The notes under the pieces are model-generated. The model did no database searches and had not been told where the DNA came from. It saw only the letters and a list, made by a program, of their open reading frames with translations. A stretch of 55,342 nucleotides of DNA from an uncultured Erysipelotrichaceae bacterium. GTDB taxonomy: Bacteria > Bacillota_I > Bacilli_A > RFN20 > CAG-826. The stretch covers positions 1-55,342 of the forward strand of contig CADCFC010000008.1 in assembly GCA_902800645.1 (NCBI GenBank). Direction: 5' to 3'. A program made the position numbers and the translations under genes. This document shows positions 1-55,342 of the stretch, piece by piece (position 1 is the stretch's first letter; each line of letters opens with the position of its first letter).

Positions 1-253
1 AAAAGTGATGTACCACATGGATACACCACTCTAGATTTTATAGTTTTTGGGAGTTTGGCTCAGGGGACCCCGTTAAACCCCGTTAGATTTTATAGAGCCG
101 ATAATAACCCGGGTCTTGAAAAACTATAATAATTTAATAATTATTACCCCCCCCCCGACACATTTTTCATTTCGAGAGGGACAGGGTTACTCAATAAGTT
201 ATACTTATTATAACACCTTAATAATAATATTAAACTACTTTATTTTTCTGCTA
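1..253. other. Gene-free stretch at window start
   Basis: No credible gene is visible here; the only open frame is a low-complexity 61-codon stretch without a ribosome binding site. The sequence holds a 12-base direct repeat (TAGATTTTATAG at 32-43 and 84-95), a patch at 60-82 that is GC-rich for this genome, a run of ten C at 147-156, and a small AT-rich inverted repeat (AATAAG/CTTATT, 193-209) downstream of the operon's last gene. The inverted repeat lacks a T-run, so I do not call it a terminator. Confidence 0.5.
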
Positions 254-2461
254 TTAGTAAGAAACAACAACTTTGTTTGTTCTAAACGCAGTGTTGAATG
301 ATAATAATCCGAAATATGCATCTCCACCATTGAACGGATTAGTGACTGTAAAGATTTCATTACCGTCAGCAAATAATTTAACGTTTCCGTCAGAATATGT
401 GGCTTTAAGATTCACGTAATTATTACCGGTATAGTTGATACCTAAACTACTTGAAGCTTGAGAGGTTGACCAATCAAAATCGGTTCCCCAGTGCCCGCTA
501 ATATTGTAATGCATGACATATCCAACGGATTTACCTGTCATACCTGCGAGCATATCTACAAAGTAGAAGAGCATTTTTTCACCACTCTTGATGACAAGAC
601 CCATCTTTGGCCAAGAATCACCATGAGAAACACTAACTGCGTTCATTCCAACTTCAAAACTGAAGGTGGATTTTGGTGATTCATTCTTCACCCAAGCGTA
701 TTGGTTATAGTCACCGTTAGTGGAAATAATTTGGTTGCTATCGTTTGATAAATCGTAGCCAGTGGATGTCACATATTTACCAGCTTTTCCAAAAACCGTA
801 CCACTTGATCTAGTGATATTGAACTCTTGATCGATTAAATCTGTCATGATGTCATAACCCATCATATTTGGATGTAATCCATCATCTAAGAACAAGGAAA
901 TTTGTCCTTCGGTTGCAGCAGCGTAATCGATGATATGTAAATAATCTGCTTCCGCTGCTAAGGCTTTCATTTGCTCGTTGCAGTAATGATATCCAGGTTC
1001 AAATGGATTAACACCAGCTTGATATACTGCTTCAAAGTGGTTATCAGTTATGGTAATCCAGTGAATATTAGTGGTTGGAAGAGATTCATGAATCTTTTCC
1101 ATCAATTGTCTAAGTGTTGCAAATGTTGGAACACCAGTCTTATCGGAGTTTCCGTTAATATCATTAACACCAATATGGATAATGATATCGTCTGGTCTAG
1201 AGGCAACGATATTTGGGAAATATTGGTTTAGCCATTCTGATGCTTTAGCACCACTAATGCCTCTACCATATAGACCCTTCCCAGTATAACTGGCTTTTAA
1301 TTTCTTAAAGAATTCACTATCAGTGTATGAATCACCGATGAGCATCTTGTCGACTTTTCTAACCTCGAAGTCTCCATTCTCTTTAAGAATTGGATGAGTC
1401 CAAGCATTACGAATTTCATTCGCCATGAATTTGGATTCACCATAATCAGTAGGAGTTGATGATGTGCCTTTATCAGTGTTTCTCATCGCTAAAAACACGG
1501 ACGTTTTGTTAATCATCGCATCTCTAGTAGAGTTGAATAATGAATATGGGAGTTGGAAAGTAACTGTATATCCATCAAATCCATCATCACTAGAATTGCA
1601 AATCTTTGAGGTAACAGTTAATCCACTCTTGAATGGATAACTATAGTTAAATGTATATTTGTAGTCTGGTGAATTAAAGAAACGTTTAGCTTGATAGTTC
1701 TTTCCAGGAACTGCAATAACGTTAATGGTTTCACCATCGATAAGACCATATACTTGGTCGTTTCTTGGAGAAACATAAATCTCCACGTTGTCGTTCATTC
1801 CGTTAACTGAACCGTCTGAATTTGAATATTCATTGAATACGTTTCGATCAACGACACGAACAATAACTTGTAAGTAGTTAGCTTCATAACTACCTTTCAT
1901 ATATGCGGTAGCGGTTCCTAAGGAAGTAGAAACACTCATGATTTCGACATCGTCAAAATTGTATTGTTTCTTCCAACGCGCATATAAGGTTTGTGCATGA
2001 TCCACTGTGTATGGGAAAGTAATAGCGGTTTCTGAGGTGGTTGAAGTAAACCAACCTAAGAAATCATATCCGTCTTTAGCGGTGACTGGTGCAGTTTGAA
2101 TAACTGAAACGGTCATACTATCAACAGGGGTTCCCTCGTCAGTGTCAAATGTCACTAAATATTTTGCTTCTTCCCATCCGGCATGAAGAGTGATGTCTCT
2201 AGTAACTGTGTATGGAAAAGTAACTCTTTCACTGTATTCGGTATTTTCATACCAACCAGTAAAGTTATATCCATTTCTGGTTGTTTCTGGTTCGGTCTCA
2301 ACTACTTTGACCTTTTGCATTGACGCAACAGTAGATCCACCATGACTATTAAAAGTCACAGTGAAACTGTCAACGACAGGCTCAGAAGGTGCGGCATTGC
2401 CACACCCTGCTAAGAATAACGCCGAAGACAAAGCAAGGACCAATAATCTTCTTTGTTTCAT
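254..2461 (-). CDS. SGNH/GDSL esterase lipoprotein with two Flg_new repeats
   Basis: A predicted surface carbohydrate esterase, last gene of the glycan operon. A signal peptide ends in lipobox LAGC with Cys20 as the lipidation site. Two Listeria-Bacteroides (InlB B / Flg_new) repeats follow at about residues 32-98 and 101-165, each with a GY(N/D)F.GW core. Residues about 170-355 form a beta-rich module resembling CBM9/DOMON sugar-binding domains. The SGNH hydrolase domain spans about 370-550: block I GDSY (Ser378), the block II Gly near 403, block III GVND (Asn433) and block V DGLH (Asp527, His530), so the catalytic set is complete. A C-terminal lectin-like beta-sandwich (about 565-735) resembles the repeats in the neighbouring 615-residue lipoprotein. 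By context it probably removes acetyl groups from plant-type polysaccharide; the actual ester is inferred. The start lies 8 bases after the upstream stop. Confidence 0.85.
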   Translation of the reverse strand: MKQRRLLVLALSSALFLAGCGNAAPSEPVVDSFTVTFNSHGGSTVASMQKVKVVETEPETTRNGYNFTGWYENTEYSERVTFPYTVTRDITLHAGWEEAKYLVTFDTDEGTPVDSMTVSVIQTAPVTAKDGYDFLGWFTSTTSETAITFPYTVDHAQTLYARWKKQYNFDDVEIMSVSTSLGTATAYMKGSYEANYLQVIVRVVDRNVFNEYSNSDGSVNGMNDNVEIYVSPRNDQVYGLIDGETINVIAVPGKNYQAKRFFNSPDYKYTFNYSYPFKSGLTVTSKICNSSDDGFDGYTVTFQLPYSLFNSTRDAMINKTSVFLAMRNTDKGTSSTPTDYGESKFMANEIRNAWTHPILKENGDFEVRKVDKMLIGDSYTDSEFFKKLKASYTGKGLYGRGISGAKASEWLNQYFPNIVASRPDDIIIHIGVNDINGNSDKTGVPTFATLRQLMEKIHESLPTTNIHWITITDNHFEAVYQAGVNPFEPGYHYCNEQMKALAAEADYLHIIDYAAATEGQISLFLDDGLHPNMMGYDIMTDLIDQEFNITRSSGTVFGKAGKYVTSTGYDLSNDSNQIISTNGDYNQYAWVKNESPKSTFSFEVGMNAVSVSHGDSWPKMGLVIKSGEKMLFYFVDMLAGMTGKSVGYVMHYNISGHWGTDFDWSTSQASSSLGINYTGNNYVNLKATYSDGNVKLFADGNEIFTVTNPFNGGDAYFGLLSFNTAFRTNKVVVSY
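1967..2368 (-). repeat. Two tandem Flg_new (Listeria-Bacteroides) repeats
   Basis: Two tandem units of about 65 codons within the SGNH lipoprotein gene, each with the pattern VTF...G/GY.F.GW/FPYTV...TL.A.W. They are homologous to the three units in the next upstream gene. Such repeats are common in Firmicute surface proteins, usually as stalks or adhesion modules. Confidence 0.85.
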
Positions 2462-2469
2462 AATTGTTT

Positions 2470-4335
2470 TTACGAAATGACTGCGCCGTGAATTAATCTA
2501 GCACTGTTGATTGTAATCTTGGAGAAATTATAGCCAAAGCCAATAATCATTTCGCCACGATAAAGTCCAACATCGACTTGGTAGCTAATATCAATAATTC
2601 TTCCTTCAAAAGAAGTATCAGCACTACATGTATATTGCATGTTAACTGTTAACTTGCTTGTATCAGCGTTGAAGTTGATTAATGCTTTAACATTCATTGA
2701 GCTTTGTGCATCCATCACGAGTGGTGCGACTCTATTATTCCAGTCATCGCCATCAACCGCGTGTGTACAAATCGCAGTGTAGTTATAGTCGTAAGCATTT
2801 GCGATATTATGCCATCCGCCCCAACCAAACCAGTCTTTTCTGAATGTCCATCCACCATTAGCCCAGCTTGGGGAATAAACTTCACCAACGATACCAGCGC
2901 CGATATCGTTATCTTTCTTGGTACTATCAGCAACGGAATTCATATCTAAGACAACTGCCCAAGAAGCACTTCCGTCCATATGAGCGTTAAAAACGTTAGA
3001 ATTCCAGTTATGATCAGGATTTTTATCCCATTCAGCGGTAATTGGATTATCTAAGATAGATAATGCTTTGTCATCATAGAAATCGTAATCAAATAATTGA
3101 ATACCATTTAATCCAAACATATGAATCTTAAATAAATCTTGTGTACCACAATCCCATTCTTCTCCAGCGACCCATTGGTTGTTAACATAGCTAACACCAG
3201 CGGTAAAGATGACTGGGTCTTCTTGTCTTAATCCGAGTTCTTCATAAGTAAGAAGAATTTCGTATTTAACATCGTTTAATCCAGTATTTGGATTGACTTC
3301 ATATCCACTAACAAAGTAGTTAGTCATGTTAGCGTTACCACCTGCCATTGTGGAGATCCACTTTTGTGGTAAGGCGTTCATTGGTCTAATGTGTTCAAGT
3401 CCACTACCAAATCTGAATTCGATATTATCATTATTCCACCATTCAGTATCATTAACGTGTTTGACGTTTTGAACGTGTTGTTCAGCAAAGATATGAACAC
3501 CAACGGCGTCAACAACACCCATAATATCGGTGTAATAGTAGTCATTAATACTTAATGTATATTTGCTTGCTAAGACTTCGTTTGTCCAATAGTCTTCATC
3601 AGCAACGCCATCTAAAAGAGTAACTGTAACATCTCTTGTCCATTTAGCGACGAGAGTTTGATTATGATCAACTTCATATGGGAATGTTACTTTATTAGTG
3701 GATTCTAAAGAAGTATACCAACCATCAAAGTCATAACCCTTTCTAGAAGTTTGTGGTTCTTCTTCAATAACTAATACGTGCTCCATAGTAGCTACATCAG
3801 TACCACCTTTACTATCAAAGGCGACTGTATAAGTTGTTTGTTCCCATTTCGCATATAAAGTCATTTCATGAGTAACAGTGTATGGGTAAGTAATTGGGCT
3901 TTCAGCAGTTGCGCTTTCAAACCAACCTAAGAAATCATATCCATCTCTGGATGTTACTGGAGCAGAAGTTAAAGAACTCACTCTCATGTCTTCAACTGGT
4001 GTACCACCATTAGGTTCAAAGTGGACTAAGTATGTAGATACTGTCCAATTTGCGTGAAGCATGATATCTGTAGTTACCGTATAAGGGAAAGTAACTTTCT
4101 CACTAGAAACATAAGAAGCACTTAAATACCATCCTTCAAAGTCATATCCATCTCTAGTAGTGACTGGAGAAGTTTCAATGACCTTAACATCGTTCATAGT
4201 AGCAACAGGTGATCCACCGTGAGTGTTAAACATAACAGTAAAAGTGTCTTTTACCGGAGGTGTTTGTGCATTTCCACAGCTAGCTAAAGCCAATGCTCCT
4301 AATGATGCTAAAACAAGTACAGTTAGTTTTTTCAT
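2470..4335 (-). CDS. Surface lipoprotein with three Flg_new repeats and sugar-binding-like domain
   Basis: Signal peptide with lipobox LASC (Cys20), then three tandem Listeria-Bacteroides repeats at about residues 31-98, 101-164 and 168-232. Residues about 235-425 resemble CBM9/DOMON-type carbohydrate-binding modules: the stretch begins with the typical 'dgv.ded.W' lead-in and contains WWNNDNIEFRF, close to the 'W..D.iElyi' signature. The C-terminal 180 residues are a beta-rich, aromatic-rich domain with no recognised catalytic motif. I read it as a non-catalytic glycan-binding lipoprotein that holds polysaccharide at the cell surface. It sits between the cytoplasmic GH43 and the SGNH esterase with 4- and 8-base gaps, so it is co-transcribed. 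A remote glycosidase or lyase fold in the C-terminal part cannot be excluded. Confidence 0.8.
   Translation of the reverse strand: MKKLTVLVLASLGALALASCGNAQTPPVKDTFTVMFNTHGGSPVATMNDVKVIETSPVTTRDGYDFEGWYLSASYVSSEKVTFPYTVTTDIMLHANWTVSTYLVHFEPNGGTPVEDMRVSSLTSAPVTSRDGYDFLGWFESATAESPITYPYTVTHEMTLYAKWEQTTYTVAFDSKGGTDVATMEHVLVIEEEPQTSRKGYDFDGWYTSLESTNKVTFPYEVDHNQTLVAKWTRDVTVTLLDGVADEDYWTNEVLASKYTLSINDYYYTDIMGVVDAVGVHIFAEQHVQNVKHVNDTEWWNNDNIEFRFGSGLEHIRPMNALPQKWISTMAGGNANMTNYFVSGYEVNPNTGLNDVKYEILLTYEELGLRQEDPVIFTAGVSYVNNQWVAGEEWDCGTQDLFKIHMFGLNGIQLFDYDFYDDKALSILDNPITAEWDKNPDHNWNSNVFNAHMDGSASWAVVLDMNSVADSTKKDNDIGAGIVGEVYSPSWANGGWTFRKDWFGWGGWHNIANAYDYNYTAICTHAVDGDDWNNRVAPLVMDAQSSMNVKALINFNADTSKLTVNMQYTCSADTSFEGRIIDISYQVDVGLYRGEMIIGFGYNFSKITINSARLIHGAVIS
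3640..4245 (-). repeat. Three tandem Flg_new (Listeria-Bacteroides) repeats
   Basis: Three consecutive units of about 67 codons directly after the lipobox region, each with THGG/NGG/SKGG-type turns, GYDF.GW cores and FPY.V motifs. The unit number differs from the neighbouring gene (three against two), which suggests expansion or contraction by recombination. Confidence 0.85.
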
Positions 4336-4339
4336 AGCC

Positions 4340-5245
4340 CTATCTCTTTTCTATTTTTATTATTTCTTTATCAAACTTGATTTCACAAAAACGTGCAGTT
4401 CTTTGATCGCCTTTGTCTTTTAAATTGTAATCTCGTCCATGATATATTAAGTAGGTTTTATCACCCACATCTAAAACGGAATTATGTCCCGTTCCTTCTT
4501 CAAATTCGTTCTTTCTTAATAGAGGACTGTAAACATTGTCGCTTGGATATTTCTTAAAGTCCAAAGACAATAAGTCATCAGTATCACCATAAGCCACTGC
4601 GTAACCAACAAAGTAATTTTCGTTTTGATAACAATTGCCACTATAAAAGAGATAATGGTAATTACCTTTACGATAATAGAAAGGCCCTTCGATAGTGTGC
4701 CAATGCTCACCTTTTTTGAAGCGATCTTTCATAAAAATCTCTTCATCTAAGGTTGGTCTAACAACAACTTTAGGTTCTCCAACAACTTCTAAAGGAGAAT
4801 ACATCTTATCTAATACAACAACAGTACCGACTCTATCAGCCTTATAAATGTTTAAAGAATAGAAGATATATAAATCATCTCCACTTTTAACAACGTGAGG
4901 GTCAATTGAAAATTCTGGGGTTATAAATCTAATAAAATGGAAAGGTCCACTAGGCGAAGAAGAAACTGCGACTTGAATTCTCTCTTTATGAGTGTCGGTT
5001 TCTCCTTCTGGCATTGATGAAACATACATGTAATATTTATCACCAATTTCAATTACCGAAGGAGCCCAATAATTAAACTCTCCAAATTTTTTATAACAAA
5101 TTCCCAACTCTTTCCAAAAGGAAAAATTATCGCTTTCAAAAAGCATTACACCTTTTTCACCAGTCACATACATGTAATATTTGTTCCTAGCTTTTATAAC
5201 GTAAGGGTCTGCTTGAGGGATGTGCTGATTAGTATTGAGTTTCAT
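4340..5245 (-). CDS. GH43-family glycosidase, cytoplasmic
   Basis: A compact single-domain GH43 enzyme of 301 residues without signal peptide, so cytoplasmic. The five-bladed propeller signatures are present: QADPYVI near the N-terminus (Asp13, general base), FSIDPHVV (Asp115, pKa modulator) and TIEGPFYY (Glu186, general acid), plus the NYWAPSV blade motif and a late GTGHNS loop. GH43 members are mostly beta-xylosidases or alpha-L-arabinofuranosidases. Here it would trim imported oligosaccharides, since it is encoded in the importer's operon. The start is 2 bases after the ATPase stop and has no strong ribosome binding site, suggesting translational coupling. Exact specificity cannot be read from sequence. 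Confidence 0.88.
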   Translation of the reverse strand: MKLNTNQHIPQADPYVIKARNKYYMYVTGEKGVMLFESDNFSFWKELGICYKKFGEFNYWAPSVIEIGDKYYMYVSSMPEGETDTHKERIQVAVSSSPSGPFHFIRFITPEFSIDPHVVKSGDDLYIFYSLNIYKADRVGTVVVLDKMYSPLEVVGEPKVVVRPTLDEEIFMKDRFKKGEHWHTIEGPFYYRKGNYHYLFYSGNCYQNENYFVGYAVAYGDTDDLLSLDFKKYPSDNVYSPLLRKNEFEEGTGHNSVLDVGDKTYLIYHGRDYNLKDKGDQRTARFCEIKFDKEIIKIEKR

Positions 5246-5247
5246 AA

Positions 5248-6636
5248 TTACGCGATTGCATCTTCTAAATAAGGATCAAAGATATGAATTTTCTTTTCAT
5301 CAATTTCAAGATGAATCTTGCTATTAGAGTCAATTATTTCATCGCTCATAATTTTAGCGACAACATTAACTCCTCCGAAATCAAAGTGAGTGAAATATGA
5401 ATCGCCTAAAAGTTCAGAGATTTTAATCTCAGGAACAAATGATGATTTTCCTTCACTTAACTTGATATCTTCTGGCCTAATTCCAAAAATTACTTCAACG
5501 TCTTCACCGTTTTTAACTCTAGTAAATAAATCTATAGCCTTTTTGAGTCTAATGATTTCATCATCATTTTCAATATCGATAAGTTTTGTCTTTCTAAATA
5601 GCTTACGATGTTTAGTTTGATAAGCGTTATATTCTTTGATTCTTGCTTCTGCTTCCGCTATTTTGCCGTAACAAATTTCAATCTTAACTTCTGGATTAGC
5701 GTAATATTCTTCATATTTTGCTTTGAGTTCCTTAGATAAGGTAATTTCTTTACCATCGTCAAATAAAAGCTTGCCTTTTGAATATTTAGCAGGAACAAAG
5801 TTCATTGCAGGAGAGCCGATGAAACTTGCTACGAATTTGTTTACTGGATGGCGATAAATCTCAATTGGAGTTCCAATTTGTTGAATATATCCATCTTTCA
5901 TAACAACGATACGATCCGCCATAGTCATCGCTTCGGTTTGATCGTGTGTAACATAAATCGTTGTGGTTTTTAATTTATTATGTAAGCGAATGATTTCGCT
6001 TCTCATTTGCACTCTTAATTTTGCGTCTAAGTTAGATAATGGTTCATCCATTAAAAATACGTTAGCGTCTCTAACAATCGCTCTTCCTAATGCTACTCTT
6101 TGACGTTGTCCACCAGAAAGAGCTTTTGGTTTACGATTAAGAAGGTTTTCAATTCCTAAAATTTGAGCGGCTTCATTCACTCTTCTATGAATTTCATCTT
6201 TTGGAACCTTCCTCACTTTGAGTGAGAACGCCATATTGTCATAGACAGTCATGTTTGGATAGAGAGAATAGTTTTGGAAAACCATCGCAATATTTCTATC
6301 TTTTGCGGTGACATCATTTGAATAATAGCCGTTTATATAAAGTTCACCGCTACTGATTTCTTCAATACCAGCAATCATTCTAAGCGTTGTTGATTTTCCA
6401 CATCCAGAAGGCCCGACGAAAACAACAAATTCGCCTTCTTTAATTTCAAGATTAAAATCATAGACCGCATGTACTCCGCCTTCATAAACCTTATTAATGT
6501 TGATTAAAGCAATATAGTTCTCAATAACATCGTCATTACTTTTTTCTACGTTTTGACGGATGTTAGATTCATCAACTATTTCAGCAGGTTCCTGTTCATT
6601 TTCTACTTCAACAACTTGATCTTCTTTTTTCTTCAT
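5248..6636 (-). CDS. Sugar ABC importer ATP-binding protein, MsmK/UgpC family
   Basis: The ATPase subunit for the CUT1 importer encoded in the same operon. Walker A is GPSGCGKST, the Q-loop follows in [11 protein letters not shown], the signature is LSGGQRQR, Walker B is VFLMDEP and the H-loop is YVTHDQ. The segment [14 protein letters not shown] after the nucleotide-binding domain is typical of MsmK/UgpC/MalK proteins. At 462 residues it is longer than the usual 360-380: there is an acidic N-terminal extension of about 40 residues, and an insert of about 80 charged, probably helical residues (about 315-395) inside the C-terminal TOBE region before [10 protein letters not shown]. Having the ATPase inside the operon is notable, as many Firmicutes share one MsmK among several sugar importers. 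A strong AAGGAGG site precedes the ATG. Confidence 0.92.
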
Positions 6637-6647
6637 ATAAGGCCTCC

Positions 6648-8495
6648 TTATTGAGCATTATCAACTACAGAAATATTAGAGAATGTTCCTGTATGGTTCA
6701 TTGTCATAAGCATTGGGTGAGATGGACTATCACCAAATCTATTGTTACATGTATAAGTTAAGGTATTATCCATATATAGTTTTGTGATTGCTCCTTCTCT
6801 AACAATCTTAAGATTAATCACTCTTGAATATGTTTTTTCTCCAACCCAATCAATCGCAGTTCCTGGCCAACTCCAATCTCTATTGTTTGGATTAGCGTTA
6901 CCGAAAACATTGATGAAACTAAATTGTGATTTATTTGGTAGTGGGTCAAATAAATATGTACATAAAACATCTGTTCCCATTTCACCAATACCGATTTTTG
7001 GCCATTGGTCGTCATTAATTCTTTCACCAAAGGTAATATCAACAGACATCGTGTAGTGGGTGGAAGAAATTTTAAAGACACCAAACTGATCTGTTCTACC
7101 ATTTTGAATAAGACTATCATCGTCAGCGTCATAAACAAATCCGTTTGTAGATAGAGTATTATCTAAATAAGGATTAGTCATATTGAGTTTATTGAGAATA
7201 TCTTCTTCGTTTGTGGTAACACTACATTTATCAAATAAAGCACTATAACCCATTGTCATTAAAATTGGATAACTATTGGCGTTTCCTAATGCGTTAGCGT
7301 TCAACTCAAAGAGTTTTATACCACGCATGAAATAAGTAATATTGTTATGATATCTCACAACTTCTAATGTAATAGGTTCATCATATGATTCTGCTCCTGC
7401 CCAACTAATAGGGGCTTCACTCCATTTCCAATTTTGATCACCTATTCGATCAACCACCAAACATTCATAATTGTCTTTTGCTGGACGAGGATCAAGAAGC
7501 ATAACTGATGTTCCGTTAGAATTAATTGAACCAATACCGACTTTTGGTGCTGGGTCATTTAAAAGTGGATGATATAAAGTTATTCTCGTTTTAGCGTAAT
7601 ACATATCTCCAAAAGTATTAAAGTATGCATATTGATCACCGTGACCAAAATTCTTTACATATGGATAAGTTTCATCAGATTGATGATCAAGAACAAACCC
7701 GGAAGATGTTCGATCAGTGTCAAAAACATTATTGCCTTGTGGTTTAAAGACACGATTTCCGATTGTGATGTAATTTTTTAAATCAGTAATATCAACAGAA
7801 TTATAAGAACTCCATACATGGTCAGCTTCACCGGTTGAGTGAGCAGTAACCATAGCAGGAAGAATATCTAAACCCTGAGGATTATAATCAAGACCAAAAG
7901 ATGAATATGGGATATAAAATTCATATCCAACCCCTTGAGAATGTGCGAAAGAATCATCATATTCTTCAGCCTCATTTGTAATGACTTTTCCATCAACGTG
8001 TGTCCCATATCTAAATGGAACAGTGTAATAAGTCCATGAATAATCATCGATTGGTGAATGCATTCCAATCCATGTTTCTGTTCTTAAAAGTGGAGAAAGA
8101 CGGAATTGAACACAGTTAGAACGTAAAACATCAGTATAAACACCTGGGTTGATATATAGCTCAAAACTATCTTGGTAATAGATATGTCTTTCACTATTTT
8201 CAAAGATTTTATTTTCGTAAACATAGGCATAGGCTAAAAAACCTTTTTCACCAAAACCAAATCTTACTTCAGAATAATTATCTTCCCCTTCTCTATTATC
8301 AATGCGATAAACGTGCTCGTTATCATAGAAGGATTCATTTGCATATCCATCTAAAACAACGCTATTTTCAATTTCAGGGCCATAGTCACCTTGTGGTTCT
8401 TGTGGATTAGTGTAGTGATAAGTTGACACCACTTGTTGACTTCCACAGCCAACCATAAATACGACAGGGAGTAACGCAAATAATTTCTTTTTCAT
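6648..8495 (-). CDS. Carbohydrate-binding surface lipoprotein with duplicated C-terminal domain
   Basis: Lipoprotein with lipobox MVGC (Cys17). Residues about 45-250 look like a CBM9/DOMON-type sugar-binding module (start [13 protein letters not shown], later [10 protein letters not shown]). Two homologous domains of about 165 residues follow, at about 264-427 and 449-611. They share the layout 'SxGFV.D ... PK(V/I)GIG ... W.W...I.W.G...Y...I.L...R ... HP/YPILMTM...F..(C/I)SV'. This suggests concanavalin-like jelly-roll domains formed by internal duplication. No catalytic residues were recognised, so the likely role is capturing polysaccharide at the cell surface for the neighbouring GH43 lipoprotein. 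A good ribosome binding site (GGGAGG) precedes the ATG. Confidence 0.82.
6663..7706 (-). repeat. Internal domain duplication in the 615-residue lipoprotein
   Basis: Codons about 264-427 (7215-7706) and 449-611 (6663-7151) encode two diverged copies of one beta-sandwich domain, joined by a short linker. Shared anchors are the PK(V/I)GIG strand, the W.W...I.W.G segment and the closing LMTM strand. Homology is visible at protein level only, so the duplication is old. Confidence 0.75.
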
Positions 8496-8500
8496 CTTAT

Positions 8501-10075
8501 TTACCTCCCTAATACAACGATTTCTGAAAGAGCGAAATCGTGATTTGCTCCAACAGTGATTGTTATCTTATTAGTTCTTGTAGGTGTAAATTCAATAATG
8601 AATGGTGAACCTGGTCTAAGATATTCTGGATCTTCCCATTCGCTGCCAACATACATTTGATTGAGTGGGACGTTAGTTGCATTTCCAAATCCATCAATAG
8701 AAACACTATCGATAGAAAAGACAGCGGTTTCATAATCTAAGGAATTATAAATCGCAACAGCGGTCACTTCTTTTTCAGTTTCAAGATCAAGTGTAATAGT
8801 GTGACTACCTGCTTCAAATTGTGCTTGTAATTCTACTTGCTCTTGATTAAACATGTGCATTGGAATTACATCATCGATGAGCAATTCTTCATCATTTAAA
8901 GTATCGGTAGTAATAGTAGCGTCCTTAGCGACATTTCCAAATCCACTAACAGATTTAGGTAGTGGACGAAGTGAATATGTTGGTCCGTTAACATAAAGTT
9001 TCTCACCCTTAAGAGCAACAGAATCTAATGCAAAAGCTCTCAAAGAGTTCGCAAATAATCTATCTGTATGAGCGTGATAACCAATCATTAATTCATCACC
9101 AGCATAGAAGAAACAGTGGTGGCCGGGGCCAGCCATAAAATCCCAACTTCCGCTTTGATCATTCGGGTCTACACCGAGCAATAAATTTTCAGTTGCGTAA
9201 GAATGAGGTTTTACAAAGGTTCCTAGAGGAGAATCACCAACTGCGTAACCAACAGAATATTCAACAACACCAAAGTAATTGGCGCTATAAGTTAAGTAAT
9301 ACTTGTTTCCAAGTTTAATCATAAATGGAGCTTCATTCCATTTACCACCAATAGTCTTAATTTCCCAAGTTAAATCATAACTAGTTTTATCTAGAGATGA
9401 TTTACCTGGAGTAGTTAAACGTGTATTAGTGCTATAGTCAGCAGTTACAGGATCTATTAATTTCACACCCCAAGATTCGGAAACTCCATTAACTTGATCT
9501 CTCGCGTAATATAAATAAAGGTCACCATTATCGTCTTTAAATGGAGCAGCATCAATTGCGGAAAACCCAAATTCAAAGATTTGGTCTCCTCTAGTGATTG
9601 TATTTCCATAATGGTCAACGCCTTCGTATTCATGAAATGGACCATAAGGTGTTTTACTTGTAGCAACGGAAATTCCGTTTCTTCTAGTAGTGTGATTATA
9701 GGCAGAATAATAAAGATAATATGTATCTCCTATTTTTATTGCGTTAGGGGCCCATAATCTTGTAATCGCCCATGAATATGGGTCTGGTAAATAAGCTGGA
9801 CCAAGATTTTCCCAATAGTTCAGTTGCTTTGAACGATAGACGTTAAAACCAGAACCACCGAGATCATCGGAAGTCATATACATGTAATAATAATTATCTT
9901 CTTCACAGAAAATAACACTTGGGTCAGCGCAGTGTTGCTCTAAATCATTTCTATACCAAAGATTCTTGTTATAGTTTTTTTCTTCAAGTTCGTAACCAAA
10001 AGGAATTTGAACTACGCTATTTCCACAAGAAGCAAGCGCTGCTGTTAATAAAAGTAATAAGCCTTTCTTTTGCAT
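8501..10075 (-). CDS. GH43-family glycosidase lipoprotein with C-terminal beta-sandwich
   Basis: A surface-anchored GH43 enzyme. Lipobox LASC puts the lipidated residue at Cys17. The propeller domain spans about residues 45-355 with CADPSVI (Asp51, base), SAIDAAPF (Asp175), WNEAPFM (Glu248, acid) and GPGHHCF (metal-binding loop). Residues about 380-524 form a separate beta-sandwich with features of discoidin-like/CBM modules, ending in a strand typical of these folds. It would release arabinose, xylose or short oligosaccharides outside the cell for the binding protein encoded just upstream. It is co-transcribed with the permeases (12-base gap, GGAGG site). The linkage it cleaves is unknown. 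Confidence 0.9.
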   Translation of the reverse strand: MQKKGLLLLLTAALASCGNSVVQIPFGYELEEKNYNKNLWYRNDLEQHCADPSVIFCEEDNYYYMYMTSDDLGGSGFNVYRSKQLNYWENLGPAYLPDPYSWAITRLWAPNAIKIGDTYYLYYSAYNHTTRRNGISVATSKTPYGPFHEYEGVDHYGNTITRGDQIFEFGFSAIDAAPFKDDNGDLYLYYARDQVNGVSESWGVKLIDPVTADYSTNTRLTTPGKSSLDKTSYDLTWEIKTIGGKWNEAPFMIKLGNKYYLTYSANYFGVVEYSVGYAVGDSPLGTFVKPHSYATENLLLGVDPNDQSGSWDFMAGPGHHCFFYAGDELMIGYHAHTDRLFANSLRAFALDSVALKGEKLYVNGPTYSLRPLPKSVSGFGNVAKDATITTDTLNDEELLIDDVIPMHMFNQEQVELQAQFEAGSHTITLDLETEKEVTAVAIYNSLDYETAVFSIDSVSIDGFGNATNVPLNQMYVGSEWEDPEYLRPGSPFIIEFTPTRTNKITITVGANHDFALSEIVVLGR

Positions 10076-10087
10076 TTGTTTCCTCCG

Positions 10088-10984
10088 TTACTTAATACCG
10101 CTATTAGTGAGGCCCTTGATGAAATACTTTTGAGCAAATAAGAATATTAAAATTGTTGGCAATAATGAAACGACAGTTGCTGCTAAAAACATTTGATTAT
10201 CACCAGTTGAAGATTGTGTATGAATAAGTTGTAAAGCAATCTGCAATGTATATCTCTTTGGATCGTGTAAATAGAGCAATGGTCCAAGATAATCATTATA
10301 TCCACCAACGAAGCCTAATAATCCTTGAGAGATTAATGCAGGAGCACTGAGAGGGACGACAATTTTCCAGAAAATTCTGAAGTGTCCAATACCATCTAAT
10401 TTAGCGGCTTCAATATAATCATCAGGAATAGCCATGAATGCTTGTCTAAGGAAGAACACACACATAGCAGAACCAAACGATCCAGGGACAATCAATGGGA
10501 AAAATGTGTCAACTAAATCTAAATGACTATAGATAATGAAACTTGGAACAAAGAATAATGAACCAGGAATCATCATAGTTAATAACATTATGAAGAAAAC
10601 AACATTTCTACCTTTGAATTTAATCTTTGCAAACGCATAAGCAGAAAAGGCAGAAACAAATAGACCTAATAATGTAGATGGGACAGTAATAAGTAAAGTA
10701 TTTTTAAGTCCAGTAACTAGATATGGGACATCCGTATTTGTGTCAATAGCGACAACAGAAGTAAAAATGTCTTTATATCCAATAAAGGAGAACTCACCTT
10801 TACCAACCGCATATGATCCTCCAACAGTTAATGATGAGATAATCATCATCACAAATGGGAAAATCACGATTAAACCAAGGAATGTTAAAACAACATAAGA
10901 AACAATACGAGAAAAGAGAATTTCTTTTTTGTTAGTGTTAAATGTTTTTCTAGCGACATCGCGCTTAATATATTCCACTCTCAT
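10088..10984 (-). CDS. CUT1 sugar ABC importer permease, MalG-like
   Basis: Inner-membrane subunit of a carbohydrate importer. Six hydrophobic spans are visible, and the cytoplasmic EAA loop reads EAAKLDGIGHFRIFWKIVVP, matching the MalG/MsmG class (EAA---G---------I-LP). The N-terminal tail is about 30 residues and basic, followed by the first span. At 298 residues it has the family's usual length. The ATG is one base after the stop of the MalF-like gene, with GGGAGA upstream. It should pair with the MalF-like permease and the MsmK-type ATPase of the same operon. Confidence 0.93.
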   Translation of the reverse strand: MRVEYIKRDVARKTFNTNKKEILFSRIVSYVVLTFLGLIVIFPFVMMIISSLTVGGSYAVGKGEFSFIGYKDIFTSVVAIDTNTDVPYLVTGLKNTLLITVPSTLLGLFVSAFSAYAFAKIKFKGRNVVFFIMLLTMMIPGSLFFVPSFIIYSHLDLVDTFFPLIVPGSFGSAMCVFFLRQAFMAIPDDYIEAAKLDGIGHFRIFWKIVVPLSAPALISQGLLGFVGGYNDYLGPLLYLHDPKRYTLQIALQLIHTQSSTGDNQMFLAATVVSLLPTILIFLFAQKYFIKGLTNSGIK

Positions 10985-10985
10985 A

Positions 10986-11927
10986 TTATTTTGTTGTATC
11001 TCCCTGTTTTCGATTAACGATAAACTGTGTGACTGTCACAATCATAACAATGAGAGCCAAAATCCAGCTAGCAGCACATGCGAGACCAAGATCTAACATA
11101 TCGCTATCCATATAGTGATATAAGTAATAAGCCATAGTGACATATGAACCGTTAGCCTTATAGTAATCACCAACTAGGGAGAATCTTGTGAAGTCTTGTA
11201 AGTTACCAATAATGCCAGTAACTAATAAGAAGAATGTGACTGGCATAATACTTGGGAAGGTAACATGCCAAAATTGTTGCCACTTATTCGCACCATCAAT
11301 TTTTGCAGCTTCGATAGTGCCATTATCTGTATTAGTAAGTGCAGCGGTATACATAATGACTGAGAAGCCAACTCCGCTCCACACTCCTAAGAAAATCATC
11401 AGAGGCATAACAAATTTTGGGTTATTTAAGTCAACCCATGTCCAACCAATCTTCGTAAATAATTGATTTAAGAATCCGCCGTCTTCAAGTAAGCAAACCC
11501 AAATTAAACAGCTAGCAACAACTGAACAGACATAAGGAATAAAGAATAATGCTTTATAAAAATTACGTCCGAATAATTTTGTGTTGCTTACAAGTAAAGC
11601 AATTATTAAACCAAACGCCATACAAAACGGTGTGACTAAACAGTTTAAGAAAGAGGTTCCAACTGCTTGCCAGAAAACTTTATCGTGTAAAACTTTTGAA
11701 TATTTAGCGAATCCAACAAATACAGTATTAGCTAAATCGTAAGGTGATCCTGCTCCTGCATAGTTGGTAAAAGATTGGATTGTTGAAATAATAATTGGAG
11801 TAACACCAAAAATTACGAATCCCAATAATGGAATAACCGCAGTGAGAAATCCATAGGTATTTTCAAAAGCTCTCGAATGAACTTTTGATTTTGGATCTCT
11901 ATTTTCTTTGCTTAATTCCAATCTCAT
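10986..11927 (-). CDS. CUT1 sugar ABC importer permease, MalF-like
   Basis: Partner permease with six predicted membrane spans and the EAA loop EAAKIDGANKWQQFWHVTFP. At 313 residues it is the compact MsmF/LacF type, lacking the long periplasmic loop of enterobacterial MalF. Its ATG overlaps the TGA of the binding-protein gene (ATGA), so translation is coupled. The order binding protein, MalF-like, MalG-like is standard for CUT1 importers of oligosaccharides. Confidence 0.93.
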   Translation of the reverse strand: MRLELSKENRDPKSKVHSRAFENTYGFLTAVIPLLGFVIFGVTPIIISTIQSFTNYAGAGSPYDLANTVFVGFAKYSKVLHDKVFWQAVGTSFLNCLVTPFCMAFGLIIALLVSNTKLFGRNFYKALFFIPYVCSVVASCLIWVCLLEDGGFLNQLFTKIGWTWVDLNNPKFVMPLMIFLGVWSGVGFSVIMYTAALTNTDNGTIEAAKIDGANKWQQFWHVTFPSIMPVTFFLLVTGIIGNLQDFTRFSLVGDYYKANGSYVTMAYYLYHYMDSDMLDLGLACAASWILALIVMIVTVTQFIVNRKQGDTTK

Positions 11928-13390
11928 AAATTCTGTTGTCTATATCCGTTTTCTGGATCGTTAAGGAAAGCATCAGTAGGGCCTTGCCATTTGTTAAAGA
12001 AGTCCTGAAGACTCATAGTTCCATCAAGAACAGGACCATTTAAGTCTCTTGCCCAGTCATCAATCCATTTATTGTCTTTTAAATACGCCCAGTCACCTTC
12101 GGTTTGATATTCAGCAGCTTCAACGAAGACGATTGAGTTTTTAGGTTTTAAATTTGTTTGCAAGAAATCTTCGGTTCTCGCAATACTCTTTTGGTTTGGA
12201 AGATTAAAACCACTAAGAGCAGTTGCTCTTTGTCCTTCAGGACCGGCTAAATATTCCATAAACTTAAAGGCAGCGTTTTTCTTATCTTGGCTGGCTTTGC
12301 TAGAAATACCAAATCCCATAGAACCGCTATGTCCAGCGAGTTTTCCGCCTTCATAGTGAGATAAAGGAGCAACGTCCCAATCAAAAGTACAAGATTTTCT
12401 TAATTCAGGTACGTGAGCTCTTAATCCGACAAGCATCGCAATTTCGCCATTTTTAAACGCAAAAAGCTTTTTATCAGAACTAAGTCTAGATGGGTTTGGC
12501 ATAATTTTTAATGCATTAGGCGATGAAGAATCAGATAAATCGATAAAATGTTGGAACATTTCACGATTGCTTGGAAGAGGATTCTTTGTTGTACCGTTTT
12601 GAGTTTCATCTCCTAATGTCCAATGTAATGTTCCATCTGGATCTCTAGATAAACAATCGCCACCAACTGACCAAACATAATTAAACCACCACTCAGTGTA
12701 GTATCCATATTTTGTTATAGAATTGGAATTATAAGATTGTGTTAACTCTTTTGCTAAGGCAACCTCTTCTTCGGTTGTCATTGAAATGCGGTTATTAAAA
12801 ACTAATTTATTTTCGCTATTTTTATAGAATCCATGTCTTTCTTCTTCGCTACATTCGTTAGCAGGTTTAGAAATGATTTCGATACCAACAGCTTTAAAGG
12901 CATCAACATTGTAATAAATAACAGTAGGCCCGATATCTTTTGGTAAGCAATATAAAGGAGCGGACTCTGTGCTAGTTTTGGTAGCAACATCATAACGATA
13001 TCTATTAACTCCTTCTTCCCAAATGTCATCTAAATCAATAATTTCACTATTATTAACATATGGGGTAATGTCTTCAAGATAACCATAAGTAGCCCATCTT
13101 TTAATATCTCCATCACCAACATAGAAAATTTCAGGAGCTTTGCTTTGGTTTAAAAGTTTATCCATGGTATCGACATAACCGCTCGATGGTCTAACGTCAT
13201 ATTCAACATAAATTCCATCAGTATTAGTGGCGTTATAGTTTCTAACCAAGTTTTTGAATACTTCGATTTCAACTTTGTCGCCCCAACCCCAGAAACGAAT
13301 CTTGGATTTTCCAGCGGCTGGATCACTTCCACATGATGTCATTAGTAATGCTGCTAAAGCAGGAACTAAGAATAATTTTTTGAATCTCAT
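11924..13390 (-). CDS. Sugar-binding lipoprotein, extracellular solute-binding family 1
   Basis: The substrate-capturing component of the importer, anchored outside the membrane. Lipobox MTSC (Cys20) is followed by the family's first strand (IRFWGWGDKVE). The region KKNAAFKFMEYLAGPEGQ, where the C-terminal hinge lies, is diagnostic for family 1 proteins binding oligosaccharides. At 488 residues it is slightly above the usual 400-450. Trp and Tyr residues are plentiful in the presumed cleft (for example GYYTEWWFNYVWSVGG), consistent with stacking of sugar rings. It overlaps the regulator gene by 4 bases (ATGA) and the downstream permease likewise, so these genes are tightly coupled. Confidence 0.93.
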   Translation of the reverse strand: MRFKKLFLVPALAALLMTSCGSDPAAGKSKIRFWGWGDKVEIEVFKNLVRNYNATNTDGIYVEYDVRPSSGYVDTMDKLLNQSKAPEIFYVGDGDIKRWATYGYLEDITPYVNNSEIIDLDDIWEEGVNRYRYDVATKTSTESAPLYCLPKDIGPTVIYYNVDAFKAVGIEIISKPANECSEEERHGFYKNSENKLVFNNRISMTTEEEVALAKELTQSYNSNSITKYGYYTEWWFNYVWSVGGDCLSRDPDGTLHWTLGDETQNGTTKNPLPSNREMFQHFIDLSDSSSPNALKIMPNPSRLSSDKKLFAFKNGEIAMLVGLRAHVPELRKSCTFDWDVAPLSHYEGGKLAGHSGSMGFGISSKASQDKKNAAFKFMEYLAGPEGQRATALSGFNLPNQKSIARTEDFLQTNLKPKNSIVFVEAAEYQTEGDWAYLKDNKWIDDWARDLNGPVLDGTMSLQDFFNKWQGPTDAFLNDPENGYRQQNL

Positions 13391-14340
13391 AAAGTTTTTT
13401 CTCCTTCCTTGTGTAAATAAACAGGGACTTTAATTTGTTGTTTTTGAATTTCAGGATTATCAATTATTTCAAATAACGAATTAACAGAAAGTTCTGCAAT
13501 TTTATCGAAATCATAGCTAATTGAATCCGTGTCGTTAACAAATGGTAATTGACCATGTAAGTAATCATACCCAGCAACTTCAACCCCTAAATGGGCTACT
13601 GCTTGTTTTATTAAATTTGCCAAAACATCATTAAATGCGAAAACCGCTTCAATCTTATTGATGCTAACAAATTCTACAAATTTAGAGATATCACTTCCCT
13701 CTCGGAATTGATATTTTGATATATCACTATTATACACTTCTTTGATTCCGTTGAATCTTTTCGAAGATTCTTCAATTAATTCAGGACCGGCATATAAAAT
13801 TTTTTTATATCCTTTTTCTTTAAAATATCGACCAATTATTCTCCCACCTTCAAAATCATCAGTATATATCGAAGTAATATTGTGTTTTGATAATCTTCCA
13901 ACTATAACGGTTGGGAACGCCTTAAACGCATTGGTGTTAACAATACTTTCTCCAATATCTAAAAAAGAAAGAATGCCATCAACATGAAGCTCAAGAAGTT
14001 CGTTTAATGTGGAATGTTCAATTTCAAAATAATTTGTGCATGGGAAAATGACTGTATCATAGCCTTTTTCTTTAATGAACGTAAAAATTTTACTCGCCAT
14101 AATTGTGAAAAATGGATTCACAAGATTGTCGTAGACTAAGGCGATTGTTTTTGTGCTTCCAGTCTTTAATTTGATCGCCATTGAATTAGGAATATAACCC
14201 ATTTCGCGAGCAGTATTCCTAATTTTCTCAGTCAAAGACTGAGATATATCTGGTAATCCCCTTAAAGCGTGGGACACAGTGTTTACAGACACATTTAAAG
14301 CATCTGCTATATCTTTTTGTGTAACAATATTCGCTCTCAC
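13387..14340 (-). CDS. LacI-family transcriptional regulator of the glycan operon
   Basis: First gene of the ten-gene operon. The N-terminal DNA-binding domain (TQKDIADALNVSVNTVSHAL, about residues 7-26) has the LacI helix-turn-helix and is followed by the hinge helix; the periplasmic-binding-protein-like effector domain fills residues about 60-317. The recognition helix reads VNTVSHAL where many relatives have STVSRAL. The start is GTG, with no Shine-Dalgarno sequence. The -10 element ends six bases upstream, so the message is probably leaderless. The operator in its own promoter (14357-14372) and the near-identical site at 16183-16196 suggest that it represses its own operon and controls GH2 and/or GH43. 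The effector is presumably a breakdown product of the glycan. Confidence 0.93.
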   Translation of the reverse strand: MRANIVTQKDIADALNVSVNTVSHALRGLPDISQSLTEKIRNTAREMGYIPNSMAIKLKTGSTKTIALVYDNLVNPFFTIMASKIFTFIKEKGYDTVIFPCTNYFEIEHSTLNELLELHVDGILSFLDIGESIVNTNAFKAFPTVIVGRLSKHNITSIYTDDFEGGRIIGRYFKEKGYKKILYAGPELIEESSKRFNGIKEVYNSDISKYQFREGSDISKFVEFVSINKIEAVFAFNDVLANLIKQAVAHLGVEVAGYDYLHGQLPFVNDTDSISYDFDKIAELSVNSLFEIIDNPEIQKQQIKVPVYLHKEGEKTL

Positions 14341-14346
14341 AATTAC

Positions 14347-14375
14347 ATTATTAATAACATTATCGATAATGTAAA
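14347..14375 (-). promoter_or_regulatory. Operon promoter with LacI-type operator
   Basis: On the minus strand, -35 TTTACA (14370-14375), a 17-base spacer and -10 AATAAT (14347-14352) precede the GTG start at 14340. The spacer holds a perfect 16-base palindrome with a central CG (ACATTATCGATAATGT, 14357-14372), as is usual for LacI-family operators. A repressor bound there would block polymerase. A second shorter palindrome (TTATTAATAA, 14348-14357) overlaps the -10. Confidence 0.8.
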
Positions 14376-14384
14376 TATCTTTTT

Positions 14385-16127
14385 TTATCTTTTTTGAGTA
14401 TTTATTTTATTTATTTCATCTATATTAAATTTTAACGAGCGATCAAAATTAACTAAGCCGTTTATTTCTTGATACACATCAGTAATCTGCGTCATACACC
14501 ATCCGGCAATATTTTTTGATTGAGTTGCGGCTTTTACTAAACCGTCATATCTTTCTAAAAACTCTTTTTCGTTTCTAACTTGATCGCCGTAGCCCCACCC
14601 ATCATTAATTTTGTCGATATTAAAACCAATGCCGCAGAATTCATCAATCAAGATTGGTTGTCCTTCATATTTATAACCATTAGCTAATGGCCTAAACGTA
14701 TTATGAATATCGATCAATTTATTCTCATTAACAATATTCATGACATCATCCACGAGTGTTTTTTTAAACTCTTCTGGATTTTGATTATAGTTGTGCATTG
14801 TAATTAAGTCGGTTTTACATTGATGCCAACCATCATTAGAAACTACTAATCGCGTCTTATCATATTCTTTTGTTAATCGATATAACTCATCAGCGAATTC
14901 TTGTTGTTCTTTATTAATCCTAATACCTGGAACACCCCATGATTCATTTAATGGTGTCCAAACCATAATCGATGGGTGATTATAATGCTCTCTTATAACT
15001 TCTTTCCATTCACGAATTACGTTATCTTTTGTTTCAAGACTATAGTCATAGCAACTAGGCATTTCGCTCCAAACAATTAAACCTAATAAATCACATAAAT
15101 AATAGAATCTTTCATCTTCAACTTTTTGGTGCATTCTAAATCCATTAAAACCGCAATCAACGATAAGATTGATTTCGTCAATCATCTCTTGAACGTTTTT
15201 AAAAGTATATATTCCTGTCGGATAATAACCCTGTTCAAGCGTTAATCGCATAAAGCATGGTTTGTCATTGAGTAATATTTGACCTTTATCAGTTGATATA
15301 AATCGATATCCAAATTGAGAAGTAACAACATCTCCATCAGATAAAGTAATACGAACATCATATAGATATGGATTATCTAAATCCCAATAATGTATTTCAT
15401 CAATTTTAGTATGTGCGACTAACTTACCATTATTAAATGTTGCCTCTTGATATCCCACTCTCTTTCCATTAAATGAGATCAATAAAGAGCAAGAACCGCC
15501 ATATTTTACATTATTTACTCCTAATTCAAAATCAACATATCCATCTTTTTTTGGAGTTATTTTTAATTCTGTTAAATAGTTAGTTGGTACTATTTCAGCC
15601 CATACAGGCTTCCATATTCCTGTCACTTCTTGATACCAGCAACCAAAATTTTCGTTTTTCCATTTTTGTTTTCCTCTTGGTTGATGGACATCATAAGTAT
15701 CAACGCATCTAATGGTGATCTTAGCTTTGTTTTCAATTAAAAAATCGGTGATATCAAAACTAAAAGCAGTGTATCCACCTTTATGCTCACCAACAAATTT
15801 AGAATTTACATAAACATAGGTGTGATAATCCGCTGCTCCAATATGAATAATTACTCTTTCGTTTTCTTTGTGGTCGAATATAAATTCTTTTTGATACCAC
15901 ACTTCATCGTATCTAGTTTTATCGTTAATGCCGCTTCCTTCAGATTGATAACAAAACGGAACAATAATCTTCTTATGTTCTTTAGGAAATTCGATATATC
16001 TTGGAAGCCTTTCTACTATTGGATAATCTTCTAAATAAAAATCCCATTCCCCATTCAAATCAATATATGAATCGCGCCTAAATAAAGGACGTGGATAAGA
16101 TAATACTTCTGGATTAACAGATTTCAT
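14385..16127 (-). CDS. GH2-family glycoside hydrolase (beta-galactosidase/glucuronidase-like)
   Basis: A cytoplasmic exo-glycosidase (no signal peptide). The GH2 sugar-binding N-terminal domain (about 15-180, with the YQKEF and GGYTAFSFDIT motifs), an immunoglobulin-like domain (about 183-280) and the TIM barrel (about 285-575) are in order. The catalytic acid/base is Glu395 in PLNESWG and the nucleophile Glu496 in LIDEFCG, with the NGFRMHQK segment of the family upstream. At 580 residues it is the short, beta-glucuronidase-like form of GH2, without the extra LacZ domains. GH2 includes beta-galactosidases, beta-glucuronidases, beta-mannosidases and arabinosidases; specificity is open. The ATG has a GAGGTG site. 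It is transcribed divergently from the neighbouring GH43 gene, from a region holding a matching LacI operator. Confidence 0.9.
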   Translation of the reverse strand: MKSVNPEVLSYPRPLFRRDSYIDLNGEWDFYLEDYPIVERLPRYIEFPKEHKKIIVPFCYQSEGSGINDKTRYDEVWYQKEFIFDHKENERVIIHIGAADYHTYVYVNSKFVGEHKGGYTAFSFDITDFLIENKAKITIRCVDTYDVHQPRGKQKWKNENFGCWYQEVTGIWKPVWAEIVPTNYLTELKITPKKDGYVDFELGVNNVKYGGSCSLLISFNGKRVGYQEATFNNGKLVAHTKIDEIHYWDLDNPYLYDVRITLSDGDVVTSQFGYRFISTDKGQILLNDKPCFMRLTLEQGYYPTGIYTFKNVQEMIDEINLIVDCGFNGFRMHQKVEDERFYYLCDLLGLIVWSEMPSCYDYSLETKDNVIREWKEVIREHYNHPSIMVWTPLNESWGVPGIRINKEQQEFADELYRLTKEYDKTRLVVSNDGWHQCKTDLITMHNYNQNPEEFKKTLVDDVMNIVNENKLIDIHNTFRPLANGYKYEGQPILIDEFCGIGFNIDKINDGWGYGDQVRNEKEFLERYDGLVKAATQSKNIAGWCMTQITDVYQEINGLVNFDRSLKFNIDEINKINTQKR

Positions 16128-16155
16128 ATATACACCTCAACAACACAATCATTCT

Positions 16156-16227
16156 ATTATAGTGGCTGTTCTATCTTCAAACCATTAACGATAATGTTTA
16201 AAATGCTATATCAAATTGTTGTAAAAT
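16156..16227. promoter_or_regulatory. Divergent GH2/GH43 promoter region with second LacI-type operator
   Basis: Minus strand: a -10 TATAAT (16156-16161) serves the GH2 gene; no convincing -35 is seen. Plus strand: TAAAAT (16222-16227) ends eight bases before the GH43 ATG, with no Shine-Dalgarno. CATTAACGATAATG (16183-16196) matches the core of the operon operator at 13 of 14 positions, is palindromic except for the A/A pair flanking the central CG, and sits upstream of both -10 elements. Confidence 0.7.
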
Positions 16228-16235
16228 ACCGATGA

Positions 16236-17147
16236 ATGAATTCAAAACGTATCGGTGGAACTTTATTTTCTAATATCACAAATATAGGTGACCCTTTCGT
16301 ATTTTATGAAGATGGGTATTACTATATGTTTGGAACCGGCTATAGGGGTGAGGCATTTAGTTGCTATATAGGTAGGTCATTAGATCAATTTAACGAAAAT
16401 CCTGTAATAATACTTAAAAAAGAAGATTCCTTTGGCGTTGCGGATTTTTGGGCCCCAGAAATCATCAAATATAATAATGAATATTTTATGTTTTATTCTG
16501 CAAAAGGTAATGACGGAATACTTCACATACAAGTTGCAAAATCACAGAAAATAACTGGTCCTTATATTGATATTGATATTAATAAACCACTTTTACCATG
16601 GGCGAGTATTGACGCTTCACCATTCATTGATAAAAGTAGAAAAATATATCTTTTATTTGTTATGGATTGTTCCAAAAATGTAATCGATGGAGTTCATACA
16701 TCACAAACATATATCATTGAATTAGACGAATCACTTAGTAACACTATTGGTGAACCAAAACTTCTTTTAACTCCTGATGTTTCTTGGGAATATGATAAAA
16801 ACGATGCATATAGATGGAATGAAGGACCAAGCATGATATATCATGATGGCTACTATTTTATAACATACTCTACACATCATTTTATGAATCCTAACTACTC
16901 AATAGGTTTAGCTAAAAGTAAGGAAATATTAGGACCATATATTAAAGATGAACGCGGTCCAATATTAAAAAGAATAACTGGTGTTACCTCAGGAACAGGA
17001 CATAACTCATTTTTCTATAACGAAAACAAAGAATTAATGACTGCGTATCACGTACATACAGACGTCAATCACCCATCCGCGAATCGTCGCGCGTGTTTCT
17101 CTAAAATATTATTCAATAATAACGAGTTAATAATTGATTACAAATAA
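16236..17147 (+). CDS. GH43-family glycosidase, cytoplasmic
   Basis: Third GH43 enzyme of the locus, single-domain and without signal peptide. Key motifs: NIGDPFVF (Asp19, base), ASIDASPF (Asp126), RWNEGPSM (Glu196, acid) and GTGHNSFF (late metal-binding loop), with the FWAPEI blade motif. It is 303 residues, close to the other cytoplasmic GH43 in length but clearly diverged, so they probably take different linkages. The gene is divergent from GH2 across a shared operator. No ribosome binding site is visible upstream of the ATG at 16236; an out-of-frame ATG lies at 16232. A very short leader or leaderless initiation is likely. Confidence 0.9.
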   Translation: MNSKRIGGTLFSNITNIGDPFVFYEDGYYYMFGTGYRGEAFSCYIGRSLDQFNENPVIILKKEDSFGVADFWAPEIIKYNNEYFMFYSAKGNDGILHIQVAKSQKITGPYIDIDINKPLLPWASIDASPFIDKSRKIYLLFVMDCSKNVIDGVHTSQTYIIELDESLSNTIGEPKLLLTPDVSWEYDKNDAYRWNEGPSMIYHDGYYFITYSTHHFMNPNYSIGLAKSKEILGPYIKDERGPILKRITGVTSGTGHNSFFYNENKELMTAYHVHTDVNHPSANRRACFSKILFNNNELIIDYK

Positions 17148-17173
17148 GCGTGTTTCGTTTAAAATAACTAGAT

Positions 17174-18382
17174 ATGAAGCTTTTTAAAGATAACTGCGAG
17201 ACAAAAGAGTTTGCTGATAAACAAGTTTTATTGACTGCTATTCCTTCTCCTTTTAAAGAATTTATCAAAAGAGAAGATTACACCAATCAGTCTTTTTCTA
17301 TTGGAGAAGAGGAACCAGTTTCATTCAGTAAAACATTTGTTTTACAAGTTAATATCAAAGATTCTTCATCTTTATATTTTGTTTATCTATTAGAAAACTT
17401 TAATAAAGATGAGATCATTAACAAAATCGCTGAACTTAAATATATGAGAGTGGTGGATGTTAATAGTGCTAAAGAGAAAACTAAAGCTCTATTAAAAATA
17501 GCAAAAGAATATAATCCACTATTCTATTTATACCAAGCAAAAAACGGAATCCCTCTATTTAAAAATGAACTAGTGGACGTTGTTAATGAACTTGAATTTA
17601 GTGAAACACAGTTCTTTTATGCTGATAAAGACATACCATTTGAAGAAGATTTAGTAGTAGCTAAAGAAGAAGTTGAAGAAATAAATGAAGCCGCTCCAAG
17701 TGTAGCAAGCACTAACGAACCTGCCGGTTTAGAATTCAAGACTCTTGAAGAGCCTGTTCAAGAACAAGTCGTTAATAACGAACCTCAAGTAGTGGTGAAT
17801 AAGACTCAAGAAGATAAAAAAGAGAAGAAGAATTTCTTCACTACTTTATTCTCAAAAAAGGAAAAGAAAGGAAAAGCGGTCAAAGAGAAAAAAGAGTCTC
17901 AACTCAAGCAATATATTGTTGTTGATCTTAAAAACATTAAAAAGAATAAATACCACTTCATATTCTTAGTGGTGTCTTCATTCTTGTTTGGCTTTGCTAT
18001 GTCAGTCGGTTACTGTAATGCGATGATTGGTAAAACTATTGCATCTCTTTTCTTTGTTTGTGCTTTCGTTGGTGTGTTCTTAAATACATATGTATTTGTA
18101 GACTACTTTAAAGAAAGAGGAATCAAAGATCGTTTATTTGTTTATAGCATTATCTTTGATATCGCTGGTGGATTAGTCTCTTTACTCGCTACATACATTT
18201 TCTATATCACAGATAAAGGTGAAATAAACAATAACGTTCCTATGTCTAATATAGTTGGAATCACTATCGGATTAGTGTTTGCGATGATTGCAGTGTCTAT
18301 TTCTCTTGCTTACTTAATCGATTATCTCGAACTCAAATATAAAAATAAGAAATCTTCAACTCCAAAAGAAGATGAAGAATAA
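17174..18382 (+). CDS. Uncharacterised four-helix membrane protein with charged linker
   Basis: I do not recognise this family. Residues 1-150 look like a soluble alpha/beta domain. Residues about 155-245 are a low-complexity linker, first acidic (E/V/N-rich), then strongly basic (KKEKK, KEKKGK). Four hydrophobic spans follow at about 261-279, 287-309, 321-345 and 358-384, and the tail is charged. The long cytosolic part in front of a small membrane bundle suggests a membrane-anchored scaffold or sensor, but that is only inference. It starts 26 bases after the GH43 gene. A possible -10 (TAAAAT) ends eight bases before the ATG, so it may have its own promoter. Its stop lies 5 bases from the convergent dehydrogenase gene. 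Confidence 0.7.
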   Translation: MKLFKDNCETKEFADKQVLLTAIPSPFKEFIKREDYTNQSFSIGEEEPVSFSKTFVLQVNIKDSSSLYFVYLLENFNKDEIINKIAELKYMRVVDVNSAKEKTKALLKIAKEYNPLFYLYQAKNGIPLFKNELVDVVNELEFSETQFFYADKDIPFEEDLVVAKEEVEEINEAAPSVASTNEPAGLEFKTLEEPVQEQVVNNEPQVVVNKTQEDKKEKKNFFTTLFSKKEKKGKAVKEKKESQLKQYIVVDLKNIKKNKYHFIFLVVSSFLFGFAMSVGYCNAMIGKTIASLFFVCAFVGVFLNTYVFVDYFKERGIKDRLFVYSIIFDIAGGLVSLLATYIFYITDKGEINNNVPMSNIVGITIGLVFAMIAVSISLAYLIDYLELKYKNKKSSTPKEDEE

Positions 18383-18387
18383 ATAAA

Positions 18388-19707
18388 CTAATCTCTATTG
18401 AATAAGTCTCGCGTGTAGACTTTTTCTTTGACTTTTTCCAACTCAACAGAATATCTGTTAGCGAGGATTAAATCGCTATTATTGATAAACTCTTCAAAAG
18501 ACATATCCTTATAAATAAGGATGTTAACTCCTTTTTCTCTTAGTTCGTCTATAATTCCATAAATCGCAGAGCGGCGAACGCTGTCGGTGCCTACTTTAGA
18601 TAATAATGAATAAACACCCACGGTTTTGTTATTTAACGGTTCACCAAGTTTATTAATAATATCTTTAACAATCATATCTTTTCTGGATTCATTACTTTTG
18701 GTAATTGAGGTAATTAAATCATTATTAATAACATCGATAAATTGAGATTCTAATTGAGAAGTATCTTTAGGGAGACAATATCCCCCATAACCAAAGGAAG
18801 GATTATTATAATAATCTCCAATTCTAGGATCTAACGACACTCCATCAATAATGTTATTTGTGTTCATGTTATGTTTAATAGCAAAGCTATCTAATTCATT
18901 AAAATAACTAACACGCATTGCTAAATAGGCATTAGAAAATAACTTAACCGCTTCAGCTTCTTTACTAGACATATATAAAATTTGAGGATTATTTTTACTT
19001 GCCTTAATTAATAAAGAAGCAAATTTTTCAGTCTTTTCATTTTTATTACCACCAATAATAATTCGAGATGGGAATAAATTATCATGTAGTGCTTTTCCTT
19101 CTCTTAAAAATTCTGGAGAAAAGATAACGTTTCTATCATTAAGTGTTTCCGTATAACCAATATAACAAGTTGATTTAATAACAATTAGCGACTCTTTATT
19201 AACTTCCCTAACATCTTTGATAACATTAGTGACATTAGACATATCAAACTCTTCATTCTCTTCGATATAATTTGTTGGAGTTGCGATTATAACTATATCA
19301 GCCTTCTTATATATATCCTTATTAGGTAGGGATGCACTTAAATTAAGATGTTTATTATGAAGGTACGATTCAATTAGTGGATCATAAAATAATGGCTTTC
19401 TTACGTTTATTCGTTCAATTTTAGTGTTATCTATATCAATAACAGTGACTTTATTAAATGTCGATAAAAGAACTGCGATAGAGAAGCCAACATAACCCGC
19501 TCCAACAATAACAACTTTAGTGGATGATCTTGTTTTATTGTTCTTTTTTATCTCTTTTAAAGAGTTAACCGCTAAAGCATATTTAAGTGAATTATGATAT
19601 TTATAATCACTTTCAATTCTTTTATAAGTTCTAAGAGGAATATTTAAAAGTTCGCTCACTTCTTTTTGAGTTAATCCTTTAGATATTCTGATCTCTTTAA
19701 GTGTCAT
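18388..19707 (-). CDS. HTH-domain / UDP-glucose (nucleotide-sugar) dehydrogenase fusion
   Basis: The first 55 residues form an XRE/Cro-like helix-turn-helix (IRISKGLTQKEVSELLNIPL, then RTYKRIES). After a basic linker comes a complete nucleotide-sugar dehydrogenase: Rossmann motif VGAGYVG (about 68-74), middle helical domain KLFSNAYLAMRVSYFNE, catalytic Cys311 in GYGGYCLPKD, and a C-terminal UDP-binding domain. The family oxidises UDP-glucose to UDP-glucuronate or related sugars with two NAD+. Ordinary members lack a DNA-binding domain. I chose the ATG at 19707; an upstream in-frame start would add nine residues encoded within the promoter. The -10 ends six bases before this ATG, so the mRNA appears leaderless. 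A 17-base palindrome beside the -10 suggests the protein represses its own gene. Conserved catalytic residues suggest an active enzyme. Confidence 0.88.
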   Translation of the reverse strand: MTLKEIRISKGLTQKEVSELLNIPLRTYKRIESDYKYHNSLKYALAVNSLKEIKKNNKTRSSTKVVIVGAGYVGFSIAVLLSTFNKVTVIDIDNTKIERINVRKPLFYDPLIESYLHNKHLNLSASLPNKDIYKKADIVIIATPTNYIEENEEFDMSNVTNVIKDVREVNKESLIVIKSTCYIGYTETLNDRNVIFSPEFLREGKALHDNLFPSRIIIGGNKNEKTEKFASLLIKASKNNPQILYMSSKEAEAVKLFSNAYLAMRVSYFNELDSFAIKHNMNTNNIIDGVSLDPRIGDYYNNPSFGYGGYCLPKDTSQLESQFIDVINNDLITSITKSNESRKDMIVKDIINKLGEPLNNKTVGVYSLLSKVGTDSVRRSAIYGIIDELREKGVNILIYKDMSFEEFINNSDLILANRYSVELEKVKEKVYTRDLFNRD

Positions 19708-19713
19708 GTATTC

Positions 19714-19743
19714 ATTATAGAACAAAAGTGCCAATTTGGCACT
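19714..19743 (-). promoter_or_regulatory. Promoter and palindromic operator of the HTH-dehydrogenase gene
   Basis: Perfect -10 TATAAT (19714-19719), six bases from the ATG. Directly upstream lies a perfect 17-base inverted repeat, AGTGCCAAATTGGCACT (19727-19743), covering the spacer and -35 region. The site does not recur elsewhere in the window, which favours autoregulation by the encoded HTH. Confidence 0.75.
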
Positions 19744-19770
19744 CTTATAATTTACTTACTTCTATGAAGT

Positions 19771-19799
19771 AAAGAAAAAGCCAATCATAATCGATTGGC
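19771..19799 (-). terminator. Rho-independent terminator after serS
   Basis: On the minus strand GCCAATC-GATTAT-GATTGGC is followed by TTTTTC. It lies 12 bases past the serS stop and ends the gyrase/serS transcription unit. Confidence 0.85.
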
Positions 19800-19811
19800 G
19801 TATTTTCTAAA

Positions 19812-21092
19812 TTATTTGATAGGTTTTAATACTTTAATTCCACCCATGAATGGTTGGAGAACTTCAGGAACTAAAACGCTGCCGTCTTCTTGTTGATATT
19901 GTTCTAAGATTGCTGGGAAGATTCTACTAGTGGCTAAGCCAGAAGCATTAAGAGTGTGAACGAATCTAGTTTTCTTAGTTTCGTTATCTCTATATCTCAC
20001 CATACCTCTACGAGCTTGATAATCTCTAGCGTTACTCGCGGAAGAGACTTCTTTATAAATACCGATAGAAGGAATATAGACTTCAATATCATAGGTTCTC
20101 GCCATTGAGTGAGAGATATCTCCAGCAGCAAGTTTAGAAATTTGGAAGTGTAATCCGAGTTTTTCAACAAGGTTAGCAGCTTTTCTAACTAATTCTTCAA
20201 AAGCAGCGTCGCTATCTTCAGGTTTTGTATATTGAACCATTTCAACTTTATCGAATTGATATCCACGGATCATACCTCTTTCTTCAGTACGATAACTTCC
20301 GGCTTCTCTACGATAGCAAGGAGTGTAAGCGAAGTATTTCTTTGGAAGTTCATCTTCGCTCATAATCTCGTTGCGGTGATAGTTGACTAATGCGGTTTCC
20401 GCAGTTGGGAGAAGGAATCTTTGTGGTTCAAGTCCTTCGAGCCAGAAAACGTCTTGTCTGAATTTTGGGAATTGACCAGCAACATAACCGCTCTCTTCAT
20501 TTAATAAATGAGGTGGTAGGATAAAGGTATATCCATCTTTTAAATGCTCAGAAATGAAGAAGTTAAGTAATGCCCATTCAAGTCTAGCACCTAAATTTGT
20601 ATATATCCACGCTCCTCTACCAGCGATTTTTGCGCCACGCTCATAATCTACTAAACCGAGCGATTCAGCGAGTTCAACATGGTCTTTGATCTTAAAGGAG
20701 AATTCAGGTTTTTTTCCATAGGTATGGATGACCTTATTATTTTCTTTACCTCCACCGACTAAATCGTCATCTGGAATATTTGGTAAAGCGGCAACAAAAT
20801 CAGTAATTTTTTGCTCTAATTCCTTTAATTCTTTCTCAAATTCAGCATTTTTTGCTGCAATATCTTTAACTTTGACGAAGATCTTACTGACATCTTCACC
20901 AGCCTTTTTAGCAGCAGGGACAGAGGCGGATAATTTATTCATTTCCGCCTTGTTATTTTCAACAACTTGCATGAGTTCTCTTTTGGATTTATCCCAAGCA
21001 AGTAATTCTGTGAAATCTGCATCCCACATTTTCTTTTTTAAAGCTTCTTTAACGTAATCAGGCTTTTCTCTAATTAAATTAATATCGATCAT
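19812..21092 (-). CDS. serS: Seryl-tRNA synthetase
   Basis: Charges tRNA-Ser (and tRNA-Sec where present) with serine in the cytoplasm. The N-terminal coiled-coil arm (about residues 30-100, Lys/Glu-rich with long heptads) is followed by the class II catalytic core: motif 2 region TPCYRREAGSYRTEERGMIR and motif 3 region NASGLATSRIFPAILEQYQ, plus the TAETALV segment. At 426 residues the length is typical. I use the ATG at 21092 (MIDINLIREKPD), which has GGAAAG upstream; a TTG five codons earlier would swallow that site. There is no T-box in the 58 bases upstream, so expression probably follows gyrA. It ends at a strong terminator. Confidence 0.97.
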   Translation of the reverse strand: MIDINLIREKPDYVKEALKKKMWDADFTELLAWDKSKRELMQVVENNKAEMNKLSASVPAAKKAGEDVSKIFVKVKDIAAKNAEFEKELKELEQKITDFVAALPNIPDDDLVGGGKENNKVIHTYGKKPEFSFKIKDHVELAESLGLVDYERGAKIAGRGAWIYTNLGARLEWALLNFFISEHLKDGYTFILPPHLLNEESGYVAGQFPKFRQDVFWLEGLEPQRFLLPTAETALVNYHRNEIMSEDELPKKYFAYTPCYRREAGSYRTEERGMIRGYQFDKVEMVQYTKPEDSDAAFEELVRKAANLVEKLGLHFQISKLAAGDISHSMARTYDIEVYIPSIGIYKEVSSASNARDYQARRGMVRYRDNETKKTRFVHTLNASGLATSRIFPAILEQYQQEDGSVLVPEVLQPFMGGIKVLKPIK

Positions 21093-21150
21093 AAATTTAC
21101 TTTCCAATCTATAAATATGTAACGATTATTTTTACTAAATAATAGGTTAA

Positions 21151-23778
21151 TTATTCTTCGCCTCCATTACTTGGTAATGCTGTATCGTTTGAAGCATCTA
21201 CAACTTCTGTATCTACTTCTTCTTCAGCGTTTTCTTCGCCAGGTTCTTCATGAGGAACAATAGCGATACTCACAATCTTTTGACGTCCTTCAAGGTTCAT
21301 AATCTTAACACCGGAAGTATTACGTCCACAGATTCTCACTTGAGCAAGTGGAGTTCTAATAACGATACCTGCGTTAGTGATACACATTAAGTCATCTTCA
21401 AGTTTAACAGCTTGAACAGAGATTAAATCACCAACTTTATCGTTAGCTTTTAAGGTTGTGACACCTTTAGCACCACGTTTTGTAATACGGTAAGTGAGAT
21501 CTCCGTCTGGATCAAAGACAGGAGTGAGTTTTCCAAATCCTTTAGAAGTCATCGCTAAGATATGTTGACCTTCTTCAGAAGTGGTAACACCTACAACATA
21601 TTCACCTTCAGCGAGTTCCATACCTTTAACACCACTAGCAGTTCTACCCATTGGTCTAACTTCAGTAGCTTTAAAGTTCACCATCTTGGAGTTATTAGCG
21701 GCGATACCAACAATGGTTTCGTCTTCAACTTCTTTAACAGCGAATAATGTATCGCCTTCTCTTAAGGAAATAGCGATCTTACCATTTTGACGGATGGATT
21801 CATATTCACTAATTAAGGTCTTTTTAACAACACCTTCTTTAGTGAAGAACATTAAATAACGGCCTTCTTTATATTCGTCACAAGCAATAATAGCTTTGAC
21901 GTTTTCGCCTTTTTCAATGTTAATTAAGTTAATAATTGGTACACCCTTACTAGCTTTAGAGAATTCTGGAATCATATAACCTCTAATACGATATACTTTT
22001 CCAAAATCGGTAAAGAATAATAAGTCAGTATGAGTTTTGGTATAAACCATATTATCAACGACATCGCTTTCATTAGTGGACATACCTCTAACTCCACGTC
22101 CGCCTCTATTTTGGGCTTTGAAGGAATCAGATGTTAATCTCTTAACATATCCACCACGAGTAATGGCGACGACAATATTTTCTTGAGGAATTAAGTCCTC
22201 ATCATCGATACTTGCCGCATCATTAGTGATTTCAGTTCTACGCTCATCCGCGTATTTATCTTTAATTTCACTTAATTCTTTGATAACGACTTCGATTTCG
22301 TTTTCTCTACTACTGAGAATACGGTTATATTCTTCGATATTTACTTCGAGTTGATGTTTTTCAGCTTCGAGTTTATCGGTTTCAATACCGGTTAATCTTC
22401 TTAAGGTCATCGCTAAGATAGCTTGAACTTGAGCTTCAGAGAAACCATATTTTTCCATTAATGCATTTGTCGCATCTTCAGGAGTTTTGCTATCTTTAAT
22501 GATATCAACGATATCATCGATGTTATCATGACACTTAATTAAGCCAACAACGATATGATGTCTATCTTCGTCTTTTCTAAGTAAGAATTTAGTTCTTCTT
22601 TCAATAACTTCAACTTGGAAGTCTAGATAAGATTGAAGCATAACGTTGAGTGGACAAATTTTTGGAGCGCCATCAACTAAGCAAAGCATAATGATACCGT
22701 ATGAAGTTTGTAATTGAGTGTTCTTATAAAGTTGATTTAATAAAACTTCAGGAATGACATCTCTTCTAACTTCAATAACAATACGAACACCTAAGTTGTT
22801 GGATTCATCTCTAACTTCGGTAATACCGTCGATGATCTTATCTCTAGCAAGAGAAGCGATGTTTTCGAGCATGTTAGCTTTATTAACACCATAAGGAACT
22901 TCATCAACGATAATTCTCTTAAGACCGTGTTCACCACGTTCTTCGATATGGCATCTACTTCTAATACCAATACTACCAGTACCAGTTTCATAAGCATCTT
23001 TAATGCCACCTCTTCCTAAAATAAGAGCGCCGGTTGGGAAGTCTGGTCCTTTAACATATTGCATTAATTCAAGATTGGTAATTTGTGGATTTCTTGCAAT
23101 AGCAATAACACCATCAATAACTTCACCTAAATTGTGTGGTGGAATATTAGTTGCCATACCAACAGCGATACCGTTAGATCCATTAACTAATAAGTTAGGG
23201 AATCTAGAAGGTAAAACGCTTGGTTCTTGTTCACTACCATCATAGTTATCGATAAAATCAACTGTGTCACAGTTAATATCTCTAACCATTTCAAGAGCAA
23301 TTTTAGTCATTCTTGCTTCGGTATAACGCATAGCAGCAGCTTCATCACCATCAAGAGGGTTGCCGAAGTTACCATGGCCATCAACAAGAGTGTGTCTCAC
23401 TGAAAGTGGTTGCGCAAGTCTAACAAGAGATTGATAAATTGCGGAGTCACCATGTGGGTGATATTTACCCATAACGTCACCAACGATTCTCGCTGATTTC
23501 TTATGAGGTTTATCTGGGGTGACACCCATTTCATGCATTCCGTAAATAATTCTTCTATGAACTGGTTTTAAACCATCACGGACATCAGGAATAGCACGAG
23601 CGATAATAACAGACATCGCATAATCTAAGAAGGATTCTTTAACAAGGTCAACAGTTTTGACATCTTGTAAGCCTGGAACAATACCAGCTTCAACTTCTTC
23701 AAGACTAGCTTCGTCAACTGGAGTTTCTTCTTCAGAAGCAACTTCTTCGTTTTCTAATTTTTCATCTTCAAATAACAT
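21151..23778 (-). CDS. gyrA: DNA gyrase subunit A
   Basis: Breakage-reunion subunit of gyrase, which introduces negative supercoils. The winged-helix/tower domain starts at [20 protein letters not shown], the catalytic Tyr152 is in [11 protein letters not shown], and the six-bladed C-terminal beta-pinwheel is complete. The GyrA-box QNRGGRG identifies it as GyrA rather than ParC. There is an acidic N-terminal extension of about 35 residues and a long acidic tail. In the quinolone-binding region the sequence is GDSAIYQ: Ser112 (E. coli Ser83) is kept, but Gln116 replaces the Asp/Glu at E. coli position 87. The nearby [10 protein letters not shown] loop is one residue longer than usual. A strong AAAGGAGG site precedes the ATG, 18 bases after gyrB. 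Confidence 0.97.
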
Positions 23779-23796
23779 TGTGAAATCCTCCTTTCA

Positions 23797-26930
<3,134 letters not shown>

Positions 26931-26931
26931 G

Positions 26932-27150
26932 TTATCTAATCACAAATTCCGCTTTACCGGCTTTAATAGTATCGCCTCGATATAATTTTCGACCTCGACG
27001 GTTTTCTTCTTCTCCGTTGACGTAAATCACATTGGAACGCAAATAAATCTTTGCTTGCCCGCCAGTATCGATTAAACCCGTTAATTTCAAAAGAACATTA
27101 AGAGTAATGAAATCTTCATCATCACGAATTTTTATCTCTCTAGCAGCCAT
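26932..27150 (-). CDS. yaaA: S4-domain RNA-binding protein YaaA (RlbA-like)
   Basis: A 72-residue small S4-domain protein found between dnaN and recF in most Firmicutes. The S4 signature is visible (LLKLTGLIDTGGQAK, then VNGEEENRRGRKLYRGD). The true start is ATG at 27150 (MAAREIKI); the frame stays open upstream through the promoter and into dnaN, encoding hydrophobic sequence unlike the family. AGGAC just upstream can serve as ribosome binding site. In B. subtilis the homologue is linked to ribosome assembly; I know no firm biochemical role. Confidence 0.92.
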   Translation of the reverse strand: MAAREIKIRDDEDFITLNVLLKLTGLIDTGGQAKIYLRSNVIYVNGEEENRRGRKLYRGDTIKAGKAEFVIR

Positions 27151-27169
27151 TTTTGTGTGTCCTATGGGT

Positions 27170-27210
27170 ATTATACAGGATATAAATAAAAAATGGAATA
27201 TATTATTCCA
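27170..27210 (-). promoter_or_regulatory. Promoter of yaaA-recF-gyrB-gyrA unit with inverted repeat
   Basis: A perfect -10 TATAAT (27170-27175) lies 19 bases before the yaaA ATG. Where the -35 would be there is no good hexamer, but a perfect inverted repeat TGGAATA-TAT-TATTCCA (27194-27210). It may be a regulator site or chance in AT-rich DNA. Confidence 0.6.
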
Positions 27211-27259
27211 TAAATTATTATAGTGTTTAAATACATAAAAATTAGTGTTTAGGAGCAAT

Positions 27260-27289
27260 AAAAAAGCGACCACCAAAATTAGTGATCGC
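27260..27289 (-). terminator. Rho-independent terminator after dnaN
   Basis: Minus strand: GCGATCAC, an 8-base loop, GTGGTCGC (one G-T pair), then a run of T. It separates dnaA-dnaN from the yaaA-recF-gyrB-gyrA unit. Confidence 0.85.
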
Positions 27290-27313
27290 AATTTATAAAA
27301 TTGATTTTTGAGA

Positions 27314-28438
27314 TTAATAAGTTCTAACTGGAGTAACGATTTGAATGATGCTTTCATCACTTGGATTTTTAATCACAAATGGCTTCATTTCTCCAACAAA
27401 TAAGAAGGTCACATCTTCGCTTCCTAACGCTCTAATCGCAGAGGAAACAAACTCGCTGTTGAAAGAGATTTGTAGGTTATTTCCTTCAAATTTGAATGTT
27501 TCAATTCTTTCACTAGCAGAACCAACTTGAGTTGATTTAGCGCTAATCTCTACGAGATCTTCGTCGAGATTTAAGTCAACAACATTTTCTCTATCAATGG
27601 ATAGAATGTTAACTCTATCAATTGCTTTTAAGAAATCAGCAGCATTAACTTCCAAAGAATAGTTTGTAATGCGTGGAACGATGTTTTTGGTATTTGGATA
27701 TTCACCAGCAATTAAACGTGTCGCTACAACGGTGTTTTCAAAGCTAAACAAAGCTTTCTTATCACTTAAAGCAACTTTTAATGAATCGGCACCTTCTAAA
27801 AGGTGATCAATTTCAACCATCATCTTGGCTGGAACATTAGCAGAGAACTGTAAATCGGTAGAAATGGTGATTTGTTTTCTTGCTAATCTAGCGCTATCGG
27901 TTGTGGTGGCTGTTAAAACACCATCGGACGCTTCTAAATTGATAGCAGTTAAGATCGGTCTTTGTTCTTTTAATGATGCAGCAAAGGCGGTTTGAGAAAC
28001 TAAAGAAGAGAATTCAGTTTTAGTTAATGAGATTTGAATACCATTTGGTTCGAGATCAACATCAGGATATTCATTAGCTTTAATGCAATTTAAATTATAT
28101 TTAATCTTTCCGGCAGTAATAACAGCGATAGTGGAATCAACAACTTCGAAACTGATTTCTTCAGCATCGATCTTTCTTGCCATATCGGTAATGATTTTAG
28201 CGTTGACTAAAGTAGTACCTTCTTGAACATTTCTAATAATTTCTTGATCGTTTACCATAAATGGGATAGTGGTTTGAATAGTTAATTCATAATTACTACC
28301 TGTAATTGATAATCCTAAATCGCTTAAGTCTAATTTTAAGTTCGCTAATACTGGTACAGCACTGTTTTTAGAGTTAACTGCTCTACCTGCTATAAGCAAA
28401 GCTTTTAAAAATTCATCTCGTCTAATAATAAATCTCAT
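27314..28438 (-). CDS. dnaN: DNA polymerase III sliding clamp (beta subunit)
   Basis: Ring-shaped processivity clamp for the replicative polymerase. The N-terminus MRFIIRRDEFLKAL, the pattern of three repeated domains over 374 residues, and the C-terminal IVTPVRTY match the family. The C-terminal peptide is the usual part of the protein-binding pocket. It follows dnaA by 139 bases, which contain two DnaA boxes. ATG start with a purine-rich upstream stretch (AGAAGGTAA). Confidence 0.97.
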   Translation of the reverse strand: MRFIIRRDEFLKALLIAGRAVNSKNSAVPVLANLKLDLSDLGLSITGSNYELTIQTTIPFMVNDQEIIRNVQEGTTLVNAKIITDMARKIDAEEISFEVVDSTIAVITAGKIKYNLNCIKANEYPDVDLEPNGIQISLTKTEFSSLVSQTAFAASLKEQRPILTAINLEASDGVLTATTTDSARLARKQITISTDLQFSANVPAKMMVEIDHLLEGADSLKVALSDKKALFSFENTVVATRLIAGEYPNTKNIVPRITNYSLEVNAADFLKAIDRVNILSIDRENVVDLNLDEDLVEISAKSTQVGSASERIETFKFEGNNLQISFNSEFVSSAIRALGSEDVTFLFVGEMKPFVIKNPSDESIIQIVTPVRTY

Positions 28439-28491
28439 AGAATTTACCTTCTTTGTCTCTTTTATATTTTATTAATAATAATATTTATGTG

Positions 28492-28508
28492 TGTGGATAT
28501 GTGGATAA
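28492..28508. promoter_or_regulatory. DnaA boxes between dnaA and dnaN
   Basis: TGTGGATAT (28492-28500) and the consensus TGTGGATAA (28500-28508) are head-to-tail and share one base. Together with the cluster upstream of dnaA they resemble the bipartite origin of Bacillus. They may also serve dnaN regulation. Confidence 0.8.
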
Positions 28509-28577
28509 GAACCTCGATATCGACCTTTTTATCATTTTAACACATTGATATTTTGTGAACTATTTATTTTTAATAAA

Positions 28578-29957
28578 TCATTCTTTAATTTTCTTTTCTA
28601 ATTCTTGAATTGCTTCTTGGAGTTGCTTGTTAGTTTTCAACTCTTTATCCACTTTGGTAATCGCACTCATTACTGTTGTGTGATCTTTACCACCGAACAT
28701 ATCACCGATTTTTTTGAGAGGAACATCGATGTTATTTCTAATTAAATACATGGATATATGTCTCGCTAAAACGAACTGTGCATTTCTATCCTTCCCTGTG
28801 ATTTGTGAAGGAGTCAAATTGTAGTAATCTGCAACCGTATTTATAATCTTTTGTTCGCTTAATTGAGTTGCAACATGTTTTCCACCTTGAATCGAACTTA
28901 CAGCCTTAATAGCGACGTCCATTGTGATTTTTTGATCACCTTCCAAATTCATATAAGTGAAGAGCAAACTATTAAGAGCGCCTTCTAATTCACGAACATC
29001 GCGAGAAAACTTTTCTGCGATAAAATATAGAACATTTGCGTCAAATTTCTCGATATCTAAGTTATTATTTCTGATTTTTTCTTTCAAAATTTCAATACAA
29101 GTATCAACATCTGGCTCGCCAATTTTAACCGTTAAGCCTTGAGTGAATCTAGTGACTAGTCTCTCTTCAATTCCTTTGAGCTCGTTTGGTTGTGTATCAG
29201 AAGTGATAATCACTCTTTTTCCGCGAGAAATGAGATCTTGATAGATGTAGAAGAACATCTCTTCGGTTTTAACCTTCTCTTTTAAGAATTGGACATCGTC
29301 TAAAAGTAGTACATCTACGTCATTGAAGAAGTCTTTTAAGGAGACAGAATCTTTCTCTGCTCTAACGAATTTTACGAACTCCTCAACAAAGTCTCTAGCA
29401 GTAATATAAAGGATCTTGGCGTTAGGCATTCTATGCGCTTTGATTTCGTTTCCAATCGCGAATAGTAAGTGTGTTTTACCTAATCCGGAATGAGAGTAGA
29501 TAAATAGTGGATTAAAAAGCGTTCCACCGTTTTTAGCAACATATAAAGCGGCCTTATGTGCTTCCTTATTAAAATCACCAACGACAAAGTTATCAAAAGT
29601 GAGATCTGGTTTAATAGTTGCGTTTTCAAAATAAGTATTTTCTTTTTTGACTTCTTTATCTGCAACTTTAACTGATTTTGCACTCTTTGCTAAATCATCA
29701 TCGCTAACGATATTAATCACATATTCATCGTCTGTGACTTCGCTTAAGGCATATTTGATTAAGTCGAAGTATTTGTTTTGGAGTACTGGTTTTGCTACTT
29801 TGTTTGGGGCAACTAGAGTTAATTCTTTTCCATTTATTTCATAAATGTAGGAGTTGGCGAAAAAATAATCAAAGCTTCTTTCTTCATTAAGTTTGGCTTT
29901 GATTTTACCTAATGCTTTTTCCCATAATCTCGCTGTTTCTGATATTGATACAACCAT
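28578..29957 (-). CDS. dnaA: Chromosomal replication initiator DnaA
   Basis: AAA+ initiator that binds DnaA boxes and opens the origin. Domain I covers about residues 1-85, a short linker follows, the AAA+ core has Walker A GLGKTHLL and Walker B VLLLDDVQFL, and domain IV ends with the signature around FVLARHISMYLIRNN and GGKDHTTVM. I start at the ATG at 29957 (MVVSISETARLW), which has GGTAGGAG upstream; a TTG five codons earlier would include that site. It points away from the DnaA-box-rich intergenic region and is followed by dnaN. Confidence 0.97.
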   Translation of the reverse strand: MVVSISETARLWEKALGKIKAKLNEERSFDYFFANSYIYEINGKELTLVAPNKVAKPVLQNKYFDLIKYALSEVTDDEYVINIVSDDDLAKSAKSVKVADKEVKKENTYFENATIKPDLTFDNFVVGDFNKEAHKAALYVAKNGGTLFNPLFIYSHSGLGKTHLLFAIGNEIKAHRMPNAKILYITARDFVEEFVKFVRAEKDSVSLKDFFNDVDVLLLDDVQFLKEKVKTEEMFFYIYQDLISRGKRVIITSDTQPNELKGIEERLVTRFTQGLTVKIGEPDVDTCIEILKEKIRNNNLDIEKFDANVLYFIAEKFSRDVRELEGALNSLLFTYMNLEGDQKITMDVAIKAVSSIQGGKHVATQLSEQKIINTVADYYNLTPSQITGKDRNAQFVLARHISMYLIRNNIDVPLKKIGDMFGGKDHTTVMSAITKVDKELKTNKQLQEAIQELEKKIKE

Positions 29958-30351
29958 AACTCCTACCCCCAAATCAGTGTGTGAAAATTATAGAATAACC
30001 GGTATACTTTTTTAATAAAAAAATATCGATTTTTTGTTTTCCACATCTTCTATATGGGAAAAAAATACTAAAGGGTTTAAAAAGGAGTTTTCCACAAAAT
30101 TCAAATGTGGATAAAAAGTGGAAGGTGTGTGGAAAAACCCACTTTTGTGGACAAGAAAAAAATGTAGTTTAAGTATAAATATATGAATAAGCTTAGCTTA
30201 TTCTTATTACACTACAATTCACTCCTTGTGTTCTATATTTTTTGTGGATAAGTCGATGTGGATAACTTTTTGTCGTTTTGTCACGCTGTCGGTGAGTCGG
30301 TCTTTTACTACTTCAATTTTAATTTAATAGTGCACATACGCGCATATTTCT
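29958..30351. other. Replication origin region (oriC)
   Basis: Non-coding stretch between divergent dnaA and rpmH, rich in DnaA-box-like 9-mers. Consensus TGTGGATAA occurs at 30106-30114, 30243-30251 and 30257-30265. Variants are TTTTCCACA at 30037-30045 and 30088-30096, TGTGGAAAA at 30128-30136 and TGTGGACAA at 30146-30154. Between the two groups (30160-30235) lies an AT-rich stretch with a perfect inverted repeat (GAATAAGC-TTA-GCTTATTC, 30185-30203), a candidate unwinding region. Genes on both sides are transcribed away from it, as expected for leading-strand placement. Confidence 0.92.
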
Positions 30352-30381
30352 TTGACAAGCATTTATAAATACATTTATAAT
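30352..30381 (+). promoter_or_regulatory. rpmH promoter
   Basis: Consensus -35 TTGACA (30352-30357) and -10 TATAAT (30376-30381), 18-base spacer, 34 bases before the rpmH ATG. It is the best promoter match in the window, as expected for a ribosomal protein gene, and probably drives rpmH-rnpA-yidC-khpB. Confidence 0.9.
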
Positions 30382-30415
30382 TTCAAGTGCATAAATTTTG
30401 GAGGTAAAGATATTT

Positions 30416-30550
30416 ATGAAAAGAACTTATCAACCAAGTAAAGTGAAGCACGCTCACAAAGCTGGTTTCAGAGCAAGAATGAAATCTGCTAATGGTAGAA
30501 AAGTCTTAGCGAGAAGAAGAGCTAAAGGCCGTAAGCAATTAGCTGCTTAA
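30416..30550 (+). CDS. rpmH: 50S ribosomal protein L34
   Basis: A 44-residue, very basic ribosomal protein. It starts [11 protein letters not shown] and contains [20 protein letters not shown], the family signature. GGAGG at 30400-30404 precedes the ATG. It is the first gene on the right arm from oriC and is followed by rnpA, as in nearly all bacteria. Confidence 0.98.
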
Positions 30551-30588
30551 TTTTTGTTATTCACTTTATTCCATTTGGGGGTTATTAG

Positions 30589-30924
30589 ATGAAAGTAATA
30601 AACCGTATTAAAGATAATGAAGAATTTGTTTTAACGGTTAAGAAATCACAAACTCTCAAAGAGACACCCTATATTGTTCACTACCGAAAAAATGAACTAA
30701 ACGTTTGTCGAATAGGTCTAAGTGTCTCAAGACGTATTGGTAACGCGGTTACCAGAAACAGAATTAAAAGACAAACACGAGCTATGTGTGACTCGTTAAT
30801 TGATTATTCATCTCACACATTCGATGTAGTTATCGTCATAAAAGGAGAATTTTTAAATTCAACTTTTGATGTTAACAAACAAATTCTCAACAAGTTGTTG
30901 AGTAAGATAGGAATTACTAAATGA
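30589..30924 (+). CDS. rnpA: Ribonuclease P protein component
   Basis: Basic protein cofactor of RNase P, which matures tRNA 5' ends. The RNR motif region RRIGNAVTRNRIKRQTR (about residues 46-62) is the family signature. At 111 residues the length is normal. The stop (TGA) overlaps the yidC ATG by four bases, so the two are translationally coupled. Confidence 0.96.
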   Translation: MKVINRIKDNEEFVLTVKKSQTLKETPYIVHYRKNELNVCRIGLSVSRRIGNAVTRNRIKRQTRAMCDSLIDYSSHTFDVVIVIKGEFLNSTFDVNKQILNKLLSKIGITK

Positions 30925-32513
30925 AAAAAGGAACAAAAATTGGTTTAGGTGTATTTGGCGTTCTTTTTACCGCCCTTTCACTATCAAGCTGTACTAAATC
31001 TTTCTGTACTCCTACCGACACTGCACGTATCATGTATGCCTTTGAACCAGGTGTAACTCGTTATCTTCCTGGTGGAAGTGCTAGTGATGTAATTGAATTC
31101 CAAGATCCAAACACTAGCCAAGTTGTCTATACAATCAAAGGTATTCAACTAGAATACGCCACCTATAGTCAGGGCGTTTTTACATTTACTGAATCACGCC
31201 CACAATATGGATATAAAGCAGTTCAATTAACATATCTTAATGATATTGTTAATACCTGTAGACAAAATGGTTATATCACAATCGAAGGAACTTCATTACC
31301 TTATTTAAAAGCGTTAGATGAAGTTGTTCTTAAAAACATCTGTTTAGAAGCTAAATATTATAGTGGACAAACTGCGATTGTTAGAGACTTCTCTGATATG
31401 ACTACTGAAGCAGGCCAACGCGCTTACGCTGATTTCCAACGCGATATAGCAAAATATAGCTATAAAAAATTCGTTGATGGAGATGGTGATACCGACTTAT
31501 GCACCGCATACTATAGACACGATAAAGAAGTTAGAAAAATGCCAGGCATCGAAGTTGATATCTGTCCAAGTAATGACTTCATTAGTGTTTATTGTAATAA
31601 AGTTAGTGCTTATGCATCTCAATATCGTACATGTTTAACAACTAAAGAAGATAAATATGGTACATATGGATTAGATGCAAGTGAAGTCATCATCAACTCT
31701 AAGAGTTGGGGATTCGCATGGTCTAAAGGCTTTTTTGAAGGTTTACTCGTCTATCCAATCGGTTGGTTGATCGACCAAATCGTTGGTGGATTTAGAGGGA
31801 CCGGCGTGTCTGCTGGAGCAGCAGCGTTCTTAGGAATTGTTTTCATCACTTTAATTATTCGTTCTCTCATGTTACTTGCGACATTTAAGAGCACTAAAAA
31901 TAATGCAAAGATGACTGAACTTCAACCTGAGATTCAAAAGATCCAAAACAAATATCCAAATAGCAACTCTTCTCAAGTTGAGAAACAGAGAATGGCAGAG
32001 GAAATGCAAAGACTATATAAGAAGAATAAGATTAATCCTCTTTCTTCCTTATTAATCATGGTCATTCAATTCCCAGTATTCATCTGTGTTTGGGGTGCTT
32101 TAAGTGGTGCGAGTGCAATTACTAATGGTACTGTCCTCGGATTAAGAATGGATTTAGGTATTAAAGATGTCCTCTTTAATGCGAATAACTGGACTGGAGT
32201 AGGCAATTACGCAGCAGTAACCGCCTTCTTCCTCTTCTTATTAATGGCGGGCGCTCAAACCGTCAGTATGCTTTTACCACAATGGATGCAAAAGGCGAAA
32301 GCAAAGAAAGTTGCGAAACTTGGAAAGAATCCAGCGCAAAATTCTCAAAACAAACAAATGAAGATATTCACATATGTAATGCTTGCATTAATTATCTTCA
32401 TGGGATTCTCACTTGTCAGCGCTATGGGTATTTATTGGTTTATTGGAGCGTTATTCTCAATCGTCCAAACCCTCATTACTCAACTCGTCATGGACAAGAA
32501 AGCTAGAAAATAA
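30921..32513 (+). CDS. yidC: Membrane protein insertase YidC/Oxa1 (lipoprotein type)
   Basis: Inserts and folds membrane proteins. A lipoprotein signal with lipobox SSC (Cys24) is as in SpoIIIJ/YidC1 of Firmicutes. The Oxa1 core starts at about residue 275: WLIDQIVGG, then LIIRSLMLLATF with the conserved hydrophilic-groove Arg314, a coiled cytoplasmic hairpin (LQPEIQKIQNKYPN) and further spans to the end. Unusually, about 250 residues lie outside the membrane between the lipid anchor and the first core helix, whereas Bacillus-type proteins have only a few dozen. The total of 530 residues is about twice the usual Gram-positive length. The extra domain has no recognised motif and contains several Cys. 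Confidence 0.93.
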   Translation: MKKGTKIGLGVFGVLFTALSLSSCTKSFCTPTDTARIMYAFEPGVTRYLPGGSASDVIEFQDPNTSQVVYTIKGIQLEYATYSQGVFTFTESRPQYGYKAVQLTYLNDIVNTCRQNGYITIEGTSLPYLKALDEVVLKNICLEAKYYSGQTAIVRDFSDMTTEAGQRAYADFQRDIAKYSYKKFVDGDGDTDLCTAYYRHDKEVRKMPGIEVDICPSNDFISVYCNKVSAYASQYRTCLTTKEDKYGTYGLDASEVIINSKSWGFAWSKGFFEGLLVYPIGWLIDQIVGGFRGTGVSAGAAAFLGIVFITLIIRSLMLLATFKSTKNNAKMTELQPEIQKIQNKYPNSNSSQVEKQRMAEEMQRLYKKNKINPLSSLLIMVIQFPVFICVWGALSGASAITNGTVLGLRMDLGIKDVLFNANNWTGVGNYAAVTAFFLFLLMAGAQTVSMLLPQWMQKAKAKKVAKLGKNPAQNSQNKQMKIFTYVMLALIIFMGFSLVSAMGIYWFIGALFSIVQTLITQLVMDKKARK

Positions 32514-32527
32514 GGAGTTATATTTTT

Positions 32528-33133
32528 ATGGAAATATATACCGGAAAAACTGTTGATGAAGCTTTAACCAAAGCTAGTGAAAAACTTGGTGTTCCAATGG
32601 AAGATCTTATCTATTTAGATACAGGTAAGAAAACAGGTCTTTTCGCAAAAAAAGTTCAAATCGAAGTATACGAATTAGCGGATGTCATTAGATACGCTGA
32701 AGATTATTTACTCTTAGTTACTGATTCCTTAGGAATTGAAAGCTCAGTTAAATCCAAATTAGATGATGATGTTATTAGAATCACACTTGATAGCACTCAT
32801 AATCCAATCTTAATTGGTAAAAACGGAGTTACTCTTCAAGCTCTTAATGAATTATGTAAATTAGCAACTAATAATCACTTCCGCAAAAGATTTAGAATCT
32901 TACTTGATATCAATGGTTACAAAGATAACAAGTATTCTAAACTTGAAAGACTTGCTAGAAAAACCGCAAAAGATGTTCAAAAGAGTAAGACCACTTACAC
33001 ATTTGATCCAATGCCAGCGGATGAGAGAAGAGCAATTCATAATGCTCTTAACGGATGGAGAAATATCAAAACCGAATCCATCGGTGAAGGTACTCATAGA
33101 CAAGTCCAAATCATTTACGTTGAAAGTAAATAA
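32528..33133 (+). CDS. khpB: RNA-binding protein KhpB/Jag (Jag_N-KH-R3H)
   Basis: Single-stranded RNA-binding protein linked to cell elongation and division control in Gram-positives, usually encoded beside yidC. Jag_N domain at about residues 1-50 (EIYTGKTVDEALTKASEKLG), KH domain with ILIGKNGVTLQAL (about 95-107), and R3H domain with PADERRAIHNAL near the C-terminus. At 201 residues it is the short form. It is followed directly by a terminator. Confidence 0.94.
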   Translation: MEIYTGKTVDEALTKASEKLGVPMEDLIYLDTGKKTGLFAKKVQIEVYELADVIRYAEDYLLLVTDSLGIESSVKSKLDDDVIRITLDSTHNPILIGKNGVTLQALNELCKLATNNHFRKRFRILLDINGYKDNKYSKLERLARKTAKDVQKSKTTYTFDPMPADERRAIHNALNGWRNIKTESIGEGTHRQVQIIYVESK

Positions 33134-33139
33134 TAAAAT

Positions 33140-33159
33140 GCACCCTTTGGGTGCTTTTT
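33140..33159 (+). terminator. Rho-independent terminator after khpB
   Basis: GCACCC-TTT-GGGTGC followed by TTTTT. Ends the rpmH-rnpA-yidC-khpB unit; mnmE starts 14 bases later. Confidence 0.88.
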
Positions 33160-33173
33160 AGAAAAAAGAAGTT

Positions 33174-34505
33174 ATGGTGTTTGAAACAATTGTTGCATTA
33201 GCTACTGCACCTTTAAAAAGTGCGTTACACATTATCCGCGTAAGTGGTGATGACGCTTTTACTGTTGTTTCAAAATGTTTCTCTAAAGATATTAGAGATA
33301 TTAAAGAAAGAACGCTTCTAGTTGGGAAAATGATGGATAATGACAAAGTCATTGATGAAGTTGTTTTAGCTATTTATAAAGGCCCTAATTCTTTTACTGG
33401 AGAGGATTTAGTAGAAATTACGTGCCACGGAAGTGTATTAATCGCTAACGAAATCATCGAACTTCTTCTTTCTAAAGGGGCAAGACTAGCAACTAATGGA
33501 GAATATTCTTCTAGAGCGTTCCTCCATGAGAAAATTGATTTAATTCAAGCAGAAGCAATTAATGATGTTATTAACGCCTCCACTAAAGAAGCGAAAGAAT
33601 TATCTATGCTTTCTTTAAAGGGAGAAACAAGTAAATTAATCGTCCCTATTAGAAAAAGAATCGCGGATGTTCTATCTTTGATAGAAGTTAATATCGATTA
33701 TCCAGAATATGAAGATATCGAAGTCGCAAATAAAGGACATGTAGTTGCTTTAGTGGATGAGCTCGTTCCTCAAATTGATAAATTAGTTAATGAGGGAGAA
33801 AAAGGTTTAATCATTAAAGAGGGAATTAATGTCGCTCTTGTTGGTAAACCAAATGTTGGTAAATCATCTTTATTAAATGCCCTATTAGGTGAAAATAAAG
33901 CAATTGTTACTGATATAGCAGGAACTACTAGAGATATTGTTGAAGGTGAAATAAATCTCAATGGTGTTGTTTTACATTTATTAGACACTGCTGGAATAAG
34001 AGAAGTAGAAGATAAAGTAGAATCTATTGGAGTTAATAAATCTAAAGAAACAATCAACAAAGCAGATCTTGTACTAGTGTTACTCGATGCCTCTAATGAA
34101 TTAGATAAAGAAGACGAAGAAATTTTGTCTTTAGTAAAAGATATTCCTCATATTGTTGTATATAACAAATCAGATAAAACATCTTCTAGAGATAAAGAAG
34201 GTATTTATATTAGTGCTCTTAATAATGACATCACTCCTTTAAAAGACGCAGTGTATGAAAGATTAGGGCTAAAAGAAGAATCATTTAAAACCCCGTCTTT
34301 AAATAATGTTAGACAGCTCGGATTACTCAAAAACACGAAAGAAAGCCTCTTAAAAGCTAAAAGCGATGCGCTTAATGACCTTCCAATTGATTTAGTGAGT
34401 GTATCTCTTCACGATGCCTATAATCAGGTATTAGAAATATTAGGAGAATATAATCAAAGAGATATCTCAAAAGAAATATTCTCAAGATTTTGTGTTGGTA
34501 AATAA
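33174..34505 (+). CDS. mnmE: tRNA modification GTPase MnmE
   Basis: With MnmG it makes the 5-carboxymethylaminomethyl group on U34 of certain tRNAs. The N-terminal tetrahydrofolate-binding domain (IVALATAP start), the inserted G domain (G1 GKPNVGKS from Gly224; G3 DTAG; G4 NKSD) and the C-terminal FCVGK, which carries the functional Cys of the C[I/V]GK motif, are all present. At 443 residues it is near standard. No strong promoter or ribosome binding site is evident between the khpB terminator and the ATG, so read-through or a weak promoter must serve it. Confidence 0.96.
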   Translation: MVFETIVALATAPLKSALHIIRVSGDDAFTVVSKCFSKDIRDIKERTLLVGKMMDNDKVIDEVVLAIYKGPNSFTGEDLVEITCHGSVLIANEIIELLLSKGARLATNGEYSSRAFLHEKIDLIQAEAINDVINASTKEAKELSMLSLKGETSKLIVPIRKRIADVLSLIEVNIDYPEYEDIEVANKGHVVALVDELVPQIDKLVNEGEKGLIIKEGINVALVGKPNVGKSSLLNALLGENKAIVTDIAGTTRDIVEGEINLNGVVLHLLDTAGIREVEDKVESIGVNKSKETINKADLVLVLLDASNELDKEDEEILSLVKDIPHIVVYNKSDKTSSRDKEGIYISALNNDITPLKDAVYERLGLKEESFKTPSLNNVRQLGLLKNTKESLLKAKSDALNDLPIDLVSVSLHDAYNQVLEILGEYNQRDISKEIFSRFCVGK

Positions 34506-34507
34506 TC

Positions 34508-35257
34508 ATGTTATTTGATTCACATTGTCATTTAAATGATGAAAACCTATATCCTAGGATTGAGGAAGTTATTTCAAGTGCGAATAAAACTGGTGTAAAA
34601 AAGTTTTTAGTTGTTGGATACGATAAAGCTTCTTCTTTTTTAGCGGTTGATATCGCAAATAGATATGAAGGATGCTACGCGGCGATCGGATTTCACCCAA
34701 CAGAAATCTTTGGAGTGAGTGAAAAAGATTATAAAGACACAATGTCGTTAGTAACTAATCCTAAAGTTATCGCTATAGGAGAAATTGGTTTAGATTATTA
34801 CTGGATAAAAGATCCTAAACAAAGAAAAGAGCAAAAAGAATGGTTTATTAAGCAAATTGATTTCGCTAATGAGCATCATTTACCGATTTCAATTCATAAT
34901 CGTGAGTCTACAGAAGACTGTGTAAAAATTTTAAAAGAACATCGCCCTCTTTTCGGAGGAGTGATGCACTGTTTTTCAGGCTCAGTAGAAACCATGAATG
35001 AAGTTATTAAATTAGGCTTAATGATTGCGTTAGGAGGAACAGTGACATTCACTAACGAAGTAGTTCCTTTAGATAGATTATTAATAGAAACTGACTGTCC
35101 ATATCTCACTCCTCACCCTCATAGAGGAGAAAAGAACGAACCTAAATATCTATGCTTAGTTTTAGAAGAAATTGCAAGACTAAAAGACATGTCAAAAAAG
35201 CATCTTGAAGATGTCATTTATAAAAACACATGTCGCGTATTTAATGTCGATGAATAA
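34508..35257 (+). CDS. tatD: TatD-family metal-dependent DNase/hydrolase
   Basis: TIM-barrel metal-dependent hydrolase (YabD/YcfH type), normally next to rnmV and rsmA. Metal and active-site motifs: DSHCHL (N-terminus), GEIGLDYY, HNRES, MHCFSG and IETDCPYLTPHPHRGEKNEP. The barrel appears intact except that the stretch between GGTVTFTN and VPLDRLLIETD lacks about eight to nine residues (usually 'AKKLREVVK'). This looks like an in-frame deletion in the helix preceding the last catalytic Asp strand. It may alter stability; all recognised catalytic residues remain. Its stop overlaps the start of rnmV. Confidence 0.92.
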   Translation: MLFDSHCHLNDENLYPRIEEVISSANKTGVKKFLVVGYDKASSFLAVDIANRYEGCYAAIGFHPTEIFGVSEKDYKDTMSLVTNPKVIAIGEIGLDYYWIKDPKQRKEQKEWFIKQIDFANEHHLPISIHNRESTEDCVKILKEHRPLFGGVMHCFSGSVETMNEVIKLGLMIALGGTVTFTNEVVPLDRLLIETDCPYLTPHPHRGEKNEPKYLCLVLEEIARLKDMSKKHLEDVIYKNTCRVFNVDE

Positions 35258-35780
35258 GATTAATATTGATGGAGTTTTAATCGTTGAAGGCAAAGAAGAT
35301 GTAAGTTATTTATCTAATTTTGTTAATGCATTATTTTTTACCACTAACGGATACGATATTAATAAAGATAAAATCGACTTTTTAAAAGCAGCAAGTAAAG
35401 TAAATAAGCTAATAATTTACACAGATCCTGATAAAGCGGGGGAAGAGATTAGAAATAAGATAAAAAGTGAAATTAGTGATGTTTTTGAGGCAAAAAGTGA
35501 AAGAATTATAAGAAAATTTCTTAAAAAGGGTGGTGTCGCCGAATTAGAAAAAGATGAAGTGATAAGAACTTTATCGCCGTTTATAACTAATAGAGAATTA
35601 TCACTAAATACTTATGACCTAGTAACGCTAATTTCTTTAAGTAAATCTCCTAGTGAATCTAAGGAGAAATTATGCACTAAATATAGGTTAATTAATGGAA
35701 GTATCAAATTTTTAGAAAATCAACTCAATATTTTAAAAATCAATCCTAAAGAAGTGGAGGAATTATTAAGTGGAAATTAA
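35250..35780 (+). CDS. rnmV: Ribonuclease M5 (5S rRNA maturation)
   Basis: TOPRIM nuclease that matures 5S rRNA in low-GC Gram-positives. The TOPRIM motifs are VLIVEGKEDV (catalytic Glu) and YTDPDKAGEEIR (DxD). A C-terminal domain of about 80 residues, which binds ribosomal protein L18-bound RNA in the family, follows. I start at the ATG at 35250, with an alternative two codons earlier (35244). The frame stays open further upstream inside tatD, but that part is unlike the family. It overlaps tatD by eight bases and rsmA by eleven, so the three are coupled. Confidence 0.9.
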   Translation: MNKINIDGVLIVEGKEDVSYLSNFVNALFFTTNGYDINKDKIDFLKAASKVNKLIIYTDPDKAGEEIRNKIKSEISDVFEAKSERIIRKFLKKGGVAELEKDEVIRTLSPFITNRELSLNTYDLVTLISLSKSPSESKEKLCTKYRLINGSIKFLENQLNILKINPKEVEELLSGN

Positions 35781-36573
35781 TCGTTCAAATATTAATGAAC
35801 TCGTTAATAAATGTAATGTTAAGCCAGATAAAGATTATGGCCAAAATTTCCTTATTGAGCCTCTTCTAGCGGAGAAGATTGTGGACTCTTTATCTTTAAA
35901 TCAAGATGATCATGTTTTAGAGATTGGTCCTGGGCTTGGTTCACTTACTCATTTTCTTGTCAATAAAGCAAATCTTGATGTTTGTGATATCGATAGTAGG
36001 ATGATTGATTTTTTAAAGATTTTTTATAAAGAAGATATTAACTATATTCTTAATGACGTTAGGAAAATTGATGTCAAAAAATATAACAAGATTATTGGTA
36101 ATCTCCCCTATAACATCACCACTGAGTTAGTAACCTTTTTATTAATCGAGTCTAACGCAACTAATATGACTCTTATGTGTCAAAGCGAAGCATTTAATCG
36201 TTTCTTTGATTTAAGTGGAGAAAATTATGGGCCAGTAAGTGTGCTTCTTCATCTTCTTGGAGAATCTAAAAAAGTATTAACTGTTAAACCAGGTAGCTTC
36301 TATCCTTCTCCAAAATGTAATTCACTAGTGTTCACTTTTGTTAGAGATGAGAAATGTGATAAAGAAGTTGCTATTAATGTCTACAAAATGTGTAAGTCAC
36401 TCTTCTTAAATAGAAGAAAAACGATATATAACAATTTGAAAAACTATTTAAAGGACACCGACTTGATTAACCAAATATTAAGTGAATTAAGTATCGATAT
36501 AAACACTAGACCAGACACTATTAGTCCAGAGAATTACTTAAACATGTATAAGTTAATTATTAAAAATAAATAG
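35770..36573 (+). CDS. rsmA: 16S rRNA dimethyladenosine transferase RsmA/KsgA
   Basis: Dimethylates the two adjacent adenosines near the 3' end of 16S rRNA. Motifs in order: DYGQNFLIEP, SAM-binding motif I VLEIGPGLGSLT, and the catalytic motif IV GNLPYNIT; the C-terminal helical domain is complete. GTG start at 35770, with GGAGG ten bases upstream, inside the end of rnmV. At 267 residues it is normal. Confidence 0.95.
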   Translation: MEINRSNINELVNKCNVKPDKDYGQNFLIEPLLAEKIVDSLSLNQDDHVLEIGPGLGSLTHFLVNKANLDVCDIDSRMIDFLKIFYKEDINYILNDVRKIDVKKYNKIIGNLPYNITTELVTFLLIESNATNMTLMCQSEAFNRFFDLSGENYGPVSVLLHLLGESKKVLTVKPGSFYPSPKCNSLVFTFVRDEKCDKEVAINVYKMCKSLFLNRRKTIYNNLKNYLKDTDLINQILSELSIDINTRPDTISPENYLNMYKLIIKNK

Positions 36574-36596
36574 TTTATAATGGAAAGAGATTAAAT

Positions 36597-37448
36597 ATGA
36601 AAAAATCAGTAAAGAGCTTTGCTAAAATTAATATTTCTTTAGATATCGTCCGTAAAAGAGAAGATGGATATCACGAATTAGATTCCATCATGTTACCAAT
36701 TGAGTTGCATGATTCTTTAATCATTTCAAAATTAGTTAAAAGTGATGAAAACTTTATCACTGTTGATAACTTTGTTAGTGGATTAGAACACTATAACTTA
36801 GCAACACAAGCGATTAACGCCCTTGCTGATAAATATAAGTTCACTAATAAGTTTAGAATTTATATCCATAAAGTAATTCCTATGCAAGCTGGATTAGGTG
36901 GAGGAAGTAGTAACGCTGCATTTACGATGAAAGCAATTAACTCCATGCTTAATTTAGGAGCGAGCGAAGAAGAATTAATCGAGTTAGCGACACCATTAGG
37001 CGCAGATATTCCATTTTTCATTCCATGTAGACCAAGTAGATGCAATGGAATTGGAGAAAAACTCACTCCAATCGAAGTCAAAAATAATTACTATGTTTTA
37101 CTTGTAAAACCTAATGTCGGTTGCTCTACTAAGGAAGTATTTAAAATCTGTGATAAGAAAGAGATTAAACATCCTGATATAGAATCAGTTATTAAAGCGT
37201 TAAAAGAAGGAGATGACGACCTTTTAGCGGCTTCTATCGGTAATTCTTTAGAAGAAAGTGCGATGGAGCTCGTTCCTGAAATTCGTCATATTAAACAAAC
37301 ATTAAAAGATCGAGGATTTAAAATTGTTCTCATGAGTGGATCTGGTAGTACGGTATTTGCCTTATCCACTGATTTAAAACTCATGAAAAAAGTAGCGAAT
37401 GAATTATATGGTCACTACTTTGTAGATATTTGTAAAGTGAAGAAATAG
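36597..37448 (+). CDS. ispE: 4-diphosphocytidyl-2-C-methyl-D-erythritol kinase
   Basis: GHMP-family kinase of the non-mevalonate isoprenoid pathway. N-terminal SFAKINISLDIVRKREDGYH, the GHMP glycine-rich ATP loop MQAGLGGGSSNAAF, and the C-terminal MSGSGSTVFAL are diagnostic. At 283 residues the length is normal. A possible promoter (TTAATT, 17 bases, TATAAT at 36576-36581) precedes it, and GGAAAGAG serves as ribosome binding site. It implies that the organism uses the MEP pathway, unless this is a relict. Confidence 0.95.
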   Translation: MKKSVKSFAKINISLDIVRKREDGYHELDSIMLPIELHDSLIISKLVKSDENFITVDNFVSGLEHYNLATQAINALADKYKFTNKFRIYIHKVIPMQAGLGGGSSNAAFTMKAINSMLNLGASEEELIELATPLGADIPFFIPCRPSRCNGIGEKLTPIEVKNNYYVLLVKPNVGCSTKEVFKICDKKEIKHPDIESVIKALKEGDDDLLAASIGNSLEESAMELVPEIRHIKQTLKDRGFKIVLMSGSGSTVFALSTDLKLMKKVANELYGHYFVDICKVKK

Positions 37449-37459
37449 GAGGAGAAATA

Positions 37460-38485
37460 ATGAAAGATAAATACGTTGTTATTTTAGGTGCAGGTAGAGG
37501 AAGTAGAATGGAAAGTAGAGATCCTAACCATTCTAAAGTTGCCTATCCTATTTTAGGAAAACCACTCATTAACTATGTTATTGATGCCTGTATTCCTCTT
37601 GGTTTAAAAGATATTTACACAGTCGTCGGTTATGGAGGAAAAGCTACCGAAAAATGTGTTAAAGATAAATCTAAAGTTGTTTGGCAAAAAGAAATATTAG
37701 GTACTGGCCACGCTTTAATGCAAGTTAAAGAACTCGCTAATAAAGATGGAGACATCATTGTTGTTGGAGGAGACACTCCTTTATTAACAACTGAAACCTT
37801 AGAAAAGGTCTATCATAAACACTATAAAAACGATAACGCTTTAACTATTTGTACATCAGTCTTAGAAAGACCTACAGGATATGGAAGAGTGTTAAGAGAA
37901 AAAGGTAGTTACCGTCTACTCGACATTCGTGAAGATAAGGACTGTAACGAGGAAGAAAGAGAAATCACTGAAATTAACGCTGGTATATACATTATTAATA
38001 ATAAGTTATTACAAGAATACCTTCCTAAGCTCTCAAATAATAACGCGAAAGGCGAATATTATTTATCTGAACTAGTGAAACTATTTAATAGAGACGGATA
38101 TCGTGTAGAAGCATATGTCTTAGAAGACGCTCAAGATATCTTCTCTGTTAGCGATCGCTTCCAACTTAGCTATGCTAATCGAATCATAAGAAAAAGAGTA
38201 AATAAAAAACTCATGCTTCAAGGTGTATCAATTGAAGATCCAGAAACCGCTTATATTTCTCCAGAAGTAAAAATTGGAAGAGACACTGTTATTCTTCCTA
38301 ATGTTATGATTGGAGGAAATACAGTCATTGGAGAAGGAAATTTCATCGGACCAGCAACTCACTTAGAAGATGTAATTGTGGGAAATGAAAACACAATTGA
38401 ATCATCAATCGTTAAAAGAAGTAAGATTGGAAACAATAAATACATTGGACCATTCGCGGAAATCGAGGATGAAGAAATATGCTAA
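37460..38485 (+). CDS. glmU: GlmU-like N-acetylglucosamine-1-phosphate uridylyltransferase, truncated
   Basis: Makes UDP-GlcNAc from GlcNAc-1-P and UTP. The N-terminal nucleotidyltransferase domain (about 1-230) has ILGAGRGSRM, the lysine motif HSKVAYPILGKP, GTGHAL and GGDTPLL. A left-handed beta-helix begins at about 255, with hexapeptides such as VKIGRDTVILPNVMIGG. Usual GlmU is about 450 residues: at 341 this protein loses most of the helix, including the acetyltransferase active site that makes GlcNAc-1-P. The nucleotide-binding loop also has two extra residues (RDPN before HSK). So it is probably a monofunctional uridylyltransferase. It overlaps the next gene by seven bases; a good AGGAGG site precedes the ATG. 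Confidence 0.85.
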   Translation: MKDKYVVILGAGRGSRMESRDPNHSKVAYPILGKPLINYVIDACIPLGLKDIYTVVGYGGKATEKCVKDKSKVVWQKEILGTGHALMQVKELANKDGDIIVVGGDTPLLTTETLEKVYHKHYKNDNALTICTSVLERPTGYGRVLREKGSYRLLDIREDKDCNEEEREITEINAGIYIINNKLLQEYLPKLSNNNAKGEYYLSELVKLFNRDGYRVEAYVLEDAQDIFSVSDRFQLSYANRIIRKRVNKKLMLQGVSIEDPETAYISPEVKIGRDTVILPNVMIGGNTVIGEGNFIGPATHLEDVIVGNENTIESSIVKRSKIGNNKYIGPFAEIEDEEIC

Positions 38486-38727
38486 TCATTGATTCCTTTG
38501 GAAAGAACATTTATATCGATGAAAAACTCGTTGGTTATATTGGAGAAAATGTCTTATTTATTAACGGACAAAAGTTCGCTGAAATAACTGATGAAGGAGA
38601 TATATATTTCCCTCCAAAGAAAATCGGATATGTCGATGATGACGGTTCAATTATCATAAATGATAAAGAAGTCGGATATATCGATGGAGATAATAACTTT
38701 GTCTTCTATAAATCGCTAGCGAAATAA
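38479..38727 (+). CDS. Small beta-repeat protein, unknown function
   Basis: An 82-residue protein made of short repeats of about 15 residues with the pattern (G)Y(I/V)..(D/N)..(I/F)(I/F): KLVGYIGENVLFING, FAEITDEGDIYFP, KIGYVDDDGSIIIN and EVGYIDGDNNFVFY. This suggests a small all-beta, flower-like or WG-like fold. I do not recognise a function. It overlaps the glmU-like gene by seven bases, so it is translated from the same message, and a terminator follows immediately. It may be an accessory to the glmU-like enzyme, but that is context only. Confidence 0.7.
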   Translation: MLIIDSFGKNIYIDEKLVGYIGENVLFINGQKFAEITDEGDIYFPPKKIGYVDDDGSIIINDKEVGYIDGDNNFVFYKSLAK

Positions 38728-38750
38728 GGGGATAACAAATCTCCTTTTTT
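38728..38750 (+). terminator. Rho-independent terminator after the ispE-glmU unit
   Basis: GGGGAT-AACAA-ATCTCC (one G-T pair) followed by six T. It isolates the downstream HTH-DUF3990 cassette from readthrough. Confidence 0.85.
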
Positions 38751-38766
38751 CATCGCTATTAAAATA

Positions 38767-38798
38767 GGGGTTGATAATTTTATACCCCATTATAAAAT
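38767..38798 (+). promoter_or_regulatory. Promoter and inverted repeat of the HTH-DUF3990 cassette
   Basis: -35 TTGATA (38771-38776), a 16-base spacer and -10 TAAAAT (38793-38798) end six bases before the ATG at 38805. An inverted repeat GGGGT-N12-ACCCC (38767-38788) spans the -35 and spacer. GC-rich arms in this AT-rich setting make it a good candidate operator for the HTH domain encoded next. Confidence 0.75.
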
Positions 38799-38804
38799 AT
38801 CTAT

Positions 38805-39653
38805 ATGGAGTACGATGTTTCAAAAGACATTAAGATCTATATAGAATCTAACGGATTAAGCGTTAAAGAATTCGCTAATGAGGTTGGTATTTCTTTATCA
38901 ATTGTTTCAAAAATATTAAACAATAAACTAGAACCAAATAATGAATTATTAGAACGTATTTATTCTTATTTCTATTCAAATAACTTCAATCTTAATAAAT
39001 ATAAATTCATCGCTCTATCTTCTAAAAGTGATAGGCTCACTTTAGTGCACGGCTCAAAAAGTAAAATAGAAGGTCCAATATCAAATTCTAAATCACGATT
39101 ACACGTTGATTTTGGACAAGGGTTTTATGCTGGTGATAATTATGAGCAATCTTTAGATTTTGTACCACAAACTAAAGAAGGTTCAATTTATGTTTTAGAT
39201 GTTAATTTAGATGGTTTAAAAATTAAGAAGCTCGATGTTAACGAGGAGTGGATGTTTTTGATCGCGTTTAATCGAGGAAAGCTTGAAAGATACTCTAAAA
39301 GTAAGAAATATAGAGAATTAGAGAAGACAATGAATAGCTATGATGTTTTCATTGCCCCAATCGCAAATAATAGAATGTTTAATACAATTGATGATTTCAT
39401 CAATTCTGCGATTTCTTCATCTCAAGCAGTGCACGCTTTAAAAGCTTTAAATCTTGGCTATCAATATGTATTCAAAAGTGATAAAGCAATTAGTCAAATC
39501 ACAATCATGAATCGATTATATGTTTCTAAAGTTGAAAAAATGGAAGCGGAAAAAATTAAAATTAGACGCATTGAAGAGGCGGAGTCATTTGTTAGAGATG
39601 CTTATTCTCAACATATTAGAGAAGGGCAATATATCGATGAGGTATTTAAATGA
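38805..39653 (+). CDS. HTH-DUF3990 protein, putative ADP-ribosyltransferase-like toxin
   Basis: Residues about 15-50 form an XRE-like helix-turn-helix (LSVKEFANEVGISLSIVSKI). From about residue 75 the sequence matches DUF3990: VHGS (His82), then SRLHVDFGQGFYAGDN (Tyr108), later YDVFIAPIANNRMFNTIDDF and LNLGYQYVFKSDKAI. DUF3990 is generally placed in the ADP-ribosyltransferase-like fold, where His and Tyr of the H-Y-(E) type contact NAD; the third residue is not certain here. The last 40 residues are charged and helical. It lies alone with a small partner between two terminators. The message looks leaderless (no Shine-Dalgarno), and a palindrome sits in the promoter. A toxin-antitoxin or phage-defence role is inferred from this arrangement. 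Confidence 0.78.
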   Translation: MEYDVSKDIKIYIESNGLSVKEFANEVGISLSIVSKILNNKLEPNNELLERIYSYFYSNNFNLNKYKFIALSSKSDRLTLVHGSKSKIEGPISNSKSRLHVDFGQGFYAGDNYEQSLDFVPQTKEGSIYVLDVNLDGLKIKKLDVNEEWMFLIAFNRGKLERYSKSKKYRELEKTMNSYDVFIAPIANNRMFNTIDDFINSAISSSQAVHALKALNLGYQYVFKSDKAISQITIMNRLYVSKVEKMEAEKIKIRRIEEAESFVRDAYSQHIREGQYIDEVFK

Positions 39654-40120
39654 GAGACGCTAATTATAATTGCCAAGTATTAGAAAAGATGCAGGGAGAA
39701 TTATTCTCAAACTATATGAGATATGAAATCTGCTCTCCTCTTATTTTCATACGTCGATTTATGTATAGCGATTTAGCTAAACGATTTGATAATCAAACAG
39801 TGTTATTAGAATCTTCTTCAATTCAATTGATGGTGGATGAAATTAACGCTCAATATGGAATTACTAATTACGGTAAAGTTGAATCTATCAACACTGAGGC
39901 TTTGTTTTGGGTTGGATCACTTCTTCGTCACTGGTGTTTTACTTACGAGATACGCTCTAAATTACTAGTGGCGATGATTGATATAAAAAAGATTATTAAT
40001 CGATATCCTCTATATCATTCAATGGATTTTGATTACACGATAAAAAGAATAATTGAAGAAGACAAAATCCGAATGGATAGAAAAGATATTCTTGAAATCA
40101 TCAAAGAAATAGAACAATAA
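39650..40120 (+). CDS. Partner of the DUF3990 protein, candidate antitoxin
   Basis: A 156-residue, probably all-helical protein without signal peptide or membrane spans. Its ATG overlaps the TGA of the DUF3990 gene (ATGA), so both are made together. The segment FSNYMRYEICSPLIFIRRFMYSDLAK... is polar/aromatic with no catalytic motif I can name, and the C-terminal half is rich in Lys, Ile and Asp. I do not recognise the family with certainty. Order, overlap and the lack of other genes in the transcription unit suggest that it neutralises or targets the DUF3990 protein. It could instead be an effector adaptor. Confidence 0.65.
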   Translation: MRDANYNCQVLEKMQGELFSNYMRYEICSPLIFIRRFMYSDLAKRFDNQTVLLESSSIQLMVDEINAQYGITNYGKVESINTEALFWVGSLLRHWCFTYEIRSKLLVAMIDIKKIINRYPLYHSMDFDYTIKRIIEEDKIRMDRKDILEIIKEIEQ

Positions 40121-40122
40121 AA

Positions 40123-40142
40123 GCGACCACCGAAATGGTCGC
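40123..40142. terminator. Bidirectional terminator between the DUF3990 cassette and ppdK
   Basis: GCGACCA-CCGAAA-TGGTCGC, followed by TTCATTT on plus and by TTTTATT on minus. It serves both convergent units. Confidence 0.85.
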
Positions 40143-40169
40143 TTCATTTATATGTTGGCTGAGAAAGAA

Positions 40170-42815
40170 CTATTTCTTTCTTGGTGATCTAATTGCCGCT
40201 TGCGCTGCAGCGAGTCTAGCAACTGGAACACGGAATGGTGAACAGGAGACATAATCGAGTCCTGCATCATGATAGAATTGGATGGAATTTGGTTCTCCAC
40301 CAGTTTCACCACAGACACCGACGTGGAGATCTTTTCTTGTTTCTCTACCTTCTTTGACAGAGAGTTTGATGAGTCTTCCAACACCGTGTTGATCTAAGGT
40401 CTTGAATGGATCTTCTTCGAAGATCTTGTTACTATAGTAATCTGGTAAGAATTTAGAGGCATCGTCACGAGAGAAACCAAATGTCATTTGGGTTAAGTCG
40501 TTTGTACCGAAGGAGAAGAATTCTGCTTCTTCAGCGATTTCACCAGATAACAAGGCAGCACGTGGGATTTCAATCATGGTACCAACATGGTATTTCATGT
40601 TAACGCCAGCTGCTTTAATGGTTTCATCAGCGGTCTTAGTAACGATAGCCTTAACGAATTTGAATTCCTTGAGGTCTAAGGTTAATGGAATCATGATTTC
40701 TGGTTCGATATTTAAGCCACGTCTCTTATTGACTGCGATAGCAGCTTTGATAATGGCTCTAGTTTGCATTTCACCAATTTCTGGATAGGAGACGTCTAAA
40801 CGGCAGCCTCTGTGACCCATCATTGGGTTGAATTCGTGTAATTCTTCGATTCTCTTATGAATGAATTCGACAGAGTGACCAGTAGCTTTTGCAAGTTCAG
40901 CAATCTTGTCTTCTTCTTGTGGTAAGAATTCATGTAGAGGTGGATCGAGTAATCTCACGTTAACATTGAGCTCGCCCATTTCTTCAAATAAACCTTCGAA
41001 GTCTTTTTGTTGAAGTGGTTCGATTTCCGCTAAAGCGGCAACTCTTTCTTCTTTGGTTTCAGCAAGAATCATCTTTCTAAATGAGAAGATTTTATCTTTG
41101 TCGAAGAACATGTGTTCTGTACGGCATAATCCGATACCTTCAGCACCGAATAATTTTGCTTGATGTGCGTCACGTGGAGTGTCCGCGTTAGTTCTAACCT
41201 TTAAGGTTCTGGCTTCATCAACCCAAGCCATTAATCTACCGAAGTTACCACTGCTTAAGTCTGGTGCAACTTTCTTAATGTCACCTTCGTAGACGTTACC
41301 TGTAGAACCATCTAAGGATAAGACGTCTTTATCGGTGTAAACTTTGCCACCAATCTTTAAGGTTCTGGCTTCTTCATCAATTAAAGCAGCAGCACAACCA
41401 GTGATACAGCATTTACCCATACCACGAGCAACGACAGCAGCGTGAGAAGTCATACCACCACGCATGGTGAGAATACCTTCACAAGCAATCATACCAGCTA
41501 AGTCTTCTGGAGAAGTTTCAGCACGGACTAAGACAACTTTTTCACCAGCAGCGTGTCTCTTTTCAGCTTCTTCAGCAGTGAAGGCGATAGCGCCTGTACC
41601 TGCTCCTGGGCCAGCTGGGTTACCTTTTGCGATTAATCTGGATTGAGCTTTTGCTAATTCATCTTTATCGAAGTTAGGTAATAATAATTTATCGAATGAA
41701 ACTGGATCGATTCTGAGAACAGCTTCTTCTTTAGTGATTAAGCCTTCATCAACCATGTCGCACGCCATCTTAAGAGCGGCGGCAGGGGTTCTCTTTCCAG
41801 AACGGGTTTGTAAGAAGTAAAGTTTTCCTTCTTCAACTGTGAATTCCATATCTTGCATATCGCGATAGTGGAGTTCCATGTTTTTAATGGTCTTAACGAA
41901 TTGATCGTAGACTTCTGGCATTCTTCTCTTTAATTCATCGATGTGAAGTGGAGTACGGATACCAGCAACGACGTCTTCACCTTGAGCGTTTGGTAAATAT
42001 TCAGCAGAGATTTCCTTTTCACCAGTCGCAGCGTTTCTACTAAACGCAACACCGGTACCGGAAGTTTCACCCTTGTTACCAAAGGCCATGGATTGAACGT
42101 TAACAGCAGTACCCCATGAATATGGGATGGAGTATTGCATACGGTAAATATTAGCACGTGGGTTGTCCCAGCTTCTGAAGACAGCAGCAACAGCTTCTAA
42201 GAGTTGTTCACGTGGATCAGATGGGAATTCTTCACCAAATGTTTTCTTGTAGTATGCTTTGTATTTAGCAACTAATTCTCTTAATTCTTCGGTTGTGACT
42301 TCTGTATCGAGTTTGTAACCTTTCTTTTCTTTTAATTCATCGAGCATCTTGTCCATTTCGGTTCTTGGATGACCTTTGGCGATGTTTGTGAACATAAGAA
42401 TGAATCTACGGAAGCTATCCATTGCAAATCTTTCATTACCAGTTTCCTTTGCAAGGGCTGCCGCGGTTTTGTCATTTAAACCTAAGTTTAAGATTGTGTC
42501 CATCATACCTGGCATAGAGACTCTAGCGCCAGAACGGACTGAGACTAAAAGTGGATTGTGATCGCCACCGAATGTTTTTCCGGTTTTCTTTTCGACTTCT
42601 CTAATTGCAGCGAAGATTTGTTCTCTAACAAATTCTGGGATCTTTTTGCCACTTTCGTAATAAAGAGTACAAGCTTCAGTAGTGACGGTGAATCCTTCTG
42701 GAACAGGGACACCAATGTGAGTCATTTCTGCTAAGCCAGCACCTTTACCACCTAAGAGTTCCTTACCTAATCCGTAAGCTTCCTCAAAGGCGTAAACGTA
42801 TTTCTTTTCAGCCAT
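40170..42815 (-). CDS. ppdK: Pyruvate, phosphate dikinase
   Basis: Interconverts pyruvate, ATP and Pi with PEP, AMP and PPi; in fermentative anaerobes it often runs glycolytically, saving ATP. The N-terminal ATP-grasp region (LLGGKGAGLAEMTHIGVPVP), the phosphohistidine domain (GGMTSHAAVVARGMGKCCITG, catalytic His in TSHAAV) and the PEP-binding barrel (FSFGTNDLTQMTFGFSRDD, YVSCSPFRVPVARLAAAQAA) are complete over 881 residues. The catalytic-Cys segment reads CGETGG where many members have CGEHGG; the Cys itself is kept. I start at ATG 42815 (MAEKKYVYAF), seven codons into the open frame, because the perfect AGGAGG lies between the two ATGs. It is on the lagging strand, with a stable hairpin in its leader. 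Confidence 0.96.
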   Translation of the reverse strand: MAEKKYVYAFEEAYGLGKELLGGKGAGLAEMTHIGVPVPEGFTVTTEACTLYYESGKKIPEFVREQIFAAIREVEKKTGKTFGGDHNPLLVSVRSGARVSMPGMMDTILNLGLNDKTAAALAKETGNERFAMDSFRRFILMFTNIAKGHPRTEMDKMLDELKEKKGYKLDTEVTTEELRELVAKYKAYYKKTFGEEFPSDPREQLLEAVAAVFRSWDNPRANIYRMQYSIPYSWGTAVNVQSMAFGNKGETSGTGVAFSRNAATGEKEISAEYLPNAQGEDVVAGIRTPLHIDELKRRMPEVYDQFVKTIKNMELHYRDMQDMEFTVEEGKLYFLQTRSGKRTPAAALKMACDMVDEGLITKEEAVLRIDPVSFDKLLLPNFDKDELAKAQSRLIAKGNPAGPGAGTGAIAFTAEEAEKRHAAGEKVVLVRAETSPEDLAGMIACEGILTMRGGMTSHAAVVARGMGKCCITGCAAALIDEEARTLKIGGKVYTDKDVLSLDGSTGNVYEGDIKKVAPDLSSGNFGRLMAWVDEARTLKVRTNADTPRDAHQAKLFGAEGIGLCRTEHMFFDKDKIFSFRKMILAETKEERVAALAEIEPLQQKDFEGLFEEMGELNVNVRLLDPPLHEFLPQEEDKIAELAKATGHSVEFIHKRIEELHEFNPMMGHRGCRLDVSYPEIGEMQTRAIIKAAIAVNKRRGLNIEPEIMIPLTLDLKEFKFVKAIVTKTADETIKAAGVNMKYHVGTMIEIPRAALLSGEIAEEAEFFSFGTNDLTQMTFGFSRDDASKFLPDYYSNKIFEEDPFKTLDQHGVGRLIKLSVKEGRETRKDLHVGVCGETGGEPNSIQFYHDAGLDYVSCSPFRVPVARLAAAQAAIRSPRKK

Positions 42816-42837
42816 AAATTTCCTCCTATAAGGCATT

Positions 42838-42882
42838 GTGAGCGTCTACGTATCACGCTCACCAGCAAAAATTATTCTAGCA
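42838..42882 (-). promoter_or_regulatory. ppdK promoter and leader hairpin
   Basis: Minus strand: extended -10 TGCTAGAAT (42874-42882) with a weak TTCTTC 18 bases upstream. The presumed leader begins near 42867 and contains a perfect 8-bp stem with 9-base loop (GTGAGCGT/ACGCTCAC, 42838-42862), 22 bases before the ATG and close to the AGGAGG site. It could stabilise the message or modulate initiation. Confidence 0.6.
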
Positions 42883-42919
42883 TAAGCACGCATATATGAA
42901 GAACACAAAATTGAAAAAA

Positions 42920-42940
42920 GATGCAAATAAGCATCATTTT
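42920..42940. other. Stem-loop in the ppdK/FGGY kinase intergenic region
   Basis: GATGC-AAATAA-GCATC flanked by an A-run on one side and ATTTT on the other, so it resembles a bidirectional terminator. Nothing is obviously transcribed into it from either side; both neighbours start here divergently. Confidence 0.45.
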
Positions 42941-42965
42941 TCGTAAGTAATTAGATTTCTAGGCA

Positions 42966-42991
42966 ATATTATTAATAATATGTGGTAGAAT
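42966..42991 (+). promoter_or_regulatory. FGGY kinase promoter with AT palindrome
   Basis: An extended -10 (TGGTAGAAT, the hexamer at 42986-42991) precedes the GGAGG site and ATG at 43014. Immediately upstream lies a perfect 16-base palindrome, ATATTATTAATAATAT (42966-42981), which could be an operator but consists only of A and T, so chance is a real alternative. Confidence 0.55.
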
Positions 42992-43013
42992 TAAATATCT
43001 ATGGAGGTTTCTC

Positions 43014-44570
43014 ATGAAAGATAACGGACCATTAGTGTTAACAATTGATTTTGGCACTCAATCAGTAAGAACTGCTCTTATTAATAAAAGCGGAGAAATT
43101 GAAGCAATCATCAAAAGAAAATATTCTCCAGCCTATGTCTCTATTGAAAAAGGGTACGCTGAACAACATCCAGATTATTATTACGACATCCTTTTGGATT
43201 GCCTAAAACTTTTAGTGAAAGAAAATAAAGATAAACTTGAAAGAATTAAGGGAAGTACAATCTCTACGTTTAGAGATTCTTCTGTCCAATTAGATAAAGA
43301 TTATAAACCAGTGAGAAATACAATTCTTTGGTTAGATCAAAGAATGGCTAAAGGAAGTGAAAAATACCCTTTTGTTTATAAAGCATTATTTAATTTAGTG
43401 GGTATGGGAGACACGATTAAATTAAATCGTAGCCGCACAATGGCTCACTGGATAAAAGAAAATGAACCAAACATATGGGCTAAAGTAGATAAATACGTCA
43501 ATATTTCTACTTACCTCACCTATAAATTAACAGGTCAACTCGTTGATAGCGCCGCTAACCTGACTGGTCACTACCCAATGAACTTTAAAAGTGGAAAGTG
43601 GTACGGTGAAAAAGCGCTTAAAGGAGTCATTTTTGGAATTCCAAAAAGAATGCTCTTTGAATTAAAGCAACCAGGAGAAGTAATCGGAGTTATTTCAGAA
43701 GATATTTGTAAGATTACTGGTTTACCAGTTGGTATTAAACTATATGCGACTGGTAGTGATAAAGCTTGTGAAACCTTAGGTTTAGGAGCCTTATCTAACG
43801 AAATAGGCGCGGTATCTTATGGAACAGCTTCTACAATTGAAGTCAGTAATAAAAAATATCATGAACCAGAACCGTTTTTACCAGCTTATCCTGCCGCAAC
43901 TCCAGGCTGGTATAACATGGAAGTTCAAATCTATCGTGGATATTGGATGCTCTCATGGTTCTCTAAAAACTTTGCTTCTGAATTAATCGATGAATCAAAG
44001 ATTCAGGATATGGCAGTTGAAGAGATCTTAAACGAAAGAATGAGTGCGATTCCTCCAGGAAGCGATGGACTTGTCCTTCAACCATATTGGGGACCAGGAC
44101 TTAGAAGACCGCTCGCTAAAGGTGGAATTATTGGTTTCTCTGATGTTCATACTAGAGAACATTTATATCGAGCAATTATTGAAGGTATTGGTTACGCATT
44201 AAAAGAAGGCTTAGAGTCGATTGAAAAATCACAAAAACACAAAGTAAAAGAACTTCGTATTTCTGGTGGTGGTAGTCAAAGTGATATAATTTGCCAAATC
44301 ACCGCGGATATCTTTAATCTTCCAGTTAGTAGGGTGCAGACTTATGAAACGACTTCATTAGGTGCAGCGATTTCTACATTCACTGCGATGGGTGAATTCA
44401 AAGATATTAATGAAGCGATGGAACAAATGAGTCATAAGACTACGACTTTCTATCCAAGCGAATTAGCCGCTCAACAATATGAAGATTTATATAAAAAGGT
44501 ATATCTAAAGATGTACCCAAGACTTAAAAATGTTTATCGTCAAATAAATAGATTTACAAAGAGGTATTAA
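43014..44570 (+). CDS. FGGY-family carbohydrate kinase
   Basis: Phosphorylates a sugar or polyol using ATP. Motifs: N-terminal LTIDFGTQSVRTALI (phosphate 1), the sugar-site segment ILWLDQRMAKG, GSDKACETLGLG (catalytic Asp region), and the C-terminal adenosine loop RISGGGSQSDIICQITADIF. At 518 residues it falls within the family range (xylulokinase, ribulokinase, glycerol kinase and others). The sequence does not carry the glycerol-kinase-specific pattern, so a pentulose kinase is a fair guess that would fit the pentose-type glycan locus, but this is inferred. A strong GGAGG precedes the ATG. The peptidase gene starts one base after the stop. Confidence 0.88.
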   Translation: MKDNGPLVLTIDFGTQSVRTALINKSGEIEAIIKRKYSPAYVSIEKGYAEQHPDYYYDILLDCLKLLVKENKDKLERIKGSTISTFRDSSVQLDKDYKPVRNTILWLDQRMAKGSEKYPFVYKALFNLVGMGDTIKLNRSRTMAHWIKENEPNIWAKVDKYVNISTYLTYKLTGQLVDSAANLTGHYPMNFKSGKWYGEKALKGVIFGIPKRMLFELKQPGEVIGVISEDICKITGLPVGIKLYATGSDKACETLGLGALSNEIGAVSYGTASTIEVSNKKYHEPEPFLPAYPAATPGWYNMEVQIYRGYWMLSWFSKNFASELIDESKIQDMAVEEILNERMSAIPPGSDGLVLQPYWGPGLRRPLAKGGIIGFSDVHTREHLYRAIIEGIGYALKEGLESIEKSQKHKVKELRISGGGSQSDIICQITADIFNLPVSRVQTYETTSLGAAISTFTAMGEFKDINEAMEQMSHKTTTFYPSELAAQQYEDLYKKVYLKMYPRLKNVYRQINRFTKRY

Positions 44571-44571
44571 A

Positions 44572-47064
44572 ATGAAAAATAAGGCGTTTCTTGCGTGTTT
44601 ATTAACATCAATGTTTGCTTTTTCATCATGCGGAATGACGCCTTCTACGCCTGTTGAACCAAAGAAACAATATAGTGTTACGCGCGATACTTCTAGTGAA
44701 TTCACCACTAATGGTTTAAATAACAAATATTATGAAGGCGAAACTGTTTATTTTAGAGTAATCGTTTCTAACACTTTAAAAGAGATTGACACTGTTAAGG
44801 CTAATAATGATGTATTAACAAAGCAACCTAATAATCATTTTACATTCACGATGCCTAGTCAAAACGTTCATATCTCTATTAGTCTAAAAGAAAAAACTAA
44901 ATACACAGTTACATATAACGAATCTAGTGAATACACTGTCACTGGATTAAGCGAATCATATTACGCTGGAGATAATGTGACATTTACTGTCACTGAAACC
45001 GATCCAACAAGTAAAGTTATCTCTAGTGTTAAGATGAACGGAAAACAATTAACAGAGCACGATGATGAGTATAGTTTTACTATGCCAAGTAGTAACGCGG
45101 TTATTGTAATAACCACTATAGTTCCTGGAGAAGAATTTTCATTTAATTTATTAGATAGTTATGTCCTTAAAAGTGGGGTCAGTCGAGATGAACTTGAAGG
45201 CGCCCCTTGGATTAACTCAAACATCAATGGAATGATTAATAAAATTGAGAAGCCATCTTTAAAAGATGATTTCTATGCTTCTGTTAACTATGACGATTTA
45301 GTGGAAAATAATAACGGACCATTTGATATTGCAAGTATCCATGTTGCTCAAGTTATTGATTCTATTGTTAATGGAACCGCTTCATCCGCTAACGCAACTT
45401 ATATTTCTAAAGTTAAATCCTTAATTAAAAACGGCGCAAAAGCAGAAGTTCAAAACTATATTAATAATTTTAATGTTGAAGCATATTTACATAGTAAAGA
45501 GTTATTAATTGGCAATGATGCTTTATTTAATTATGAAGTTAGTGATGGCGATACTTATGTCTATTATGTTGATGGTTATTATTTAGGAGAAATAGGATTA
45601 CAAACCTTAGATTTCCTTGGAAGATACGATGATTCAAATAAAACTGAATATGCTGAACTAGCGAAATATATTACTGATTATTCCGCAAGCGCTTTCGGCT
45701 ATAACTTTAGTGATGCAACATACGCCAATATCATTGGCTTTGAAGGCGATATGGTTCAAGACGTATATTATGATATAGTCCAATCGCAAGATTATAATTG
45801 GCAATTAATTGATACAAGCGATTCCTCAATTTCTTATGTTGTTGATGCTTTAAGAGATGTAGGAGTTACTGATTTTAGTAATTGCTATATTCCTCGTTCA
45901 TCTGTCACTGCTGCTCAAACGATTAATTCAATGATTAATGACAACATTCTTAGGACCGCACTCTTTAGAAGAATTTTATTCAATAGCCGTTTTATCTCTA
46001 GCTTAGAATCATATCGTTTAACTTCTTTTTATACATCACAGGTATCTTATTTCATGGAGAAAAATATTTATTATCTCGATGAAGAAGAAGCGCTTAGAAG
46101 TATGACTATGGGTTTATTAAGCGCGCTTGTTGAAAGAGATTATATTGAACTTGACGCAACTATTGAAAAAAGAAATGCAGTGTCTTCAATAATTGGCAGA
46201 ATAATTCAACAATATAAAGATACCGCTGCAACTTATGATTGGTTAGATGAAACCACTAAAGCAGGTGTTTTAAGAAAGCTTAATGCTATGAGTTTTATTT
46301 CTTGCTATTCAGATTTAGTTAAAGCTTATCCAAAAATTGATGACTCGTTTTTATCATCACTTAACTTATTTGAACTTAAGAATAGATATGACTTATATGT
46401 AAATAATTTAAAAGCTAATGGTGACTATGAAACTAGTCAAATGTGGTCATATTATCACGCTTATACGGTTAACGCTTTCTATTCTCCAGGCTCAAATAGT
46501 TTTGTTATTTTAAATGGAATCCTTTCCGGGCTATTAAATAATAATAGTCAAGAAGAGATGCTTGCTTCTATGGGCTACATTATTGGACATGAAATCTCTC
46601 ACTCAATTGATAGTCAAGGATCTCAATTTGATGAACACGGGCAATATCGTGATTGGTGGTCTGCTGCAAGTAAAGTAGTCTTTAATCAAAAAGTTAAAAA
46701 GGTTAGAGATTTCTATTCTCAAATTAGCATTTATAAACAAAATAATGAAAACGTCTTTGTTAACGGAAGTAATGTCGATGGAGAAGCCACCGCTGATATG
46801 GGTGGAATTCATATCGCGATTGAAATTGGCAAAACAATTTCAGGATTCGATTTTGATAAATTCTTTAAAGCTGTTGCAAAGACTTGGATGACTAGTAGCT
46901 ATGCTAGAAACGAATTATCCGCTCGCGCTGAAGACACTCACCCATTTGAGTATTTAAGAATCAACGCAGTACTCTCTCAATTCCAAGAATTCGTCGATAC
47001 GTATAACTTAAAACCGGGCGATGGAATGTATGTTCCCGCTGATGAACGTATCGCCATTTGGTAA
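44572..47064 (+). CDS. M13-family (neprilysin-type) metallopeptidase lipoprotein
   Basis: A surface zinc endopeptidase. Lipobox SSC (Cys20) is followed by two Ig-like repeats (about 33-106 and 110-183, pattern Y.VT...SSE(F/Y)T.(N/T)GL...YY.G..V.F.V...FTMP). The M13 N-terminal domain starts at about 210, and the peptidase core has NAFYSPGSNSFVILNGIL, the zinc motif HEISH (His673, Glu674, His677) and Glu738/Asp742 in GEATADMGG. The end PGDGMYVPADERIAIW is the family's C-terminal signature. The active site is therefore complete. It may digest peptides at the cell surface. It is co-transcribed with the kinase (1-base gap). The same Ig-like repeats occur in the lipoprotein at the right end of the window. 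Confidence 0.92.
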   Translation: MKNKAFLACLLTSMFAFSSCGMTPSTPVEPKKQYSVTRDTSSEFTTNGLNNKYYEGETVYFRVIVSNTLKEIDTVKANNDVLTKQPNNHFTFTMPSQNVHISISLKEKTKYTVTYNESSEYTVTGLSESYYAGDNVTFTVTETDPTSKVISSVKMNGKQLTEHDDEYSFTMPSSNAVIVITTIVPGEEFSFNLLDSYVLKSGVSRDELEGAPWINSNINGMINKIEKPSLKDDFYASVNYDDLVENNNGPFDIASIHVAQVIDSIVNGTASSANATYISKVKSLIKNGAKAEVQNYINNFNVEAYLHSKELLIGNDALFNYEVSDGDTYVYYVDGYYLGEIGLQTLDFLGRYDDSNKTEYAELAKYITDYSASAFGYNFSDATYANIIGFEGDMVQDVYYDIVQSQDYNWQLIDTSDSSISYVVDALRDVGVTDFSNCYIPRSSVTAAQTINSMINDNILRTALFRRILFNSRFISSLESYRLTSFYTSQVSYFMEKNIYYLDEEEALRSMTMGLLSALVERDYIELDATIEKRNAVSSIIGRIIQQYKDTAATYDWLDETTKAGVLRKLNAMSFISCYSDLVKAYPKIDDSFLSSLNLFELKNRYDLYVNNLKANGDYETSQMWSYYHAYTVNAFYSPGSNSFVILNGILSGLLNNNSQEEMLASMGYIIGHEISHSIDSQGSQFDEHGQYRDWWSAASKVVFNQKVKKVRDFYSQISIYKQNNENVFVNGSNVDGEATADMGGIHIAIEIGKTISGFDFDKFFKAVAKTWMTSSYARNELSARAEDTHPFEYLRINAVLSQFQEFVDTYNLKPGDGMYVPADERIAIW
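44668..45120 (+). repeat. Two tandem Ig-like repeats in the M13 lipoprotein
   Basis: Two units of about 74 codons share 'SSE(F/Y)T..GL...YY.G(E/D).V.F.V' and 'FTMPS.N..I.I'. Homologous units occur at 54806-55148. Confidence 0.8.
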
Positions 47065-47079
47065 AAAATAGAAATGAGC

Positions 47080-47103
47080 GAACCACTTTGTGGTTCCTCT
47101 TTT
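47080..47103 (+). terminator. Rho-independent terminator after the M13 peptidase
   Basis: GAACCAC-TTT-GTGGTTC followed by CCTCTTTT, 16 bases beyond the stop. Ends the kinase-peptidase unit. Confidence 0.82.
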
Positions 47104-47157
47104 CATATTCATTTAATCGACTTAAAGTGATATTCTTTAAAGCAAAGGAATTATTTT

Positions 47158-48066
47158 ATGAATATAGTTGAAACCACTGAATTAAGTAAGATTTATAGTG
47201 GAAAAGCTGCTGTTAATGGTGTTTCAATGCACATTCCAGAAGGATCTATTTATGGATTCGTCGGAGAAAACGGCAGTGGTAAAACCACAATTATGCGTCT
47301 ACTCACTGGTCTTGCCACTCCAAGCAAAGGTTCTTTTACCTTATTTGGAGTTAAAAATAATGAGATGAAAATCTATGCGGCAAGAAAACAAATCTCAGCG
47401 ATCGTTGAAGCCACTTCCTTAGTGCCATCAATGACTGCGATAGATAACATCATCTATCAAGAGAATTATTTAGGCGTAAAACTCAAAAAAGAAGAAAGAA
47501 TGGAACTTCTTAAAATTGTCCATTTAGATCAGACCGGAAAGAAAAAAGTTAAAAACTTTTCTTTAGGTATGCGTCAAAGACTAGGTATCGCGATGGCGTT
47601 AATGAATAAACCAAAATTAATGCTTTTAGATGAACCACTTAACGGCTTAGACCCACAAGGTATTGCTGAACTTAGAGATTTATTAATCGAGATTAACAAG
47701 AATGAAGGAATTACTATTTTGATTTCTTCTCATATTCTTTCTGAACTTGAAAAGATTGCGACAACATATGGATTTATTTCTCACGGAAGATTAATCGAAG
47801 AAGTCACTGTTGATGAACTTCAAAACCGTTGCCGTAAATCAACCACGATTAATGTGGAAGATGTGAAAAAAGCCGAAGAAGTTATCACTAAAGAAGGCAT
47901 TAAAGATTATAAAGCTTTCCCAAATGGTGACATCATCGTCTATGACGATATTGATATTGGTGAATTCATTTCTAATCTTTATAAGAACAAGATTAAGATT
48001 CACACAGTCAATTCTAGTGATGAGAGTGTTGAGGAATATTATCTCAACCTCGTGAAAGGAGAGTAA
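47158..48066 (+). CDS. ABC transporter ATP-binding protein (BcrA-type)
   Basis: ATPase of an ABC-2 exporter. Walker A GENGSGKTT, Q-loop region, signature FSLGMRQRLGIA, Walker B LMLLDEP followed by LNGLDPQG, and H-loop SSHIL. The C-terminal 80 residues are the usual extension of bacitracin/lantibiotic-type exporters. It overlaps the permease gene by one base (TAATG). Substrate unknown; such pairs often give peptide-antibiotic immunity or export lipids. Confidence 0.92.
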   Translation: MNIVETTELSKIYSGKAAVNGVSMHIPEGSIYGFVGENGSGKTTIMRLLTGLATPSKGSFTLFGVKNNEMKIYAARKQISAIVEATSLVPSMTAIDNIIYQENYLGVKLKKEERMELLKIVHLDQTGKKKVKNFSLGMRQRLGIAMALMNKPKLMLLDEPLNGLDPQGIAELRDLLIEINKNEGITILISSHILSELEKIATTYGFISHGRLIEEVTVDELQNRCRKSTTINVEDVKKAEEVITKEGIKDYKAFPNGDIIVYDDIDIGEFISNLYKNKIKIHTVNSSDESVEEYYLNLVKGE

Positions 48067-48911
48067 TGATTATGTTTAATTTAACTAAAGCTTTCCTATT
48101 CAAAGTTAGAAAAGACGCTGCAAGTAAAACCGCACTTATCTTTGCGGTTGCTTTAGCGGTGTTCTTCTGGGGGCTATTCTTATTAATTTATAGTAAGAGT
48201 GAACCAAAAATTTGCACTGGTCAAACAATCTTAGCGTTAGTGTCTACCCCAACTCAAGGCTATGGACTAGTTCTTCCTGCAATTATTGCCACAATGGTGG
48301 TTGGTGAATTTAGTACAGGTGTTATTAGAAATAAAGTCATCGCTGGTAACTCTAAATTTAAGATTTTCACTTCTCTATTTGTGCTTAATGCAATTTACTC
48401 CATTGTCTTATATGGAATTTGTATGGTTGTTGGTTTATTACTCGGCACTATCGTTGGTGGATTTAATCCAAACGGTATTGGTGTTGTTGGTTTAATGACA
48501 TTTATGATGGGAACTTTTGCGGGAGAACTCCTTGGAAGATTAGTCATTATGGGATTCTTTATTATCGTGATGATTTCCGCTTTTGCCACTTCTTTAGCCA
48601 CAATATTTAGAAGTGTTGGACCATGTATCCCAATTGTTATCATTAGTGTTTTCTTATTAACAATACTCAGTATTACTATGCCATATTCAAAAGGCGGATA
48701 TTATTTGGATGGATTAACAAAATTCAACCCTGCTTTCGCTGGATGCTTTGTTGAAAGAGAACCATTTGAAGGTGACTGGTATATGGTGATGTACTCTAAT
48801 CTATTTATTAGTGATGAGAGATTTAACTGGAGTTTAATCTCTAGTTCGGTCTATACTGTTATATTCTATGTTGTGGGACTTATCCCATTCTTAAAGAGAG
48901 ACTTGAAATAG
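48066..48911 (+). CDS. ABC-2 type exporter permease
   Basis: Membrane partner of the preceding ATPase. Six hydrophobic spans over 281 residues, with the GVIRNKVIAG segment typical of the ABC-2 coupling region of BcrB/NatB-like proteins. The start is MIMFNLTKAF, overlapping the ATPase stop; a second ATG two codons later is possible. A bidirectional terminator follows. Confidence 0.88.
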   Translation: MIMFNLTKAFLFKVRKDAASKTALIFAVALAVFFWGLFLLIYSKSEPKICTGQTILALVSTPTQGYGLVLPAIIATMVVGEFSTGVIRNKVIAGNSKFKIFTSLFVLNAIYSIVLYGICMVVGLLLGTIVGGFNPNGIGVVGLMTFMMGTFAGELLGRLVIMGFFIIVMISAFATSLATIFRSVGPCIPIVIISVFLLTILSITMPYSKGGYYLDGLTKFNPAFAGCFVEREPFEGDWYMVMYSNLFISDERFNWSLISSSVYTVIFYVVGLIPFLKRDLK

Positions 48912-48933
48912 TCTTATCTAAATAAAAAAATAA

Positions 48934-48963
48934 GCGAGTAGTGAATTAACTACCCGCTTTTTT
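48934..48963. terminator. Bidirectional terminator between the ABC-2 permease and mntP
   Basis: GCG.GTAGT-GAATTA-ACTAC.CGC (one mismatch) followed by TTTTTT on plus and a long T-run on minus. It serves the two convergent units. Confidence 0.78.
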
Positions 48964-48968
48964 GTTAT

Positions 48969-49604
48969 CTAAAATCCAACGTAATGACTAACTATTACCC
49001 ACACCGCTAATAGGATGAGGATACATCCACCAATAATCGAGGATATCTCATATTTTCCTTTAAGGAATTTAATGATTTGTTTTCCTAGTAATACACCTAT
49101 TAAAGAAAGAATAAATGTTAATACTAAAATAATAGAAACATGTAACCAAATAGTGGTGTTATTTGATAAACCAGTGTGTAAAGTTACGCCTGCTGCAAGA
49201 GCGTCAATCGCGGTTAATATCGAGTAGATAAAAATTTCTTTATATGAGAAATCTTTTTCAATCTTTTCTTCTGGAGGTTTTCTTAAAGAAATAATTGCTT
49301 CAATTAGCATTTTTCCTCCAACAAATAGAAGTAACGCAAAAGCAATCCAGACAACAACTTTACTAGTTATTATTCCAGCTTGAGCGCCCGCTACTCCACC
49401 AGCGATTTGTTCAACTGCCTCAACTAGATAAAATCCAATTAAAGGCATAAGAGCCTGCATAAAACCAAATAAGAAAGCAATAAAGAACGATCTTCTTAAA
49501 TTAATGCCTCTCATTACTAGTCCATCAACAAGAGCGACAGAAAAAGCATCCATTGATAGACCAATTCCAAGTAGTATGATTTGAATAATTATTTGATAAG
49601 TCAT
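48969..49604 (-). CDS. mntP: Putative manganese efflux pump MntP
   Basis: Six-helix exporter of the DUF204/MntP family, which removes excess Mn2+. Two homologous halves carry the conserved acidic motifs GIGLSMDAFSVALVDGLV (about 13-30) and TAIDALAAGVT (about 131-141). At 211 residues it is slightly longer than the usual 190, with a longer central loop. It lies 25 bases after the ABC exporter gene and has no manganese (yybP-ykoY) riboswitch in front of it, so it is probably expressed with the exporter. GAGGAA precedes the ATG. Confidence 0.9.
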   Translation of the reverse strand: MTYQIIIQIILLGIGLSMDAFSVALVDGLVMRGINLRRSFFIAFLFGFMQALMPLIGFYLVEAVEQIAGGVAGAQAGIITSKVVVWIAFALLLFVGGKMLIEAIISLRKPPEEKIEKDFSYKEIFIYSILTAIDALAAGVTLHTGLSNNTTIWLHVSIILVLTFILSLIGVLLGKQIIKFLKGKYEISSIIGGCILILLAVWVIVSHYVGF

Positions 49605-49629
49605 TTATCGAATTTGTTCCTCATTAAGA

Positions 49630-51597
49630 TTATTCGAGTTCAAAAGCTCCAGTATATAAATTGTAGTATACACCTTTTTGTTTGATTAAATCATCGTGAG
49701 TGCCACGTTCAATAATATGACCATGGTCTAAGACCATAATCGCGTTAGAATTTTGAACAGTGGATAATCTATGAGCGATAACAAAGACTGTTCTTCCTTC
49801 CATTAATTGATCTGTACCTTGTTGAACAAGTTTCTCTGTACGAGTATCAATTGAAGAAGTCGCTTCATCTAAAATCATGACAGGGGCGTCTGCAACTGCC
49901 GCTCTAGCAATAGATAGTAATTGTCTTTGACCTTGAGAGAGGTTACTACCATCCCCACTTAGATAAGTGTTATATCCTTCTGGAAGACGAGTGATGAAGT
50001 CATGAGCGTTAGCGATTTTAGCAGCTTCGATACATTCTTCGTCAGTCGCTTCAAGTCGACCATAACGGATATTTTCCATAACGGTTCCACTAAATAAATT
50101 AGTGTCTTGTAAAACAATGCCTAAGGATTTACGTAAATCAGCTTTCTTAATTTTGTTAATGTTAATACCGTCATATCTAATCTTTCCATCAGCGATATCG
50201 TAGAAACGGTTGATTAAGTTAGTAATAGTGGTTTTTCCTGCTCCAGTAGCACCAACAAAAGCGATCTTTTGGCCAGGATGCGCGTAAATAGAAACATCTT
50301 CTAGGACTAATTTTTTTCCATCATAAGAGAAGTCTACTTTATCTAAAAGGATATCTCCTTTGAGTTCACGATATTCAAGTTGTCCATCTTTATGTAAATG
50401 TTTCCAAGCATAATCATGAGTGTGTTCAGTTGTTTCTTCAAATGTTCCATCTTCATGTTTTTTGATGTTACATAAATAAACATATCCATCGTCTTTTTCA
50501 GGAACTTCATCGATTAAATCAAGGCAACGAGATGCGCCCGCCATACCTTGGACGATAAAGATGATTTGTTGAGAGAATTGGTTGACGTTATTAGCGAACA
50601 TTCTGCTCATCATTAAGAATAAGGCAATAATACCAGCGAATTGTTCAGCGCTTGTGATAGGAGCATATCCACTCGCGGATAAGTTATTTAATCCTAAGAC
50701 ATAAATCAAAGCGCCCATAATACCGCAAAGGATATATAAGAAGTTACCAATATTTCCCATGACTGGCATCATGATGTTGCCGTGGATATTAGCTTTAGTC
50801 GCGTAATTTCTGAGTTCTTCGTTAAGAACATCAAAGTCTTCACAACTCTTTTCTTCGTGAGAGAATACCTTAATAACTTTTAAGCCGTTCATACTCTCTT
50901 CGATCGCGCCTTCAACTTTTCCTAATGTTGCTTGTTGCTTAATGAAGTAGTGGGAAGATTTTCCTCCAACTCCTTTAACAACTCCTAACATAATGAAGAA
51001 TCCACCTAAAATGACTAGAGTCATCCAGACTGAGGTAGACATCATAATAACGAAAACGAATAGAGAAACCATACCGGTTTGAATTAAACTTGGTAAAGCT
51101 TGAGAGATAAATTGTCTAATAGTATCGATATCGTTAGTGTATAAAGACATAATCGCTCCATGAGCGTGGGTGTCAAAATACTTGATTGGTAAATCTTGCA
51201 TATGGGAGAACATCTTCTTACGGAAATCATTTAAAAATGATTGAGTGATGATTGCCATCGTGCGGTTCCATCCCCAAGAGGCAAAGATGCCAACAAAATA
51301 AATACAGCCTAAAATGATAAGTAGATAAGTGACATTAGTAGTCATCATAAATCCAAATGTTGATTTCATTGTATAGACATCAACGAATGGATTAGTGCCG
51401 CTTATTCCACTTGCGGTTAAGGCGTTAGTGACTAAAGAAACAAAAACACTAGAGGAAATGTTTCCAAAGACATTGAATATTAAGCAAATTAATACAAGGG
51501 TAAGTCTAAAAGGATAGAGTTTGAAGAGTTGTTTGATTAATCTCTTCATCGTTCCTTTTTTAGCTTTTCCTCTTTCTCTAATACGAACTGGTGGCAT
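49630..51597 (-). CDS. ABC multidrug exporter half-transporter (canonical ATP site)
   Basis: A type IV ABC exporter half: basic N-terminal tail, six membrane spans (about 20-330), then the ATPase domain with Walker A GATGAGKTT, signature LSQGQRQLL, Walker B MILDEATSSID (catalytic Glu present) and H-loop IAHRL. An insert of about 55 charged residues (about 372-425, with HTHDYAWKHLHK) lies between the membrane part and the ATPase. It overlaps the second half-transporter by one base, so they form a heterodimer of the BmrCD/LmrCD type. A weaker start further in (MKRLIKQLF, residue 17) is possible. Confidence 0.9.
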   Translation of the reverse strand: MPPVRIRERGKAKKGTMKRLIKQLFKLYPFRLTLVLICLIFNVFGNISSSVFVSLVTNALTASGISGTNPFVDVYTMKSTFGFMMTTNVTYLLIILGCIYFVGIFASWGWNRTMAIITQSFLNDFRKKMFSHMQDLPIKYFDTHAHGAIMSLYTNDIDTIRQFISQALPSLIQTGMVSLFVFVIMMSTSVWMTLVILGGFFIMLGVVKGVGGKSSHYFIKQQATLGKVEGAIEESMNGLKVIKVFSHEEKSCEDFDVLNEELRNYATKANIHGNIMMPVMGNIGNFLYILCGIMGALIYVLGLNNLSASGYAPITSAEQFAGIIALFLMMSRMFANNVNQFSQQIIFIVQGMAGASRCLDLIDEVPEKDDGYVYLCNIKKHEDGTFEETTEHTHDYAWKHLHKDGQLEYRELKGDILLDKVDFSYDGKKLVLEDVSIYAHPGQKIAFVGATGAGKTTITNLINRFYDIADGKIRYDGININKIKKADLRKSLGIVLQDTNLFSGTVMENIRYGRLEATDEECIEAAKIANAHDFITRLPEGYNTYLSGDGSNLSQGQRQLLSIARAAVADAPVMILDEATSSIDTRTEKLVQQGTDQLMEGRTVFVIAHRLSTVQNSNAIMVLDHGHIIERGTHDDLIKQKGVYYNLYTGAFELE

Positions 51598-53411
51598 TAT
51601 TTATCACCCCCTACTCTATTTTGGGTGTTGTAGATTTCTTGATATATATGGTTAAACTTAATCAAGTCTTCATGTTTTCCTATCGCGTTAATCTTTCCAT
51701 TATCAAAGATGATGATTTGATCAGCGTCTTCAATAGAAGAAATCCTTTGAGCGATGACGATTTTAGTCATCTCTGGAAGATCTTCTTTTAATCCTTTTCT
51801 AATTAAACGATCGGTTTTTGTATCAACCGCACTTGTGGAGTCGTCTAAAATCATAATCTTTGGATTCTTTAAGATTGCTCTAGCAATACAAAGTCTTTGC
51901 TTTTGACCACCAGAGAAATTCGCTCCACCTTGTTCAACTTTACTTTTAAGTTCATCGGGTTTACCTTTAACGATTTCTTCAGCTTGAGATATCTTTAAAG
52001 CTTTCCACATCTCTTCTTCACTCGCGTTAAGATTTCCCCACTTAAGGTTATCTTCAATCGTTCCTGAGAATAGAACGTTCTTTTGTAAAACAACCGCGAC
52101 ATTATTACGTAAAGTTTCTAAATCATATTCTTTAACGTTATGACCGCTTACTTCGATACTTCCTTCACTGACGTCATATAATCTAGAGATTAAATTGACC
52201 ATTGAAGTTTTACCGCTTCCGGTAGAACCAAGAATTCCAATGAATTGACCACTTTTGATATCAACGTTAATATTACTTAACGCGTAAGACTCTGCGTCTT
52301 TTGAATATTTAAAAGAAACATCTTTAAATGAAATGTCTCCATTTTTGACTTCTTTAATTGGGTTTTCTGGATTAGTAATAGTGGGTTCTTCCTCTAATAC
52401 TTCTGCGATACGTTTAATGGATTCAATTGACATAGTGACCATAACTAAGATCATTGAAATCATCATTAATGACATCAAGATTTGAATGCCATAAGTAATT
52501 AAAGCGGACATTTGTCCTAAGGATAAGCTTCCTCCAACAAAGTCGCCTTTTCCATCAACTTCCACATAGTGGCCAGTCGTATAAATTAAATATGAGCCGA
52601 TACCGATAATGAGTAAGTTAGAAACATGGATTGCAGTGTTTAAAAGTGGATTACCAAGTGCGACAATCTTTTCGGCTTTAATGAAGTCATTACTCATCGC
52701 GTCACTAGCTTCTGTAAATTTCTTCTTTTCAAAATCTTCTCTTACATATGATTTAACCACTCTAATGCCTGAAACGTTTTCTTGAACTGATTCATTGAGT
52801 TTGTCATATCTTTTAAAGACTCTCATGAAGATAGACATCGCGTGTTTAATAATCAAAAGTAAACCAAAAGACACGATTGGGATAAGTCCAACAAAGATGA
52901 ATCCCATTAATCCTCCACCGACGAAAGTCATAACCGCGGAGAAGATGAGCATGAGTGGCGCTCTAATAACGATACGAATCATCATTTGGAACGCGTTCTG
53001 GACGTTATTGATATCTGTAGTCATACGAGTGACTAAACTTGAAGTAGAGAATTTATCGATATTCTCAAAGGAGAAACTAGATAATTTCTTATATAAGTCG
53101 CTTCTTAAATTAGCGGCCATACCAACAGATGCAATAGAGGCGTATTTACCACCTAATATTCCACATATTAAAGAGATAATCGCCATCACTAGTAGCATGA
53201 GGGCTAAATAGAAAACTGGAATATAACTTACTTGTTGAGAGAAGAAATCTGTTGGTGATCTCATGAGTTTAATTCCATCAACAAACATACCCATGACAAA
53301 TGGCATCGCACATTCACATGCGACTTCTCCAATCATAAATAAAGGAGTAATAATCGCGTATTTTTTATATTCGCGGACACTTTTAAGAATTAATTTAATT
53401 TTTTCTAGCAT
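51597..53411 (-). CDS. ABC multidrug exporter half-transporter (degenerate ATP site)
   Basis: Partner half: six spans (about 15-320), then the ATPase with Walker A GSTGSGKTS and signature FSGGQKQRL. The catalytic Glu after Walker B is Asp (MILDDSTSAVD) and the H-loop His is Gln (IAQRI). This is the asymmetry of heterodimeric exporters, where one of the two ATP sites is inactive. GGAGG precedes the ATG. It is the second gene behind the TetR regulator (11-base gap). Confidence 0.92.
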   Translation of the reverse strand: MLEKIKLILKSVREYKKYAIITPLFMIGEVACECAMPFVMGMFVDGIKLMRSPTDFFSQQVSYIPVFYLALMLLVMAIISLICGILGGKYASIASVGMAANLRSDLYKKLSSFSFENIDKFSTSSLVTRMTTDINNVQNAFQMMIRIVIRAPLMLIFSAVMTFVGGGLMGFIFVGLIPIVSFGLLLIIKHAMSIFMRVFKRYDKLNESVQENVSGIRVVKSYVREDFEKKKFTEASDAMSNDFIKAEKIVALGNPLLNTAIHVSNLLIIGIGSYLIYTTGHYVEVDGKGDFVGGSLSLGQMSALITYGIQILMSLMMISMILVMVTMSIESIKRIAEVLEEEPTITNPENPIKEVKNGDISFKDVSFKYSKDAESYALSNINVDIKSGQFIGILGSTGSGKTSMVNLISRLYDVSEGSIEVSGHNVKEYDLETLRNNVAVVLQKNVLFSGTIEDNLKWGNLNASEEEMWKALKISQAEEIVKGKPDELKSKVEQGGANFSGGQKQRLCIARAILKNPKIMILDDSTSAVDTKTDRLIRKGLKEDLPEMTKIVIAQRISSIEDADQIIIFDNGKINAIGKHEDLIKFNHIYQEIYNTQNRVGGDK

Positions 53412-53422
53412 AACTACCTCCT

Positions 53423-54025
53423 TTACTTAAGTAACATTTTCATGACGATCTCGCTTCTCGGGCATACGAATCGTTTATATCCGATATTGATGCGATTAAA
53501 CGCCATACCTTTGATTAATGATAAGACCGCAATTGTGAGTTCAGTTGAACTCGAATCATTGAAGTCTCCTTCTATTTTTCCTCTATCGATTAATTCTTCC
53601 ATCGTCGAGAAGATAACCGTATGTCCTTTTTCGTTCTTTTTAATGAATTTCAAACTCTTTTGAAGGTGGACATTAAGTAAGAGATATAACTCCATTACTT
53701 TTTCTTCATTATTTGATTTTAAGATTTTGAAACATTTATCGATGATATCGTGAACAACGAATTTTGCTTTTTGGTTGAAGTCGATATCTTTTACTACCTC
53801 TTTACTATCTGGATAGATGATTTGGTTTAACACTGCTTCATATAACTCTTCTTTATTCCTATAGTAGTGATATAGAAGACCATGAGAGCATTTTGCTTTC
53901 TTTGTTACTTCATCTAAATTAACAGCCTCATATCCTTTAGTGGCGAATAATTCCACTGAACACTTAAGGATGGTTAATTTTCTTTCATTTCTTATTTGTT
54001 CACACTGTTCTTTTGTTTTAGGCAT
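53423..54025 (-). CDS. TetR/AcrR-family regulator of the ABC exporter
   Basis: The N-terminal TetR helix-turn-helix runs about residues 12-58: LKCSVELFATKGYEAVNLDE, then TKKAKCSHGLLYHYYRNKEE. The C-terminal ligand-binding domain is all-helical. At 200 residues it is typical. First gene of the operon with the two exporter halves and mntP, on the minus strand. A good inverted repeat immediately upstream should be its operator. The ligand, presumably a toxic compound, is unknown. Confidence 0.92.
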   Translation of the reverse strand: MPKTKEQCEQIRNERKLTILKCSVELFATKGYEAVNLDEVTKKAKCSHGLLYHYYRNKEELYEAVLNQIIYPDSKEVVKDIDFNQKAKFVVHDIIDKCFKILKSNNEEKVMELYLLLNVHLQKSLKFIKKNEKGHTVIFSTMEELIDRGKIEGDFNDSSSTELTIAVLSLIKGMAFNRINIGYKRFVCPRSEIVMKMLLK

Positions 54026-54034
54026 AATCTTTTA

Positions 54035-54052
54035 ATTGACAAATCAGTCAAT
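54035..54052 (-). promoter_or_regulatory. Predicted TetR operator
   Basis: Perfect 6+6 inverted repeat ATTGAC-AAATCA-GTCAAT, nine bases before the regulator ATG, of the TTGACT...AGTCAA style seen for TetR-family sites. The plus-strand arm also forms a consensus -35 (TTGACA, 54036-54041). The exact minus-strand promoter is unclear. Confidence 0.7.
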
Positions 54053-54072
54053 GAAAATGATACAACATATCT

Positions 54073-54162
54073 CTTTAATAAATAAAGAATAATTTATTAT
54101 TAATTGGAGACATCTACTTTTTTCTTGTAGATAGTTATCCATCTTTATAAAATAAAGAATAA
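54073..54162 (+). promoter_or_regulatory. Leader of the secreted-protein gene: direct repeats, hairpin, promoter
   Basis: Two copies of a 20-base AT-rich element, 18 of 20 identical (54073-54092 and 54143-54162; shared core AATAAAGAATAA), flank a hairpin (ATCTAC/GTAGAT, 54112-54132). A promoter with -35 TTGTAG (54125-54130), 17-base spacer and -10 TAAAAT (54148-54153) ends 14 bases before the ATG. Confidence 0.5.
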
Positions 54163-54167
54163 GAAAT

Positions 54168-54713
54168 ATGTTTAAGAAGGTTGCTCTATTTGTTTCTTTA
54201 GGTGTTATGAGTGTGACATCTACTTTTTCATTATCTAACAATGTGAAAGTCACTAACGCGGCTAATAGAACCATTACAGTAAGTGAAGATATTTCTGTAC
54301 AAGATTTTGCAGACCTACTAAGAAATAAAAATGAACATTATCCATTTTCTGATGAATTCATTGAAAGATATCAACAAGATAGTGGTGGATATATTGATTA
54401 CGCGAATCAACTTGGTTTATGTGTATCTAAAGCACTTTGTGAACCAAACCAGAAATGGCATTTCTTTTCTTCATGGTACGAAAGAACTGAATTTGATGAA
54501 GGAGACACTGCCAAAGAAAGAGTGTATATGAATCTTCAATGTCCTGAACTTCTCCTTTGGATATACGAAGCGTGTGGAGTAAACGTTAGTAAAGTAAGCG
54601 CCGCTAAAAAAGTTGCTGAGCAAGGAAAAGTTCAAAAGATTCATTCTTCGACACTTGCAAAAAATATGAGAGATGTAGTGGCCTGGGCTGATTTATTGGA
54701 GAATCTAAAATAA
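54168..54713 (+). CDS. Small secreted protein, unknown function
   Basis: 181 residues with a signal peptide (MFKKVALFVSLGVMSVTSTF, cleavage near Asn-Ala-Ala at about 30-32) and no lipobox, so secreted or surface-associated. The mature part has an acidic N-terminal segment (SEDISVQDFADLL), then aromatic-rich sequence (WHFFSSWYE) and several Cys (GLCVSKALC, NLQC, EACG) that might form disulfides. I do not recognise the family. Its stop codon overlaps the start of the next lipoprotein gene by one base, so both are likely expressed together. Leader: see the direct-repeat region. Confidence 0.7.
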   Translation: MFKKVALFVSLGVMSVTSTFSLSNNVKVTNAANRTITVSEDISVQDFADLLRNKNEHYPFSDEFIERYQQDSGGYIDYANQLGLCVSKALCEPNQKWHFFSSWYERTEFDEGDTAKERVYMNLQCPELLLWIYEACGVNVSKVSAAKKVAEQGKVQKIHSSTLAKNMRDVVAWADLLENLK

Positions 54714-55342
54714 TGAAGAAATATAAAATTTTATTTATATTATCTCTATTTTCACTTGCGCTAGGATCTTGTGGACAAACTCCAAGTGCTCCACCTGCTC
54801 CAAATAGATATATCGTGATGTACACTACTAGCAGTGATTACACGATTAATGGACTAAAAGAGAACTATGGCTATCAAGAAGAAGTCAGTTTTACTGTCAC
54901 TGTTAATAACAGCCAAAAAGAAATTGATAACGTTAAAGCAGATAATGATGTATTAACTCCTACTGATTCTATTTATAAGTTCAGTATGCCTGAGCACGAT
55001 GTAAGTCTAACTATCAATTTGAAGAACAAACCGCTAGTGGAGAGATATAGAGTGACATATACCTCTAGTAGTGAATACACAGTTAATGGATTAAAAGAAG
55101 AATATGAAGTTAATGAAGAAGTTAGTTTTTCTATTACTAATGTATATCCATATAACATCTCTTATGATTTAGGAACTAAAACTACTGCTCAAGCATTTAA
55201 TGCTGGAGACGAAGACAAACTCTTATCTACTTTTGTATTAAGTGGAAAAGAAAGTAGTGTCATTTCTTCTATTAATGGTTTTGACAAGATGTATGGTGGC
55301 GGTAATGGTGGAAGTGGCGATAATAGATGGTACGCTGGTGAT
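54713..55342 (+). CDS. Lipoprotein with Ig-like repeats, truncated by window end
   Basis: Only the first 210 codons are present; the frame stays open to the end. Signal peptide with lipobox LGSC (Cys20), then two repeats homologous to those of the M13 lipoprotein (about 32-103 and 111 onward): 'SS(D/E)YT(I/V)NGLKE.Y..QEEV.F'. The second unit is incomplete, losing the closing FTMP strand. Then comes a Gly-rich segment (YGGGNGGSGDNRWYAGD). Function unknown; the repeats suggest a surface-exposed protein. Confidence 0.75.
   Translation, partial: MKKYKILFILSLFSLALGSCGQTPSAPPAPNRYIVMYTTSSDYTINGLKENYGYQEEVSFTVTVNNSQKEIDNVKADNDVLTPTDSIYKFSMPEHDVSLTINLKNKPLVERYRVTYTSSSEYTVNGLKEEYEVNEEVSFSITNVYPYNISYDLGTKTTAQAFNAGDEDKLLSTFVLSGKESSVISSINGFDKMYGGGNGGSGDNRWYAGD
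54806..55148 (+). repeat. Ig-like repeats shared with the M13 lipoprotein
   Basis: One full and one shortened unit of the repeat seen at 44668-45120, including VKA(N/D)NDVLT in the first unit of both genes. The level of identity suggests shuffling of a module between lipoprotein genes about 10 kb apart. Confidence 0.7.

Follow-up and report, generated by a model that had tools for sequence, protein, structure and literature searches.

Why should a nucleotide-sugar dehydrogenase begin with a DNA-binding domain, and does this domain act on the palindrome in the promoter of its own gene? The question is raised by a locus of an uncultured Erysipelotrichaceae bacterium, contained in the 55,342-nucleotide stretch of DNA analysed here (hereafter, the window). 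The gene, shared by a number of related gut bacteria that have not been cultured, occupies positions 18388–19707 on the minus strand and encodes a protein of 439 amino acids (aa), in which a helix-turn-helix (HTH) domain is fused to a UDP-glucose 6-dehydrogenase (UGD). It was delimited by its open reading frame, HMM matches, and comparison with homologous fusions. The minus-strand frame contains a TTG codon at 19734 and a downstream ATG at 19707. The original prediction placed the start at the TTG; the real start is almost certainly the ATG, because the equivalent methionine is the first residue of every homologous fusion and the −10 element (TATAAT, 19719–19714) is located downstream of the TTG. 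The TTG was therefore rejected.

The catalytic and DNA-binding domains reside in a single chain, as judged by Pfam matches and alignment, and the predicted architecture, an XRE-like HTH preceding a complete dehydrogenase with its catalytic cysteine, was confirmed. The N-terminal part (aa 1–53; 19549–19707, minus strand) matched HTH_3 (PF01381) with an E-value of 1e-6, the N-terminal, central, and C-terminal dehydrogenase domains (PF03721, PF00984, and PF03720; UDPG_MGDP_dh) all scored above the Pfam cut-offs, and Cys311 is invariant. In the AlphaFold2 model of the whole protein (mean pLDDT, 86.7), the HTH forms helices at residues 3–9, 14–21, 25–33, and 41–52 (block pLDDT, 83–90), and the low-confidence linker is located at residues 56–59; the HTH modelled alone had a mean pLDDT of 90. 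Helix 25–33 (19609–19635, minus strand), which includes R26, T27, Y28, K29, and R30, was assigned as the recognition helix on the basis of the model and of the invariance and covariation of K29 and R30. According to the model and the alignment of fusions, the two domains are joined by a short, disordered linker with little conservation. By fold, the HTH resembles CylR2, HipB, HigA2, and C proteins (TM, about 0.65–0.70, with weak E-values for a 57-aa query), and by sequence it matches CylR2 with E-values of 0.002–0.003. These XRE autoregulators (CylR2, HipB, HigA2, and C.Esp1396I) are thus similar in HTH fold and sequence but are stand-alone regulators or antitoxins with no enzyme fused.

The dehydrogenase core (aa 64–439; 18391–19518, minus strand) scored above the TIGR03026 cut-off and matched NF011631, and missed the PRK15057 equivalog cut-off (358 versus 757 bits). 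Its best PDB relatives by sequence, the Klebsiella (3phl; E, 1e-99) and Streptococcus (1dli; E, 2e-98) proteins, are both UDP-glucose dehydrogenases, and the fold of the core matches that of 1dli with a TM of 0.81 and 47% identity. Lys255, Asn259, Cys311, and Asp315, which we take to be equivalent to K204, N208, C260, and D264 of 1dli, are invariant in 16 aligned fusions; the codon of Cys311, in the motif GYGGYCLPKD, is located at 18775–18777 (minus strand). Both sequence and fold point to the Ugd/HasB type of enzyme, and the substrate, taken from these nearest relatives, is presumably UDP-glucose. The two relatives share the catalytic core (44–47% identity in fold alignment) but lack the HTH, and their sequence matches span aa 63–439 only. 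No other full-length UGD match is present in the genome.

The candidate operator is an exact 17-nt palindrome, AGTGCCAATTTGGCACT (AGTGCCA-ATT-TGGCACT), at 19727–19743. The −10 element was assigned to 19714–19719 (minus strand), 6 nt 5′ of the ATG, and the −35 element, GTGCCA at 19737–19742 (minus strand), lies within the operator with a 17-nt spacing to TATAAT. The perfect 17-base palindrome described in the original prediction is therefore exact, but it overlaps the −35 element and the spacer and does not extend to the −10 element. The gap of 6 nt between TATAAT and the ATG was also found in several other loci, and a leaderless mRNA is therefore predicted. The window contains four perfect 17-nt odd palindromes, whereas 1.7 were expected by simulation (0.13 if as G+C-rich as AGTGCCAATTTGGCACT). 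The palindrome by itself is therefore weak evidence, close to chance; it is conservation that makes the evidence strong.

Conservation was assessed in 144 related genomes, which were searched for UGDs with and without the HTH, and in further loci obtained by later searches. Members of the HTH family were found by an HTH-only profile search of genome contigs, a full-length protein scan having yielded none. An operator of the form AGTGCCA-NNN-TGGCACT was present upstream of the ATG in 19 of 19 HTH-UGD loci (core TGCCA-N3-TGGCA with 0–1 mismatch, within 60 nt), among them L034 and L072, whose frames are short (330 and 301 aa, respectively), and three loci that are close relatives of each other (L010–L012). 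One half-site has a single changed base in 10 of the 19; nine of the 14 non-spacer positions are invariant throughout, and the upstream flank is mixed A/T. The centre of the operator lies 15–18 nt 5′ of the −10 element in 17 of these loci. The neighbouring genes vary, being serS at this locus and L009, a predicted sugar-nucleotide epimerase gene at L010 and L012, and others elsewhere. At 19 HTH-less UGD loci, searched over up to about 4 kb each and allowing three or fewer mismatches, no operator was found (0/19). HTH-bearing homologues without a palindrome, which the original prediction had named as evidence against it, were thus looked for among the relatives, and every HTH-UGD locus proved to have one.

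Throughout the genome of the bacterium there is a single copy of the exact core, GTGCCANNNTGGCAC, and the operator is also unique at 0–1 mismatches. Sites with two or fewer mismatches were not in excess in this genome (10 sites versus 12 in the reversed control), and the one near-site that was inspected, on contig C5 (L185), lies within a coding sequence. A wider regulon was rejected on the basis of the single exact site and the lack of excess over the control. In the 144 relatives, GTGCCANNNTGGCAC was found at 16 places, 14 of which are associated with genes of this HTH family or their remnants: eight precede HTH-UGD genes, two fall within the linkers of HTH-UGD fusions (L010 and L011), two accompany truncated HTH remnants (L033 and L039), and two precede an HTH-MNT gene (L046). 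The remaining two (L036 and L047) have no evident HTH gene. The truncated remnants (L033, 1506–1694; L039, near 1500) keep the operator, and the same contigs hold an HTH-less UGD.

The same HTH family also occurs on antitoxins, on CapE/FnlA, which catalyses the first step of UDP-FucNAc synthesis, and in a single case on glutamine synthetase. In the genome under study, a gene for an HTH-CapE/FnlA-like UDP-GlcNAc dehydratase is located on contig C7 (L002, 790–1983; the same gene as L181, 4881–6074), with the operator-like sequence GTGCAATAATTGCAT upstream, and is followed by CapG- and CapF-like genes; judging by sequence resemblance, this operon is likely to direct UDP-FucNAc synthesis. HTH-CapE fusions are widespread in the order, occurring in dozens of genomes; in the alignment behind the profile used to search for them, the last 19 residues of one row were unverified. 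Their operators show less regularity than those of other family members, and a motif-blind scan recovered about half of them. The genome also contains an HTH on an MNT-type nucleotidyltransferase (L003, 1321–1665), which adjoins a HEPN-like gene, recognised by its RNxxxH motif only, and which has related operators, TGCCAAAATGGCA. HTH-MNT genes (L003, L052–L058, L079, L081, and L091–L124) have one to three operators each, with half-sites of four types (TGCCA, CGCAA, TGCAA, and GGACA) that track HTH residues 29 and 30. The HTH-glutamine synthetase gene (L180, 5448–6998; the same gene as L136), found in one genome, follows an HTH-CapE operon, which does have an operator; none was found for the HTH-glutamine synthetase gene itself. 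In Clostridia, a related HTH is carried by an AAA_14 ATPase of ~575 aa (L102, L106, L107, L113, L114, and L120), and no matching operator was found upstream of these fusions.

These family members reveal a correspondence between HTH residues and half-sites. For each gene, the best 6+3+6 palindrome of the upstream region was chosen without the use of any motif, and sites outside the UGDs with a half-site ending in CCA or CAA were counted. All 19 sites of HTHs with arginine at residue 30 had CCA, and all 23 sites of HTHs with another residue at this position had CAA (Fisher p, 2e-12, uncorrected for relatedness). Outside the UGDs, the outer G of the half-site was present in 4/4 cases with K29, compared with 6/38 for other residues. 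All HTH-UGD fusions have K29-R30, and their half-site is GTGCCA, as the code predicts. Because these residues predict GTGCCA from a code learned outside the UGDs, the comparison connects the palindrome and the fused HTH at the level of individual residues.

The association appears to have formed more than once. On a tree built from 36 UGD cores, three changes are needed to account for the HTH label, of which at least two are forced by well-supported branches, and L010–L012 are placed among nearly identical HTH-less UGDs. In addition, the linker codons of these three loci contain another operator-like sequence, AGTGCCATAGTGGCACTT, with a small change in L012, about 190 bp 3′ of the promoter operator. 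Elsewhere in the class, three further families contain a UGD fused to an unrelated XRE domain (L176, L177, and L178). The perfect palindromes upstream measure 33 nt in one of them and 19+17 nt in another, and in the remaining one have 12-bp arms flanking TATAAT. Because unrelated XRE domains on UGD in these families are likewise accompanied by perfect palindromes, the combination of an XRE head with a palindrome evidently arose independently. Fusions of the L176–L178 type are rare, no further example having been found among 395 sampled genomes of the class.

Taken as a circuit, the dehydrogenase would make UDP-glucuronate, and its N-terminal XRE domains, paired through what is probably a UGD-mediated dimer, would bind AGTGCCA-NNN-TGGCACT over the −35 element of the gene's own leaderless promoter, block RNA polymerase, and thereby switch the gene off. 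We assign a probability of roughly 0.85 to this one-protein circuit. Autorepression, which was claimed in the original prediction and has gained strong comparative support (19/19 versus 0/19 loci, the recognition code, and the unique genomic site), is very likely on sequence evidence because the operator is kept only with the HTH, has a single genomic site, matches the code, and recurs as a palindrome with unrelated fusions. XRE self-regulators can also activate, as do the C proteins of restriction-modification systems; repression is suggested here because the site covers the −35 element and spacer, with its centre 15–18 nt from the −10 element in most loci. That the UGD promoter is in fact regulated by another protein with the same HTH, such as the HTH-MNT protein of this genome, would fit the related operators of L003 but seems improbable, given that the L003 helix has the sequence RTYLRYE and the outer bases of its sites are A/T, whereas the UGD site has the K29-linked outer G, and that operator presence tracks the HTH fusion of the gene itself. 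Still less credible is a transcription terminator or chance repeat accompanied by an HTH that is a passive remnant. A simple scan does score the palindrome as terminator-like on the plus strand, and such palindromes somewhat exceed expectation in the window, but the upstream serS has its own intrinsic terminator (19799–19780, minus strand), separate from the operator. Moreover, the site holds its position before HTH-UGD genes across differing neighbourhoods and is absent before plain UGDs, and HTH residues covary with operators; the terminator assignment was rejected on the grounds of the separate serS terminator and of the position kept across neighbourhoods.

Within the one-protein circuit, two sub-cases are about equally likely. 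Binding of substrate, product, or NAD(H) could plausibly change the geometry of the protein and hence its affinity for the operator; if ligands had no effect, the circuit would act as a simple homeostat of enzyme concentration. The latter, in which the HTH only keeps the enzyme level constant and the UGD part serves as the dimeriser, has close to an even chance. It accords with the presence of the same HTH family on MNT-type antitoxins with the same kind of promoter operators, and the nature of the linker speaks against a tuned allosteric connection. It accounts less readily for the repeated occurrence of the HTH on pathway-entry enzymes (UGD and CapE), which metabolite feedback would explain well, and for the fusion of unrelated XRE domains to UGD elsewhere, a pattern that also fits such feedback. 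Under gating, the full form of the original prediction, UDP-glucuronate or NADH would strengthen, or UDP-glucose would weaken, DNA binding, so that repression would track the supply of UDP-glucuronate. This possibility, which we place a little below even odds, is favoured by catalytic residues intact in 16/16 aligned fusions, by the occurrence of the HTH on glutamine synthetase and on the enzymes that open two sugar pathways, and by the HTH-enzyme repressors BirA and PutA, which also repress genes of their own pathways (PMC6978683); the sequence, however, bears no sign of coupling.

BirA, PutA, and NadR are the closest precedents for the fusion. NadR joins an HTH to NAD-metabolism enzymes in one repressor protein with several target genes, and differs from HTH-UGD in both its enzymes and its number of targets. 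PutA differs in having a ribbon-helix-helix domain and a switch based on flavin redox state, whereas HTH-UGD combines an XRE HTH with a sugar-nucleotide dehydrogenase that depends on NAD. The two are alike in that PutA is a dehydrogenase doubling as the transcriptional repressor of its operon (PMC6978683). BirA, a group II biotin protein ligase, has another enzyme and HTH type and acts on biotin synthesis and transport genes, in contrast to the single exact site of HTH-UGD at its own gene. It offers the parallel of related enzymes with and without the DNA-binding domain (groups II and I) (PMC4016012). No published HTH-fused nucleotide-sugar dehydrogenase, or other nucleotide-sugar enzyme, was found in the open-licence literature.

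More broadly, and tentatively, one HTH module with a two-residue DNA code may have been passed among UGD, CapE/FnlA, glutamine synthetase, and antitoxins in small-genome Bacilli, making each enzyme a metabolite-gated self-repressor, with UGD gaining heads independently several times; enzyme, sensor, and regulator would then be one protein. Repressor heads have been joined to the same enzyme repeatedly and independently. If confirmed, HTH-UGD and its operator would be a minimal feedback circuit, consisting of one protein and one 15-bp site, that is easily moved to laboratory strains. The most useful by-product may be the simple recognition code of HTH residues 29 and 30, which could be tested through the exchange of only two residues and two base pairs. 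UDP-glucuronate synthesis supplies capsules and other surface glycans. Beside the UGD gene, positions 8501–17147 of the window contain genes for an ABC sugar importer, a LacI-type regulator, and GH2-like and GH43-like glycosidases, which by resemblance may constitute a glycan-use cluster.
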